Part shown: piece by piece, positions 1 through 64,000 of the stretch
Layout of the letters: every line of letters begins with the position of its first letter
Numbering within the stretch: the stretch's first letter is position 1
From: Bacteroidota bacterium
GTDB taxonomy: Bacteria; Bacteroidota; Bacteroidia; B-17B0; Aurantibacillaceae
Assembly: GCA_013298715.1 (NCBI GenBank)
Contig: JAAFIQ010000011.1
Coordinates: 1-64,000, forward strand
Direction of reading: 5' to 3'
DNA: 64,000 bases
Translations under genes and position numbers: made by a program
Notes under the pieces: generated by a model
Databases searched by the model: none
The model's input: the letters and a program-made list of their open reading frames with translations, nothing else
What the model was told of the DNA's origin: nothing

Positions 1-185
1 ACCTTATTTAGCTTGTGATACTTGGTTATTTTTACGTGTTTCATAAAACTTTTAGTTTTTACGAAACCCTGTAAACTAGAGTTATTTAATTTTAGGTTTT
101 ATCGGCTAAATTTGATATAATTAAAATTATGTTAAATATAATATTAATAAATATAGCGCAATGCTTATAGCAATGCGCTACAATT

Positions 186-311
186 TTAAATATTGCTTTT
201 AGCTTTTTTCTCTACCTTAGAGTACGCTGGGCATTTCTCGTGGCTTTTGCACGAAGTTACACTAATAATAAAAGCAAAAGCAACAACTGATAATAAAGCT
301 AATTTTTTCAT
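186..311 (-). CDS. small predicted lipoprotein, 41 aa (MKKLALLSVVAFAFIISVTSCKSHEKCPAYSKVEKKAKSNI)
   Basis: Translated by hand from the reverse strand; lipobox-like VTSC after a hydrophobic signal; below the size cut-off of the ORF track. Confidence 0.65.
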   Translation of the reverse strand: MKKLALLSVVAFAFIISVTSCKSHEKCPAYSKVEKKAKSNI

Positions 312-417
312 AAATTTAAGTCTCCTCAAATATACGATTTATTATTAATTCTGGATTCATTCAAAACAAAAAGTTTATTAACAATGAACCAATTAAGTTG
401 TTTATAATAGAATTTTC

Positions 418-3400
418 CTAGTTTTGAAAAACTGGTAAAGTTCCTAAAGTACTTGGCATTTTCAATGATTCTGCTTTCTGCTCAGCAGCCTCAACTTTGG
501 CTTTTAATTCTAAAATCTGATTATAAATCTGTTTAAAATTGGCTTTTAAGCCAGTTAATTTTTCTTTGACAGCTTCTGTGGCACCAAGACTTTGATTCCA
601 ACTAATCCATACACATGTTTCCAAATCTCCAATAAAACCACTTAGTGTTTCAAATTCACGTTTCGCAAGCGATGCGTCACCGTTCAATTTTAAGTCTAAA
701 TTTTGAATTTTTTTAGTGCAATCATCAAGGTCAGCCAAAATGATTAAAGCATTTACGTTACCTGTGGTTATGCCTCTTTTTAAATATTTTACGCGTTCTC
801 GCAAATGACCAAAATAATCATTAGTTCCTAAAACTACCCTTCTAAAACTTGCTAATTCTTTATTATAAGCTAACATAGCTTTTCTATCAGCAACTGGTAA
901 AGTGCTATTGTTTAAAGCATTTATATTAAAGGCCGTTTTTTCGGTTAAATTTTCGGTTTGTCCGCCTTTCACTAAAATTAATTGTACAAAATACTTTCCA
1001 GGTACAGCGGGTTGACCCAAATCTGGTGAATAATATGGATTTGTTATATCGGGTTCGTTAAAATTTATTGGCACAGTAATTTCATATCTGCAATCCCAAA
1101 CAAACTTTTTTAAACCCTTAGTCGCTGCTTGTTTATATTTTCTAACTTCCTTTCCTTCTTCATCAGTAATTACAGCCAAAACATAAGGTGCCTCTTCATT
1201 ATCTTCCAATCTTAAACTATCTGCGCTTGGATAAAAAACATCTTTGTTATTTTTTGTTTTTTCCTTTTCGCTTTCTTTACGCAAATCTTTTATTGATTTA
1301 TAGTCGTTTTTTAAGTGATAATATATCGTAGCTCCAACCTCAGGATTTGACGCTGTATAAAAACTCTCGCCCTGAAATGATTTTCCTTTATGTCCAAAAG
1401 GCTCTGCTAAATTATATACCAAAGCATCTTTAATCGGAAAAATTGTTGCCTTCTTATCTAACTCTTCTTGTTTAATGTTTTGTAACATTGTGTAGTTATC
1501 CAACACATAAAACCCTCTACCAAAAGTTGCAAGAACAATATCATTTTCTTCACGCTGAATAGCAATATCCTTTACACAAATACTTTTTGGCAATCCTGCA
1601 GTTAATTCAACCCAGTTTTTACCAGCATCTAAACTAAAATAAAAACCAAACTCAGTACCACAAAACAATAAATTAGGATTTACATGATCCTCGGCTACAC
1701 TATACACAGCGCCATTTTCAGGTAAATTGCCACTAATGTTTGTCCATGTTTTTCCTTTATCGCTTGTTTTCATTAAATAAGGTTTAAAATCGCCTTGCCT
1801 GTGATTATTAAATACTGCGTAAGCTACCCCTTCGTTATGCAGAGATGCTAACATGAAATTTACCAGTGGTTGCATTTTATAAGGTCCTGCTTGTATTTGT
1901 GGTATGCCAGCAATGTTATCAATTTTTGTCCAAGTGCCTCCTACATTTTCTGTTACTTGAATTAAGCCATCATCTGTTCCTGCATAAATTAAATTTTCGT
2001 TTTTCGGACTCTCAGCTAATGCTGTAATGTTGCCAAAAATAGAAGTGCTCGCATTTTTTGCAACTGCATCCACACTCCACACTTTGCCCATTATGGGGAA
2101 TTTATTCCTATCTAAACCTCTTGATAAATCAGGGCTTATAACTTGCCAACTATCACCTCTATTATTACTTTTAAACACTTTATTACCTGCAAAATAAATG
2201 CGTTTGTTGTCAAAATTGCTTATAATTATTGGCGCATCCCAATTAAAGCGGTAGGCAGCTTCTCCTTCTTTTTCCATTGGTTTAATATAAACAGTTTCAC
2301 CGTTTTGTTTATCAAATCTTACCAAACCACCATATTGACTTTCGCTGTAAACAATATTTGGTTCTTTAGGGTCTACCCTACTTTGAAAACCATCGCCACC
2401 AGTGGTTACAAACCAATCGGTATTTATTATACCACTTGCACTTTTTGTTTTGCTTGGTCCGCCAAGGGTATTATTGTCTTGAGTTCCTCCATAAATATTG
2501 TAAAATGGTTTTGCATTATCTACACAAACACGGTAAAATTGAGTTATTGGTAAATTGCCGAAAAAACGCCAAGTTGCAGCACCATCAAAGCTTTCGTAAA
2601 GGCCTCCATCGCAACCAACTAAATAATGATTGGTGTTATCAGGGTCTACCCAAATAATGTGGTTATCTACATGTTTATTTTTTTCGCCTAGGCCTTTAAA
2701 TGTTTTTCCTCCATCAGCAGTAACTGTTAACCATGTATCCATTACATAAATCTTATCTGCATTTTTAGGGTCGGCAATTATTTCTTGATAGTAGTTACCA
2801 TCAGTAGCTTTACCACTTTGTTTTTCAAAACTAGCGCCATAATCAGTGCTTTTATAAAAACCTTTGTTATCGCGGCCTTCGCACATGGCATATACAATTT
2901 CAGGTTTTGTTGGAGGAATTGCAATGGTTATTCTTCCCACATCACCACTTGGCAAGCCATTCGTTAATTTATTCCACGTGGCTCCTGCATCGGTACTTTT
3001 ATAAATGGCGCTTTCTGGTCCACCACTTATGTATGTCCACTCGTGCCTACGACGCTGGTGCGCAGCCGCAAACAAAATATTAGAATTTGTTGGGTGAATG
3101 ATTACTTCGTTAAACCCTGTATTTTCACTTACATTTAATACTTGTTTCCATGTTTTACCTCCATCCGTTGTTTTATAAATACCTCGCTCACCACCACTCC
3201 TCCATACTGAACCATAGGCGGCAACGTAAACTACATCACTATTAGTTGGGTCAATTGCAATCATACCAATATGTTCTGATTTTGGAAGTCCAACATTTTT
3301 AAAGGATTTACCAGCATCTTCGCTTTTATAAACCCCATCTCCATAACCCACAGCGCGTTGGTTGTTATTTTCGCCACTACCAACCCAAACAATATTCGGA

Positions 3401-3744
3401 TTATTTTTATCTATTGCCAAGCAGCCAATTGAATAGGCATCCATACCATCGCCAATAGGCTCAAAGGTAACACCAGCATTACTGGTTTTAAATACACCTC
3501 CAGCACCAGCCGCAATGTACCACTCGCTTTTATTTTTAGGGTTAACAACTAAATCTACAATTCTACCTGAGGTAACAGCTGGGCCAATGCTTCTAAAGGC
3601 CAAACTTGAATAAGTTTCGGAGTTGATAAGCGCTGGCTTAGGCGCAGTAGTTGGTGTAGCTTTAGTAGAATTAGCTTTTTGAGAAAATAAATTGGTTGAG
3701 ATGGATAACAAAACAAAACCAGTAAAGATGTAATTTGACTTCAT
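418..3744 (-). CDS. secreted beta-propeller protein with BNR/sortilin (VPS10)-like repeats, glycosyl hydrolase-like
   Basis: 1108-aa ORF with N-terminal signal and many repeats of the type STDxGxTW (KSTDAGATW, KTTDGGKTW, KTSDKGKTW). Confidence 0.85.
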   Translation of the reverse strand: MKSNYIFTGFVLLSISTNLFSQKANSTKATPTTAPKPALINSETYSSLAFRSIGPAVTSGRIVDLVVNPKNKSEWYIAAGAGGVFKTSNAGVTFEPIGDGMDAYSIGCLAIDKNNPNIVWVGSGENNNQRAVGYGDGVYKSEDAGKSFKNVGLPKSEHIGMIAIDPTNSDVVYVAAYGSVWRSGGERGIYKTTDGGKTWKQVLNVSENTGFNEVIIHPTNSNILFAAAHQRRRHEWTYISGGPESAIYKSTDAGATWNKLTNGLPSGDVGRITIAIPPTKPEIVYAMCEGRDNKGFYKSTDYGASFEKQSGKATDGNYYQEIIADPKNADKIYVMDTWLTVTADGGKTFKGLGEKNKHVDNHIIWVDPDNTNHYLVGCDGGLYESFDGAATWRFFGNLPITQFYRVCVDNAKPFYNIYGGTQDNNTLGGPSKTKSASGIINTDWFVTTGGDGFQSRVDPKEPNIVYSESQYGGLVRFDKQNGETVYIKPMEKEGEAAYRFNWDAPIIISNFDNKRIYFAGNKVFKSNNRGDSWQVISPDLSRGLDRNKFPIMGKVWSVDAVAKNASTSIFGNITALAESPKNENLIYAGTDDGLIQVTENVGGTWTKIDNIAGIPQIQAGPYKMQPLVNFMLASLHNEGVAYAVFNNHRQGDFKPYLMKTSDKGKTWTNISGNLPENGAVYSVAEDHVNPNLLFCGTEFGFYFSLDAGKNWVELTAGLPKSICVKDIAIQREENDIVLATFGRGFYVLDNYTMLQNIKQEELDKKATIFPIKDALVYNLAEPFGHKGKSFQGESFYTASNPEVGATIYYHLKNDYKSIKDLRKESEKEKTKNNKDVFYPSADSLRLEDNEEAPYVLAVITDEEGKEVRKYKQAATKGLKKFVWDCRYEITVPINFNEPDITNPYYSPDLGQPAVPGKYFVQLILVKGGQTENLTEKTAFNINALNNSTLPVADRKAMLAYNKELASFRRVVLGTNDYFGHLRERVKYLKRGITTGNVNALIILADLDDCTKKIQNLDLKLNGDASLAKREFETLSGFIGDLETCVWISWNQSLGATEAVKEKLTGLKANFKQIYNQILELKAKVEAAEQKAESLKMPSTLGTLPVFQN

Positions 3745-3968
3745 ATAAATTATAGGCTAAATGTATTAATAATTTGGAGATTAAGAAGTTAAAGCGATTA
3801 AATTAAATTTATTTTTAAGTTGATGTTAATTAATCAAATAAGAATTGATGAAGATTAACTAACTATTTATTGCTTATACATCAAATGTTTTCGTATTTGA
3901 AATCTTGAAATTTGAAAAAATAATTTTGTTAATAATTTGTTAATAGTCTATTATTCAAATAATTATTG

Positions 3969-3976
3969 TATCTTTG
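3969..3976 (+). promoter_or_regulatory. candidate Bacteroidota -7 promoter box TATCTTTG upstream of DEAD-box helicase
   Basis: Matches TAnnTTTG; no convincing -33 TTTG at 19-bp spacing. Confidence 0.4.
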
Positions 3977-4021
3977 ACGCCAGAAAGTAAAAAAGCCTCG
4001 CCAATTTTTGTCGGCAAGTAG

Positions 4022-4051
4022 CATTAAAGCAAGGTTTTTTAAGCTTTAATG
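4022..4051 (+). promoter_or_regulatory. 5' leader hairpin CATTAAAGC...GCTTTAATG upstream of DEAD-box helicase
   Basis: Perfect 9-bp inverted repeat with 12-nt loop, 20 nt before the ATG. Confidence 0.55.
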
Positions 4052-4071
4052 TATAATTAAAAATTTTAAAA

Positions 4072-5934
4072 ATGACGTTTCAAGAAATTGGTCTCAACAG
4101 CGACCTGTTAAAAGCTGTTACCGAACTTGGTTTTCAGACCCCTACCCCTATTCAACAACAAACAATTCCACTACTAAGCAAAGAAGCCGTTGATATGGTT
4201 GCTTTAGCACAAACTGGTACTGGTAAAACTGCGGGTTTTGGTTTACCATTATTAAACCTTATTAACACAAGCGATAGAACAGTGCAAGCCTTAATACTTG
4301 CCCCTACACGTGAGTTATGTGTACAAATTACCAACGATATAAAAAATTATGGTAAATACATGAAAGGCTTTGCTGCCACAGCTATTTATGGTGGCGCACG
4401 TATTGACGGGCAAATTAGAGAAATTAAACAAGGTGTTCAAGTAGTAGTTGCTACACCTGGTCGTTTAATTGATATGATTGAACGCCGTGTTATAAATTTA
4501 AACGCCATTAAAATTGTGGTGTTAGATGAAGCTGATGAGATGCTGAACATGGGCTTTAAAGAAGATTTAGATATTATTTTAAAAGAAACACCTAACACAA
4601 AAAATACGTGGTTATTCAGTGCTACAATGCCTAAAGAAGTTGAGCGCATTGCAAAAAACTATATGAACAAACCGGTAGAATTAACTACTGGTAAAAGAAA
4701 TGAAGGTGCAGATAATTTAGAACACATTTATTATTTAGTACAAGGGCGCGATCGTTACTTAGCTTTAAAACGTGTGGCAGATTACTACCCAGATATTTTT
4801 GGAATTATTTTTTGCCGTACAAAAGCCGAAACACAAGAAGTTGCAGATAGTTTAATTAAAGATGGTTATAGTGCAGATGCTTTACACGGCGATTTATCAC
4901 AAAGTCAACGCGATTTTGTTATGAAACGTTTCCGTAGCCATACACTTCAAATGCTTGTTGCTACTGATGTTGCAGCACGTGGTATTGATGTGAATGATGT
5001 TACCCACGTTATTAATTACAACTTACCCGAAGATGTGGAAAATTACACGCACCGTACCGGACGTACTGCCCGTGCTGGTAAAAGTGGTATTGCTGTGGCT
5101 ATTATTACACCAAAAGATCAAGGTAAAATTAAGGATATTGAGCGTATAATTAAAAAACAATTTACACGTAAGCCAGTTCCTAACGGATCGGATGTGTGCG
5201 AAAAACAATTATTAAACTTGGTTCACAAAATTCATAATGTTGAAGTTAAGGACGAAGAAATTGAAAGTTTTTTACCAAAAATTTATGACGAGTTAAAAGA
5301 TTTATCGAAAGAAGAATTAATAAAACGCTTTATTAGTGAGGAGTTTAACCGTTTTCATGAATACTATCAAAACGCGCCAGATTTGAATATTGAAAAAGGC
5401 GCTGTTGATGGTGCTTTTGGAAAACACCGCACCACGCGTTTCTTTGTAAACATGGGTCAAATGGATGGCTTTAATCACAATAGTTTAAAAGATTTTTTAA
5501 GCGATGCAGTTAAATTACACCCCCGTATGGTATTTAATGTAGATGTAAAAAGCAGCTTTTCGTTTTTCGAAACAGAGAGTAAGTTTGTAGACAACTTCTT
5601 AGGAATGAATGCACAAGATTTAGAATTTAATAATCGCAAAATATCGTTAGAAGTAAGTAATCGCAAAATGAAAGAAGGCGGAAGCAGCAGCGGCGGTGGA
5701 AGCAGAAAAAGTTTTGGTAGTGGTAAAAGCTTTGGCGGAGGCGGTTACAAAGGCGAAGGACGCAGCGGTGGCGGAAAGGACTTTGGAGGAAAAAGTCGCG
5801 AATTTAGTAAAGGGAAACGCAGAGATGGCGATAGCAAAGACCGAAGCGGTTCTTTTGAGAAAAAAGGCGAACGCAGAGAATCGAGTAGCGGGAGCTTTGA
5901 GAAAAAGAAAAGTTTTGGAAAAAGTAGATTTTAG
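4072..5934 (+). CDS. deaD: DEAD-box ATP-dependent RNA helicase (DeaD/CsdA-like) with Gly/Ser/Lys-rich tail
   Basis: Motifs AQTGTGKT, PTREL, DEAD, SAT, ARGID, HRTGRTAR; low-complexity basic Gly-rich C-terminus. Confidence 0.93.
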   Translation: MTFQEIGLNSDLLKAVTELGFQTPTPIQQQTIPLLSKEAVDMVALAQTGTGKTAGFGLPLLNLINTSDRTVQALILAPTRELCVQITNDIKNYGKYMKGFAATAIYGGARIDGQIREIKQGVQVVVATPGRLIDMIERRVINLNAIKIVVLDEADEMLNMGFKEDLDIILKETPNTKNTWLFSATMPKEVERIAKNYMNKPVELTTGKRNEGADNLEHIYYLVQGRDRYLALKRVADYYPDIFGIIFCRTKAETQEVADSLIKDGYSADALHGDLSQSQRDFVMKRFRSHTLQMLVATDVAARGIDVNDVTHVINYNLPEDVENYTHRTGRTARAGKSGIAVAIITPKDQGKIKDIERIIKKQFTRKPVPNGSDVCEKQLLNLVHKIHNVEVKDEEIESFLPKIYDELKDLSKEELIKRFISEEFNRFHEYYQNAPDLNIEKGAVDGAFGKHRTTRFFVNMGQMDGFNHNSLKDFLSDAVKLHPRMVFNVDVKSSFSFFETESKFVDNFLGMNAQDLEFNNRKISLEVSNRKMKEGGSSSGGGSRKSFGSGKSFGGGGYKGEGRSGGGKDFGGKSREFSKGKRRDGDSKDRSGSFEKKGERRESSSGSFEKKKSFGKSRF

Positions 5935-6041
5935 ATTACCAAACAAATTAAATATTATTTAAAATACTATTTAATTAAAAAATAAATAGCTACATTTACA
6001 ACAATTAAAATCAGCCGCAAGGCACAACACAAAAAATAACA

Positions 6042-6233
6042 ATGAAAAAAGGAACAGTAAAATTCTTTAACGTAACCAAAGGTTTTGGATTTATTAAAGA
6101 AGACAATGGACAAGAAATTTTTGTTCATGCAACAGGATTAAAAGAAAACATTAAGGACAACGACCAAGTATTGTTTGAAATACAAGAAGGTAAAAAAGGA
6201 CTTAACGCAATTAACGTTGTACTAGATAAATAA
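6042..6233 (+). CDS. cold-shock protein (CspA family)
   Basis: 63 aa, MKKGTVKFFNVTKGFGFIKEDNGQEIFVHATGL. Confidence 0.95.
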   Translation: MKKGTVKFFNVTKGFGFIKEDNGQEIFVHATGLKENIKDNDQVLFEIQEGKKGLNAINVVLDK

Positions 6234-6263
6234 TATTTAGCACTTAACAATTGACTTAAAATT

Positions 6264-6293
6264 AAACTCTCTTTAAAAAAGAGAGTTTTTTTT
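6264..6293 (+). terminator. Rho-independent terminator after csp
   Basis: AAACTCTCTTTAAAAAAGAGAGTTTTTTTT stem followed by T tract. Confidence 0.85.
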
Positions 6294-6322
6294 ATTTTAC
6301 TAATTTGGGCACAATTTGGTTA

Positions 6323-6582
6323 GGGTTCACTCAAAATGTATAAAAATTAACTGAATCGACCTGCCTACGGCGGGCACGGGCAGCGAAGTGAAGATGTATA
6401 GAAATACTTCGAACTGAGCTAACGACGAGTCAGTTAATTTTTATCAAGCCAAAAACACAAATAAAACTCTATTTTTATCTGTAAAGATTTTCTCAAAAGA
6501 GTTCAAAAAACTTTGCACATAAAAATGGATTTAACCCTTACATCTCTTATCAATTGGCATATTTGCGTTTTTGAGTGAACTC
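6323..6582. mobile_element. MITE-like 260-bp element, copy 1
   Basis: Terminal inverted repeats GGGTTCACTCAAAA / TTTTGAGTGAACTC, internal 15-bp inverted repeat ATAAAAATTAACTGA / TCAGTTAATTTTTAT (6340-6354 / 6430-6444), ~96% identical and equal in length to copy 2. Confidence 0.8.
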
Positions 6583-6730
6583 TAATTAGGGTTCAGTCAG
6601 ATTTTGCCGTGATTAAAATTAATTTAAATTGTATATCTAAAACTTTGCAATAGGCTGCTTTCATAAACAAAGTTACTAAAGAAAATTTTACTCTGCCCCA
6701 CGTTATACTAACGAGTAACTCTACTTCACA

Positions 6731-7306
6731 TTATCCATTCCTACTACCCCATCTATAGCCATCATTTTCAATCCCAGCTAAATCCAAAACTCTATCTACA
6801 ATGGTGGCGGCAAGTTCTTCAAACGTTTTTGGTAAGCTATAAAACGATGGCGATGCAGGGCAAATAATTCCGCCAGCCTCTGTAACCGTTTTCATGTTAT
6901 TAATATGAATTAAACTCAAAGGCGCATCGCGCGTTATTAAAATTAATTTTCTTCTTTCCTTTAACATTACATCAGCCGCGCGTGTAATTAAATCGTTACT
7001 TACACCGCTTGCAATCCTAGCCATAGTGCCCATACTGCAAGGACAAATTATTAACGTAGTATATTTTGCCGAGCCTGATGCTATTGGCGACATAAAATCG
7101 TTTTTACCGTATGTTTTAAATGAATAATTTTCGTACGCTTTGTTCTGCAATTCAAACTGCCAAACGGTTTTAGCATTATCACTGAATACCAAACTCACCT
7201 CCGAAAACTGTTCCTTAATTTTAGAAATTTTATCCAACAACACTTTTGCGTAAACGCTTCCACTGGCGCCAGTTACCGCAATGGCTAATTTATAGTTACT
7301 CTGCAT
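6731..7306 (-). CDS. ubiX: flavin prenyltransferase UbiX (Pad1 family)
   Basis: 191 aa, AVTGASGSVYAKVLL, PCSMGTMARIASGVSNDLITRAADVMLKERRKLILITRDAPLS. Confidence 0.92.
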   Translation of the reverse strand: MQSNYKLAIAVTGASGSVYAKVLLDKISKIKEQFSEVSLVFSDNAKTVWQFELQNKAYENYSFKTYGKNDFMSPIASGSAKYTTLIICPCSMGTMARIASGVSNDLITRAADVMLKERRKLILITRDAPLSLIHINNMKTVTEAGGIICPASPSFYSLPKTFEELAATIVDRVLDLAGIENDGYRWGSRNG

Positions 7307-7970
7307 TTTTTGATTTTACCTTTAGTTTATAAGAAACAACCAAAGTAAGTATATTGTTGAACATTCCTACACCAAAAATTCGGGTTAAGGCATTTGGATA
7401 AAAAACGCTAGTTGAACCTAAACGATTGTTCCGAATTGGTACTACAGAGTTACTTGAGCGTACTTCTATTACAAAATTATTTTTAATTGGTCTGCCTAGT
7501 CCAATATTAAAACAAAAATCACTTTTATTAAACGGAAAAACATTATTCCAATTGCCAGCTTCAGTATCTTCTTGGTAATTTATTAAATAGGCATAACTAG
7601 CCCCAACACTGGCAAAATAGAGCTTGTTTAAATTAATTTTAAATTGCAAAGGCATCTCAACATAATTCAAATTAACTCTGTAAAAACGTAAATCGCCTTT
7701 CTCTGGTTTAGGGTTGTGTCTTGCTCCTTTTTGTGAAAAAAAAATACCAAAATTCAAATTTAGTTTTTTGCTCAATCGCGCTTCAACAGCTAAGCCGCCT
7801 AAAATGCCAAATTTATTGTAGCCACTAAAATTATCGCCATTTACCTGACACGCATTAAAGCCAGCGCTGGGCATTAAAGCAAATACTTCTTTATTTTCGC
7901 TACTTTGTGCACTAGCAAAAAAAAAGGATAAAACTGCAACTATTACACCAACTAATTTGATACAGTAAAT
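7296..7970 (-). CDS. outer-membrane beta-barrel protein, PorT-like (possible type IX secretion component)
   Basis: Reading frame stays open from 7296 to a TAA at 7971-7973; upstream of the listed Met it encodes a signal peptide (CIKLVGVIVAVLSFFFASAQ). FYRVNLNYVEMPLQFKI and PorT-like barrel pattern. Start uncertain: first codon after the stop is ATT. Confidence 0.65.
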   Translation of the reverse strand: MYCIKLVGVIVAVLSFFFASAQSSENKEVFALMPSAGFNACQVNGDNFSGYNKFGILGGLAVEARLSKKLNLNFGIFFSQKGARHNPKPEKGDLRFYRVNLNYVEMPLQFKINLNKLYFASVGASYAYLINYQEDTEAGNWNNVFPFNKSDFCFNIGLGRPIKNNFVIEVRSSNSVVPIRNNRLGSTSVFYPNALTRIFGVGMFNNILTLVVSYKLKVKSKNAE

Positions 7971-8042
7971 TTACAAAAATAATTGTTTAGGTTCTATAAT
8001 TTATAGCAACCATACACTCTAAAAACAATTACCTTTGGCTTT

Positions 8043-9071
8043 ATGAACACCAATTTAGATGCCAACGAAGACAACCTCAGTCCTACTGATAAAGAAGTAG
8101 AACGTGCCCTAAGGCCAATAGTTTTTGACGATTTTAGCGGGCAAGAAAGTGTGGTAGATAATTTACGGGTGTTTGTGGCAGCTGCCAAACAACGCAGCGA
8201 AGCCTTAGATCATGTGTTATTACACGGACCACCGGGATTAGGAAAAACTACCTTAGCCCATATAATTACAAATGATTTAGGAGTAAATTTAAAAGTAACT
8301 AGTGGGCCGGTGCTCGATAAACCAGGCGATTTAGCGGGTTTACTTACCAATTTAGAACCATTTGATGTACTGTTTATTGATGAAATTCATCGCCTAAGCC
8401 CAATTGTTGAGGAATACTTGTACTCGGCAATGGAGGATTTTAAAATAGACATTATGATTGATAGTGGACCAAATGCACGTACAGTTCAAATTAAATTAAA
8501 TCCGTTTACTTTGGTAGGAGCAACAACCCGCAGTGGTTTGCTTACAGCGCCATTGCGTGCACGTTTCGGAATTACAAGTAGATTAAATTATTACAACAGT
8601 AAAGTACTTACAAACATTGTTGAACGAAGTAGCACAATTTTAAACGTACCCATTACACAAGAAGCAGCTTACGAAATAGCGCGCCGTAGCCGAGGCACAC
8701 CTAGGATTGCAAATGCATTATTGCGGAGAGTGAGAGATTTTGCCCAAATAAAAGGAAACGGTAGCATTGATATTGAAATTGCAACCTATTCATTAAAAGC
8801 ATTAAATGTAGATAAAAACGGCCTGGATGAAATGGACCACCGAATTTTGACATGCATTATTGATAAATTTAAAGGAGGCCCGGTAGGAATAAATACTATA
8901 AGCACGGCTGTTGGTGAAGAAGCTGGTACTATTGAAGAAGTTTACGAACCTTTTTTGGTACAAGAAGGGTATTTGGTAAGAACGCCACGTGGCCGCGAAG
9001 CCACAGAAATGGCTTACAAACATTTAGGCAAAAGTATTTGGAAACAAAATGGAGGTCTGTTTGATTCTTAA
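8043..9071 (+). CDS. ruvB: Holliday junction branch migration helicase RuvB
   Basis: [65 protein letters not shown]. Confidence 0.97.
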
Positions 9072-9073
9072 AA

Positions 9074-9523
9074 ATGATGGAAATTTTATTTAAACATTTT
9101 AATGGGCTTACAGCCAAACAAGTTTATCAATTTTTAAAATTACGAAGCGAGGTATTTGTAGTTGAGCAAACGTGTATTTATCAGGATATGGATGGATTGG
9201 ACGAAGATGCTTACCATTTGTTATTTTATAAAAAAACAGAATTGGTAGCCTATGCGCGTATTTTAAAACCCAATACCAATTATAAAACGCCATCCATTGG
9301 CAGAGTGATTGTTCAACAAAAGCAACGCAAAAAAAAGTTGGGCTTTGCTTTAATGCAAGAAGCTATTAAACAAACCGAACAAACATTTAACACTAAAACA
9401 ATTACCATTTCTGCACAAGTATACCTCTTAAAATTTTATATCTCTTTGGGCTTTAAATCTGTTGGTCAAGGCTATTTAGAAGATGGCATACCGCACGTGA
9501 AGATGGTGAGGGTGGGTATGTAA
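9074..9523 (+). CDS. GNAT family acetyltransferase, ElaA-like
   Basis: LRSEVFVVEQTCIYQDMDGLD and GRVIVQQKQRKKKLGFALMQEAI. Confidence 0.85.
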   Translation: MMEILFKHFNGLTAKQVYQFLKLRSEVFVVEQTCIYQDMDGLDEDAYHLLFYKKTELVAYARILKPNTNYKTPSIGRVIVQQKQRKKKLGFALMQEAIKQTEQTFNTKTITISAQVYLLKFYISLGFKSVGQGYLEDGIPHVKMVRVGM

Positions 9524-9587
9524 TTAAACTACTTTTTTAATCTTGTTAATTTCAAGTAAAAAATATTAAACAAAACCTTCGCGTAAA

Positions 9588-9929
9588 TCAATGCCAATCA
9601 TACCCACAATGTCTGCATTGCTTTGCTCTTGGGGTTCTTGCTAAACCTTTACATTTTTGGCAATAATTAAGTAATTCTTTCCTGTTCCTTTTAATCAAAT
9701 TCTCGGCAATGGTTAATTGCAATTTAGCTTTTCCTAACTCTAAAAGCTTATTTGTCTTTTCATCTTTGAAACCATAAATAAATTCTATTTTATCTGAACC
9801 TCTTGCACTATTTCTTAAGGTTTCTTCTCCACTAATCGTTAGTCCAGAACGAGTGAGTGCACGAATTTCTTCTGGCAACATCCAATCCCTGCATTGTTCA
9901 AGTAGATATTTTTTTAATTCATCTGTCAT
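9588..9929 (-). CDS. hypothetical protein with C-terminal CxxC...CxxC zinc-ribbon-like motif
   Basis: 113-aa ORF, NYCQKCKGLARTPRAKQCRHCGYDWH. Confidence 0.6.
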   Translation of the reverse strand: MTDELKKYLLEQCRDWMLPEEIRALTRSGLTISGEETLRNSARGSDKIEFIYGFKDEKTNKLLELGKAKLQLTIAENLIKRNRKELLNYCQKCKGLARTPRAKQCRHCGYDWH

Positions 9930-10034
9930 TAACTTAATTAACTCTGGTTAACAGCCTGCAATCAAGCGTTAATTCTTCAGCATTAAATTAACAACACTCA
10001 CTAAAGAAATCACTTTTCAATTCTATCCCCTAAA

Positions 10035-10565
10035 TTAAAACCCAACAAACCCCCTCACCTGCTCCTCACAAACTGTTTGTTGTGCTTCGGTGTTAAAGCC
10101 CGATTTATCCTCGTTATAGTGTTTATCTACCATCGATATTGGTAATTTGTTAAAGTAAACATTCAATTTTAAATAATTTAATATTCCTGTTAAATGCTCC
10201 ATGCCTCTTAAATTACCGGCTCTACCAGTGCTTACTCCAACCAAACAGGCCTTTTTGTTTGTCCACTCTTTTGGTGAAACGCTATCTAAAAATACTTTTA
10301 AAACACCCGGAAAACTACCATTGTACTCAGGTACCACAAATATAAATTTAGAATAACCTCGCACGTATTTTTCAATAAGCTGATCGTACTCCACAGTTCT
10401 TTTACCATAAAGTTCCTGAGCAACTATGCCCTCGGGCAAATTTGTGAAACTCAACACATCGCTCTCTAAGCCAAGCTTTGTTACAATAGCTTTGTATATT
10501 TCGCTTACTACCATAGAGTTGCTGTTAGGTCGGTTGGTAGCGCTTATTACTAAAATTTTTTCCAT
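10035..10565 (-). CDS. NADPH-dependent FMN reductase family protein
   Basis: ISATNRPNSNSMVVSEIY, FVVPEYNGSFPGVLKVFLDSV. Confidence 0.9.
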   Translation of the reverse strand: MEKILVISATNRPNSNSMVVSEIYKAIVTKLGLESDVLSFTNLPEGIVAQELYGKRTVEYDQLIEKYVRGYSKFIFVVPEYNGSFPGVLKVFLDSVSPKEWTNKKACLVGVSTGRAGNLRGMEHLTGILNYLKLNVYFNKLPISMVDKHYNEDKSGFNTEAQQTVCEEQVRGFVGF

Positions 10566-10672
10566 AAAAATTTATCAACAATGTTTTAATTACTTTTTGT
10601 TTTTGTTAAAAACTATAAACACACAAAGGTGGGAATAAGTTTAACTTTACCCTAAAGCATTGCACTAATTTT

Positions 10673-11353
10673 ATGAACATTACTTATTACGGTCATTCTT
10701 GTTTTGGAATTGAAGTAAACGGCAAACATTTATTGTTTGATCCTTTTATAACACCTAACGAAATGGCAAAACACATTGATATTAAATCGGTTAAAGCAGA
10801 CTATATTTTAATTTCGCACGGACACGAAGACCACATGGCCGATGCAGAGGTAATTGCAAAACGCACCAATGCTGAGGTTATTTGCAGTTGGGAAATTAAC
10901 GTTTGGCTAGGAAAAAAAGCTGTAAACAACATTCACCCAATGAACATTGGTGGAAAAATTAAACGCGATTTTGGAAATATTAAAGCCGTGGTTGCTATGC
11001 ACAGCAGTAGTTTACCAGATGGCACCTATGGAGGAACCGCAATGGGCTTTGTTATTGAAACAGAACAAGGTAATTTTTACTATGCGGGTGATACCGCATT
11101 AACCTACGATATGAAATTAATTGGCGATTACCGTAAAATAGATTTTGCCTTTTTACCAATTGGCGATAATTTTACTATGGGTGTAGATAATGCCATAATT
11201 GCAACCGAATTTATTAAATGCGATGATATTATTGGCATGCACTACGACACATTTGAGCTTATAAAAGTTAACAAGGAAGAAGCAATAACAAAATTTAAAA
11301 ATCATGGAACTTCGCTAACATTGATGAATATTGGCGAAACCATATCAAAATAA
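10673..11353 (+). CDS. metal-dependent hydrolase, metallo-beta-lactamase fold (UPF0173 type)
   Basis: YYGHSCFGIEVNGKHLLFDPFI, ISHGHEDHMAD, YAGDTALTYDMKLIG. Confidence 0.92.
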   Translation: MNITYYGHSCFGIEVNGKHLLFDPFITPNEMAKHIDIKSVKADYILISHGHEDHMADAEVIAKRTNAEVICSWEINVWLGKKAVNNIHPMNIGGKIKRDFGNIKAVVAMHSSSLPDGTYGGTAMGFVIETEQGNFYYAGDTALTYDMKLIGDYRKIDFAFLPIGDNFTMGVDNAIIATEFIKCDDIIGMHYDTFELIKVNKEEAITKFKNHGTSLTLMNIGETISK

Positions 11354-11359
11354 ATAAAG

Positions 11360-12190
11360 ATGGGGAAAGTAATTGCAATAGCAAATCAAAAAGGTGGAGT
11401 AGGAAAAACCACTACCGCCATAAACCTAGCAGCTAGCTTAGCAGTATTAGAATACAAAACTTTATTGATTGACGCCGACCCTCAATCCAACGCTACATCA
11501 GGTGTGGGTATTGATCCTGCTCAAATTAAAACAGGCTTGTACGAATGTATTATTGATAGCGTTAATCCTAAAGACGCGGTGTTAAAAACAGATACACCAA
11601 ATTTATTTTTATTACCTACCAATGCAGATTTGGTGGGGGTTGAGCTAGAGCTGGTAAACCTTACCAACCGCGAATACATGATGAAAAAAGCGATTGATAA
11701 AATAAAAGATAAATACGATTTTATTATTGTTGATTGCTGCCCGTCATTAGGTTTAACGGTTATAAACTCTTTGTGTGCTGCAGATTCAGTAATTATTCCT
11801 GTACAATGCGAATACTTTGCACTTGAAGGTATGGGAAAATTATTGCAAACTATAAAAATTGTACAAACACATTTAAATACTGGCTTAGATATTGAAGGCG
11901 TGTTGCTTACCATGTATGATGGGCGTTTACGCCTTGCCAACCAAGTTGTTGAAGAGGTAAAAACACATTTTCAAGACATGGTATTTGATACTTTGGTACA
12001 ACGCAACACAAAATTGGCCGAAGCACCGAGTTTTGGAAAAACAATTATAATGCACGATGCAGCTGGTAAAGCCAGTAACAATTATTTGAATTTAGCCCGC
12101 GAAATTTTGCAACGTAATGGCTTAACCAAAATTAGTGATAAACACCGCACCATTAAAATGGATGCCGAAGAATTAAGCGAAGATCTTTAA
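11360..12190 (+). CDS. parA: chromosome partitioning ATPase ParA/Soj
   Basis: [21 protein letters not shown]; next to parB. Confidence 0.95.
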
Positions 12191-12259
12191 AATTAAATTG
12201 ATAAATATATAAACTAAAATAACCACCCAAATAAAAAGGTTATTAAATAGTACCAAAAA

Positions 12260-13150
12260 ATGAGTAAAAAACCAGCATTAGGAAGAGGATTGAGCGCATT
12301 ATTAGAAAATGCTAAAACCGATATTACCACCAAACAAATTGGAGAAAATGCTCCAACAGTTAACTCCGTTTCTTTATTAAAAATTAAAGATATTGAGGTA
12401 AACCCTTTCAATCCACGTTCTAACTTTGAAGAAATTGCATTACAAGAATTATGTGATAGTATTAAACAACACGGCATTATACAACCACTCACTGTTAGAA
12501 AATTGGGTTACGATAAATACCAATTAATCTCTGGCGAACGCAGATTCAGGGCCTCGCAACTTGCCGGCTTAAAAGAAGTTCCAGCTTACATACGCGTTGC
12601 CGATGATCAAGCGATGTTAGAAATGGCCTTGGTGGAAAACATCCAACGTGAAGACTTAGACCCAATTGAAGTATCGCTTTCTTACAAACGTTTAATTGAC
12701 GAGTGCAACTTAACACAAGAACAATTAAGTGAAAAAGTTGGTAAACAACGCAGTACTGTTACTAATTTTTTACGCTTACTAAAACTACCTGCACCTATAC
12801 AAAAAGCCTTGCGCGATAGAGAATTAAGCATGGGACACGCAAAGGCATTGGTTAGTATTGATAATGAAGACAGGCAATTAGCAATTTTTGCTTTAACAGT
12901 AGAACAAGATTTATCGGTAAGGCAAATTGAAGATTTGGCACGTGGCGAAAAATTAAAACTTAGTCCGAAATTAACACGTGTAGAAAAACCGTTAGCTACA
13001 GAAGATGTAATTATTACCAAACAATTAGAAAAGATTTTTAATAAATCTTATAGCTTTAAGCGCAACAGCAACGGCGGCGGAACAATAGCCTTAACCTTTA
13101 GCAATAACGAAGAACTACAACACATTGTTTCTTTTTTTGGGATTGAGTAG
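12260..13150 (+). CDS. parB: chromosome partitioning protein ParB/Spo0J
   Basis: KPALGRGLSALL, NPFNPRSNFEE, LISGERRFRASQLAGLKEVPAYIR, ALVENIQREDLDPIE. Confidence 0.95.
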   Translation: MSKKPALGRGLSALLENAKTDITTKQIGENAPTVNSVSLLKIKDIEVNPFNPRSNFEEIALQELCDSIKQHGIIQPLTVRKLGYDKYQLISGERRFRASQLAGLKEVPAYIRVADDQAMLEMALVENIQREDLDPIEVSLSYKRLIDECNLTQEQLSEKVGKQRSTVTNFLRLLKLPAPIQKALRDRELSMGHAKALVSIDNEDRQLAIFALTVEQDLSVRQIEDLARGEKLKLSPKLTRVEKPLATEDVIITKQLEKIFNKSYSFKRNSNGGGTIALTFSNNEELQHIVSFFGIE

Positions 13151-13482
13151 GAAATTAATTCAAATTTAATTTACGAAAAATACATCTGCTTGCAGGCCAT
13201 TATGCATATACTTTAACAATTAAGGTAACTATAAACAAAAAAATATGAAAAATAGTTTGTATCAATGTTGTAGTTAATGCTAATTTTTAAAACACATTCT
13301 TATTAACAAAGTCTTTTAAATTTTCAATACTCGTTCATCTAAAAAACATCTGTTTCTGTTAATTACTTAATGGCAATTCAAAAGGCTATATATCCAGTTG
13401 GAGTTATAACGCCACCTGAGTCTAATGTTCAGTTGATACCATATTTTATCGGCAATTAGACTGTAGAAGTCGAGTTATAGAC

Positions 13483-13586
13483 GAACTGTCTGTCTTATTA
13501 AGGGTTATCCCGATTTAGGAACTGTTAGGATTTCTTACAAGTATTTCATTGGGAAATCCTTACAGTTACTTAATCGAAGATAGTTC
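13483..13586. other. extended imperfect hairpin in non-coding gap (candidate structured RNA or remnant)
   Basis: Inner arms AACTGTTAGGATTTC (13520-13534) / GAAATCCTTACAGTT (13553-13567), 14/15 complementary; outer arms 13483-13502 and 13569-13586. Confidence 0.45.
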
Positions 13587-13835
13587 TCTTTTTGAATTTT
13601 CAGTTTAGGGTTTATCTCAGCTCTAACTGCTCTATAGTTAATAATTATTTATTGATGAAAGTGGTTTATTGAGCTTTCAACTCGCTTATAAATGTGCCTT
13701 ATTCCTTTAAAAAATAAGTATCTCTTAAATCAATAAAGTCCTTTTGGAGAATAAAATTTGAGGCTTAAAAAATGATAAACTCAATTAAACACCCTTTGAA
13801 TAAAATATTTTGTAAGTAATTTATTTTTCATATCT

Positions 13836-13858
13836 TTATCGTAATATTGCAATATAGT
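13836..13858 (+). promoter_or_regulatory. probable ArsR operator overlapping the ars promoter
   Basis: Perfect 12-bp palindrome ATATTGCAATAT (13844-13855) within TTATCGTAATATTGCAATATAGT, 10 bp before the arsR ATG. Confidence 0.65.
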
Positions 13859-13865
13859 AATAATT

Positions 13866-14198
13866 ATGGGAGCAACAAACATTGATAATTTTACCGAGAA
13901 ACAAAATGCTATTGCTACGCTCATTAAGGCCCTTGCGCATCCAGCTAGAGTTGCAATAGTTGAGTATTTAATGAAGGTCGACACGTGTATCTGTGGAGAC
14001 ATTGTTAATGAATTGCCTTTAGCTCAGCCTACCGTTTCACAACACCTAAAAGAATTAAAAAATGCTGGCATTATTAAAGGTAGCATAGAAGGCAATGCTA
14101 TTTGTTACTGCATTGACGAAAAGGCATTAAATAAACTAAGAAGCTATTTCGCAAACATAACTAACAAGTTGGAAATGAAAAAAATTAATTGTTGCTAA
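13866..14198 (+). CDS. arsR: ArsR family metalloregulator
   Basis: ALAHPARVAIVEYL...TCICGDIVNELPLAQPTVSQHLKELKNAGII. Confidence 0.92.
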   Translation: MGATNIDNFTEKQNAIATLIKALAHPARVAIVEYLMKVDTCICGDIVNELPLAQPTVSQHLKELKNAGIIKGSIEGNAICYCIDEKALNKLRSYFANITNKLEMKKINCC

Positions 14199-14220
14199 TA
14201 ACATAATAATAATAAATATA

Positions 14221-14688
14221 ATGAAATTATCAGAAATAAAGAAGCATTTAAGCTCTGCAGAAGCTGTAAATATTGTCTTGCAGGATGGAACTGAAGTACC
14301 TGAACATTTCCATATTACTGAAATTGGCTTAATAAATAAAAGCTTTATTGACTGTGGAGGGACAATCAGAAATGAGAAGGTGGTAAATTTTCAACTATGG
14401 AACGCAAACGATTTTGATCATCGGTTAAAACCGCTAAAATTACTTAACATTATTAGATTATCAGAAGAAAAATTGGATATAGAAGATTTAGAAATTGAAG
14501 TTGAATATCAAACAGAAACAATTGGTAAGTATAGTTTAGATTTCGATGGAAAAAACTTTATTCTTATTTCAAAACAAACTGCGTGTTTGGCTCTTGATAG
14601 TTGTGGCGTTACCAAAGATAAATTAAAAGTGAATTTATCAGAGTTATCAACTAAAAATTCATGTAAACCTGGCGGTGGCTGTTGTTAA
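14221..14688 (+). CDS. DUF6428-like ars-operon protein with C-terminal Cys cluster
   Basis: 155 aa between arsR and arsC, ends CKPGGGCC. Confidence 0.75.
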   Translation: MKLSEIKKHLSSAEAVNIVLQDGTEVPEHFHITEIGLINKSFIDCGGTIRNEKVVNFQLWNANDFDHRLKPLKLLNIIRLSEEKLDIEDLEIEVEYQTETIGKYSLDFDGKNFILISKQTACLALDSCGVTKDKLKVNLSELSTKNSCKPGGGCC

Positions 14689-14692
14689 GTAT

Positions 14693-14845
14693 ATGAAAAA
14701 GATAATAAATTATTTTAGCAGACATAAACGTTTTTTAATTATTCTAGCAGGGGTCATTGGCTTAAATTTATATTACGGCTTCGACCCAAGATTTACGTTA
14801 ATAAACTTGCTATGGATATTTATAAGTGTTGTTAACATCGATTAA
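14693..14845 (+). CDS. small membrane protein, 50 aa, in ars operon
   Basis: Hand translation MKKIINYFSRHKRFLIILAGVIGLNLYYGFDPRFTLINLLWIFISVVNID; tightly packed between the DUF6428-like gene and arsC; two hydrophobic segments. Confidence 0.7.
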   Translation: MKKIINYFSRHKRFLIILAGVIGLNLYYGFDPRFTLINLLWIFISVVNID

Positions 14846-14847
14846 TT

Positions 14848-15261
14848 ATGAAAAAAATTTTAGTTCTATGCACAGGCAATAGTTGCCGAAGTCAAATTGC
14901 TGAAGGTTACTTGCGTTATCTTGCGGGCAATAAAGCATTGGTTTATAGCGCGGGTGTTGAAACGCATGGCGTAAATCCAAGAGCAGTTTCCATAATAAAA
15001 GAAGATGGTATTGATATTTCTCAACACACTTCAAACAACATAAACGAATACTTGAGCATTGACTTTGATTTTGTAATCACGGTTTGCGATAATGCCAAAG
15101 AACGTTGCCCATACTTTCCCACAACGGCCAAAAAATTTCACCACAATTTCCCCGACCCTGCAAAATCAATCGGTACAGAGGAAGATATTTTAGAATCCTT
15201 TCGCCAAGTGAGGGAAATGATTAAAACTTATTGTAAGCAGTTTGTAATTGACAACTTGTAA
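14848..15261 (+). CDS. arsC: arsenate reductase, low-molecular-weight phosphatase type
   Basis: VLCTGNSCRSQIAEGYLR, VITVCDNAKERCPYFP, FPDPA. Confidence 0.93.
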   Translation: MKKILVLCTGNSCRSQIAEGYLRYLAGNKALVYSAGVETHGVNPRAVSIIKEDGIDISQHTSNNINEYLSIDFDFVITVCDNAKERCPYFPTTAKKFHHNFPDPAKSIGTEEDILESFRQVREMIKTYCKQFVIDNL

Positions 15262-15325
15262 TGGTTCCTGAATTGAGTTAGAACAAGCTAGGTTACTCCA
15301 GTTCTACAACTCCTTTCCTAAAAAT

Positions 15326-16476
15326 TCAACTCCCAAAACATCCTACAATCTCTCTACAAATAAACTCTGCTGCATTGCCATCGCCGTAATATTTTGGGTA
15401 AACTAAATTTTTGTTATTATACAACTTTGCAAATGCTTCTTTAATTCTGGTTTCATTAGCATCGGTAACAATAGCCGAACCACAATCCACAAGCTCTACC
15501 CACTCTGTTTCGGGGCGCAAAATAATACAAGGTTTTTCAAAATAAAAAGCTTCTTTTTGCACGCCACCGCTATCTGTCATAACCAAAGTACAATTTTTTT
15601 CTAAATCAATCATTTCTAAAAAACTTGCTGGTTCAATAACTTTTAAAAGCGGATTTGTTGTTACTTTTTCATACAAATCTTTATTTAAATTACTTTGTAA
15701 AAGCTTTGCTGTACGAGGGTGCAAAGGCAACACAACTGGTAAATTATTTGTTATAGCTATTTCATTTATTGCGCTAAACAAGGCAGTTAAATTGGCTGGT
15801 ACATCCGTATTATTATTTCGGTGAATGGTTGCCAAAATAAATTCTTTATCCTTTAAATTTAGTTTACTTACTAAGTCAGAATTTTTTTCGGCCACCCCAC
15901 TAAAATGCAAACTGTTATCGTACATAACATCGCCACAATGGTAAATTTTAGGATTATTTGCTGTGTAAGGCGCTTGGGCATTGGTATTAAAGCCCTCTTA
16001 ATTAAATTATCGTACCCAGTTTTTGTAGGAGAAAACAACAAAGTACTTACATGATCGCACATTACTCTATTTACTTCTTCGGGCATTGCTTTGTTGTGCG
16101 AACGCAATCCCGCCTCAATGTGAATTATAGGAACGTGAATTTTACTTGCCGCAATTCCGCCTGCTAAAGTAGAATTTGTATCACCGTATAGCACCAAAGC
16201 GTTTGGTTTTTCGGTTATTAAAATTTCTTCAATGCCTTCAATCATTTTGGCAGTCTGTTTTCCGTGACTACCGCTTCCAACATTCAAATTATAATTAGGT
16301 TGTGGTATTTGTAATTCATCAAAAAATACAGAACTCATATTGGTATCGTAATGTTGCCCGGTATGCACTATGACTTCCGTAATTTGATGGCTAAATCTAT
16401 TTTTTATTGCCCGGCTTAATGCTGCAGCTTTTATTATTTGTGGCCTTGCGCCTATTATGGTTACAATTTTTATCAT
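15326..16476 (-). pseudogene. wecB: UDP-N-acetylglucosamine 2-epimerase (WecB), split by a single-base frameshift
   Basis: ORFs 15871-16476 and 15326-15925 join to one WecB protein; frame changes near 15996-16003 (GYDNLIK then EGFNTNAQAPYTANNPKIYHCGDVMYDN in the other frame). Confidence 0.85.
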
Positions 16477-16498
16477 TGCTGTAAATATATCTTATTTT

Positions 16499-17197
16499 TT
16501 AAAGTTTTCCGTTATCGTTAAAACTAAAGTAATCTTGGTCGCCAATTATTATGTGATCGTTCAAGATAATATCAAATAAGTTTAAGGCTTGTTTTATTTG
16601 TTTTGTAATTTTTTCATCAGCACAGCTTGGGTCTAAATTTCCGCTTGGGTGGTTATGTGCAATTATAATAGAACTTGCATTTAGCTCTAATGCTTGTTTA
16701 CAAACAATTCTAACATCTACAACGGTGCCAGCAATACCACCTTTACTGATACACACATCTTTTATTAGTTTTAAATTTCTGGTTAGAAATAGCACCCAAA
16801 ATTCTTCATGTGGCAAATCACTCAACCGTTTTTGTAAAATTTGATAAGCCGCATTGCTTGTTCTTACTTCCAACTTATCAAAAGAAATGGTATCGGTTCT
16901 TCGTCGACCTAATTCAAAAGCCGCAGCAATAGTAATAGCCTTTACCTCCCCTACTCCTCGGTACTTTTTTAAATCATTAATACTCAATTTTGCTAAATCA
17001 TTTAAATTGTTGTTGTTTTCTTTTAGCATCCTTTGCGCTAACTGTAATGCAGTTTCGTTCTTATTACCAGATGCCATTATTATTGCCAAAAGCTCTGCAT
17101 CACTTAAAGTGTGCCTGCCATTATTTAATAATTTTTCACGCGGTCGGTCGTCTTCAGCTAAAGATTTTATTGATAAGTGTTTATAATCTTCTCCCAT
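16499..17197 (-). CDS. radC: RadC family JAB-domain protein
   Basis: RPREKLLNNGRHTLSDAELLAII, SKGGIAGTVVDVRIVCKQALELNASSIIIAHNHPSGNLDPS. Confidence 0.95.
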   Translation of the reverse strand: MGEDYKHLSIKSLAEDDRPREKLLNNGRHTLSDAELLAIIMASGNKNETALQLAQRMLKENNNNLNDLAKLSINDLKKYRGVGEVKAITIAAAFELGRRRTDTISFDKLEVRTSNAAYQILQKRLSDLPHEEFWVLFLTRNLKLIKDVCISKGGIAGTVVDVRIVCKQALELNASSIIIAHNHPSGNLDPSCADEKITKQIKQALNLFDIILNDHIIIGDQDYFSFNDNGKL

Positions 17198-17240
17198 ATT
17201 AATTATCCACTAAACTAATAAAAATTTTACTTTTGCAACA

Positions 17241-18500
17241 ATGTCCTTTATAAAAGCCGAGTCGTTTCAAATTTTTGCAATAAAAGAGTTTAGGTTGTTT
17301 GTGGCCATGCGCTTTTTCTTAACTCTTGCAATTCAAATGCAATTTGCAACCATTAGTTTACAAATTTATTACGAGTACACTAAATCTGATTTAGCGCAAG
17401 GTATGCTAGGCCTAACCGAAGCGCTTCCAGCAATTGTGTGTTGCTTTTTTAGTGGTCATTTTTCGGATAAATTTTCTCGTAAAAAAATATTAATAGTTGG
17501 TGTTGTAAGTTTATTAATTAGTGCTTTATTTTTAGTAGCAAACGCCCTACCTAATTTTAACCTAGCCAAAAGCTTTGGTGTAATTAGTTTGTACGTTATT
17601 GCTTTTTTGTTTGGCATTATTCGCTCGTTATTTGCAGCAACTACACACCCATATATGAGCCAACTTGTGCCACGCAATTTTTACACCCATTCTGCAACAT
17701 GGAATAGCACTGCTTGGCAAGTTGGGGCTATCCTTGGCCCTGTTTTAGCAGGAATAATTTATTCCTTAAACGTAAAACAAAACGCATACATCTGTCATTT
17801 ATTAGATTGTGTTTTCTTTTTAATTTCTTTTGGTTGTTTACTGCTAATAAAAAATAAAGGCATTCCTGAAAAATCAGAGACTGCGGAAACATTTACACAA
17901 GGTTTAAAACAAGGTTTGCGTTTTGTTTTCAAGAACAAAATGGTACTTAGCGCCTTATCGCTTGATTTATTTGCTGTACTTTTAGGTGGCGCTGTGGCAT
18001 TGCTGCCTTCTTTCAACGATAAAATTTTACACCTTGGCCCACAATTTTATGGTGTTTTAAGAACGGCTCCTGCTATTGGTGCTGTAGTAATGGCATTGAT
18101 AATGGCATTTTATCCGCCAGCAAAAAAAGCGGGCTTGGCTTTACTATTAAGTGTTGCAGCCTTTGGTCTTTTTACAATAGTTTTTGCAATTAGCACCACT
18201 TTTTGGTTAGCCTTTTTGGCTTTGGCACTCACAGGCGCTTTTGATAACGTAAGCGTTGTGGTGCGGCACAGCATTTTACAATTAAGCACACCTAACCACA
18301 TGCGCGGCCGGGTAAGTGCCATAAATAGTATGTTTATTGGGAGTAGCAACGAAATTGGTGCTTTTGAAAGCGGCGTTACATCTAATTGGTTTGGCTTGGT
18401 ACCAAGTATTATTTTAGGCGGTTGCTTAACGGTAGGCGTTGTAATTACCACAAATATTATAAATCCAGCACTTAAAAAATTAGATTTGAGTAAGCTATGA
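17241..18500 (+). CDS. MFS transporter
   Basis: 12-TM type hydrophobic protein with GHFSDKFSRKKILI. Confidence 0.88.
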   Translation: MSFIKAESFQIFAIKEFRLFVAMRFFLTLAIQMQFATISLQIYYEYTKSDLAQGMLGLTEALPAIVCCFFSGHFSDKFSRKKILIVGVVSLLISALFLVANALPNFNLAKSFGVISLYVIAFLFGIIRSLFAATTHPYMSQLVPRNFYTHSATWNSTAWQVGAILGPVLAGIIYSLNVKQNAYICHLLDCVFFLISFGCLLLIKNKGIPEKSETAETFTQGLKQGLRFVFKNKMVLSALSLDLFAVLLGGAVALLPSFNDKILHLGPQFYGVLRTAPAIGAVVMALIMAFYPPAKKAGLALLLSVAAFGLFTIVFAISTTFWLAFLALALTGAFDNVSVVVRHSILQLSTPNHMRGRVSAINSMFIGSSNEIGAFESGVTSNWFGLVPSIILGGCLTVGVVITTNIINPALKKLDLSKL

Positions 18501-19255
18501 AACAAGAAGAATTAAAAGAATTTTTAGAAGAAGCTTACTATAAATACAACTCAAAAAGTTTTATTGATAACGACCCTATTTGTATTCCGCATTTATTTAC
18601 AAAGCCTTTAGATATTGAAATAGCAGGCTTTTTAAGCGCTACAATCGCTTGGGGAAACAGAAAATCTATCATAGCAAATGGGAATAAACTCATGCAGTTA
18701 ATGGATTTTACGCCGTATGATTTTATAATTAATTCAACAAAAAAAGATTTACTACCGTTTGAGAAATTTGTTCATAGAACCTTTAATGGCAAGGACTGCG
18801 TGTTTTTTATAAATTCCTTAAAAAATATTTATTTAAAACATAAAAGCCTTGAGCAATGCTTTGCTGGCAATGGCAGCAATGTAAAAGATATCATTGTAAA
18901 TTTTAGGAATGAATTTTTATCAACCAAACATTTACCGAGAGTAGAAAAACACGTATCTAACCCAGATGCTAATAGCAGCGCTAAACGCTTATGTATGTTT
19001 TTGCGTTGGATGGTTCGTAAAGACAAGCAAGGCGTTGATTTCGGCATTTGGAAATCTATTAATATGAATCAATTATGTCTGCCTTTGGATGTACACACGG
19101 GTAATATTGGCAGACAATTAGGGCTTTTGCAAAGAAAACAAAACGATTGGAAAGCCGTTGAAGAACTAACCAATAAATTGAAGGAGTTTGATGCTAACGA
19201 CCCTGTAAAATATGATTTTAGTTTGTTTGGAATTGGTGTGAATAAAGCCTTGTAA
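18497..19255 (+). CDS. TIGR02757/DUF2400 family protein
   Basis: NRKSIIANGNKLMQLMDFTPYDFI, KRLCMFLRWMVRKDKQGVDFGIWKSI, PLDVHTGNIGRQLGLL. Confidence 0.85.
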   Translation: MKQEELKEFLEEAYYKYNSKSFIDNDPICIPHLFTKPLDIEIAGFLSATIAWGNRKSIIANGNKLMQLMDFTPYDFIINSTKKDLLPFEKFVHRTFNGKDCVFFINSLKNIYLKHKSLEQCFAGNGSNVKDIIVNFRNEFLSTKHLPRVEKHVSNPDANSSAKRLCMFLRWMVRKDKQGVDFGIWKSINMNQLCLPLDVHTGNIGRQLGLLQRKQNDWKAVEELTNKLKEFDANDPVKYDFSLFGIGVNKAL

Positions 19256-19307
19256 CAAAACTTATTAACCAATTTTTAATACTGTTATAAATACTACAAT
19301 TTAGCCG

Positions 19308-19315
19308 TATATTTG
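19308..19315 (+). promoter_or_regulatory. candidate -7 promoter box TATATTTG
   Basis: TAnnTTTG shortly before helicase start. Confidence 0.35.
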
Positions 19316-19319
19316 CCAA

Positions 19320-20843
19320 TTGCTTTTTTTTATGACCGAAGAGAACACCACAGCTAACGAAACGCGAAAATTATATCCTTACCAAGAACAGGCGGTTAAA
19401 AATATTTTAACCAAATTGGCAGAGCTTCCAAAAAATGCCAACTTGTTGTTTCAATTACCAACAGGTGGTGGCAAAACAATTATTTTTAGCGAAATTGCCC
19501 GCCAATATATTTTACAATACAACAGAAAAGTTTTAATACTTACCCACCGTATTGAGCTTGGAAAACAAACATCTGATGTGTTAAATAACCTTGGCATTAC
19601 AAATAAAATTATTAATAGTGAGGTAAAGCAATTGCCTCAACAAAGCCACTACCAAAGCTTTACAGCCTTAGTAGAAACCTTAAATAACCGTTTACAAGAT
19701 AACGACCAGTTTTTAGAGGATATTGGTTTAGTAATTGTAGATGAGGCACACAACAATTCGTTTAGAAAAATTTTTCATTATTTTGAAGATGTAAATATTT
19801 TAGGAGTTACCGCCACCCCTTTAAGTAGCAACAAGAAATTGCCACTTTATCAAACCTACCATAGTTTAATTGTTGGCGAGAGCATATCTGATTTAATTAC
19901 CCAAGGTTATTTGTGCGAAGGAAAAACATTTAACTACGATGTAAATTTAAGCTCGTTACGTGTTGGAAATAATGGCGAATTTACCGTTGGTAGCCACGAA
20001 TTACTATATACGCAAGCAATGATGCAAGGAAAGCTTATTGAGGCTTACGAAGAACATGGTAAAGGCAAAAAAACTTTGATTTTTAACGCAGGTATTTTAA
20101 CCAGCCGTGTTGTTTACGAAACATTTAAAAAGAAAAATTTACCTGTAAGGCATTTGGATAGCACTTTTAGCGATAGAGATAGGGTTGAAACACTTGAATG
20201 GTTTAGAAATACAAAAGATGGTATTCTAACATCAGTTAGTATTTTAACCACAGGGTTCGATGAGCCTGAAGTTGAAACCATTATTTTAAACAGAGCTACC
20301 AAATCACTTACGCTTTATCACCAAATGATTGGACGTGGTAGCCGTGTGTTGCCGAACAAAAAGACGTTTAATATAATTGATTTAGGAAATAACTCGCGCA
20401 GGTTTAATTTGTGGCAATTCCCAATAGATTGGAAACACGTATTTGTTGCACCGCATTTGTACTTGGAGCAACGCTATAAAGATGAGTGGGATTATGAGTT
20501 AGAGAATGATTACGATTTACCACCAGAAATAAAAGAACGTTTTTTAAATTCGAGTGCTGAGGCATTTATAGTGCGCGAGCGTTATATGATGGCCTTACGC
20601 AAGGGATTAAAACCACAAGTTGTTTTAGAAGATAGCTTAGAGGACCATTTTGGAAGGATTAAAGACAATGCGTCTGACTTTGATGAAGCTTTAGAACTTT
20701 TTAACTTATTAAGCGAAGAAATGCGTTACCGAGTAAACCAATTTGGAAAATGCATCAACTCCACCCGCAACCACATCGATCATCAATCGCAAATGTATAT
20801 GAGTAAATTGCGGAGAAGGATATCGAATTATTTTGTAGAGTAG
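19320..20843 (+). CDS. DEAD/DEAH box superfamily 2 helicase
   Basis: LFQLPTGGGKTIIFSEIA, VDEAHNN, GVTATPL, TTGFDEPEVETIILNRATKSLTLYHQMIGRGSR. Confidence 0.9.
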   Translation: MLFFMTEENTTANETRKLYPYQEQAVKNILTKLAELPKNANLLFQLPTGGGKTIIFSEIARQYILQYNRKVLILTHRIELGKQTSDVLNNLGITNKIINSEVKQLPQQSHYQSFTALVETLNNRLQDNDQFLEDIGLVIVDEAHNNSFRKIFHYFEDVNILGVTATPLSSNKKLPLYQTYHSLIVGESISDLITQGYLCEGKTFNYDVNLSSLRVGNNGEFTVGSHELLYTQAMMQGKLIEAYEEHGKGKKTLIFNAGILTSRVVYETFKKKNLPVRHLDSTFSDRDRVETLEWFRNTKDGILTSVSILTTGFDEPEVETIILNRATKSLTLYHQMIGRGSRVLPNKKTFNIIDLGNNSRRFNLWQFPIDWKHVFVAPHLYLEQRYKDEWDYELENDYDLPPEIKERFLNSSAEAFIVRERYMMALRKGLKPQVVLEDSLEDHFGRIKDNASDFDEALELFNLLSEEMRYRVNQFGKCINSTRNHIDHQSQMYMSKLRRRISNYFVE

Positions 20844-20877
20844 TTATATTTAATTTTAAGTTGAAATATTTTTTAAC

Positions 20878-22254
20878 TCAAATTTGATTAACTCCCTTTC
20901 TTGAAAAATGGAAAACGTTTTTAATATGGTTAACCAGATAATCAACAATTAAGCCCAGAGAAACTATGCAAATAAAGTTTAATAGAATTTGAGTAATAAA
21001 TAAGTGCCGTTTTACTTCTAAGGTATCTGCACTATAAGAGAGTATTGCATTTGCGGTTGTTAAAATTGATAAAACCAGAATTAATACATAAATGCGATTA
21101 CCTGTTTTAAAGAATAAAAAACTAACGATTCCTATAACTAAAATTGCAAATAGGAAAGAAAAACAAGGAAAAACCAAATCTACTTTTTTATGAAAATTAG
21201 TTGATTCGCGGATGTAGCCAAAATAAGGTGAACATAAAATTCTGCTAATTTTTTCAGGTGATTCATCTTTCATAAGCAGATAAGATGGATGCGATAACAG
21301 AAAGTTTTGGAATGTTTTTTTTCCATCTTTAACTATCCAATTGAATAAAGGTGTGTAAGTTGAATCAAAGTATTTAGAATAAACAACACCTCTCAATGCA
21401 TCATCGTCAACATTTTCAATTGGTTTAAAATCTTCAACAATTTTTAATGGCGTTGGCATCCCTTTGCTTTTAAACCAATCTAAATATTCGCTTTTCTTTA
21501 CTACCCTTCCAACAATAGAATTAAATAACGGTAACTTGTAACGTTCACCTTGGTTGGCTGTATAATCTTGAACAAAAAATAGAATAACCGAAAACAATAC
21601 AAGAATAGAATTCTTAACCCTAACTTTTTCTTCCCTCTTTTTTATAAAAACAATAAAGTTTAAAATTGAAAACAATAAAATGATATAAGGCCAAGTATCT
21701 CTGGTAAACGAGAATAAAACGCTGACAAAGATGATAAGAACTAAGTTCAGAGTTGATTGGTTTTTGTAATAGAGAAATAATGTGCCTAGCCATGCAAATA
21801 AAAACGTCATGGATAATGATTCAGATAAAATTGTATATGACCAGCCAACAATGTTCCACCATAAAAAAAAGAAAACTAACACGCAAAGATGTAGTATTTT
21901 TGAAATTTTTGACTGAAAAAACTTAATAAAAGTGAGCGAAATAAAAACTACACTTATAAAATATAAGACTTTTTGAAATAGAACCATTTTGTAAGGGTCG
22001 CCATCAACTAATTTAAGAAAAAGTGGTAAAGTAAAGGGTCTAGGAGCAAACCATTGTCGAGGTTTTGGAGCAAAAAAGTCAAAAGAAAACAGTTCAGCTT
22101 TAGATTGTGTAATGTAGTCTGAAGAATCAGGGAAAGATTCCCAAACAGGAAGTATTTCCATGCAGTCGATAAAGAGAACATAATAAAAAAAAGCAAATAT
22201 TAAAACACAAAGTGCGTAAAAAGTAACGTTAATTATTTTATTATTTGCAAACAT
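20878..22254 (-). CDS. multi-pass membrane protein, function unknown (glycosyltransferase-39-like topology possible)
   Basis: 458-aa ORF with many hydrophobic segments. Confidence 0.6.
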   Translation of the reverse strand: MFANNKIINVTFYALCVLIFAFFYYVLFIDCMEILPVWESFPDSSDYITQSKAELFSFDFFAPKPRQWFAPRPFTLPLFLKLVDGDPYKMVLFQKVLYFISVVFISLTFIKFFQSKISKILHLCVLVFFFLWWNIVGWSYTILSESLSMTFLFAWLGTLFLYYKNQSTLNLVLIIFVSVLFSFTRDTWPYIILLFSILNFIVFIKKREEKVRVKNSILVLFSVILFFVQDYTANQGERYKLPLFNSIVGRVVKKSEYLDWFKSKGMPTPLKIVEDFKPIENVDDDALRGVVYSKYFDSTYTPLFNWIVKDGKKTFQNFLLSHPSYLLMKDESPEKISRILCSPYFGYIRESTNFHKKVDLVFPCFSFLFAILVIGIVSFLFFKTGNRIYVLILVLSILTTANAILSYSADTLEVKRHLFITQILLNFICIVSLGLIVDYLVNHIKNVFHFSRKGVNQI

Positions 22255-22399
22255 AATTTTTAAGTCTGACCCAGCTAAAGGTATTATTTTTTAACAAATC
22301 TAATCTCTAAATATAAAAAAGGAGTAAAGATTAAAAAAATCACCTCCCACATTAAACCTTTGCTTATTTTTAAAGTCCAATAACTAAATCCTATTAAAA

Positions 22400-22948
22400 T
22401 TGGCTAAATTAAGTGATAACGAAATTTTAATGCTCTATAAATCAGAGGCTACAAGAAATTCGGCGCTCACCCATTTAATTAACAATTACCAACAACGCCT
22501 GTACTGGCATATTCGTAAAATTGTTATAAGCCATGATGATGCCGATGATGTGCTACAAAACACCTTTATAAAAATTTGGAAAGGTTTAGAAAATTTTAAG
22601 GAAGAAAGTCAGCTTTATACATGGATGTACCGCATTGCCACCAACGAAAGTTTAACCTTTTTAAAACAAAAGCAAAAACAAAATACTACCTCCATTCACC
22701 CTATAGAGTACAGTTTAAGTAAAAGCTTAGAAAGCGATACTTACTTTAAAGGCGATGAAATTCAACTAAAACTACAACAAGCTATTTTAAGTTTGCCCGA
22801 AAAACAACGTATTGTGTTTAATATGCGTTATTATGATGAAACTCCTTATGAAGAAATGAGTGAGATTTTAGAAACATCGGTAGGGGCGCTAAAAGCCAGT
22901 TACCATATTGCCGCAAAAAAAATTGAAGAAATTTTAACCACCACTTAA
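22400..22948 (+). CDS. ECF RNA polymerase sigma factor
   Basis: DDADDVLQNTFIKIWKGLENFKEESQLYTWMYRIATNESLTFLKQ, LPEKQRIVFNMRYYDETPYEEMSEILETSVGALKASYHIAAKKIEEIL. Confidence 0.92.
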   Translation: MAKLSDNEILMLYKSEATRNSALTHLINNYQQRLYWHIRKIVISHDDADDVLQNTFIKIWKGLENFKEESQLYTWMYRIATNESLTFLKQKQKQNTTSIHPIEYSLSKSLESDTYFKGDEIQLKLQQAILSLPEKQRIVFNMRYYDETPYEEMSEILETSVGALKASYHIAAKKIEEILTTT

Positions 22949-22983
22949 ACCTTTCGTAAAAACAACAGTCTATAATACGTAAA

Positions 22984-23724
22984 ATGAGTAATTTGCTAAA
23001 TAATAACGAAAATAATAACCAAGGGAATTTTAATTTGCCTAGTAATTATTTTATGCAAAATGCAAAAAGTATTGCCAATAAAATTGAGTGGGCTGATGAG
23101 CATAAACCTTATCCAACCCTAGAAAAATTAAAAAATCAACACGGGTTTGTTACCCCACAAAACTATTTTGAATCAAGCAGCGTAAAACTCGAATTAAATG
23201 CTTTCCCTACTCTAAAGGGTTTAAAAAAACAGACGCCATTTTTAGTTCCTGAAAATTATTTTAACCAGAATGCCGATTTGCTTGGGGCAATTGTTAATCA
23301 AGAAAATTCAGTTTTATCAAGTATTCTTAAACAAAATTCATTTGCTGTTCCTCAAAATTATTTTGAAGAAAACATCGTTTCATTAGAAGAAAAAATTAAT
23401 CCTCAAACTAAAGTAATTCCATTATTTAAACCAAAAGTATGGATGGCCGCTGCTGCCGTGTTATTCATTGTTCTGGGCGCTTGGACTTTTAACTATTATT
23501 TCTTAAGTCCTACTAATAGCAACTGTACTAGTCTGGCTTGCATAGATAATAAAGAACTTTTAAAAACCAAGCATTTGAATAATTTAGATGACGAGGAATT
23601 AATAAAAATAGTAAACGTAAAAAAACTAGAAGAAAAATTAAACAATAACCTTAACCCTAAATCTGTAAATATCTTAGATACAGCTACTAACGAAGCTTTA
23701 GATGAAGCAATAGATGAACTATAA
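22984..23724 (+). CDS. membrane protein, candidate anti-sigma factor, with repeated (V)PxNYF motifs
   Basis: Directly after sigma gene; one TM; repeats NLPSNYF, VTPQNYF, LVPENYF, AVPQNYF. Confidence 0.65.
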   Translation: MSNLLNNNENNNQGNFNLPSNYFMQNAKSIANKIEWADEHKPYPTLEKLKNQHGFVTPQNYFESSSVKLELNAFPTLKGLKKQTPFLVPENYFNQNADLLGAIVNQENSVLSSILKQNSFAVPQNYFEENIVSLEEKINPQTKVIPLFKPKVWMAAAAVLFIVLGAWTFNYYFLSPTNSNCTSLACIDNKELLKTKHLNNLDDEELIKIVNVKKLEEKLNNNLNPKSVNILDTATNEALDEAIDEL

Positions 23725-24153
23725 ATGAAACAGTTTAAACACATATTTTTTGTTTTGCTTATAGCTTTTATGAGTTTTAGCACTATTGCTCAAACCGATA
23801 AAGACAAAGTTGATGCTTTACGCGTGGCCTTTGTAACAAAAAAATTAAGCTTAACCAACGCTGAGGCTGATAAATTTTGGCCAGTTTATAATGAGTACAA
23901 CGATAAGGTAAAAGCAGTTCGTAAAAATTTACGTCAATCTTACAAAAAAGATATTGATAAACTAAGTGAAAAAGAATTAGAGGAACTGTTTCAACTCACC
24001 ATAAAATCAAAGCAAGCTGAGGCAGATTTAGCAAAATTGTACTATGATAAAATTAAAGCCATTATTGGGCTTAAAAAAACAGCCTTACTTCATTTGGCAG
24101 AAGATGAGTTTAAAAAAGAAATAATTAAAAACATCCAAGATAAAAGCGATTAG
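23725..24153 (+). CDS. periplasmic helical sensor-like protein (Spy/CpxP-like)
   Basis: Signal peptide, then Lys/Glu-rich helical protein with LSLTNAEADKFWPVYNEYNDK. Confidence 0.65.
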   Translation: MKQFKHIFFVLLIAFMSFSTIAQTDKDKVDALRVAFVTKKLSLTNAEADKFWPVYNEYNDKVKAVRKNLRQSYKKDIDKLSEKELEELFQLTIKSKQAEADLAKLYYDKIKAIIGLKKTALLHLAEDEFKKEIIKNIQDKSD

Positions 24154-24202
24154 TCTGACTAACAACCTTAAATATTTTGCTCCAAGTAAGGTACTTATAA
24201 TT

Positions 24203-25345
24203 ATGAGTGCCTTTTTGTGCATATTTTCACACACAAGCTTGGCTCAAACCGCTTTTGATAGCCTTAAAATTAAAGAACCCAAACATTACTTTAATACCGT
24301 TATTCTTGCCGATTTTTACCAAAAGCCAACACAGGAAATTTTAGATACGGTTAACTTCATTTCGAAAAAACTAAAAACGTATGGTATAAAACAATTTATT
24401 GTAAACGCTCAAATCCCTTTATATACGATAGAAGATACAATTAATGGCGTTCATAAAAATACGCATGTACTTCTAACGGCAAATGGCATGTTACTACAAC
24501 CTCAATTTTCAGGTATAAGTAACCATAACCTCGTTAAATTTGGAGCAGGCTTACGTTATATTCACAATACAGGAAAAAAAGGAGTCTTTTTTGCAGATGT
24601 TGCACCCTTTGTTACCCGTGATATTTCTTACCCTTCAAAGCCATATTACCGAGTAGCAAGTACATTTATCTACTCCTATAACCAAAGTATGTTTTTTAAT
24701 TGGCGAGTTGGGCTAACAAAGTCATTTATGTGGGGTAACCGACTTTACCTTCCTTTTGTGGGTATTAGAGTTGGACGCCTAGATAAAGTTAATTTTAGTT
24801 TTCAATTTCCTCGTAGTATAAGTTTAAATATTCCGATAAAACAACGTGCATTGATTTCTATTTATTCAAAAAACCAAGGTGGTATGTTTAATTTTTCTAA
24901 CGCAGATTCTGTTTATTATTTACGCAACGATGCCACTTTTCACTTTACCCGATTTGAAGTAAACACAGGCATTAGAGCCGATTTTAAAGCTCATAAAAAT
25001 TTAAACTTTTATTTGGCATTAGGCACCAGTAGCAGAAATACAATTACCTTTTACTCAACCAATAAAAACAGAACAAATAGAGCTGCTCCTTTACGTTCTT
25101 TCTTTTACAAGCAAACATTTGCGCCAACTTTATTTATAAATGCCGGAATTGTAGTTAAATTAGGCAAAACTAAATCTATTTACAATAATAAAAACTTGTA
25201 CGATGCCATAGATTTGAATAATACCATAGGCGCTGGCGATAATAATACCAGTAATGGCAACATTCAAATAAATAATTTACGAACTAAAAAAAGTGATGCC
25301 AACTTAAATTCAATCCAAGACTTGATTGATTATAATGATTATTGA
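24203..25345 (+). CDS. predicted secreted/outer-membrane protein
   Basis: 380-aa ORF with signal peptide and alternating aromatic strands. Confidence 0.55.
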   Translation: MSAFLCIFSHTSLAQTAFDSLKIKEPKHYFNTVILADFYQKPTQEILDTVNFISKKLKTYGIKQFIVNAQIPLYTIEDTINGVHKNTHVLLTANGMLLQPQFSGISNHNLVKFGAGLRYIHNTGKKGVFFADVAPFVTRDISYPSKPYYRVASTFIYSYNQSMFFNWRVGLTKSFMWGNRLYLPFVGIRVGRLDKVNFSFQFPRSISLNIPIKQRALISIYSKNQGGMFNFSNADSVYYLRNDATFHFTRFEVNTGIRADFKAHKNLNFYLALGTSSRNTITFYSTNKNRTNRAAPLRSFFYKQTFAPTLFINAGIVVKLGKTKSIYNNKNLYDAIDLNNTIGAGDNNTSNGNIQINNLRTKKSDANLNSIQDLIDYNDY

Positions 25346-25371
25346 TAGGTATCATCCTAAAATGAGAATTA

Positions 25372-25631
25372 GGGTTCACTCAAAATGTATAAAAATTAAC
25401 TGAATCGACCTGCCTACGGCGGGCACGGGCAGCGAAGTGAAGATGTATAGAAATACTTCGAGCTGAGCTAACGACGAGTCAGTTAATTTTTATCGAGCCA
25501 AAAACGCAAAGAAAACTCTATTTTTATCTGTAAGGATTTTCTCAAAAGAATTCAAAAAACTTTGCACATAAAAATGGATTTAACCTTTACATCTCTTATC
25601 AATTGGCTTATTTGCGTTTTTGAGTGAACCC
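25372..25631. mobile_element. MITE-like 260-bp element, copy 2, with target duplication
   Basis: Perfect 14-bp TIRs GGGTTCACTCAAAA / TTTTGAGTGAACCC flanked by GAATTA at 25366-25371 and 25632-25637. Confidence 0.87.
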
Positions 25632-25675
25632 GAATTAGTTAAAAAAAAGTTTACTAATACATTAAGTTTAAAAAA

Positions 25676-25888
25676 TTATTGAAACAATAAAAACATTATA
25701 ACTGTAAGTATATTTTTTGACACCGCCCCTACTCTGTTTTTTACATTAAGTTTGGTGTAAATAACTTTTAATTGAGTTTTTATAGTATTTATACTCACGT
25801 TTCTTAACTCAGCAATTTCTTTGTTGCTAAACCCTTTACATAATAAAGCATATACTTGCATTTCTGCTTTGGTCAATTTATTGAGCAC
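25676..25888 (-). CDS. stand-alone LuxR/GerE-type helix-turn-helix, possibly a truncated remnant
   Basis: LTKAEMQVYALLCKGFSNKEIAELRNVSINTIKTQLKVIYTKLNVKNR; no receiver or sensor domain; apparent GTG start. Confidence 0.6.
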   Translation of the reverse strand: MLNKLTKAEMQVYALLCKGFSNKEIAELRNVSINTIKTQLKVIYTKLNVKNRVGAVSKNILTVIMFLLFQ

Positions 25889-25995
25889 CTTAAAGCAACA
25901 AAACTAAGTTCATAATAGTTTAATTCCCTCACCCTTTCGAGTGATTTTAGCCACGAATATTATAACAAAGTAAGTTTTATAAAATTTAATTACAT

Positions 25996-27822
25996 TTGAT
26001 AAGAATGAATAAAGTTGCAAAGAGGCTAATACTATTTCTAGCATTAATTTTTCTTCGTTTATTATTGAATTCTCAAGATAAAGGAAAAATTCAAGAATGT
26101 TTATCAATTATAGCCCAAGGAAACGAAGATACCCTAATGGTAAAAGCTTGCAATGACTTAGCGACCGAATTTTTAGGCTCCGATGACGAAAAAGCCAAGA
26201 TGTATGCTAACAAAGCATTAAGACTCTCTATTAAACTCTCCAATAAATACTTACAATCATGGTCGCTAAATTTAATTGGAATGTCTTACGATTATTTAGG
26301 TAAGCCAGATAGCGCTTTGTTTAACTATCAAAAGGCAATTAAAATAAAAAATGTGTTACAAGATAATGATGGACTTGGCTCTGTTTATATGAATATAGGC
26401 GTAATGTATTATTATCAAAATAATACTCCCAAAGCAATTGAATATTACACAAAATCCATAAACTATTTTTACAAAGTAAATAATCAAAAAAGAATTGCAG
26501 GCATATTTAATAATTTAGGTATAATATACCGACAAGAAAAAAAGTACATTTCGGCAATTGAAATGTTCGAGAAGGCATTTGATATTAAATCTAAGATTAA
26601 AGACACGGTTGGTATGGCAAATGCCTTTGGCAATCTAGGTGTGGTATACCAAAAAATGGGTAACTATAGAAAAGCAGAGCAGTATCACCTCAAATCAATG
26701 CGTTTGGATAGTTTAACAACCAATAATTATAACCTTGTATCTTCTTACATAAGTTTAGCTGAACTTTATTTCTACATAAAAAAATACGATGCTGTTAAAA
26801 ATTACTTGAATAAAGCCATTGAAAAAGGAGATAAAATAAATGCGATTCATTATTTAGATGATGCTTACTTGTTATACACAAAAAATGATAGCGTTACCAA
26901 AAATGATAAAATGGCCTACCTACATTTAAAAAAATATATTTACTATAACAATGAAGTTTTAAAAACCGACCGTTTAAAACAAATGGATAAACTAGAAACT
27001 GTTTTTTTAGTGAAAGAAAAAGAAAATCGAATAAATTTACTTAACGCAACCTCACAAATTAATGAACTAAAAATTCAACAGCAAAAGAAACAATTGTTGG
27101 TGTTTGTTATAGTTTCGGCTTTATTAATCTGCCTAATAATTGTGATACTAATATCTTATAAACGCACACAACATCAAAGAAGAGAGTTGCATAAAAAAAA
27201 TACAAAAATCGAAGAAATTTTAAACGAAAAAGAAACCTTGCTTAAAGAAATTCATCACCGTGTAAAAAATAATTTACAAATAATTTCAAGTCTACTTAAC
27301 TTACAATCGCGCTATATAAAAGATGATAATGCCTTAAATGCCATAAACGAAAGCAAAGAACGCATAAACGCAATTTCGTTATTGCATAAAGAAATTTATC
27401 AAAATGAGGTTCTAAAATTAATTGATACCAAGGCATATTTCGAGAATTTGTTTACTCATTTGCAAAATGCTTTCGATCCAACAAAAAAATGTAACCTAAC
27501 TATATATATTGACGAACTATTTTTAGATATAGATAGCCTGTTACCTCTTGGCTTAATTGCAAACGAATTAATAACTAATGCATACAAATATGGCTGCGCC
27601 AACACCAACCCACAAATTAATTTTGCGCTTACTAAAAATTTAAAAACAGTAACCATGTCTGTTCAAGACAACGGAAAAGGATTTAATGAAAATTTTTCTT
27701 TTGAAAAGTTAAACTCGTTAGGATTAAAATTAATTTCGTTATTTGCCAATAAATTAAATGCAAAAGTGATTACAGAAAATAACTCAGGAGCTTGTATAAA
27801 ATTAATATTTAGTTTAAAATAG
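25996..27822 (+). CDS. TPR-repeat sensor histidine kinase (HisKA_2 type); likely start ATG at 26005
   Basis: TPR array, [44 protein letters not shown]. Confidence 0.9.
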
Positions 27823-27828
27823 TAAAGT

Positions 27829-28437
27829 ATGGAAATATTAATAGTTGAAGACGAGCCATTGATTGCTGAAGATATTAGTTACTTTTTAGAAGAAGCTGGT
27901 TATAAAAAAAATGTAATTGTGCATTCCTATACTCAAGCAATTACGCAGCTAGAAACGAAAAATTTCGATTTTATTTTTTTAGATTTTAATTTAGGTGAAG
28001 ATTCATCAGGTGCAGATTTGGCAAAAGAAGTAAATTTAAATTACATGATACCCTTTGCGTTTATTACATCTTACGCCGATAAAAATTCAATTCAGCAAAT
28101 TAAAGTATTGCACCCAGTTGGATATATTGTAAAACCTTTTAATGGTAAAGAAATTCCCGCTGTGTTAGAATTGGGTTTAGAGTTATTTTATTCTTACATG
28201 GATACAAATAAAGAATTAGACCTAAACAAAATTAATAAGTTTGCAAATAGCACATTAACTCCGCAAGAGATAAACATTTTAGCAAAACTTATTGAAGGTA
28301 AAAGTAATAAACAAATTTCTGATGAGTTGTTCGTGTCAATAAACACAACCAAAACGCATTTAAAAAATATTTTCTTAAAGTTAGACGTAAGCTCACGCTC
28401 AGAGGCAATGGTAATTTTAGCAAAGTGCCAATCCTAA
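27829..28437 (+). CDS. response regulator, CheY receiver plus LuxR HTH
   Basis: ILIVEDEPLIAEDI, FIFLDFNLGED, IVKPFNGKE, GKSNKQISDELFVSINTTKTHLKNIFLKLDV. Confidence 0.92.
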   Translation: MEILIVEDEPLIAEDISYFLEEAGYKKNVIVHSYTQAITQLETKNFDFIFLDFNLGEDSSGADLAKEVNLNYMIPFAFITSYADKNSIQQIKVLHPVGYIVKPFNGKEIPAVLELGLELFYSYMDTNKELDLNKINKFANSTLTPQEINILAKLIEGKSNKQISDELFVSINTTKTHLKNIFLKLDVSSRSEAMVILAKCQS

Positions 28438-28506
28438 ACTCCCAAAAAAGCACCCAATAATATTAAAATCACCCTTACGGGTGAAAAATTACACTTTCAC
28501 TTAAGG

Positions 28507-28514
28507 TAACTTTG
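28507..28514 (+). promoter_or_regulatory. candidate -7 promoter box TAACTTTG
   Basis: TAnnTTTG 18 bp before ATG at 28533. Confidence 0.4.
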
Positions 28515-28532
28515 TTTCAATAAAAAAACACT

Positions 28533-29795
28533 ATGAAACAAAAATTATTATTACTCGCAACAATTTTTACGTTTGTTACAAAAGCGCAAACGTTTAACAT
28601 TACAAACTTCACAGAAGATGGCTACCCAGTTAGTATTGGCTTTCCATCGAAAGTTGAAAAATCCATTAAACCTTCTGCAAACGACACAATGTTAACAGCA
28701 TACTCAGGTGGAGGTGGTGTTACTTTTGCTATCACCGTTAGCAAGGTAAAAGATCAAAGTTTTGCTGAGCGAGCTGTACCTGGAATTATTAAACGTCTAG
28801 AAGCTAAAGCCGCAAAAGTTGATTTAAAAAACGCATCTAGTTTACTTGGCTACAACACAACTTACATAACTTATGTAAACGATAAAGGATCATTTATTTG
28901 TATTCACGTATTTAACATTGAGCGTTATATTTTTCAAATTTTCACAATGAACAAAACAAGTTACTTAAACGATTCACAAAATGCCACATTTTTTAATTCC
29001 TTAGTTTTTAACAAAAACGGAAGCGTTGCTACAAACCCTTCTTTATCTGGCAAAAATGGGTCTTTACAAAATAATACCACACAGCCCAGCAATAATAATT
29101 CACAACCGGTTTCAAATAACACAAGTAATAGTAATTCAGGCACTTGGAATGTAAACGACAGAGCCGAAATTTATGACACAAAAGAAAAAAAATGGTTTGG
29201 TTGCTTAATTTTAAAAGTAAATAGTAATGGTACATATAAAATTGGTTACGATGGTTATGGAGATACTTACGATGAAGATGTAACTGCTGATAGATTAGCA
29301 AAACCAACTTCAAACACAACGCCTGCAAATCCACCGTATGTAAAAGCTGTAAAAGGACAAAAAATTTACATTAAAGGAAATTTAAAAAGCGGACAAATAA
29401 TGGAAGATTTTGAGTGGGCAGAATCAAGTTCTATGGCTTGTTGGGTTGGAATTAGAAATATTGAATTTGAAGGGAAACATGTTGCCTATTGGTTTGATTT
29501 ACCTAAAAAGTCTATTGTAAAAATAACAGTAACACCTGCAAGCTCAAATTCACGAATTAATATTTACGGTTATTCTGGTTTTGATTTTATAAAAACACCT
29601 CCAGAGGTAAGTCGCTGCACTGCTTGTGAAGCTTCTTTTCCTGAATGGATTGGACAGCCGAATTTAAGCGAGCCATCAAAACCACAAACAATCGAATTTA
29701 ATGCAACTACAATTCGTAATAGGGTATACTTTGCTGTGGCAGGTGCTAAAGGAGTAGTAGAAGGTGATTATACAATTACAATTGATATGCAATAA
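28533..29795 (+). CDS. secreted protein with central Tudor/agenet-like segment
   Basis: Signal peptide; Asn/Ser-rich linker; WNVNDRAEIYDTKEKKWFGCLILKVNSNGTYKIGYDGYGDTYDEDVTADRL. Confidence 0.6.
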   Translation: MKQKLLLLATIFTFVTKAQTFNITNFTEDGYPVSIGFPSKVEKSIKPSANDTMLTAYSGGGGVTFAITVSKVKDQSFAERAVPGIIKRLEAKAAKVDLKNASSLLGYNTTYITYVNDKGSFICIHVFNIERYIFQIFTMNKTSYLNDSQNATFFNSLVFNKNGSVATNPSLSGKNGSLQNNTTQPSNNNSQPVSNNTSNSNSGTWNVNDRAEIYDTKEKKWFGCLILKVNSNGTYKIGYDGYGDTYDEDVTADRLAKPTSNTTPANPPYVKAVKGQKIYIKGNLKSGQIMEDFEWAESSSMACWVGIRNIEFEGKHVAYWFDLPKKSIVKITVTPASSNSRINIYGYSGFDFIKTPPEVSRCTACEASFPEWIGQPNLSEPSKPQTIEFNATTIRNRVYFAVAGAKGVVEGDYTITIDMQ

Positions 29796-29896
29796 ATTCA
29801 AATCGCTAATTCAAATTTTAGTGTATCAAAAAAAAATTAGGGTTTTAAAAATTACTCAATTAAAATCTAATCAAATTATTTAAAACTAAACTATTC

Positions 29897-30586
29897 ATGA
29901 AAAATTTAAATTTAATATTTATATCAGTTATAGTAATCTTATCATTTAACTCTTGTGGGGGAGGAGTCAATAATAAAAAAGGAAGCGATTTAAAAGGAGA
30001 AGATGCCATTAAATACCTTGCAGGTAAAGAAAGAAAATACTGGCAATTAGACAAAGGCCATGATTATTATGAATACATACAATTTGAACAAGGTGGCAAA
30101 GGAATTGGTACCAAGGGCATAGATTTAACTTATAAAATAAAGGATGACGAAATAGAATTAAAAGATTATTTAACCGTTAAATTCAAAATAGTAGAAATAA
30201 ATAATGATAAAATGATTTTACTATCTTCTAAACAAGATAGTTTAACCTATTTGTATATTGAACCTGGAAGTGAATTGGCAAAAGAAAAGCCATATTTAGA
30301 AATTAACCCAAAATGGTTGAATGGACAATATGGTACATGTTGGAAATTTTCTGATGGCGGAAAAATATACTCTTACATGAATGATGGAAGTATAATAGAT
30401 GCGATTTCGTTACGGAAAATTGCAGACTGGAAAATAAATGATAATACACTTATGTTTGGCCAATCTAACTGTACTATAAGGCGACTTTCTCCAATTTATT
30501 TTGATTATGATGCAATGGGATATCCGGTTACATTAAATTACTATAGTGAAGCAAATATAGATGGAACTCCAACAAAAAAAGAATAA
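29897..30586 (+). CDS. hypothetical lipoprotein
   Basis: Signal plus Cys: VILSFNSCGGG. Confidence 0.65.
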   Translation: MKNLNLIFISVIVILSFNSCGGGVNNKKGSDLKGEDAIKYLAGKERKYWQLDKGHDYYEYIQFEQGGKGIGTKGIDLTYKIKDDEIELKDYLTVKFKIVEINNDKMILLSSKQDSLTYLYIEPGSELAKEKPYLEINPKWLNGQYGTCWKFSDGGKIYSYMNDGSIIDAISLRKIADWKINDNTLMFGQSNCTIRRLSPIYFDYDAMGYPVTLNYYSEANIDGTPTKKE

Positions 30587-31037
30587 TCGTTTGGTTCAAC
30601 TAAAATTTACACAGCTTATGCTATTAATAACATTCAGAACGCAAAAATACTTTATACTTGCTCTTGCTTTCGTCTTATTTCTTTCGTGCAATTCAGAAAA
30701 AAACAAGTTCAACGGTCGGTGGTCAGTGTATTCAGAAAAAGTAAGCAACAATCCTGAACCCTACATTTATACTGTTAACAACAAATATTTTCTTTTCAGA
30801 AATGATGGCATGTTAATTTCAAGTTACGAAAACAATTATTCAGAATATTGGGGCAGCGATAAGCAAGATTACAAGGCTAAAGACAGTAAACTGATAATAT
30901 ATATGAGGAACTCAGAATTAGAGGATAATATTTTTAAATATAAATTTATTAATGATACCACATTATCCTTGATTTATATAAAACCTGAACTCGCTAATGA
31001 AACAGAACTAACTCTATATCGTATTGGTGATAAATAA
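30561..31037 (+). CDS. hypothetical lipoprotein
   Basis: LALAFVLFLSCNSEKN lipobox; true start probably internal to the listed ORF. Confidence 0.55.
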   Translation: MELQQKKNNRLVQLKFTQLMLLITFRTQKYFILALAFVLFLSCNSEKNKFNGRWSVYSEKVSNNPEPYIYTVNNKYFLFRNDGMLISSYENNYSEYWGSDKQDYKAKDSKLIIYMRNSELEDNIFKYKFINDTTLSLIYIKPELANETELTLYRIGDK

Positions 31038-32703
31038 TAAACACATATTTTATTATCGCAAGTATTCAATTGTACTAATTTGCATTTTCTCATTTTATAA
31101 TTTTAGTGCTCAAACGCAAATCGATTCGTTAATGGCTATTGTTAATACTACGAAAAATGATTCGGTAAAAATCTATAATACGCTTTTAATATCTGAAAAA
31201 TATTCATCTAAAACAGAATTTTCAAAATCTGCGCAATTTGCCGAACAAGGGCTAATTTTAGCTGAAAAATACAAATCAAAACGGTTAATCGCACTTGCAA
31301 AAAATAGATTAGCTCATACATTTTATGAAAGAAACTTATATAAAAAAGCAATTCCTAATTTTGAGAATGCGCTTAGTTACTATGTAGAAAGTGGTAATAG
31401 AAAAGGGCAATCGCAGGTGGAGGCAAATTTAGGCTTATGTTTTAATGAAATTGGACAAAATGATGTAGCTCTAGAATATTTGTTGAGTTGTATTAAAATT
31501 AAAGAAGAACTAAAAGACGAAAAAGGCTGTGCCTCAAGCTATCTAATACTAGGGAATATATTTCAAGATATTAAAAATTTTAAGGAGGCTAATAATTACT
31601 ATAAAAAAGCTCTAGCCATAAGAAAAAAAACAAACGACTTAGCAGGCCAATCGAGCTGTTACAACAATATTGGAAATATTTTTTACCGCGAAAACAATTT
31701 AGACTCTGCACTAATTTATTACCAAAATTCTATTTCACTTAAAGAGAAAATTAACGATCGGAAACGACTTTCAACCAGCTATAATAATATTGGTAGCTTA
31801 TATCACAAATTAAAAAAATATGATATAGCGTTAACATACTTTGATAAAGCTCTGAAAAACAACGAGATCATAAAATCGATAAACGGGATGACGTTTACGT
31901 ATATAAATTTTGCACAAACCTATTTGGCACAAGCAAAAATAAATGATGCATATACTATGGCTAATATGGCTTTAAAAACAGCCCAGTTAACTGAAGCATC
32001 TGATGAAATATCACAGAGTTACTTATTCTTGGCTAAATGCGATTCGGCCAAAAACGATTTTAAGAGCGCCTATGCTAACTTTATAGAATTTTACTTAAAT
32101 GATAAAAAAAGTTTCAATGAAAACAGCAATAAAAAAATGCTTGAGTTAAAATCTACCTACGATGCTGAAAAAAAAGAACAAGAGATTGCATTGCTAAATA
32201 AAAACACCCAAATACAAAATGCTGAACTTGAAAAACAAAAACTTATTCTACTTCAAAACCAACAAAATTTAGCGTTGCTAAACAGCCAAAACCAAATTAA
32301 AGAGTTAAGTATTTTCAAGAAAAACAATGAACTTGCAAAACAAGCTTTAATAAACGAAACTCAAAAAAAAGATATTGATAATTTGCAAAAAATTAAAATT
32401 TTGAAAGAAAATGAAGCCAAGCAAAATCAAAAAAACTTAAGTTATCAAAAACGAATTTCGTTAGCATTCGCTTTTGTTGGGATACTAGCTTTTGGTTTAC
32501 TAATACTTGCATATAAAGCATATAAACAAAAGTTAAAAGCAAATGAAATTATAACATTAAAAATTAATGAAGTAAATCTTCAAAAAAATTTGGTTGAAGA
32601 AAAACAAAAAGAAATTATTCAAAGCATTCAATACGCAAAGCGTATTCAAGAAAGTTTATTACCAAATCAAAAATACATTCATAAAAATTTGAATAAAAAC
32701 TAA
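31024..32703 (+). CDS. TPR/coiled-coil TM protein ending at the junction where SpoIIE phosphatase domains normally begin
   Basis: TPR repeats, TM, ends EIIQSIQYAKRIQESLLPNQKYIHKNLNKN. Confidence 0.75.
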   Translation: MVINNKHIFYYRKYSIVLICIFSFYNFSAQTQIDSLMAIVNTTKNDSVKIYNTLLISEKYSSKTEFSKSAQFAEQGLILAEKYKSKRLIALAKNRLAHTFYERNLYKKAIPNFENALSYYVESGNRKGQSQVEANLGLCFNEIGQNDVALEYLLSCIKIKEELKDEKGCASSYLILGNIFQDIKNFKEANNYYKKALAIRKKTNDLAGQSSCYNNIGNIFYRENNLDSALIYYQNSISLKEKINDRKRLSTSYNNIGSLYHKLKKYDIALTYFDKALKNNEIIKSINGMTFTYINFAQTYLAQAKINDAYTMANMALKTAQLTEASDEISQSYLFLAKCDSAKNDFKSAYANFIEFYLNDKKSFNENSNKKMLELKSTYDAEKKEQEIALLNKNTQIQNAELEKQKLILLQNQQNLALLNSQNQIKELSIFKKNNELAKQALINETQKKDIDNLQKIKILKENEAKQNQKNLSYQKRISLAFAFVGILAFGLLILAYKAYKQKLKANEIITLKINEVNLQKNLVEEKQKEIIQSIQYAKRIQESLLPNQKYIHKNLNKN

Positions 32704-32718
32704 TAGACTCGGAAACCG

Positions 32719-33345
32719 TCAATCAAATTTTACAATTCCCATTTTAATGCTCTTTTTGATTAACTCAGCCACGTTGTTTACTCTTAGCTTGTTAAAAACG
32801 TTGTGCCTATGCGCATCAACCGTTCTGATACTTAAATTTAATTTAACAGCAATTTCTTTGTTTGTTAAACCGTTTGAAATCCAAAATACAACTTCGCTTT
32901 CTCTTTCGGTTAGTCGTTCTGTAACTTCAAATCGTATATTTAGTCCATCAACAGCGCCATCATATACCGGAAAATGAGAAATTCCTTTGTAACTCTCGCT
33001 AATCAATAACTTTATTCTACTCGAGTCATACTCCTTTAATAAAAAAGACTTTACGCCTATTTTTTTTGCTTTATTAATATAGGTAGGATTGTAGTGCATT
33101 GAAATTATTATACAAACCACCTGGGGAAAAAGAACTTTTACTTTTTCAATCAATTCAAAACCGCTTATGTAAGGCATGCTCACGTCTGTTATCAAAATAT
33201 CAGGAATATCTTTTTTAAATGCCTCTAGCGCCTCTTGTCCATTACCGCATTCAAAACAAATTTCAAAATCAGAAATTTCTTTCACTAATTTAACCGTTCC
33301 TTCTCTCACCAATGAGTGATCATCTACAACACCTACCTTAATCAT
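32719..33345 (-). CDS. NarL/FixJ response regulator
   Basis: VGVVDDHSLVREG, ILITDVSMPYISGFEL, LTERESEVVFWISNGLTNKEIAVKLNLSIRTVDAHRHNVFNKL. Confidence 0.93.
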   Translation of the reverse strand: MIKVGVVDDHSLVREGTVKLVKEISDFEICFECGNGQEALEAFKKDIPDILITDVSMPYISGFELIEKVKVLFPQVVCIIISMHYNPTYINKAKKIGVKSFLLKEYDSSRIKLLISESYKGISHFPVYDGAVDGLNIRFEVTERLTERESEVVFWISNGLTNKEIAVKLNLSIRTVDAHRHNVFNKLRVNNVAELIKKSIKMGIVKFD

Positions 33346-33347
33346 TT

Positions 33348-35162
33348 TTAATTTTTAATCTTTAAATTAACTTTAATTTTACACCCTTCACCAACATTCG
33401 ATTCAATTTCTAAATCGCCATCTAAAAAATCTACGCGCTGTTGCAAACTAGATAACCCACTTGTCAACTTTAGTTCTGGCGGACTGGCTAAAGTTTCAAA
33501 ATTAAATCCATTGCCGTTATCAGTTACAAATATTGCAAATTCTGTTTCTGTTTCATGTAGATGTATTTTAACAGAAGTTGCGTTACTATGTTTAATAATA
33601 TTATTCAAAATTTCCTGAATGATTCTGAAAATATTAATTTCAAAATCTTTACTGAACCGCTTTTGACTCAAATTATTTTTAATCTCAAAATTTATTGAGT
33701 TCAAATTTCTAAAAAACGATTCAAATAAACTCTCAATGGCACGTTTTAAGCCAAATTCAAACAAGGTGTTAGGCATAATATCGTACGAAATATTTCTTAC
33801 GCTGGTTATTGTTTCAGTTAAAATGAGTTTTATATCGTTCAAATTTGTTTCAAATGAATTAGAATTATTTTGTAAATTACTAACACGAATTTTAAGTGCT
33901 GTCAACATTTGCCCTACCTCGTCGTGTAAATCACGTGCAAGTCTCGCTCTTTCTTCTTCCTGCCCTTTTATAAAATACCTATTCCTTTCCTTTATCAACT
34001 CTATACTATCTTCATAATTTTTAGCTTTAAGTTTTTCAATCTCCTTATCTCGAATAATTTTTTCGGTTACGTCTCTTCCAAGAGAAAAAACTGTTTCTGT
34101 TTTCTTATCATAAAAGCTGTGCCAAAAAACGTGTGTAAGCTCTCCTTTATGATTTAGTTTTGAAACGTTATAATTTTTAAATGAACTACCTTCTATCAGA
34201 GCCATAAAATCTCTCTTGTAAATTTCTCCTTCTTTAGCTGAATTACCTGTTATTCCTGATTTTCCTATATATTCATGGTAGCTTGCATTTTCAAATTCTA
34301 ACAAGGCTTTATTTGCATCAATAATAACCCCATTCTTATCTAACACAAGAAAGTAGTCATGAGAATTATCTATAAAATTTTGGCTTCGCTCCAATTTTAA
34401 CTTTAATACTTTATCGGCCGTGCAATTATAAAACGAAATTGAAATAGCAAATATTTTATTTTTTTTATCTCTGATTGGTAAAAAATACCCTTCAAAGTAA
34501 TTTTTATTTTTATCTAAAAGTAGTTCTCTTTCAAAACGAATAACTTCACCTTCAAAGCATTTTAAAAGGTTATAATAAAATGTTTCAACTCCAATTAAAT
34601 CAACTAAAACGGAGCAATCTTCACCAATAATTGTATTCTGATTTAATAATTCACGCACAACTTCTTCACCTTTTAAATTTACCGATATAATTTTCTGAGA
34701 TTCATTTATAATAAATTCAGCATGAGGTTGGCTATTGAATATAGCATCAAAAAGACTTTTTGAAAGATCGAGTTTAATTTGATTATTAAATGCCTCGCTC
34801 ACATCTGCACCATACTTTACAAACCCTTTAAATTCGAGATTTTTATCAAAAATTGGATAGGCTCGTTCATAAATACTTACGTAACCACCAGAAACGTGTT
34901 TGAATTGGTACGTAATTTTATACGATGTTTGCAACTTTAAAGATTCGTTATATTTAAACCGCACAGCTTCTTTATTATCAGGGTGAATAAGGCTCAAAAA
35001 ATAGGTTGAATCAGATAACTTTTTTTTGCAAATTCCAATAACAGTTTGAAAAGCCTCGTTAACATAAATAATTTCTCCGTCTGCATCACAATACCAAAAA
35101 AGTTCATCGGTTTTATGCTGAAATATTTCAGTGAGGTCCAGTTCTTGTAGGTCAGAAATCAT
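33348..35162 (-). CDS. PAS-domain sensor histidine kinase (HisKA_3/NarX type)
   Basis: RARLARDLHDEVGQMLTALKIRVSNL, EFAIFVTDNGNGFNFE; adjacent to response regulator. Confidence 0.9.
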   Translation of the reverse strand: MISDLQELDLTEIFQHKTDELFWYCDADGEIIYVNEAFQTVIGICKKKLSDSTYFLSLIHPDNKEAVRFKYNESLKLQTSYKITYQFKHVSGGYVSIYERAYPIFDKNLEFKGFVKYGADVSEAFNNQIKLDLSKSLFDAIFNSQPHAEFIINESQKIISVNLKGEEVVRELLNQNTIIGEDCSVLVDLIGVETFYYNLLKCFEGEVIRFERELLLDKNKNYFEGYFLPIRDKKNKIFAISISFYNCTADKVLKLKLERSQNFIDNSHDYFLVLDKNGVIIDANKALLEFENASYHEYIGKSGITGNSAKEGEIYKRDFMALIEGSSFKNYNVSKLNHKGELTHVFWHSFYDKKTETVFSLGRDVTEKIIRDKEIEKLKAKNYEDSIELIKERNRYFIKGQEEERARLARDLHDEVGQMLTALKIRVSNLQNNSNSFETNLNDIKLILTETITSVRNISYDIMPNTLFEFGLKRAIESLFESFFRNLNSINFEIKNNLSQKRFSKDFEINIFRIIQEILNNIIKHSNATSVKIHLHETETEFAIFVTDNGNGFNFETLASPPELKLTSGLSSLQQRVDFLDGDLEIESNVGEGCKIKVNLKIKN

Positions 35163-35390
35163 AGGTGTTTTTAATATAAAAAAATTTAATTTTTAGACCA
35201 AAAAAAACACACAAGGAAAATAATCACTTTAATGAGAAATTATAATACTTAGTAGTTTTGTTGTCAAATCAAAAATAAACTATTATAAGTTTGCTTATTC
35301 ATACTTTAGTCGAATGGAAATATTTTTCGTCGAAACGTTAATTAAACCGTTTTAAGTATCAGTTTTTGAAGTTTACAACATTTAGAAAAA

Positions 35391-37979
35391 TCAAAATTTT
35401 ACACCAATAGCCAACACATCATCCATTTGTTTGGTGTTTCCTTTCCAGTTATAAAAATTTGTACTTAGTATTTTTTTTAAATCTGTCATACTTTCAGACT
35501 TATTTGCTTCAACTAATTCGCGTAACTTACGGCTCATAAATTTTTGTTTCCCATCATGGCCACCAAATTGATCTGGTAATCCATCTGTATTAATAACAAA
35601 GCCATCTCCTTTTTTGTACGAAAACACATTGTTTACAAATGGTTTACGTGTTTTATAATGCATACCTGCAATTGGATATCTGTCTGCTTTTACCTCTTCA
35701 AAGTTACCATCTTTAATTAGGTACATTGATCGGTGTGCGCCAGCAAACTCCATTATATTTTTCTTGGTATTTACTTTTATTAAGGCAATATCCATTCCAT
35801 CTTTACTATCTCCTTGGCCAACATCTTGTTTTAATTTTATTTGCACTTCGGTATGCAGCATGTCCAATACCTCTGCTGCATTTTTTTGTTTTGCATGTTT
35901 AGATAAAATTTGATTCAGCGTAAAATAACCAATAAAACTCATAAGCGCTCCAGGAACTCCATGCCCTGTGCAATCCACGGCAGCTATGTAGATATACTCG
36001 TGTTCTTTGTAAAGAAAAGGGAAATCACCACTTACAACATCTTTTGGAAGGTAAAACATAAAAGCATTTGGAAACTCAGCCTGCAATTGCTCTTCTGTTG
36101 GCATTAGTGAGCTTTGAATGCGATAACTATAATTTATACTTTCAGTAATTTTTTTGTTTTTTTCTAAAATTATTTCCTCGTTTTGTTTTTGAGAAGTGAT
36201 ATTATGCAAAACTAATAGAATAGTCTCTAAACTATTTTTTTGATTATACTCGGGTATAGCATTAATTGTAAAGTAAACCGGCTTAGTATTAATTTCAAAA
36301 TTTACCTCGAGCGATTGTTTGTTGTTATCTGTTTTGATTTTTGAAATGAGTTTAGTAAACGCTTCTGTTATTTCAACAGGTAAATAATTTGATTCAAGGT
36401 TATACTCTTTAAAATCTATAAGTTTATAATTGGTTATGGTTTCAATAACAGGATTGGTATAGAGTAAATTGCCATTCAAATCTAATCGAATAATTAAATC
36501 TGGTGAATTTTCAGATAAAGCCTGCATTTTTGCTCGCATGCGTTGCTCCTCTTTTGCCTTTAACTCTTCAGTTATATCGCGACTATTTAATACCAATCCT
36601 TTTATAGATGTGTCTTGTAAAAGATTGGTTAAAGTGCCTTCCATCCATACCACCGACTCATCTTTTTTTATGCTTCTGTATTGAAAAACAAATGATTTTG
36701 CATTTTGATTTTTTGATGAATCGAAATAATGTGCGAACGTAGATTTATCTTCATTAAACAAATAGCGTTGGTCATTATTATCAATTAGTTCTTGTGAATT
36801 ATAGCCTAAAATATTTTTTATAGAAGGACTGATGTATTTTATGGTACCGTTTTCTTCATAAATTGAAATAATCTCCGAAGCTCTTTCTAACAAAGCGTTT
36901 TGGCGATTACCAGCATCATTTACCTCTTGTATTTTTTGATTTAATTGTTCATTTGTTACTTCTAAATTTTCTTTTGCTTCACTCATTTCTTGAGCGTTTG
37001 CAATTAATTGCTCACGTTGTCCTTCTAACTCAGTACTCATTTTTTGGGCATCGTGCAGCAACTTTAAGGTATTTTCATTTACCGAAATATTAAAAATTGT
37101 ACGTGCAATAATATCCCCAATGGCTTTTAAAAAATTTATTTGCTGTTCAGTAAGTTTAAAAAGTGATGCTAATTCTATAACAGCGTAAACTTTTTCATTA
37201 GTAATTAGTGGAACCAAAATTATTGAAGTTGGCTTTTTATCGCCCAGTAAGCCAGATGTTATACTAACATAATCTTCAGGAATTTCTGTTCTGTAGATAA
37301 TATCAGCCAAAGCTACCGTTTGGCCTACTAGGCCTTGTGCGAATCTAAATTCCTTTTCTAAATATTTTTTCCTATTATAGGCATAACTCCCTACTAAAGT
37401 TATAGTGCTTAGTTTTTTATTTGTATCGTTCCAATTAACAATATAAAAAGCGCACTGTACTGCATTAATTTTTTTTGTTAAAAACGGAATCAACTCATCG
37501 CTCATCTCAGCAATTAATCGGTGTTTACGCAATATCTCGCCAACCTCGCTCACACCATTTTGTATCCAATTCTCCTCTTCTTTTTTTTGTTGAGCATTTT
37601 GCAAACTTGTTTTCATGTTTAGCAGTGCTTTGGCTAAATCATCACCAGATGTTAATATTGCATTAAAATTTTGATTACTAATCTCGTTTACAAATTTGTA
37701 ATTGGCATCAAAAACAATTTTCTGCTCTTCATAATTTTTATTTAAAGCATCAAAATATTTTAATATTCTGTTGGCGGCCACGTAAGCAATTAATGGCAAA
37801 AACAAAGGTGCTAAACAAATAATATCAAATAATAAATTCGTTTTTAATAATGCTACAAAACTAATAGACTGATTAATATTCACTATTATAAATGCAGCAA
37901 TTGGAAACAAAAATCCAAAAACTGCTGAAACGGTTAATAGCCTTGCTACCTCTTTTTTTCTGACTAAATTTTCGTGCAT
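35391..37979 (-). CDS. TM-GAF-PAS-PAS-SpoIIE (PP2C) serine phosphatase
   Basis: ESINYSYRIQSSLMPTEEQL, LPKDVVSGDFPFLYK, AAVDCTGHGVPGALMSFIG, DGMDIALIKVNTKKNIMEFAGAHRSMYLI, DGLPDQFGG. Confidence 0.9.
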   Translation of the reverse strand: MHENLVRKKEVARLLTVSAVFGFLFPIAAFIIVNINQSISFVALLKTNLLFDIICLAPLFLPLIAYVAANRILKYFDALNKNYEEQKIVFDANYKFVNEISNQNFNAILTSGDDLAKALLNMKTSLQNAQQKKEEENWIQNGVSEVGEILRKHRLIAEMSDELIPFLTKKINAVQCAFYIVNWNDTNKKLSTITLVGSYAYNRKKYLEKEFRFAQGLVGQTVALADIIYRTEIPEDYVSITSGLLGDKKPTSIILVPLITNEKVYAVIELASLFKLTEQQINFLKAIGDIIARTIFNISVNENTLKLLHDAQKMSTELEGQREQLIANAQEMSEAKENLEVTNEQLNQKIQEVNDAGNRQNALLERASEIISIYEENGTIKYISPSIKNILGYNSQELIDNNDQRYLFNEDKSTFAHYFDSSKNQNAKSFVFQYRSIKKDESVVWMEGTLTNLLQDTSIKGLVLNSRDITEELKAKEEQRMRAKMQALSENSPDLIIRLDLNGNLLYTNPVIETITNYKLIDFKEYNLESNYLPVEITEAFTKLISKIKTDNNKQSLEVNFEINTKPVYFTINAIPEYNQKNSLETILLVLHNITSQKQNEEIILEKNKKITESINYSYRIQSSLMPTEEQLQAEFPNAFMFYLPKDVVSGDFPFLYKEHEYIYIAAVDCTGHGVPGALMSFIGYFTLNQILSKHAKQKNAAEVLDMLHTEVQIKLKQDVGQGDSKDGMDIALIKVNTKKNIMEFAGAHRSMYLIKDGNFEEVKADRYPIAGMHYKTRKPFVNNVFSYKKGDGFVINTDGLPDQFGGHDGKQKFMSRKLRELVEANKSESMTDLKKILSTNFYNWKGNTKQMDDVLAIGVKF

Positions 37980-38437
37980 TAAAATGATTTTAATTTTTGA
38001 ACAAGGTGGGTATTTAATTGGGTTAGCAAATCAATAGTTTGTGGCGTAAAAGCAGCAAAGGAAGCTAACTCGATAACAGCATAAGTTACACCATCATCCG
38101 TAAATGGAAATATTAGGAGATGAGAAGGAGAACTTTGGCCTAAGCCAGAAACAACGGTTAGGTAGCCCTCTGGCACACTGCTAAGTATAACATACTTTCC
38201 ATCCTTTGCAACCTGACCAGTTATACCTTCTCCTAATTCTAATTTCAAATTTTCATTAGTTGAAGAATGATAGGCAAATCCTTCAATAAAATGGAGCGAA
38301 TTATTTTTACGGTGGTAAAAAATTCCTTGACAACAATCAAATTGAGTAGCAAGCTTCCACAAAAAATTTTCGCCAAGCTCTTCAATTTTATTGGTTGAAT
38401 CAATTATAGAAATTAAATCTGTTACAAACTGAGTCAT
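37979..38437 (-). CDS. stand-alone GAF domain protein
   Basis: EGITGQVAKDGKYVILSSVPEGYLTVVSGLGQSSPSHLLIFPFTDDGVTYAVIELASF. Confidence 0.8.
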   Translation of the reverse strand: MTQFVTDLISIIDSTNKIEELGENFLWKLATQFDCCQGIFYHRKNNSLHFIEGFAYHSSTNENLKLELGEGITGQVAKDGKYVILSSVPEGYLTVVSGLGQSSPSHLLIFPFTDDGVTYAVIELASFAAFTPQTIDLLTQLNTHLVQKLKSF

Positions 38438-38443
38438 AATTTT

Positions 38444-39259
38444 TTATATTGTTGGATTTGGTGCTACCTTTTTGTAAATCCTATTTGCAATACTAATAGT
38501 TTCAAATTTAGAAGATGTTTTAGACCAAGCGACAGATTCTTTTGAGCCTAACACCAAATGGCCATTTAGTTTTAATGAGTATAAAAGTTTTAATAACACC
38601 TCATTTTGTAAATCGAGATTAAAATAAATAAGCACATTACGGCAAAGCACTATATCAAATACACCTGGCTGATTATCTGTAATTAAATTAAACGGCTTAA
38701 AAGTTACGTGCTTTAGGAGATCTGAGTTGAAATAATAAAAATACTCATCCCTTTCTGGAAAATAATAATCAAAACTTGCTTCTGGCAAAACTTTCTTTAA
38801 ATTAGCTATACTATGCTCAGCCCTTATAACGTGTAGCTTACCACTCATTGCATTTTCAATCATTTTTGTATTTAAATCGGTTGCAGTAAGTTTTGCGTTT
38901 TTGAGTAAACTAAGCTCATTCAATAAAATTAGCATGCTAAATACTTCATCACCACGCGAACAGGCAGCATGCCAAATGCGTAAGCCTAAAAAATTGCTGA
39001 TAGAAAAATTTTTAAGATGCTCCTTCAATTCAATCCACACATTTGTATCGCGAAACATTTCGGTAGTATTAACCGTAATTTCATTAACAAGCATTTCTAA
39101 TAAATTTGCATTATCCTTGGCATGTTGAATAAAAGTCTCTATCGTATTTTTGTGCCAAATAATCATTAAGCGTTCAATTCTGCGTGTTAAAGAACTAGTT
39201 GAATAATTACTAAAATCAATACCTGTTAAATTTTTAACCTCTGAAATAAAAGAAGTCAA
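38444..39259 (-). CDS. cheR: CheR-type protein-glutamate methyltransferase (TTG start)
   Basis: NEITVNTTEMFRDTNVWIELKEHL, RIWHAACSRGDEVFSMLILL, FDIVLCRNVLIYFN. Confidence 0.9.
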   Translation of the reverse strand: MTSFISEVKNLTGIDFSNYSTSSLTRRIERLMIIWHKNTIETFIQHAKDNANLLEMLVNEITVNTTEMFRDTNVWIELKEHLKNFSISNFLGLRIWHAACSRGDEVFSMLILLNELSLLKNAKLTATDLNTKMIENAMSGKLHVIRAEHSIANLKKVLPEASFDYYFPERDEYFYYFNSDLLKHVTFKPFNLITDNQPGVFDIVLCRNVLIYFNLDLQNEVLLKLLYSLKLNGHLVLGSKESVAWSKTSSKFETISIANRIYKKVAPNPTI

Positions 39260-39327
39260 ATCTTTTTTGGTAAGATTAATGTTAGGTGTTAGTATTTGAG
39301 TTTCTGGTAAAATTTTCCTAAGAACAG

Positions 39328-41070
39328 CTAAAGTTTTTCATTTAATTTTTTCATCTCGGCTTCTAATTCGGCAATACGAGCTAAGTAGCCGTTTTCTTTA
39401 ATCTGCATTTCTTCTTGTGTTGTGCTTAATTCTTCTAAATTTTGACGTAGTTCCTCTTCCTGTGCTCGCATGTGTTCTGCCTGAAACTGCGTAGTTTCAA
39501 GTAGTTTAATAGTTTTGTAATTTGTTTTTAAACTGCTAACTGCGGAAGCAACTGTATCAGCAATTTTAAATAAGAAGTCTTGTTCGTGTGGTTTAAAAGG
39601 GGTAAAAGTTGCAATTTCGAGCGCCCCAACAACACTATCGTTAGTTTTTAAAGGTAGTAACATCAAACAGCTTGGGGTGGCTTCACCAATACCAGATGTA
39701 ATACGCACATAATTTTGAGGTACATCTGTAAAAAATAAGTATTCCTTCTCTAAATAAATTCTACCAAGTAACCCATCCTTTATACCAGTTTTCTTTTCTT
39801 CGTATCGAATTTTTTCGTAGGCGCAACAAGCCATCATTTCCCAATACTGTTCTTTGGTAGTTTCGTTTTCGTTAATAAAAAACAAGGCGCCTTGGTTGGC
39901 GTTTAAATATTTAACAATGTATTGAATAATTTGCTGGCAAAGTTCTTCCATACTTAAACTATCTTTTCTAAGTATGTTGCCAAAATTTGCTAAGCCAGTG
40001 TTAATCCAATTTTGATTTTTTTCTTTAATATCTGCACTATTCAAATTATTGCGCATGGTGTAAAGCGAGTTTGCTATATCACCTTTCCCACCAAATAATT
40101 CTACGTTGGTATTAAAGTTACCACTTCCTACTTCGCTTACAAACTGTTTTAAATTCTCTAAATTTCCAACCAAAACGTTTAAGGAGGATATCATATTTCC
40201 TAACTCGTCTTTTCTGGTTATACCTGAAGGAGAAGGTATTTGACCATCAGCAATTTTACTTAATGAATTTTGTGTAATGGTGATTGGAACGACTAAAGAC
40301 TTGGACAAATAAACTATAAAAATAATTAACGTACTAAGCAAAATTAGAATTAGTAGTACAATGTATATTTCACTATTTAATATTGTTTTATCTGCATTTT
40401 TTTGAACATCTACGTAATTGCTACGAATTTTATCTGTTGCATCGCCCATTGCAGATTCCATTGCTGAGAAAGCCTCTTCAAAACGTATTAACCTTTCGTT
40501 TAACTTCTTCTTTTCGTTTTCGTTGCTATTGGCAAAATCTAAAAACTTATCAACCGAATTTGAACTAAAATTAGATTCGTTAATTAAATTACTATTCAAC
40601 TTAACTTCTTTGTAATTGTTTACTAGGTAATCAAAAATTTCTTTTGCGCCCGCTTCGTAGCTATCAACAACCGGTCTGGCTTCATTTATTGCCGCCTTTA
40701 CATCTGCATTCACATTAAGTTTAGAGGCGGTTTCAATATTTTCTTTAAAAATTTTAACATGTTCTTCCAATTCATTTTCAACTGTTTTAACTTCATTTGA
40801 ATTTGACATATCTACCGACATTATATGAAAAACATCACCATGTATAGCGTCGTGCATCATATCGCAGGTTTGCATGTGGCTTAAGGCTAAAGAGGCAGAA
40901 GTGATATCATCTTTTGCGGATTGTATGTTTTTAATACTGAAAATAATAAAAAACAATAGAATGCTTAAAAAAACACTTATTCCTATAATTAAACTTGCTA
41001 GTTTTGATTTGATAGTTAGGTCAGAGAATTGCTTCATTTTGTAAGCTGAATTTTGAATTAGGGTATTCAA
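39328..41070 (-). CDS. membrane sensor with extracytoplasmic helical domain, HAMP, GAF and coiled coil
   Basis: Two TM segments, HAMP after the second, GAF DGLLGRIYLEKEYLFFTDVPQNYVRITSGIGEATPS, C-terminal coiled coil EELRQNLEELSTTQEEMQ. Confidence 0.85.
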   Translation of the reverse strand: MNTLIQNSAYKMKQFSDLTIKSKLASLIIGISVFLSILLFFIIFSIKNIQSAKDDITSASLALSHMQTCDMMHDAIHGDVFHIMSVDMSNSNEVKTVENELEEHVKIFKENIETASKLNVNADVKAAINEARPVVDSYEAGAKEIFDYLVNNYKEVKLNSNLINESNFSSNSVDKFLDFANSNENEKKKLNERLIRFEEAFSAMESAMGDATDKIRSNYVDVQKNADKTILNSEIYIVLLILILLSTLIIFIVYLSKSLVVPITITQNSLSKIADGQIPSPSGITRKDELGNMISSLNVLVGNLENLKQFVSEVGSGNFNTNVELFGGKGDIANSLYTMRNNLNSADIKEKNQNWINTGLANFGNILRKDSLSMEELCQQIIQYIVKYLNANQGALFFINENETTKEQYWEMMACCAYEKIRYEEKKTGIKDGLLGRIYLEKEYLFFTDVPQNYVRITSGIGEATPSCLMLLPLKTNDSVVGALEIATFTPFKPHEQDFLFKIADTVASAVSSLKTNYKTIKLLETTQFQAEHMRAQEEELRQNLEELSTTQEEMQIKENGYLARIAELEAEMKKLNEKL

Positions 41071-41126
41071 CTAAACAAATTTAGATAAAATGTTTGACAA
41101 GTTATTGTTAAGTTTTGAGGTTTCGA

Positions 41127-41489
41127 CTAAGGAAGCTTGTTTATTTTGTATTTTATTTTCTTGCTTGCTACAAGGTAAGAAATGTTCTCCTCAAAATCAT
41201 CATAATCATCTTGGTTTACGTTAAATGTGAGTTCCAAAGTAAACATACGACCAATTTCAACAAGTATTAAATTAATAAAATACATGCTTGAAGTATTGTA
41301 AAACCCCAAATTTATTGTAACCTTAAAAACTTCCGATTTATTTGGGTTTAAATTTGTTCGTATTTCGTGAATTATTCTCTCATAAAAACCGCTCACATTT
41401 TCCATATAAGAATCGCCATCCATATAAAAGGTAAGTGCAGTTGTATTTAGTTCAATTAAAGGCGAGTTGTCGGTTCGGTCAATTAACAT
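41127..41489 (-). CDS. SiaC/DUF1987-family regulatory protein
   Basis: 120 aa; NLGFYNTSSMYFINLILVEIG pattern and LTFNVNQDDYDDFEE; adjacent to phosphatase/GAF cluster. Confidence 0.65.
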   Translation of the reverse strand: MLIDRTDNSPLIELNTTALTFYMDGDSYMENVSGFYERIIHEIRTNLNPNKSEVFKVTINLGFYNTSSMYFINLILVEIGRMFTLELTFNVNQDDYDDFEENISYLVASKKIKYKINKLP

Positions 41490-41681
41490 GGGTACATTTG
41501 TTTTTTCAAAAATAACTCATTTTAAATCACAAAAACTGTTGAGTAATCTAATTTTTACCTATTTAGACGAAGATACCAGAATCCTTTACCACTAATTGAA
41601 ATTATAAGATGACACTGACATTAGGCAAAGTTGCTTTATTAAAAAAAAGTTGTTTTATTTGATAAACCAAAATATTAAAAC

Positions 41682-42122
41682 ATGATACATTTAAAAGAAG
41701 CAGTAACAAACATTGCTAATAAGTGGAAGTATAAACTAGACGAAATAAGTCCTGGGGTATTTAGAATGGACGTAGCTATAAAAATGAAAGATGGTGGTTT
41801 TAGATACCAAAACGTTTACATTTGGGAGGTAAAAGGTAGGCATTTTGGAAAAGATGTTATATATATGAATAGCAGATGTGGCGAGTACAATCCAAACTTA
41901 AACCACTACAAACTTTTAAAAGAAGCCGGTTTTGGAACTTTTTCACAAGTTACAATAACTACCGATACAAGAATTGATGGAAGTCCTTGTGAAACACTCA
42001 TCGTGCAGGCGGTTCAGCCGATTGAGATTACAAGCGAAGTTATTTTAAATGAAGTAATTTACGATGTTGCTTATAATGCGGATATTATAGAAGAAACCTA
42101 TTTTGGAGGAGATGTTAATTGA
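41682..42122 (+). CDS. hypothetical protein, 146 aa
   Basis: Clean ORF with ATG; no recognised family. Confidence 0.55.
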   Translation: MIHLKEAVTNIANKWKYKLDEISPGVFRMDVAIKMKDGGFRYQNVYIWEVKGRHFGKDVIYMNSRCGEYNPNLNHYKLLKEAGFGTFSQVTITTDTRIDGSPCETLIVQAVQPIEITSEVILNEVIYDVAYNADIIEETYFGGDVN

Positions 42123-42280
42123 TAGATTAAACAATTTAGTATTTTAACAACCAAAAACCATTATTAACATATTTAATGTTAATATAACAGCCAAGTATTT
42201 TCTTACAAATTCATTAATTTTTACTTACTTGCAGACTGATTATCTATAAAAAACGTATATTTATCGATATTTTTAGAATT

Positions 42281-43186
42281 ATGATTAAAAAAAGTATTTT
42301 AGGCGTTGCAATTACCACCTTAGGTTTTGCAGCTTGTAGTTCTTGCAGAGAAACAAAAGCGGATGAAAAGAAGGACGAAATTGTGCAAACAGATGACGAC
42401 ACGGTAAAACGCACGCAATTCAATATTAGTGGTGAGTTATTCAGTGTTCCTTCTCCGGTTCAAACCGCTTTACTTATCCAAAAAAGTGGTATTACTTATG
42501 ATAAAGCCATTTTGAGTTCGAGCAGTAAAGTTAATACCTACTCTACTGATTATTTGCGGTCGCTAAATCTGGGTATTTATGGGGCAGATTTAGGTTATGT
42601 ATCTCTTTATAACCAAAACCAAGACGCTTTGGCTTATTTAGGCGCCGTTAAACAATTAGCCGATAAATTAGGAATTAGTGCGGCTTTTGACGCAAGCACA
42701 ATGGAGCGTATTCAAAAAAATGTTACCAATAAGGATAGTATGATGGTATTGGTAGGTATTGCTTACAGAAGTAGCGACGCATATTTAAAACAAAGCAAAC
42801 GTAACGATGTGAGTAGCCTTGTTTTAACTGGTGGCTGGATTGAGAGTTTATATTTTTCTACTACAGCCTATAAATCGAAACCAAACAACGAAATTAAAAA
42901 TAGAATTGCTGAGCAAAAACAAACGTTAGGTAGTTTGGTTAAAATTTTAGGAACCGATCAATCACCTGAAGTTAGTGGATTAACGAAAGAACTTGCTGAC
43001 CTTGCCAAAATTTATGAAGGGATTACTTTTAAATACAATTTTGTTGAACCAACAACCGACACTGCTAAAAAAATTACATTCATAAACAGCACCACAGAGG
43101 TAACTGTTAGCGAAGAACAAATCAAAGAAATTACAACTAAAATTTCTGAAATTAGAAACAAAATTACAGGCGCTTCACAATCTTAA
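42281..43186 (+). CDS. hypothetical lipoprotein
   Basis: LGFAACSSCRETKAD lipobox. Confidence 0.65.
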   Translation: MIKKSILGVAITTLGFAACSSCRETKADEKKDEIVQTDDDTVKRTQFNISGELFSVPSPVQTALLIQKSGITYDKAILSSSSKVNTYSTDYLRSLNLGIYGADLGYVSLYNQNQDALAYLGAVKQLADKLGISAAFDASTMERIQKNVTNKDSMMVLVGIAYRSSDAYLKQSKRNDVSSLVLTGGWIESLYFSTTAYKSKPNNEIKNRIAEQKQTLGSLVKILGTDQSPEVSGLTKELADLAKIYEGITFKYNFVEPTTDTAKKITFINSTTEVTVSEEQIKEITTKISEIRNKITGASQS

Positions 43187-43213
43187 TCATTAAAATTTAG
43201 TATATTAAATAGT

Positions 43214-43642
43214 ATGAAAAAATTTATTTTAGCAGTTAGTTTATTAATAGGCGCAGCTTTTTTAAACAACACTAAAGCCCAATGCGATACCATTGCAAGT
43301 ATTTGCGCAAAACACATAATATCTACCTTTGTTTCTGATGGGCAACAATACAGGTCATTACTCCTAAATTCAGAAGAAACAGCCGAATTTAAAACAACTT
43401 TTTTTGGTGAAACTACCTACCGTATTGCCGCTTGTAGCGGAACCAGCGATGGTAATTTAATTTTTAATATTTATGACCAAGACCGTCACTTACTTTTCAC
43501 GAATCGCGATAAAAAAAATGCTCCATATTGGGATTTTAAGGTAAAATCAACTTTAGAAACAATAATTGAAGGTCAATTAGATGCCAATAAAAACCCCGGC
43601 TCAGGCTGTGCTGTAATTTTAATAGGATTTAAACAAAAATAA
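43214..43642 (+). CDS. hypothetical secreted protein
   Basis: Signal peptide ending TKAQ. Confidence 0.6.
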   Translation: MKKFILAVSLLIGAAFLNNTKAQCDTIASICAKHIISTFVSDGQQYRSLLLNSEETAEFKTTFFGETTYRIAACSGTSDGNLIFNIYDQDRHLLFTNRDKKNAPYWDFKVKSTLETIIEGQLDANKNPGSGCAVILIGFKQK

Positions 43643-43655
43643 TTGACAACATTAT

Positions 43656-43692
43656 TTTAAAAAACCTCTAAGCAATTAGGGGTTTTTTTTAT
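43656..43692 (+). terminator. Rho-independent terminator
   Basis: TTTTAAAAAACCTCTAAGCAATTAGGGGTTTTTTTT. Confidence 0.75.
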
Positions 43693-43753
43693 TGCTATAA
43701 GCGAAAAAAAATTTGAAAAAACAGTTTCTTATACCTACTTTAGTTAGCTTAAA

Positions 43754-44242
43754 ATGCGATTAATATTATTGATATTTTTAACAACTTTTTTTTCTTCTAT
43801 CACAAAAGCGCAAACGAGTTGCGCATTTGTAGCAGATACTTGTTTTTTACCCAAAGAAGGAAAAACAGTGCCAGTAGAAAGTATGAAAGCTACTTTTAAA
43901 AACTTCTCTGAAATTAGTCTTTTACGCACACCTGATAATAAATTTTATTTACGTTTAATAGTTACCGAAAATTTATACTTTGATAAAGTAGATATGCTCG
44001 AATTAAAATCAGGTTCAAAAAGTTTTTATGCCAAACAAACTAAGCAATACCAACATACAAAGCATACCGGAAGTTATGTTATTGAAATATGGAAAAACTA
44101 TTTAGTAACATTAAAAGACGATGGCCTTACTGGAATTCTCTTCGGAACAGCAGAATCTAAATTTTACAAAAGCGATAGTAGGCAAGTAAAAGCAATTGCC
44201 GAGTGTTTTTATAATGAAATTGATAAAAAAGAAAAAAAATAA
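43754..44242 (+). CDS. hypothetical secreted protein
   Basis: Signal peptide LTTFFSSITKAQ; 3 bp before the ABC transporter gene. Confidence 0.6.
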   Translation: MRLILLIFLTTFFSSITKAQTSCAFVADTCFLPKEGKTVPVESMKATFKNFSEISLLRTPDNKFYLRLIVTENLYFDKVDMLELKSGSKSFYAKQTKQYQHTKHTGSYVIEIWKNYLVTLKDDGLTGILFGTAESKFYKSDSRQVKAIAECFYNEIDKKEKK

Positions 44243-44245
44243 TTT

Positions 44246-47200
44246 ATGAGTGAACGAATATTAAGAGCCCTGATGCAAATGTTTTCTATTATTGCCAAAG
44301 TAGATGGCATTAATAACATTGGGCGTAGAATTGTTGAATCTTTTTTAAAGCAACAATTAAGTGCAGAGCAGGTTGCCACTTACCTACAAATTTTTGACGA
44401 GTACCTTGAATCCAATCAAGCCGCTAGCAAAAAGAAAGAAGGTGCCGCAAAGCGTACATCACTTAACTCGGTTAAAGTATTAAAAATTTGTACTCAAATT
44501 AATCAAGAGTTAGAGCAAACGCAAAAAGTTATTGTGCTTGTACGTTTGTTAGAATTTATTTATTCGAGTAACGAAATAAGTGAGCAAGAAAACGAATTTG
44601 TAGTTACCGTGGCTGATACCTTTAATATTCCAAACGAAGAGTTTTTGGCACTTCGCTCGTTTATTGAAGATAAGGTAGAAATTGTTCCCAACAGCTCAAA
44701 CATTCTTGTAATAAATAATTCAGAAGCAGGATATAATAACAATTGCAAACACATACACTGCGAAACATTAAACAACGATGTGCGTATTATTCAAGTTGAA
44801 AGCGTTGGTATGTATGTATTGCGTATTTATGGCAATACAGAGCTACAATTAAACGGACAAATAATTTCTAAAGAACGTGTACATATTTTTACGCCAGGTT
44901 CATCCATTAGAAATAGCAAAATAAAACCAATCTATTACAGTGATGTTATTGGCAGATTTTTAAGCGATGCCTCTCAACTAAAAATTACTTTTGAAGCCAA
45001 GCATCTTGAATACAAGTTTAAAGGCGGTAAATTAGGTTTGCGCGATGTAAACATCAGCGAAGAAAGCGGTAAGTTAATAGGAATAATGGGAGGTTCAGGC
45101 GCCGGTAAATCAACCTTATTAAATGTATTAAATGGAAATGAAATACCAAGCGCAGGAGCTGTAACCATAAATGGTAAAAATGTACACACCGAAAAAAGCT
45201 CCATACAAAGTGTTGTAGGCCATGTGAGCCAGGATGATTTATTAATTGAAGAACTTACCGTTTATCAAAACTTATTTTACAACGCTAAATTGTGTTTTGG
45301 CAATTTAAGCGATGACGAAATTGCAAAACGCTGTAACTCTTTATTAGCAGATATTGGCTTAAGTGAAACCCGTCATTTAAAGGTTGGTTCACCTCTAGAG
45401 AAAACTATCTCTGGCGGGCAACGTAAACGCTTAAATATATCGTTAGAATTAATTCGTGAGCCATCAGTTCTTTTTGTTGATGAGCCTACTTCAGGCTTAT
45501 CGAGTAGAGATTCAGAAAATATTATGGACCTTTTAAAAGAGTTGGCTTTAAAAGGAAAATTAATTTTTGTGGTTATTCATCAACCCTCGTCAGACATTTA
45601 TAAAATGTTTGATAAATTGATGATACTAGATGTTGGCGGTTACCCTATTTATTACGGAAATCCTGTAGATGCTGTAAGCTACTTTAAACGACTGGTACAC
45701 CACGTAAATGCTGAAGAGGCAGAATGTTGGAACTGCGGTAATGTAAATCCTGAACAAATTTTTAATATTATAGAGAGCAAGGTATTAGATGAGTATGGGA
45801 ATTTAACTTTACTTCGGAAAAATACACCCGCAGAATGGAACAAGCATTACAAAGAGCAGATTGAAAAGAATATTCACACAGATAGGAAGCATACAGAAAT
45901 ACCTGAAAGTATTTTTAAGATACCAAATGTTATAAAACAGTTTAAGGTGTTTTTAACCCGCGATGTAAAAAGTAAATTAACCAACACGCAATACATGCTC
46001 ATTAACTTCTTAGAAGCGCCAATTCTTGCATTTATATTAGCGTTTTTAGTGAGGTATTTTAATGTTGACGATGAAAGTGTAAAAGGATATGTATTTAATA
46101 AAAACGAAAACGTTCCGGCTTACATGTTTATGTCGGTTGTTGTGGCTCTGTTTATAGGACTTACCGTTAGTGCCGAAGAAATTATTCGCGATAGAAAAAT
46201 ACGCAAACGCGAATCGTTTTTAAATTTAAGTAAGAGCAGTTATTTATGGAGTAAAATTATAATAATGTTTGTTTTATCAGCCATTCAAACTTTAACCTTC
46301 GTAATCGTTGGTAACTCGGTGCTTGGCGTAAAAGGAATGTTTACTGATTATTGGTTGGTTTTATTCTCCACATCATGCTTTGCTAACATGTTAGGATTAA
46401 ATATCAGTAGTGCCTTTAACAGTGCGGTTACCATTTATATTTTAATTCCGTTTTTAATAATTCCTCAGTTGTTGTTAGCAGGTGTAGTTGTGAAATTTGA
46501 TAAATTAAATCCAGTTTTAGCAAAACAAGGCGGAGTGCCTGTAGTAGGCGAAATGATGGCTAGTCGCTGGGCCTACGAAGCATTGGCTGTAAATCAATTT
46601 AAAGAAAACCAATACGAAAAGTATTATTACAAGTACGATAAAAGTATGAGTGTGGCTTCGTACAAAAAAGACTTTTGGAAGGCAAAAATCGAAAGTAAAA
46701 TAAATAAATTAGATCAAGCCATTAAAGAAGGTAAATCGTTTAAAGAATTCGAAGCTGATATTAACCTTCTTAAATTTGAATTCGGAAAAGAAAATAAATT
46801 ATTTAAAAAACTACCTTGTAATTTTTTAAATAAACTTTCGCCTGCCACTATAAATGCTGATGTTATTAAAGAAATGCGTGAGTACATAAAATTGTTGAAT
46901 GAAAAATACTTAAGCATTGATAAAAAAGCACGAAGAGAAAGAGATAGCATCACTATTAACTTAAAGAAAAAATTAGACGATGTTAAACTAATTGAAGATT
47001 ACGAAAACGAGAGTTTAACACAGCTTGTAAAAAACGCAAATGATATAAGTGGCGAGCGTTGTTTAGAAAAAGATGGCAGATTAATTCAGCGTACCGACCC
47101 TATTTTTGCTGACCCAACAGAAAGCAATATAGGCAGGGCTCATTTTTATGCCCCACGCAAAAAGTTTTTAGGCAGCTACTATAGCACGTATTGGTTTAAT

Positions 47201-47323
47201 ATTTGTATTATTTGGTTAATGAGTATATCATTAATAATAACCTTGTATTTTGAAGTATTTAAAAAAGTGCTTGATGGTTTTGGAAATTTATTTAGCAGGT
47301 TTTCAAAGAAAAGAAGCATTTAG
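44246..47323 (+). CDS. ABCG-type ABC transporter fused to N-terminal TerB-like and FHA-like segments
   Basis: GGSGAGKSTLLNVLNG, SGGQRKRLNISLELI, VDEPTSGLSS; ABC-2 permease C-terminal; N-terminal acidic helical TerB-like region. Confidence 0.85.
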   Translation: MSERILRALMQMFSIIAKVDGINNIGRRIVESFLKQQLSAEQVATYLQIFDEYLESNQAASKKKEGAAKRTSLNSVKVLKICTQINQELEQTQKVIVLVRLLEFIYSSNEISEQENEFVVTVADTFNIPNEEFLALRSFIEDKVEIVPNSSNILVINNSEAGYNNNCKHIHCETLNNDVRIIQVESVGMYVLRIYGNTELQLNGQIISKERVHIFTPGSSIRNSKIKPIYYSDVIGRFLSDASQLKITFEAKHLEYKFKGGKLGLRDVNISEESGKLIGIMGGSGAGKSTLLNVLNGNEIPSAGAVTINGKNVHTEKSSIQSVVGHVSQDDLLIEELTVYQNLFYNAKLCFGNLSDDEIAKRCNSLLADIGLSETRHLKVGSPLEKTISGGQRKRLNISLELIREPSVLFVDEPTSGLSSRDSENIMDLLKELALKGKLIFVVIHQPSSDIYKMFDKLMILDVGGYPIYYGNPVDAVSYFKRLVHHVNAEEAECWNCGNVNPEQIFNIIESKVLDEYGNLTLLRKNTPAEWNKHYKEQIEKNIHTDRKHTEIPESIFKIPNVIKQFKVFLTRDVKSKLTNTQYMLINFLEAPILAFILAFLVRYFNVDDESVKGYVFNKNENVPAYMFMSVVVALFIGLTVSAEEIIRDRKIRKRESFLNLSKSSYLWSKIIIMFVLSAIQTLTFVIVGNSVLGVKGMFTDYWLVLFSTSCFANMLGLNISSAFNSAVTIYILIPFLIIPQLLLAGVVVKFDKLNPVLAKQGGVPVVGEMMASRWAYEALAVNQFKENQYEKYYYKYDKSMSVASYKKDFWKAKIESKINKLDQAIKEGKSFKEFEADINLLKFEFGKENKLFKKLPCNFLNKLSPATINADVIKEMREYIKLLNEKYLSIDKKARRERDSITINLKKKLDDVKLIEDYENESLTQLVKNANDISGERCLEKDGRLIQRTDPIFADPTESNIGRAHFYAPRKKFLGSYYSTYWFNICIIWLMSISLIITLYFEVFKKVLDGFGNLFSRFSKKRSI

Positions 47324-47336
47324 AAAAGTAGAAAAA

Positions 47337-49703
47337 CTACTTAAACTTAATCTCGCAAAATTCCTTTTTAACTAAATCGTTGCGTAATAATTGCCAGTTT
47401 TCTTTATCAATCCAATCGTAAAAACGTGGCATATTCATTTTTTTGCAACGTTTTAATAGCGTTTCCCAATTAGGTACATTAAGCGGATTTCCTCTACCTG
47501 CGCCAGTTTCAACGTATAAAAATTCAATATCATCGTTTTTTGTGTTAGGTATATAATTGTTTAGTAACTCCAAAGTCCAATCGTAACGGGCATATAAATT
47601 AAATAACTTTCCTAATTTCATGGCCTCTAACTCACTAATTTTTGCACCAGGATAATATTTCCTAACGTTACTTAAGTGCTTATTCAAATATTGGTATTGA
47701 TGGGTTGCCCAATTATTGTACAACGAAAGCAAACTATAATTTAACCACATGTGGTTTACAATTACTGAATCATCAGCAGTACCAAGTCTATAACAGCTAT
47801 TCATATAATTCTCTAAAGTTGTTACTGGAAAAATAGTATCATTAAACTCATGCAAATATTTAAGTGCCATTATGCAACAATTAAATTTTACTGGTAAATA
47901 ATTTGTATCAATATCATAAATGTTTCGTGCAATTAATCTGGCCTCAGTACTATAAAAAAGTTCATCATCCGTAATTGCAATTGCTAAATAATTTGTAAGG
48001 TGTGGTAAAAATTTTCTGGTTTTAGGAATTTCTACCGGCAAAATATCGCCTTTATTAAATTTATAGGTGGCTATGTAATCTAATAATTTATTTTGCTGCA
48101 TAAAGGCCTTTAGCGAATCGCCTGCCTCAATGCTTTTTTGATAAGCTCCTAGAATCAAATAGGGGTCAGAGTTTTCATCAATCTTGGCTTTTAGCCCAAT
48201 GGTTAACTCAGCTGTTCTGTTTTTGCGTAATAAAAAATCCAACGAATCCAACAATGATTTTGAACGCAATTTTTCTTTAATTTTTTCTTTACTTAATTTA
48301 CTTAAGTAAGAAACAGTGGTATGTTTTATTAACTCAAAAAATTCATCCCAATTTTCGTATTCTTGATTCGTTATGGTGGTTGAATAACTCGTGTATCCCT
48401 TTATAATAGTGGTAATTTCTGTTGCACGCTCATTTTGAAGTTTTAAATTTACTTTTGCATTTCCTTCAATCGAACTAAATGTTTTCAAATTAACCGAAGT
48501 AATAAAGGTTTTATAAATTTCTAATTTATCTTTTAATTGCTTTAATCGTTTTTCATTTAAAGCGGTTTCGTTTCTCTCAAACGGAATTCTAAAGGTAAGG
48601 TTACCTTCAAACGAGTCGGGCTTTAACTCTAACCTATCGTTAAAAATCCACTTTGGGTGCAAATCCAACATGCGTAAATTGCCATTTGGCACATTTACTG
48701 GGTAAATATAATTGCAACTGGCGCCGTTTTTCACAAAGCCATAATTTATCTGCACCTTTTCATCCAAAGCTTGCTTGGGTATTGGGCATACTGAGGCCAT
48801 TAAATTCATTTTATCTCTCGCTTTGTTACGTTTAAAAATATCTGCAAACAAAATTGGTTTTAGCATTTTACCATCAAACACTGGTGAGCCGTGCAATAAA
48901 TTATTATTTTCACAAACAAACTGCTTACGTTGCACCAAATCAAAATAAATAGCATCAGTTGCTTTATTAAATAATTGTTTTAACGAAACCAAATCTTCGC
49001 AACGAACATAAATAGAATCTCTGCCCATTACCATTTGAAACGTTGATAGGGCTTTACGTGCAATGGCAGACTCAAACTCTGCACATAAATTACCAACGCC
49101 TTCTTTTACATCATAAGCGTTAATTGGCGACAAAAATTCGAGCGATGGCACAAAAGGTTTTGTGCTAAACACTTGGGCTGAATAAATGTAATTACTATCT
49201 AAATCAATGCTGAAGGCAATCCCCTGCATATCGTACCTTGGCTCAATCATATTTTTATAATGCCCAGGAGAATTTTTCCACCCTAAAAAAAGTGCTTCGG
49301 CCAATTGATTGTAAGTAGTTACAGTAATTTCATTTTTTTTGTACTTGGGTTTAAATGGTGTTTTTAAAGGGATTTTTATGCAATTTTCTCCCACCGCATC
49401 ATGCGTGCCATTATAAAAAACAACCCTTAGCTTTGGGTTCTCTTTAATTTTTTCTTTTTGATTATGCGTAAGAAAATGATTTTTTTGTTGATAATCTGCT
49501 TGGTCTTTAGCTGCCTCACTTAAAATTTTATCATCTAAAAGTATCGTTAATCCTTTACTTTGGCGTAATTCATTTAATTTTTTATTAAATAATTCGGCAG
49601 TTAGCTTTGAATTAAATTGACTAAGATTTATTTCAGCATCACCATTTTGCGATTTACAAACTGAAAAAATAAAACAGAAAATAGCTAAATAAAAAATCCT
49701 CAT
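47337..49703 (-). CDS. CAP/SCP-domain secreted protein, 788 aa
   Basis: LNELRQSKGLTILLDDKILSEAAKDQADYQQKNHFLTH, HDAVGENC, ALFLGWKNSPGHYKNMIEPRYDMQGIAF. Confidence 0.8.
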   Translation of the reverse strand: MRIFYLAIFCFIFSVCKSQNGDAEINLSQFNSKLTAELFNKKLNELRQSKGLTILLDDKILSEAAKDQADYQQKNHFLTHNQKEKIKENPKLRVVFYNGTHDAVGENCIKIPLKTPFKPKYKKNEITVTTYNQLAEALFLGWKNSPGHYKNMIEPRYDMQGIAFSIDLDSNYIYSAQVFSTKPFVPSLEFLSPINAYDVKEGVGNLCAEFESAIARKALSTFQMVMGRDSIYVRCEDLVSLKQLFNKATDAIYFDLVQRKQFVCENNNLLHGSPVFDGKMLKPILFADIFKRNKARDKMNLMASVCPIPKQALDEKVQINYGFVKNGASCNYIYPVNVPNGNLRMLDLHPKWIFNDRLELKPDSFEGNLTFRIPFERNETALNEKRLKQLKDKLEIYKTFITSVNLKTFSSIEGNAKVNLKLQNERATEITTIIKGYTSYSTTITNQEYENWDEFFELIKHTTVSYLSKLSKEKIKEKLRSKSLLDSLDFLLRKNRTAELTIGLKAKIDENSDPYLILGAYQKSIEAGDSLKAFMQQNKLLDYIATYKFNKGDILPVEIPKTRKFLPHLTNYLAIAITDDELFYSTEARLIARNIYDIDTNYLPVKFNCCIMALKYLHEFNDTIFPVTTLENYMNSCYRLGTADDSVIVNHMWLNYSLLSLYNNWATHQYQYLNKHLSNVRKYYPGAKISELEAMKLGKLFNLYARYDWTLELLNNYIPNTKNDDIEFLYVETGAGRGNPLNVPNWETLLKRCKKMNMPRFYDWIDKENWQLLRNDLVKKEFCEIKFK

Positions 49704-49801
49704 AAATGAATTTAAAAATACAATTTAAAAACGGTTGCCAAATTGTCATTTATAAGGCAAAGGCACTAAATTTGTTACAAGTTAAAAAAAATAATTTTGT
49801 T

Positions 49802-51721
49802 ATGAGTACAACAGGAAAAATTAATGTTCAAACGGAAAACATTTTCCCAATTATTAAAAAGTTTTTATACAGCGATAATGAAATTTTTCTTCGCGAATTG
49901 GTTAGTAACGCCACCGATGCCACACAAAAATTAAAAGCACTTGCCAGCATGGGCGAGGCTAAGGGCGATTTAGGCGATACCAAAATTGAAGTAGAAGTTG
50001 ATAAATCTTCTAAAACCATTACCATTAAAGATAAAGGTATTGGTATGACCAAAGATGAAATTGAAAAATACATTACACAAATTGCATTTAGTGGTGCCGA
50101 AGAATTTGTAAATAAGTACAAAGATAAAGTTGACAAAAATGTAGTTATCGGACATTTTGGCTTAGGTTTTTATAGCGCCTTTATGGTGGCAAAAAAAGTT
50201 GAAATTTATTCACTTTCTTACAAAGATGGCGCTAAAGCTGTTCGTTGGGAATGTGATGGTAGCCCTGAATACACTATAGAAGAGATTGGAAACCGCACAC
50301 AACGTGGCACCAATATTATTTTGCACATTGCCGATGATTGCGAAGAGTACCTAGAAAATAGCAAAATAGAAGGTTTGCTGAAAAAATACTGTAAATTTTT
50401 ACCAGTAGAAATAAAATTCGGAACTAAAAAAGATTGGGTGGATAATGGCGAAAAAGACCTGCCTGACGGCGAGGCAGGTGATAAGGGAGAAGCTAAACAA
50501 ACCGAAATTACCGTTGACAACATTATTAACAACCCAGCACCAGCTTGGACAAAAAAACCTCTTGATTTAAAAGACGAAGATTACAAAGCCTTTTACCGCG
50601 AGTTATACCCAATGCAATTTGAAGAGCCTTTGTTTCATATACACTTAAATGTAGATTATCCGTTTAACCTAACAGGTATTTTATATTTTCCTAAACTCAG
50701 CAATAAATTAGAAATGCCTAAAGACCGTATTCAATTATATTGCAACCAAGTTTTTGTAACCGATAATGTAGAAAATATTGTACCCGATTTTTTAACCCTA
50801 CTACGCGGTGTTATTGATAGCCCAGATATTCCGTTAAACGTTAGCCGTAGCTATTTACAAGCAGATGGTAACGTTAAAAAAATTAGCAGCCACATTACAA
50901 AAAAGGTAGCCGATAAATTAGAAGAACTATTTAAAAAAGACAGAGCTGAGTTTGAGAAAAAATGGGACGACATTAAAATTTTTGTGCAATACGGAAATAT
51001 TAGTGATGAAAAATTTTATGAAAAAGCAACCAAATTTAGTTTGCTAAAAACAACGGATGGAAAATATTTTACGTTTGATGAATTTGAAAACCACGTAAAG
51101 CCAAACCAAACAGATAAAGACAAAAAAGTAATTTACTTATATGCTACCAATGTAACCGAACAACACGCTTACATAGATGCGGCAAAAAACCGTGGTTATG
51201 AAGTGTTGTTAATGGAAACCATGTTAGACCCACATTACATTAACCATTTAGAAAGCAAATTAAAAGACACAAGCTTTGTAAGAGTAGATGCTGATACGAT
51301 TGATAAACTAATTAAGAAGGATGAAAACACGGTTAGTAAATTAAGTGAAGAACAACAAACCACGCTTAAACCAATAATTGAAGAAACCGTTAGCAAAGAA
51401 CAATTTACAGTTGTATTTGAAAACTTAAGCGAAAAAGACCAACCCATGCTAATTACGCGCCCTGAATTTATGCGCCGTATGAAAGATATGAACCAGCTTG
51501 GCGGCGGCGGAATGGGCAGTTTTTATGGAACCTTGCCAGATATGTATAATTTAGTAGTGAATAGCAACCACCCATTAATTACGCGCATTATAGACGAAAA
51601 AGATGCAAGCGTACAAAAAAACTTAGCCAAACAAGCAGCAGATTTGGCCTTACTTTCACAAGGCTTATTAAAAGGAGAAAGCCTAACCAATTTTATTAAG
51701 CGAAGTGTAGAGATGATTTAA
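49802..51721 (+). CDS. htpG: molecular chaperone HtpG (Hsp90)
   Basis: MSTTGKINVQTENIFPIIKKFLYSDNEIFLRELVSNATDATQKLK; listed ORF start at 49706 is an extension. Confidence 0.95.
   Translation: MSTTGKINVQTENIFPIIKKFLYSDNEIFLRELVSNATDATQKLKALASMGEAKGDLGDTKIEVEVDKSSKTITIKDKGIGMTKDEIEKYITQIAFSGAEEFVNKYKDKVDKNVVIGHFGLGFYSAFMVAKKVEIYSLSYKDGAKAVRWECDGSPEYTIEEIGNRTQRGTNIILHIADDCEEYLENSKIEGLLKKYCKFLPVEIKFGTKKDWVDNGEKDLPDGEAGDKGEAKQTEITVDNIINNPAPAWTKKPLDLKDEDYKAFYRELYPMQFEEPLFHIHLNVDYPFNLTGILYFPKLSNKLEMPKDRIQLYCNQVFVTDNVENIVPDFLTLLRGVIDSPDIPLNVSRSYLQADGNVKKISSHITKKVADKLEELFKKDRAEFEKKWDDIKIFVQYGNISDEKFYEKATKFSLLKTTDGKYFTFDEFENHVKPNQTDKDKKVIYLYATNVTEQHAYIDAAKNRGYEVLLMETMLDPHYINHLESKLKDTSFVRVDADTIDKLIKKDENTVSKLSEEQQTTLKPIIEETVSKEQFTVVFENLSEKDQPMLITRPEFMRRMKDMNQLGGGGMGSFYGTLPDMYNLVVNSNHPLITRIIDEKDASVQKNLAKQAADLALLSQGLLKGESLTNFIKRSVEMI
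50457..50479. repeat. GC-rich palindrome in frame within htpG
   Basis: ACCTGCCT-GACGGCG-AGGCAGGT, encodes DLPDGEAG in the charged linker. Confidence 0.8.
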
Positions 51722-51743
51722 TTGAGAGTAATTTTGATTTTAT

Positions 51744-51777
51744 AAAAAGCGTTTCTGTAAATAGGAACGCTTTTTTT
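51744..51777 (+). terminator. Rho-independent terminator after htpG
   Basis: AAAAAGCGTTTCTGTAAATAGGAACGCTTTTTTT. Confidence 0.8.
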
Positions 51778-51830
51778 GTTCTTAATTTTATCAACGACAA
51801 GAGTAATTTTCGCAGCATTTATTTAGCAAA

Positions 51831-51955
51831 GATTGCCGAAAATTTTCGAAATTTCGAACAACTGAAAAAAGGTGATAAAGATTATGAAACTTAATCGCTT
51901 ATTAGTATTTTTGATTGTGTTGCTGAATGTTTGATGAATTTAAATGAAAAAAACG
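51831..51955. repeat. dispersed direct repeat, copy A
   Basis: Shares GCCGAAAATTTTC and GATTATGAAACTTAATCGCTTATTAGTATTTTTGAT...AATTTAAATGAAAA with copy B. Confidence 0.7.
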
Positions 51956-51993
51956 GAAACATTGTATAGTCACTAAAAATACGTTTTAATTTA

Positions 51994-52311
51994 ATGCCCT
52001 TGCCAGAAGATAAAGACAGAAGTAAGTACTATCAAGTTTCTGATACTTTTTTATTAAAGTTTATATCTTTAATTGTTGTTTTATTTCTAGTCATACTTAC
52101 ACTTAGTTTTTTCTATAAAATTGATTTACTTTTTCATACAATTAATTTACTAATTTTTGGTGGTTTACTTTATATATTTACTAAGCGCCGTTGCAACACA
52201 TGTAAGAATAAAATGAAAAGGGTGATCGATAAAGACGGTAATGTTATTTACTTTTGTAATGAATGCAGGAAAAAAATAATTCTTTTGTTACGATATGGCT
52301 ACGAAGGTTAG
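51994..52311 (+). CDS. small membrane protein with C-terminal CxxC...CxxC zinc-ribbon-like motif
   Basis: TM segments then RRCNTCKNKMKRVIDKDGNVIYFCNECRKK. Confidence 0.5.
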   Translation: MPLPEDKDRSKYYQVSDTFLLKFISLIVVLFLVILTLSFFYKIDLLFHTINLLIFGGLLYIFTKRRCNTCKNKMKRVIDKDGNVIYFCNECRKKIILLLRYGYEG

Positions 52312-52627
52312 CCATTAATTTTAATTAAAAATAATAGACAAGTCGGTAGTGCCTCAAAATGTCTGATATGGTTTGTAAGTAAATAAAATAGGGAAAATAA
52401 GATAGTATACTGCTTAAAAAAAGCATCATATTAGATAGAAAGCACTGGTACTTTCAGCTTCCTTAAAATTACAATCCCCTTATCGCTTAAAAGTTTAAAC
52501 GCCATACCCCTACCATGCTCTTTCATAATGGCAAGGTTAATCAAGCAAAAGGCCATTTGTTCAAATAAAACAAATTGGTCGTTTCTTCCAAAATTGTAAA
52601 CGTTTTCAAAGTCAATTTCAGAGCCCC

Positions 52628-52763
52628 TGCCGAAAATTTTCAAAGCTGCATGTTGCAGCCAGGATAGAACATTTTAAAATAGATGATTGAGATTATGAAA
52701 CTTAATCGCTTATTAGTATTTTTGATAATGTTGCAAAATGTTTGATTAATTTAAATGAAAATA
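52628..52763. repeat. dispersed direct repeat, copy B
   Basis: See copy A; ~800 bp apart in the same orientation. Confidence 0.7.
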
Positions 52764-52962
52764 ATAGATGGGAAATGGAATTGGAAAAATCTCGTAGGCT
52801 CAGAGTTATAAACTCGGTTTGCGAACTTTGCGGAGAGGCGGCGTTTGGCAGCTTGATTATTTCGTTCGCAACCGTAATAAAAAATATATGAGACACTTAA
52901 AAACGATATAAAGAAAACTGTTAAAGACAAAAAGAAAAGTAAAACGAGTTAAAATAACATCT

Positions 52963-53325
52963 ATGCCAAAAACAATTTTAATCTTACTAATTATTTTTAA
53001 CATCAACTTGTTTTGTCAAACTGATAACAAAGAATTTGCAGAACACATAAATAAGTCTATCTATTCATTTAATAAAATCAATGTTGAAAAATATAATGCT
53101 ATACGCGGTATATTAATCGAGTTCAACTCTAAATACAAAATTTCATCTTATTGTCTTATTTTCAACAACAATGATATTACCTTAAATGAAAATGAATATG
53201 CTTATTTATTAAAAAAATTAAACCGTAAACCTTTTAAAAAATATATTAAAAGTTTGCACGAAAATGAAGAATATGATAAAAAAGAAAATTTAAAATATAA
53301 ATTGAAATACATTGAGCCAAGATAG
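52963..53325 (+). CDS. hypothetical secreted protein
   Basis: Short ORF with signal peptide. Confidence 0.45.
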   Translation: MPKTILILLIIFNINLFCQTDNKEFAEHINKSIYSFNKINVEKYNAIRGILIEFNSKYKISSYCLIFNNNDITLNENEYAYLLKKLNRKPFKKYIKSLHENEEYDKKENLKYKLKYIEPR

Positions 53326-53463
53326 TTTATTGGGTAATTGGTCTTGTGTCAAAAATCACCTTACGATGCAATAAATTGAGAAAAAAATAGAGGTGTATTT
53401 TTATCTTTGGTAGGTTTTGTTTTTGAAATGGAAACGTGGATTTTAAATCTCGGTGGCCCAAGG

Positions 53464-54936
53464 TTAATAAACACTTATCACAAAATTACTTTCACTATCA
53501 TAGGCACAAACAATTAATTTATCCTTTATTGAAATAAAAATTGGATTGGTGTTTAATAAGAACTCTCTCGGCTTTGATAATTCAAATACGTTGCCATTAC
53601 TTTTTAGACTTGATAGCTTCAGTGTACTTGATTTTGAATCAAACTTTTTAAGCCACCAACTAGGCAATTCATCTTGTATTTTGTAAGTTAATTTTACAAG
53701 GCTTATTTCCGGATTAAAATATAAATTCTCAAAATTTGCTATACTATCAAAACATAATTTTCCGTTGTTATCATTTTCATCAGTTACAAAATAAAACTTC
53801 TCAATATCTAAATTTGTTTTAATTATAGCTTTTTGAAGTTTTAATTTGTAATCAACCAACTCAGTTTTTAAATCAACCGTATTGCAATATCTAAAGCATT
53901 TATTCATGTTTTGTGTTTTAAACAAATCCAGTTTAAAGTTGTAGTCACCATTATCTGTTAACTTCAAATCATACGGTTTTAATAAATAAAAATTATCAAC
54001 TTTTTTTACGCCTGTTTTAATATCTGTAATTGGGCATTTAATGTCGTTACTCTCTAGCAAATTTCCTGCACTATCAATAACCGCTAAATATAAATTGCTA
54101 TTTGAATTTGTTTTAACACTAAAATTATTTGTTGAACTGTTAAATTCTTTTTCGGTAAACTTTTGCCCAAGTAAAACAATATTACTTGTTATTGTATCAT
54201 ATAAACAGGTGCCATATTCATAAGTAGAAAAATTTGATTTATCGCTTATTCTAGTAGCGTGCTCTAGTTTGCCATTTTCTGTATTAATAAAAAGCAGCCA
54301 CTTTCCATGATTTTTTCCTCCACATACATTTACAAAAACATAGATTCTACTTTTTTTAACTTCAACAATTTTAGCTGAAACAATATTTTTTCTATCGAAA
54401 GGAAATTGCCATACTTGCTCGTACTCAAAATTTTTAGTTACATTTTTTAAACGATAGCTATTTATATAAAATTGGGTATAACCAGAATCTTGTCTTGAAA
54501 ACAAACTGTAAACTTTATCCTTTGCGTAAAATAAATTTTTGTTTAAATCATTTACAAAGTTTACGCGTGAAATATCAGTTTTTTCAATACTTGTAATTAA
54601 ATGTAAGCTATCTAAAAATCTATAAATGCTTACTTGTTTTTTACCTTTTTCCTGCAAATAAATATTTAAAAATCCATGGAGGGTATCGCTTGTAAGATTT
54701 AAAAAATCAGAGCTATTAACATGTAATGAAAAAGAGGAGCTATCTGCTAACTTTAACTTATCAGTTAACATATAAACTTTAAGCTCCGATTTAGCTGCGT
54801 TTGCTTTTAATCCAAACACAAATAGTTTATTTCGAAGTAATTGAGAACTTGCTGCAACCAATTTAAACTTTTGTTGTGCAAAACCACTAACAGAAAGTAA
54901 TAGATAAAGGAAACTTATTATTTTATAAAACTGCAT
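53464..54936 (-). CDS. hypothetical secreted protein, 490 aa
   Basis: Signal peptide ISFLYLLLSVSGFAQ; overlaps MFS gene start. Confidence 0.6.
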   Translation of the reverse strand: MQFYKIISFLYLLLSVSGFAQQKFKLVAASSQLLRNKLFVFGLKANAAKSELKVYMLTDKLKLADSSSFSLHVNSSDFLNLTSDTLHGFLNIYLQEKGKKQVSIYRFLDSLHLITSIEKTDISRVNFVNDLNKNLFYAKDKVYSLFSRQDSGYTQFYINSYRLKNVTKNFEYEQVWQFPFDRKNIVSAKIVEVKKSRIYVFVNVCGGKNHGKWLLFINTENGKLEHATRISDKSNFSTYEYGTCLYDTITSNIVLLGQKFTEKEFNSSTNNFSVKTNSNSNLYLAVIDSAGNLLESNDIKCPITDIKTGVKKVDNFYLLKPYDLKLTDNGDYNFKLDLFKTQNMNKCFRYCNTVDLKTELVDYKLKLQKAIIKTNLDIEKFYFVTDENDNNGKLCFDSIANFENLYFNPEISLVKLTYKIQDELPSWWLKKFDSKSSTLKLSSLKSNGNVFELSKPREFLLNTNPIFISIKDKLIVCAYDSESNFVISVY

Positions 54937-56204
54937 TATTTAATTAATCCTAACTTTTCTCGTTTATTAAAATCTAATATAAGCAAATAATACATAATTA
55001 CACCAAAGGCATAAAGTAAACTTGTAATTAAAAAAATATTTACGAAAGCAAAATGATAAGCAAATAAAATTTTTACAATGTAGCCAATTACTACCCAACT
55101 TCCACTCCAAATTGCAGATGTGAGACCACTGGTAACTTCTCTATTATTTGGGCCAACATAATTTAAAACCAACTCTGTTGTCATTGGTCCGGCCATATTC
55201 ATTAATGGTTGCCGTAATAAATAGCACACTGCCGCTATCACAACAGCAATAGGGAACTGATTATAATATTGTGTTGTTGCAAGCGCTACTAATGAAATTA
55301 CCGCTAACGATTGCGATGTAGGAATTGCTATTTTGTAACCAATGTACTTTTTAATTTTTGGCACCATAAGAGCTCCATATATTACTAACAATGCTGCAAT
55401 TGAGCTAAGAATAGAAAATTGACCAATGCTTAAATTGTGTACTTCGTGAAAAAATAAACTAATAAATGGTATTGTTAAACCTGCCCCAGTTGCAATAATT
55501 AAAGTTGGAATGAGGGCTTTAATTATTAATAACCAATCCGTTCGTTCCTTAACTGGGTTTGATTTAGCTGTTTTTTCTTGGTATCCATTCTCAAGAATTT
55601 CGGTAAAAGTTTTTGTTTTTAACAGAAAATAAATTCCACCTAAGCCAACGAACGAAAAAAGAAGTAAAATAAATTGTGAGTTAAACAAATCTTTATCAAT
55701 AAATTGCAAAACAGTAATTATTACCCCACTTATTAAGGCACCAAAACTCCAAGTAGTGTAACTGAGACTAATAGCAGCTGTGTGATTTTGTTTTTTACAG
55801 TTTCTAAGTATAAATGGTGAAATTGGAATTTGCATAAACGTAAACGAAGAACCCCACAAAAACAAAGCCACATAAGAAAGCCACTCTAATTTAAAGAAAA
55901 TACAGGCAACAACTAATACACCAAATATGGGTAAAAAAATATTTGAAATATAAAATAATGGGATTAATTTTCTCTTTTTTAAAAAATATCCAAAAGGTAA
56001 TGCCAGTAAAAATACGCCGAGGTATCTAAATGTTGTGTAAAGTGCCACATATTCGTTAGAGTAGTTTAATTCTTTCATGTAAATGGGCAACACATTTATA
56101 AAAGTTGCATTTACCAACTGAATAAAAAATTCTGAAATAATAATATAGAGAATTGGCTTCTCAATTTTTCTATAATCATCAATAAAATTTAAAAACTTAA
56201 TCAT
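54936..56204 (-). CDS. MFS transporter
   Basis: 422-aa 12-TM type protein. Confidence 0.85.
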   Translation of the reverse strand: MIKFLNFIDDYRKIEKPILYIIISEFFIQLVNATFINVLPIYMKELNYSNEYVALYTTFRYLGVFLLALPFGYFLKKRKLIPLFYISNIFLPIFGVLVVACIFFKLEWLSYVALFLWGSSFTFMQIPISPFILRNCKKQNHTAAISLSYTTWSFGALISGVIITVLQFIDKDLFNSQFILLLFSFVGLGGIYFLLKTKTFTEILENGYQEKTAKSNPVKERTDWLLIIKALIPTLIIATGAGLTIPFISLFFHEVHNLSIGQFSILSSIAALLVIYGALMVPKIKKYIGYKIAIPTSQSLAVISLVALATTQYYNQFPIAVVIAAVCYLLRQPLMNMAGPMTTELVLNYVGPNNREVTSGLTSAIWSGSWVVIGYIVKILFAYHFAFVNIFLITSLLYAFGVIMYYLLILDFNKREKLGLIK

Positions 56205-57114
56205 AAGTTAGAATCACGTCTATATAGCCTTTTATTTTTTCAAAATCATTTGGAGAAAATTCTTCAAACTCGTCTTTATTCTTAAACCAGGTGATCTGGC
56301 GTTTTGCGTAATTCCTAGTATGTTGTTTAATCTTATCAACTGCCGTTTCTAAACTAAAATTACCATCTAAAAAATCAAACAACTCTTTGTAACCAACCGT
56401 TTTTAACGCATTACAATTTCTATAAGCCTGTACTGACTTAACTTCTTCTAATAAACCACTTTTCATCATCTCCTCTACTCTACTATTTATTGACGCGTAA
56501 AGCTCAGATCTATCTTTATTTATAAAAAGCTTAATTGCTTCAAAATTGCGTACAACTTTATTAGTTTTTAAAAACGATGAGTAAGGCTTACTCGAATAAA
56601 TACAAACTTCAAGTGCTCTGATAATTCTTTGTGAGTTACTTAAATCAACACTATTATAATAAACTTCATCTAACTCCTTTAATTTGTTTTGAATAAAATT
56701 CAACCCGTTTTTTTCAAATTCATAATTTAATTCATTTCTAATTTCAAGTGGTACATCTATAAATTCATCAACACCATTAAGCAACGCATCAATATACAAA
56801 CCCGATCCGCCAACCACAAAAACAAGTTGTTGGGTTATAAATAGCTCGTTCAATAATTCAATAGCATCTTTTTCAAAATGGCCAGCACCATACAATTCAG
56901 TAATACTTTTAGAATTAATAAAGTAATGCTTTAACTCATTTAGCTCTTCTGGGCTGGGTTTAGCTGTACCAATTGAAATTTCTTTATAAAATTGCCTTGA
57001 ATCTGCATTTAAAACAACTGTGTTATAATGCTTAGCCAATTGAATGCCAAGTGCTGTTTTACCAACCGCAGTAGGGCCTGCAATTACAACGACATATTTT
57101 TTTTGATTTTGCAA
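56197..57114 (-). CDS. miaA: tRNA dimethylallyltransferase MiaA
   Basis: VVIAGPTAVGKTALGIQLAKHYNTVVLNADSRQFYKEISIGTAKPS, GGSGLYIDALLNG, YAKRQITWFKN. Confidence 0.95.
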   Translation of the reverse strand: MQNQKKYVVVIAGPTAVGKTALGIQLAKHYNTVVLNADSRQFYKEISIGTAKPSPEELNELKHYFINSKSITELYGAGHFEKDAIELLNELFITQQLVFVVGGSGLYIDALLNGVDEFIDVPLEIRNELNYEFEKNGLNFIQNKLKELDEVYYNSVDLSNSQRIIRALEVCIYSSKPYSSFLKTNKVVRNFEAIKLFINKDRSELYASINSRVEEMMKSGLLEEVKSVQAYRNCNALKTVGYKELFDFLDGNFSLETAVDKIKQHTRNYAKRQITWFKNKDEFEEFSPNDFEKIKGYIDVILTYD

Positions 57115-57173
57115 TACGTAAAAGTAGCTTTATTTTATCCAAAATTCAATGTGCAAAACTCTAATTTACACAC

Positions 57174-58655
57174 TTGTATTTGTTAGCGTTGTATAGTTAT
57201 TTTTATGAAATGCATAAACCATGGCATAGTTTAGCTTTTGTAGCCTCCACATTTATTAGTTTAGGGGTACTTGGTTATTTATTTCCTAAAAACGGAATTA
57301 CAATTTTTAATCAACAACTATCTTTTTTTAATACTGAAACTATTTTAAAAAAAGAGCCAGCTAAAAAAGATATTTCAAAAATATTAAATGCCGCAAATGA
57401 ATTAGACACTTCAGGGGTAGTTAATCCAAACTCAACTAAAGACTCAGACTCTACCCTGCTTGGAGATAGTACAAAGGCTATAAATTTAATTACCACATTG
57501 CAATTTAAGAATAGAAATGTTTTAAAAAACTTTTTTAATTCGTTAAACGAACTTAAATCAAATCCAAAAGCCATCCGTGTTTTACATTATGGCGATAGCC
57601 AAATTGAATGCGATAGAATAACAGATTACCTACGTTTAAAACTTCAAGGCCAGTTTGGTGGTGGTGGTCCTGGCTTAGTTTCTTTAATGCCTATTTCTAT
57701 AAGCATGACAAATAAAATTACGAATACTGGTGCTTGGGATAGATTTGGTGCGTTTGTTTCGAAAGACAAACGCGTAAAACATAGTAACTATGGAGTAATG
57801 ATTGGTTTTAATAGATTTATGCCTTACAAAGAACTTGCAGATACCAATTCAGTAATTAGCGGAAACGTTTCAATTGTTACAACAAAAAATGCAGGGGCTA
57901 ATAATTTAAATTATAAAAAGGTAAAATTATTTTATGGTGGAAGCAAATATAAAACCTATTGCGAATTTTACGATGGACCTGCTTTAGTTGGAGCAGACAG
58001 TCTTACAGAAGGAGGGGCATTTAGAATTAAAGAATACAATGTTGGCAACGGTTCTTATTCGCATCAATTCAAATTTAAAGGAAAAGATAGTCCCGATTTT
58101 TATGGTGTTTCATTAGAAAGTGACAATGGTATTTTGGTGGATAATATTTCGTTACGAGGTAGTAGTGGTACTTTTTTTCATATTGTTAGCAATGGGCAAC
58201 TCACACAATTTTATGATCACTTAAATGTGAAGTTAATTATTTTACAATTTGGCGGAAATGTATTACCTAGCATTAAAAATGCTACAATGGCCGCCAATTA
58301 CGCTGGTTTTATGCGCGGACAAATTGCAATGGCAAAAAAAGCAGCACCCAACGCAAGTTTTATTTTTATTGGTCCAGCAGATATGAGTGTTAAAAATGGT
58401 ACGGAATACGAAACACATCAATACTTAGAAAGTGTTCGTGATGAATTAAAAAAGGCAGTTATTGCAGCTGATTGCGCCTATTTTGACATGTACGACTGCA
58501 TGGGCGGAAAAAACAGTATGCCGAGTTGGGTAGATCAAAAATTAGCAGCAAGTGATTATATACATTTCAGTCCACAAGGAGCAAGAAAAATTGCAACCCT
58601 ATTTTATTCTGCTTTAATAAACGAATATAATTTATACAACAAACAAAAAAAATAA
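57174..58655 (+). CDS. SGNH/GDSL hydrolase-like protein, probable O-acetyltransferase partner
   Basis: IRVLHYGDSQIECDRITDYLR, LIILQFGGN, YIHFSPQGARKIA. Confidence 0.75.
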   Translation: MYLLALYSYFYEMHKPWHSLAFVASTFISLGVLGYLFPKNGITIFNQQLSFFNTETILKKEPAKKDISKILNAANELDTSGVVNPNSTKDSDSTLLGDSTKAINLITTLQFKNRNVLKNFFNSLNELKSNPKAIRVLHYGDSQIECDRITDYLRLKLQGQFGGGGPGLVSLMPISISMTNKITNTGAWDRFGAFVSKDKRVKHSNYGVMIGFNRFMPYKELADTNSVISGNVSIVTTKNAGANNLNYKKVKLFYGGSKYKTYCEFYDGPALVGADSLTEGGAFRIKEYNVGNGSYSHQFKFKGKDSPDFYGVSLESDNGILVDNISLRGSSGTFFHIVSNGQLTQFYDHLNVKLIILQFGGNVLPSIKNATMAANYAGFMRGQIAMAKKAAPNASFIFIGPADMSVKNGTEYETHQYLESVRDELKKAVIAADCAYFDMYDCMGGKNSMPSWVDQKLAASDYIHFSPQGARKIATLFYSALINEYNLYNKQKK

Positions 58656-58656
58656 T

Positions 58657-59988
58657 TTGAACCGTAACTTAAAAATAGAAATCACCCGTAAATCATCGTT
58701 AATAAAGGAAAGTGACTTGTTCAGAAATTTCAAATTCTCACTTAATTTTTATAGAAATAATAATTTACTACCTGTTAAATTAAAGATTAATCTACTGATT
58801 TGTTTTTTATTTGTTTTTTTATCGATAAAAAGTTATTCGCAAACAAAAGAATATTCTTTTATCAATTATACTTCAAACAGGCTGCACTACTCAAAGGATA
58901 GTAGCAGTTTTATAAATCTTTTTAAAAAAATAAACGACTTACAAAAAAATAAAACAAAAGTAGTTACCGTTGCACACATTGGTGGTTCGCACGTACAGGG
59001 TGGAACTTGGAGTAATGCTTTTTTAACGAATTTACAAACCGAATTTAAAACAACAGGAGGTGGCTATTTTGTTTTTCCTTATAAAATTGCAAAAACAAAT
59101 AGCCAGCATTACACAAGCTCATTCACAAATGGTAAATGGTTAAAATGTAGGTGTACTACAAAAGGTTTTTGTTTGCCATTAGGAATGAATGGAATGAGTA
59201 TAATTACGAACGATAGCGCAAATTATTTTGGCGTAACACTCACAAAAAAAGCTGTATGTAACACATTTAACCAAGTAAAAGTGTATCATAATTTTAACTC
59301 AAGTTTTGATTTTAAAATTGCTACAACACAAACAATTTCAGCAAAAAGAATAGAGTTTAAAGAACTTGGCTACACCTTGTTCATATTAGAAAATAGTTTA
59401 GATAGTATTAGTTTTGATTTAGTTAAGAAAGATACATTAATTAAAGATTTTATCATTTACGGATTTGGGCTTGAAAATACTGTAAATACAGGTTTCTATT
59501 TTGCTGGCTTAGGTGCAAACGGAGCAACTAGCTCTTCTTTTTTAAGATGTAATTATTTTGAAAGTCAATTAAAAACCCTTAAACCAGATTTAGTAATTAT
59601 TTCTTTAGGTGTAAATGATACCCAATCTAAAGAGTTTGAAAAAGAAGAATACATTGAGCATTACGATAGTTTAATTTTATCGATAAAAAAAGCAAACCCA
59701 CAAGTAGCTATTTTATTAACTACAACCTCCGATAACTTTATAAAAAGAAGAACCTCTAATAAAAGAACTATTTCAGCACAAGCAGCCATGTACGAATTAA
59801 TGAAAAAACACCATCTGGGAGTATGGGATATGTTTGATTTTATGGGTGGATATAAAAGTATGCTCAAATGGACCAAAGCTGGATTAGCAGCGAGAGACAG
59901 AGTGCATTTTTCCCCGAAAGGATATACATTACTTGGTAATGCCATGTTTGAAGCCTTTCTAAATTCCTACAAATGCAATACAAAATAG
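58657..59988 (+). CDS. SGNH/GDSL hydrolase-like protein
   Basis: VAHIGGSHVQGGTWSNAFL, LVIISLGVNDTQ, RVHFSPKGYTLLGNAMF. Confidence 0.8.
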   Translation: MNRNLKIEITRKSSLIKESDLFRNFKFSLNFYRNNNLLPVKLKINLLICFLFVFLSIKSYSQTKEYSFINYTSNRLHYSKDSSSFINLFKKINDLQKNKTKVVTVAHIGGSHVQGGTWSNAFLTNLQTEFKTTGGGYFVFPYKIAKTNSQHYTSSFTNGKWLKCRCTTKGFCLPLGMNGMSIITNDSANYFGVTLTKKAVCNTFNQVKVYHNFNSSFDFKIATTQTISAKRIEFKELGYTLFILENSLDSISFDLVKKDTLIKDFIIYGFGLENTVNTGFYFAGLGANGATSSSFLRCNYFESQLKTLKPDLVIISLGVNDTQSKEFEKEEYIEHYDSLILSIKKANPQVAILLTTTSDNFIKRRTSNKRTISAQAAMYELMKKHHLGVWDMFDFMGGYKSMLKWTKAGLAARDRVHFSPKGYTLLGNAMFEAFLNSYKCNTK

Positions 59989-61637
59989 AATTAATAAAAA
60001 ATATTTTTTTATATGATGAACACAAAGCTATTTTGTTTACTCAATTATTTTTTTGGGGATTTTTTGGTGTAGTACTGTTAATTTATAGTTTAATATACAA
60101 ACAAAATCGTTTACGAACTTATTTTTTATTTGGAGTAAGCTTGTTTTTTTATTTTAAAACAAGTGGTTTGTTTTTGTTATTACTTATGTATACAATTTGT
60201 ATAGATTATTTGCTCGGAAATTTAATTGCAAAAAATGAATCTCAAAAAAAGAAAAAATTGTATTTAGGATTCAGTGTTGTAAGTAATTTATTTTTTTTAT
60301 GCTTCTTTAAATACGCTTATTTTTTTACTGAAAGTTATAATCAAATTATGAATTCAAATGTGCAGTTTTTTAATCATTTTGCACAACTCTCAAATAACCT
60401 CTTAAACACAGGCTTTTCGGTAAATAAAATGATGCCTGCAATTGGCGTTTCTTTCTTCACATTTCAATCGTTAAGCTACACAATAGATTTATACAGAAAC
60501 AAAATTACACCTGTTAAGAACATACTAGATTATGGCTTTTTTGTTTGTTTTTTTCCTCACTTAGTTGCCGGGCCAATTGTAAAAGCCAACGAGTTTATTC
60601 ATCAAATTTATAAGCCCTATAGTTTAACAAAACTGCAATTTAACACCGCTGTATTTTGGATACTGAATGGCTTTGGTAAAAAAATTGTTGCCGATTACAT
60701 TGCAGTAAATTTTATTGATAGAATTTTTGATAGTCCAAATTTATACAGCGGTGTGGAGGTAATTTTTGGGATATTTGGTTACTCACTTCAAATTTATATG
60801 GATTTTAGTGGCTACACTGATATGGCAATTGGCATTGCTTTAATACTAGGTTATACCTTAAAAACAAATTTCAATTCGCCTTATAAAGCCACCAGTACTA
60901 GTGAATTTTGGAAACGTTGGCACATTTCTTTATCAAGTTGGTTACAAGAATATTTATACATACCACTTGGCGGAAATAAAAAAGGAACAATAGGGTCTTA
61001 TATTGCCATTGCTGTTTTATGTTTATTTATGGCTTTATTAAGTGCAAATAAGTTTTTTATTTACGCATTGATAATTGGGGCAATAGTAATTATAGCCTTA
61101 AGCATATTGTTTAAGAAAATAAAACAAAGTATAAACACAAACATCAATTTAATGGTAACCATGTTGCTTGGAGGGCTTTGGCATGGTAGCAGTTGGCTGT
61201 TTTTAATCTGGGGAGGATTAAACGGTTTGGGTTTAATAGCACACAAAATATGGAAAGAGTATTCTCCATTTAAAAAGACTAATGATTATGCAACAAAATT
61301 TATGTTGATTTTCATTACACTAACGTTTATTAGTTTTACACGGATTTTTTTCAGAAGCGATAGTATGGAAACTGTAAATGTATTATTTGATAGAATGAAA
61401 AACCATTTAGGGCTAGATTTACTGTTTGAAATTATTTATGGTTACAGAGGGGTATTTGCTATTATTATTTTAGGTTACCTGATACATTGGATTCCTGAAA
61501 AAATAAAAATTAATTATAGAACGTGGTTTGCAGAACAACGATTAGAAGTAATAAGTACAATAATAATTATTTGTGTGTTTCTACTTTATCAATTAATGAG
61601 TGGCGATATGCAACCGTTTATTTACTTCCAATTTTAG
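59973..61637 (+). CDS. MBOAT family O-acyltransferase (AlgI/DltB-like)
   Basis: DYGFFVCFFPHLVAGPIVKANEF, YMDFSGYTDMAIGIA, FWKRWHISLSSWLQEYLYIPLGGNKKG, LLGGLWHGSSW. Confidence 0.93.
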   Translation: MQYKIELIKNIFLYDEHKAILFTQLFFWGFFGVVLLIYSLIYKQNRLRTYFLFGVSLFFYFKTSGLFLLLLMYTICIDYLLGNLIAKNESQKKKKLYLGFSVVSNLFFLCFFKYAYFFTESYNQIMNSNVQFFNHFAQLSNNLLNTGFSVNKMMPAIGVSFFTFQSLSYTIDLYRNKITPVKNILDYGFFVCFFPHLVAGPIVKANEFIHQIYKPYSLTKLQFNTAVFWILNGFGKKIVADYIAVNFIDRIFDSPNLYSGVEVIFGIFGYSLQIYMDFSGYTDMAIGIALILGYTLKTNFNSPYKATSTSEFWKRWHISLSSWLQEYLYIPLGGNKKGTIGSYIAIAVLCLFMALLSANKFFIYALIIGAIVIIALSILFKKIKQSINTNINLMVTMLLGGLWHGSSWLFLIWGGLNGLGLIAHKIWKEYSPFKKTNDYATKFMLIFITLTFISFTRIFFRSDSMETVNVLFDRMKNHLGLDLLFEIIYGYRGVFAIIILGYLIHWIPEKIKINYRTWFAEQRLEVISTIIIICVFLLYQLMSGDMQPFIYFQF

Positions 61638-61660
61638 TTTAACTTATTACTTTTCGTTAA

Positions 61661-61711
61661 ATTTTGTTTCGCCAAAATCGTTAAAAAATGGCTAAAATGG
61701 CGAAACAAAAT
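61661..61711. repeat. 51-bp palindromic unit 1
   Basis: ATTTTGTTTCGCCA (61661-61674) / TGGCGAAACAAAAT (61698-61711), 14-bp perfect stem. Confidence 0.88.
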
Positions 61712-61713
61712 TC

Positions 61714-63144
61714 TCATAATTCCACAAACAAATCATCTAATACTATTTCATTTTGAACTAAATCTAAGGCGTATTTATTTTTAATAAGCCCATTTGCAGT
61801 AATCATAGCAAGTACTACAGACTTTTTAGTTCTACTTAATTGTTTAAAAACTGATAACTTTAAGCGTAGCTTGTTTGCATAATCTGATGTAATTAAAAAA
61901 GATTCGCGCATAAATTTTATTTCACACACATTAATTATTCCATCTGCTCTGCTAATTAATAAATCAATCTGAGTTCCTTTAATTCCGTCTTTAGGTTTAC
62001 TTTTCCAAGTGCCATACTCACTTTGAATACCATCTATTTTTAATGCCTTTTTAATTTGGTTAATGTGTTGATGGCAAACATTCTCAAAGGCATAACCACT
62101 CCAAGTATTAACGCTTGGTGTGTTAAATAAGCTAAGCCAAGTATTTCCCTTTTTTACTGGATTATTTGCTATTTGTTGCAAATAAAAAAGTGTATACAAA
62201 TCCTGTAACTTGTATATTTTTTCGTTTTTAGTTTTATCTATAGGAATTATACTACTTATAAATCCAGAGTATTCAAGCTCTTCGATTATTGTTGTAAAGC
62301 CACCACCACTTTTTAATTTACTTTTTTTAATTAAAACTTCTCTACTCAAACCTTGAGGATGTTTACTTAATAGTTCTATCAACACATGATGAGAGTCTGA
62401 ATTATCGAATAACGAGCCTAATAATTCATTATACTCTAATTGCATTGGTGCGTTTTTTCTAAAGCATAATCTATCAATAGCCTGTGGTATACTTTCGCCT
62501 TTGTCAATTAAATCAAGATAATAAGGAATTCCGCCCAAAGCCATATATAATTTTGTAATTTCATTTCTGCTTGAAATTATATTCTTTCTCCTCAAAAAAC
62601 GTTCGGTTTCGGCTAAGGTAAAGGGTTCTAAAAAAATCCTATCAGTAACTCTATTATGCAAGCCGCCTTTATTTTTTAAAACTTTATTAATCATCCATGA
62701 TGCAGAAGAACCGCAAATAATAAATAATAAATCGGTGCGCTGGCTAGCATAACTGTTCCAAAAATCTGTAAAGGCTGTTAAAAATTTTGACTTATTAGTT
62801 GCCATCCAAGGGAATTCATCCAAAAAAATAACTTTCTTTTTTAATGACTTACTTTTATGTATAAATTGCTTTAAATTGTCAAATGCTTCAAACCAACTAT
62901 TGGGTTCAATTTTAGGCCTTGCACCAAAGTTTTTCATTGCTTTATGAAATCGCTCCAACTGATCGGGCAAAGTGCCTTTATGCAATCCTGTGAATTGAAA
63001 AAATAATTTATTCTGAAAAGTTTTTCTAATCAAAAAAGTTTTACCCACGCGTCTTCTGCCAAGTATAGCAACTAATTCAGATTTATCTGTATGCAATTTT
63101 TTTAGTAATTGCTGTTGCTCTATTTTCCTACCAATTAAATCCAT
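61714..63144 (-). CDS. AAA ATPase, archaeal/DUF234-like, with C-terminal PD-(D/E)XK nuclease-like motif
   Basis: AILGRRRVGKTFLIRKTF Walker A, VIFLDEFPWM Walker B, GTQIDLLISRADGIINVCEIKF nuclease-like motif. Confidence 0.88.
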   Translation of the reverse strand: MDLIGRKIEQQQLLKKLHTDKSELVAILGRRRVGKTFLIRKTFQNKLFFQFTGLHKGTLPDQLERFHKAMKNFGARPKIEPNSWFEAFDNLKQFIHKSKSLKKKVIFLDEFPWMATNKSKFLTAFTDFWNSYASQRTDLLFIICGSSASWMINKVLKNKGGLHNRVTDRIFLEPFTLAETERFLRRKNIISSRNEITKLYMALGGIPYYLDLIDKGESIPQAIDRLCFRKNAPMQLEYNELLGSLFDNSDSHHVLIELLSKHPQGLSREVLIKKSKLKSGGGFTTIIEELEYSGFISSIIPIDKTKNEKIYKLQDLYTLFYLQQIANNPVKKGNTWLSLFNTPSVNTWSGYAFENVCHQHINQIKKALKIDGIQSEYGTWKSKPKDGIKGTQIDLLISRADGIINVCEIKFMRESFLITSDYANKLRLKLSVFKQLSRTKKSVVLAMITANGLIKNKYALDLVQNEIVLDDLFVEL

Positions 63145-63148
63145 ACTT

Positions 63149-63199
63149 ATTTTGTTTCGCCAAAATTACAAAATTTTCACTAAAATGGCGATACAAAAA
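63149..63199. repeat. 51-bp palindromic unit 2
   Basis: ATTTTGTTTCGCCAAAATTACAAAATTTTCACTAAAATGGCGATACAAAAA, one stem mismatch in the core. Confidence 0.85.
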
Positions 63200-63202
63200 A
63201 TA

Positions 63203-63253
63203 TTTTTGTTTCGCCAAAATTAACAAAATAGGCATAAAATGGCGAAACTAAAT
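63203..63253. repeat. 51-bp palindromic unit 3
   Basis: TTTTTGTTTCGCCAAAATTAACAAAATAGGCATAAAATGGCGAAACTAAAT. Confidence 0.85.
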
Positions 63254-63504
63254 TTTAATTATTAGTTTAAATTTTGGCTCAAAAGCTTTACAAATAAAGG
63301 AAAAATGTAAAAAATAATTAAAGTAGGAAGTGCTGAATTTCAAAAAATTTTATCCTAAAATATGAATGTTAGTTTTGTTTTATATTCACCATATTAGTGC
63401 AATTTATTAACTTTTTTTTCACAAACTCAAATCAATAATTGACAAAAAATTATTGAAATATCTGGTGAATAGTCTCCGTTACAAACATTTAATACCACGA
63501 GGAA

Positions 63505-64000
63505 TTATATTTCTAAATGAGTCGCGCATTCAAAATGTTGTTTAGGGCATTGTTTATGTCCGTGCAAGCCACAAGGACGGCAGGCTAAATTTTTATTTTC
63601 AATAATAGTTTTATTATCGCTTAAAGGTCCAAATCCAAAGTTAGGAGTGGTAGATAAAAAGAAGGCTGTAACTACAGCATTTACACTACTTGCCAAATGT
63701 AAGGGTGCGCTGTCGTTTACATAGTTCATTTGCGCATCTTTCATTAAGGCACACGATTGCAACAAGGATAATTTTCCTGCTAAATTAACTACTAAACTTC
63801 GTTTACTTAAACTTATTATTTCTTCACATAATTTAAAATCGCTGGGAGCACCTATTAGGTATATGGTTTTATTGGTGTCAATTTTAGAAATTAATTCAAC
63901 CCATTTTTTTACAGGTAATTGCTTTGTAAACCAAACCGATGCTGGCGCAATGCAAACATAACTTACGTTCTTATATTGCTCAACCAACGAGCTATCTGTT
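63505..64000 (-). CDS. glycosyltransferase family 9 (heptosyltransferase-like), N-terminus beyond window
   Basis: CIAPASVWFTKQLPVKKWVELI, MNYVNDSAPLHLASSVNAVVTAFF, CRPCGLHGHKQCPKQHFEC; frame reaches the window edge. Confidence 0.8.
   Translation of the reverse strand, partial: TDSSLVEQYKNVSYVCIAPASVWFTKQLPVKKWVELISKIDTNKTIYLIGAPSDFKLCEEIISLSKRSLVVNLAGKLSLLQSCALMKDAQMNYVNDSAPLHLASSVNAVVTAFFLSTTPNFGFGPLSDNKTIIENKNLACRPCGLHGHKQCPKQHFECATHLEI

Follow-up and report, generated by a model that had tools for sequence, protein, structure and literature searches.

Results

The locus and its predicted protein

The window, the whole 64,000-nt stretch of Bacteroidota DNA analysed here, carries a minus-strand gene at a convergent-gene site, with an MBOAT gene and a glycosyltransferase gene as neighbours. 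Three palindromic units surround this gene (Table 1), one (D) flush past the stop codon and two (U2 and U1) just ahead of the start, in agreement with the preliminary description of the locus. The arms of D are 100% complementary, and this unit ends 1 nt short of the stop-codon triplet. The three units share conserved arms around differing loops of about 23 nt, again as first described.

Table 1. Features of the ATPase-nuclease locus, in window coordinates
Feature	Position	Strand	Basis or remark
Palindrome D, flush after the stop codon	61660..61712		Arms 61660-61674 and 61698-61712, 15 bp, 23-nt loop
PDC-S27 ATPase-nuclease gene (ATPase_2 / DUF234), 476 aa	61714..63144	-	PADLOC and Pfam profile matches, AlphaFold2 model
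PD-(D/E)XK-like nuclease, residues 371-476	61717..62034	-	D394, E408-x-K410; D-(x13)-E-x-K pattern
Winged helix-turn-helix, residues 246-315, predicted palindrome reader	62200..62409	-	AlphaFold2 model and covariation with palindrome arms
Walker B region, IFLDEFPWM, residues 105-113	62806..62832	-	F107, D109, E110, P112 and W113 invariant in 48 homologues
Walker A, GRRRVGKT, residues 29-36	63037..63060	-	G29, R30-R32, G34 and K35 invariant in 48 homologues
Palindrome U2, covering the promoter, 4 nt before the ATG	63149..63199		One arm mismatch
Bacteroidota-type -7 promoter box TAATTTTG inside U2, sharing bases with the proximal arm	63161..63168	-	Sequence, consensus
Palindrome U1, distal upstream unit	63203..63253		54 nt from U2, start to start

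The encoded protein matches the PADLOC PDC-S27 profile PDLC04984 over residues 2-473 of 476 (628.6 bits) and Pfam ATPase_2 with 63.1 bits (cut-off 33.2). The label "DUF234-like" given to it earlier is correct, since the match lies above the Pfam cut-off, but weak (22.8 vs 22.5 bits). The AlphaFold2 model (pLDDT 92.5) predicts an AAA/STAND-like ATPase core followed by a winged helix, made of helices 250-260, 268-275 and 281-292 and a two-strand wing, and by a C-terminal PD-(D/E)XK-like domain with strands 375-382, 391-399 and 403-410. The nearest solved folds to this predicted structure are an archaeal Walker ATPase (2qen), ORC/Cdc6 proteins and STAND proteins. The PDC-S27 catalytic residues, namely the Walker A and B motifs, D394, E408 and K410, are present in the window protein and invariant in 48 homologues, as is E354, which lies slightly N-terminal of the nuclease domain.

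The genome of origin, 4,011,927 bp long, was analysed by pattern searches and protein searches. Within it, D and U1 are the only matches to a strict pattern in which TTTCGCCAN and TGGCGAAA are separated by 15 to 35 nt (U2 deviates by one mismatch); the reversed control of this pattern has 0 occurrences in the whole genome. The half-site TTTCGCCA alone is found 11 times in the window against 2.3 expected, with 5 of the 11 inside the D, U1 and U2 units. The genome-wide search proposed in the preliminary description thus finds the palindrome linked to the gene only, both in this genome (G000) and in G009; palindromes spread through the genome without a link to the gene family are not seen, nor is a gene that stays syntenic across relatives while its palindromes do not. 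Genome-dispersed REP-like repeats were considered and rejected: a looser GCCAAA...TTTGGC pattern is in excess in some genomes, but in G009 longer arms reduced this excess to 2 gene-linked copies and 3 chance-like matches.

Geometry of the palindromes across the family

Homologues 37-57% identical to the window protein, from several bacterial phyla, were scanned for palindromes. Of 62 homologues, 45 have a strong inverted repeat in the 170 nt upstream, as opposed to 3 of 67 neighbouring control genes (p=6e-17); in a control family, the related DUF4143 ATPases, the count is 5/29. The palindromes occupy the same positions in most homologues, with an arm sequence that differs per locus or clade. 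In 16 of 48 loci the upstream arms reappear on the downstream side of their gene, compared with 3.5% of mismatched pairs. Upstream centres are bimodal, near -85 and -35 from the ATG (U2-class centres, -40 to -30), and D-type centres, where D is present, fall at +20 to +30 after the stop. A downstream palindrome with its centre within 45 nt of the stop is found in 20 of 74 homologues and undetected in the other 54. The distance between adjacent upstream units is 52-55 bp in 21 of 27 spacings, and this holds for loci of Bacteroidota, Alphaproteobacteria and Chlamydiota; within any one of 33 loci, half-site spacing varies by no more than 1 bp. A sequence that varies while its geometry stays is the pattern expected from a protein that binds DNA on one face. 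Judged from these sequence comparisons, bracketing palindromes are a trait of the family, and their locus-specific arms follow the protein clade. The U1-U2-D layout is absent in more distant relatives (~25% identity).

Longer upstream arrays also occur: L020, L021, L029 and L061 have at least three palindromes with a period of 54-55 bp (87 bp in L061). Among the DUF4143 ATPases (PDC-S01-like) of the window's relatives, L175, L177, L185, L192 and L197, and more weakly L198, have a strong upstream palindrome, mostly near -55 to -10 or in tandem, so that this neighbouring family, too, may have self-operators.

The palindrome next to the start overlaps a putative promoter. TAnnTTTG is the Bacteroidota promoter -7 element, and it is found in the U2 position, from -48 to -14, in 42 of 58 Bacteroidota-like loci, the promoter being assigned by consensus only. 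Because U2 covers the -7 box, it would block transcription if occupied. Two roles had initially been offered for the palindromes, recognition or integration sites of the encoded protein and operators for self-regulation, and this overlap makes the second the better supported one.

Covariation of the arms with the winged helix

As for recognition, covariation of their arms with the winged-helix segment makes it very probable that the palindromes are read by the encoded protein. The more alike two proteins are, the more alike their arms (Mantel r 0.36, 0/2000 permutations). When the protein is split into segments by the domains of the AlphaFold2 model and the other segments are held fixed, only the winged-helix segment covaries significantly with the arms (partial r 0.141, 2/500), the remaining segments giving 75/500 or worse. 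The effect is modest. Three arm metrics agree on it, and windows along the protein peak at residues 226-300, with a weaker secondary rise around residues 76-180. The tree joins the window protein to Saprospiraceae proteins with the same TTTCGCCA arms (support 100/99), and it places the four other paralogues of its genome, which have other palindromes, elsewhere.

Distribution and edges of the cassette

PDC-S27 matches are present in 8 of 60 genomes examined, and most relatives have none. The window's genome has five family members, G037 has 11 and two relatives of G037 have 9-10; some members reside on plasmids and phages. Paralogues within one genome are 35-64% identical at the protein level (five genomes) and their closest relatives are usually in other genomes; at such identities there is no sign of recent multiplication. 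G037, G087 and G090 have 9-11 PDC-S27 matches each; the G037 copies are diverged, most with a different palindrome, and this genome also holds 14 DUF4143 ATPases.

Copies at different sites, with 71-79% nucleotide identity, can be aligned only between the outer edges of U1 and D. The alignments run from -110 to +48 (L041/L042), -108 to +46 (L008/L041), -111 to +51 (L008/L010) and -107 to +44 (L009/L042), and that of L062/L210 starts at -109. At this degree of divergence, the edges could instead come from selection that preserved binding sites once the neutral flanks had decayed; alone they do not prove transfer as a unit. The comparison with gene-less relatives that had been suggested for the locus provides independent support, in the form of two sites at which gene and palindromes are jointly lacking. 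In the window's genus, two genomes have gene and palindromes between dapD and cmk, and in at least nine others that possess dapD and cmk the interval contains neither; in Flavobacteriaceae the cassette adjoins trmD in L011 and L013, and in other genomes the corresponding spacer is plain and about 80-95 nt long. Given these shared edges and this joint absence, gene and palindromes behave as one unit. The palindromes are a property of the gene, not of the genome, and the notion of a repeat-bounded cassette holds. At the window locus itself an empty site is not definable, since the sequence that follows the MBOAT gene lacks conservation within the genus.

Other repeats were encountered during these comparisons. 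The pair L018/L039, 98.8% identical and from different genomes, was set aside as edge evidence because it has no clean edge and lies among other interspersed repeats. These two rumen Bacteroidales loci share a long repeat, GGCGCAATTAACACCATACAAGCGGC..., around the ATPase gene (upstream, -480 to -170), probably an unrelated dispersed repeat. In L146 (G081), from 2240, an insertion of ~210 nt follows dapD and is followed by a second dapD 3' end (LNDALREHNVAV), so that a direct repeat of this gene end flanks it on both sides. In the window's genus the dapD-cmk spacer resembles a hot spot for insertions, and the inserts differ between genomes.

Does the cassette move itself?

The flush fit of the palindromes to both ends of the gene had been taken to favour a self-mobilising unit. 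In such an autonomous element the palindromes would be the ends, and the ATPase-nuclease would cut and move U1-U2-gene-D between intergenic sites. Homology that stops at the palindromes between copies at different sites, cargo-free insertions at dapD-cmk and trmD, and the lack of shared flanks beyond the palindromes among the 11 and 9 copies of two congeneric species all point this way, as does the enrichment of sites between convergent genes (21/72 vs 13/115, p=0.003). However, near-identical copies within a genome are absent (at most 64% protein identity), the downstream end is undetected in most homologues, and one palindrome overlaps the promoter, as an operator would, while the end sequence differs per copy. 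Target-site duplication was looked for and none is visible at the window site, the empty dapD-cmk and trmD sites being too diverged to show one; nor was an excision product seen. G037 and G090 share no flanks beyond the palindromes, hence no shared or empty sites. With the downstream unit in only 20 of 74 homologues and such diverged paralogues, the argument from the flush fit is not supported, and we regard self-mobilisation as unlikely. A new kind of minimal element, in which one AAA/winged-helix/PD-(D/E)XK protein recognises lineage-specific palindromes at both ends of 1.6 kb and inserts into intergenic spacers, the same palindromes serving as operators, is equally unlikely.

Palindromes without the gene in phage WO

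In one Wolbachia phage WO the gene is found between gpC and gpD, which are head genes, and is preceded by two near-identical palindromes. Gene-less WO phages keep one ACCGCC...GGCGGT palindrome at the same gpC-gpD junction, where it is the sole copy in each of two 50-kb stretches tested. Its retention in WO phages that are missing the gene means that the palindrome can serve some role independently of the gene, which counts against the explanation that we favour below. It could be the remaining operator of a lost gene or, alternatively, a site to which the gene was attracted. The conserved WO palindrome, 33 bp with the form ACCGC(C/G)...(G/C)GCGGT, is found in L088 (3893-3981; MN180249.1), L095, L097, L098, L099, L112 (38236) and L113 (6833), and remnants of two palindromes are seen in WOKue (L097) and a wMel phage (L096).

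This arrangement is what a homing system could leave, with the palindrome as the recognition site in the empty allele and the nuclease promoting the copying of the gene beside it: gene-less WO phages hold the palindrome exactly where another WO phage carries the gene. Yet the hallmark of homing is a site present in the empty allele and destroyed when occupied, and the WO palindrome is kept in the occupied phage too; unlike the target of a homing endonuclease, the site stays intact. The empty dapD-cmk and trmD sites, moreover, have no such palindrome. Homing is for these reasons improbable, and more so than self-mobilisation.

DNA site or RNA hairpin

It is very unlikely that the palindromes are RNA hairpins (terminators, attenuators or mRNA stabilisers) unrelated to the protein. 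The D transcript does fold with z -5.7, and those of U1 and U2 with z about -2.9. Arm mismatches across the loci, on the other hand, show no G.T excess (23 G.T, 19 A.C), as expected from a DNA dyad and not from an RNA stem; together with the long loops (about 10-23 nt) and a search for terminator-like sites that found none, this makes a hairpin unlikely as the selected feature. The promoter covered by U2, the fixed 54-bp phasing and the covariation with the winged helix also disfavour a hairpin or terminator. Least probable of all is binding by a host regulator, an idea that draws on binding by the encoded protein being itself a prediction, and against which paralogues of one genome each have a different palindrome, palindromes track the protein clade across hosts, and the palindrome is found nowhere else in its own genome or in G009.

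Discussion

A proposed self-recognising, autoregulated one-gene cassette

Based on the above data, we propose that the locus is a self-recognising, autoregulated and horizontally transferred one-gene cassette of ~1.6 kb, a reading to which we assign a probability of roughly 0.6. Its anatomy, the family-wide geometry, the promoter overlap, the winged-helix covariation, the cassette edges and the joint presence and absence of gene and palindromes were computed directly, whereas binding, repression, the nuclease target, a defence role and the mode of cassette movement are inferred. Through its winged helix, the encoded protein would bind, as an oligomer, the palindromes on either side of its gene, and binding at U2, over the promoter, would repress that gene. 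Cooperative binding or looping could involve U1, which lies five helical turns upstream, and D, which follows the stop codon, as auxiliary sites. The ATPase-nuclease kept repressed in this way might be a defence-type effector (PDC-S27), released or activated by some trigger. Lineage-specific palindromes that travel with the gene would allow several cassettes to coexist in one genome with no cross-regulation, since each lineage brings its own sequence. Simple autorepression does not explain D, and many homologues are without it, both of which count against this proposal. The best-supported role of the palindromes is that of operators and cassette borders at once.

The palindromes offer a concrete handle on PDC-S27, in the form of a predicted ligand, a predicted expression switch and a defined cassette that can be transferred between laboratory strains. 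The many diverged pairs of protein and palindrome, with their fixed geometry, would constitute a natural set for reading the specificity rules of the winged helix, and the cassette is a candidate for a minimal self-regulated, horizontally moving gene.

Comparison with known systems

PDC-S27 is a common single-gene PADLOC phage-defence candidate from a computational screen, with 4562 bacterial and 3503 archaeal cases in a 2026 survey, according to which validation is pending for most such candidates (PMC12988326). The window protein shares with it a full-length profile match and an ATPase fused to a PD-(D/E)XK domain, and the window family likewise has a patchy distribution with horizontal transfer. 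By this resemblance in sequence, the window ATPase-nuclease is a phage-defence candidate. The text of that paper does not mention palindromes, and no published description of PDC-S27 palindromes was found in open-access papers; antiviral activity is putative there and here.

In predicted structure, the protein resembles STAND and ORC-Cdc6-like AAA ATPases (PDB 2qen, 1w5t, plant NRC proteins) by its ATPase and winged-helix fold. It differs from them by a C-terminal PD-(D/E)XK nuclease in place of sensor repeats, and by its own palindromic sites. With transposons and insertion sequences the cassette has in common precise ends shared by copies at different sites, here at 71-79% identity, whereas the window family is without near-identical copies within a genome (35-64%, five genomes).

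In REP/RAYT (TnpA-REP) systems, palindromes bracket a gene for a nucleic-acid enzyme and match the lineage of that enzyme, as in the window family. The window enzyme, however, is not a Y1/HUH transposase (Pfam finds only the ATPase and DUF234 domains, and the predicted fold combines AAA, winged helix and nuclease), its family's palindromes are not genome-dispersed (G000, G009), and the proximal one lies on the promoter. Restriction-modification systems with a C protein and toxin-antitoxin operons are patchy, multicopy modules that bind palindromic operators on their own promoter. The window cassette is like these autoregulated selfish modules in its palindromic operators on its own promoter, its patchiness and its multiple copies, with binding predicted; it differs from them in being one gene, in which regulator and nuclease would be fused, with an extra palindrome after the stop codon.
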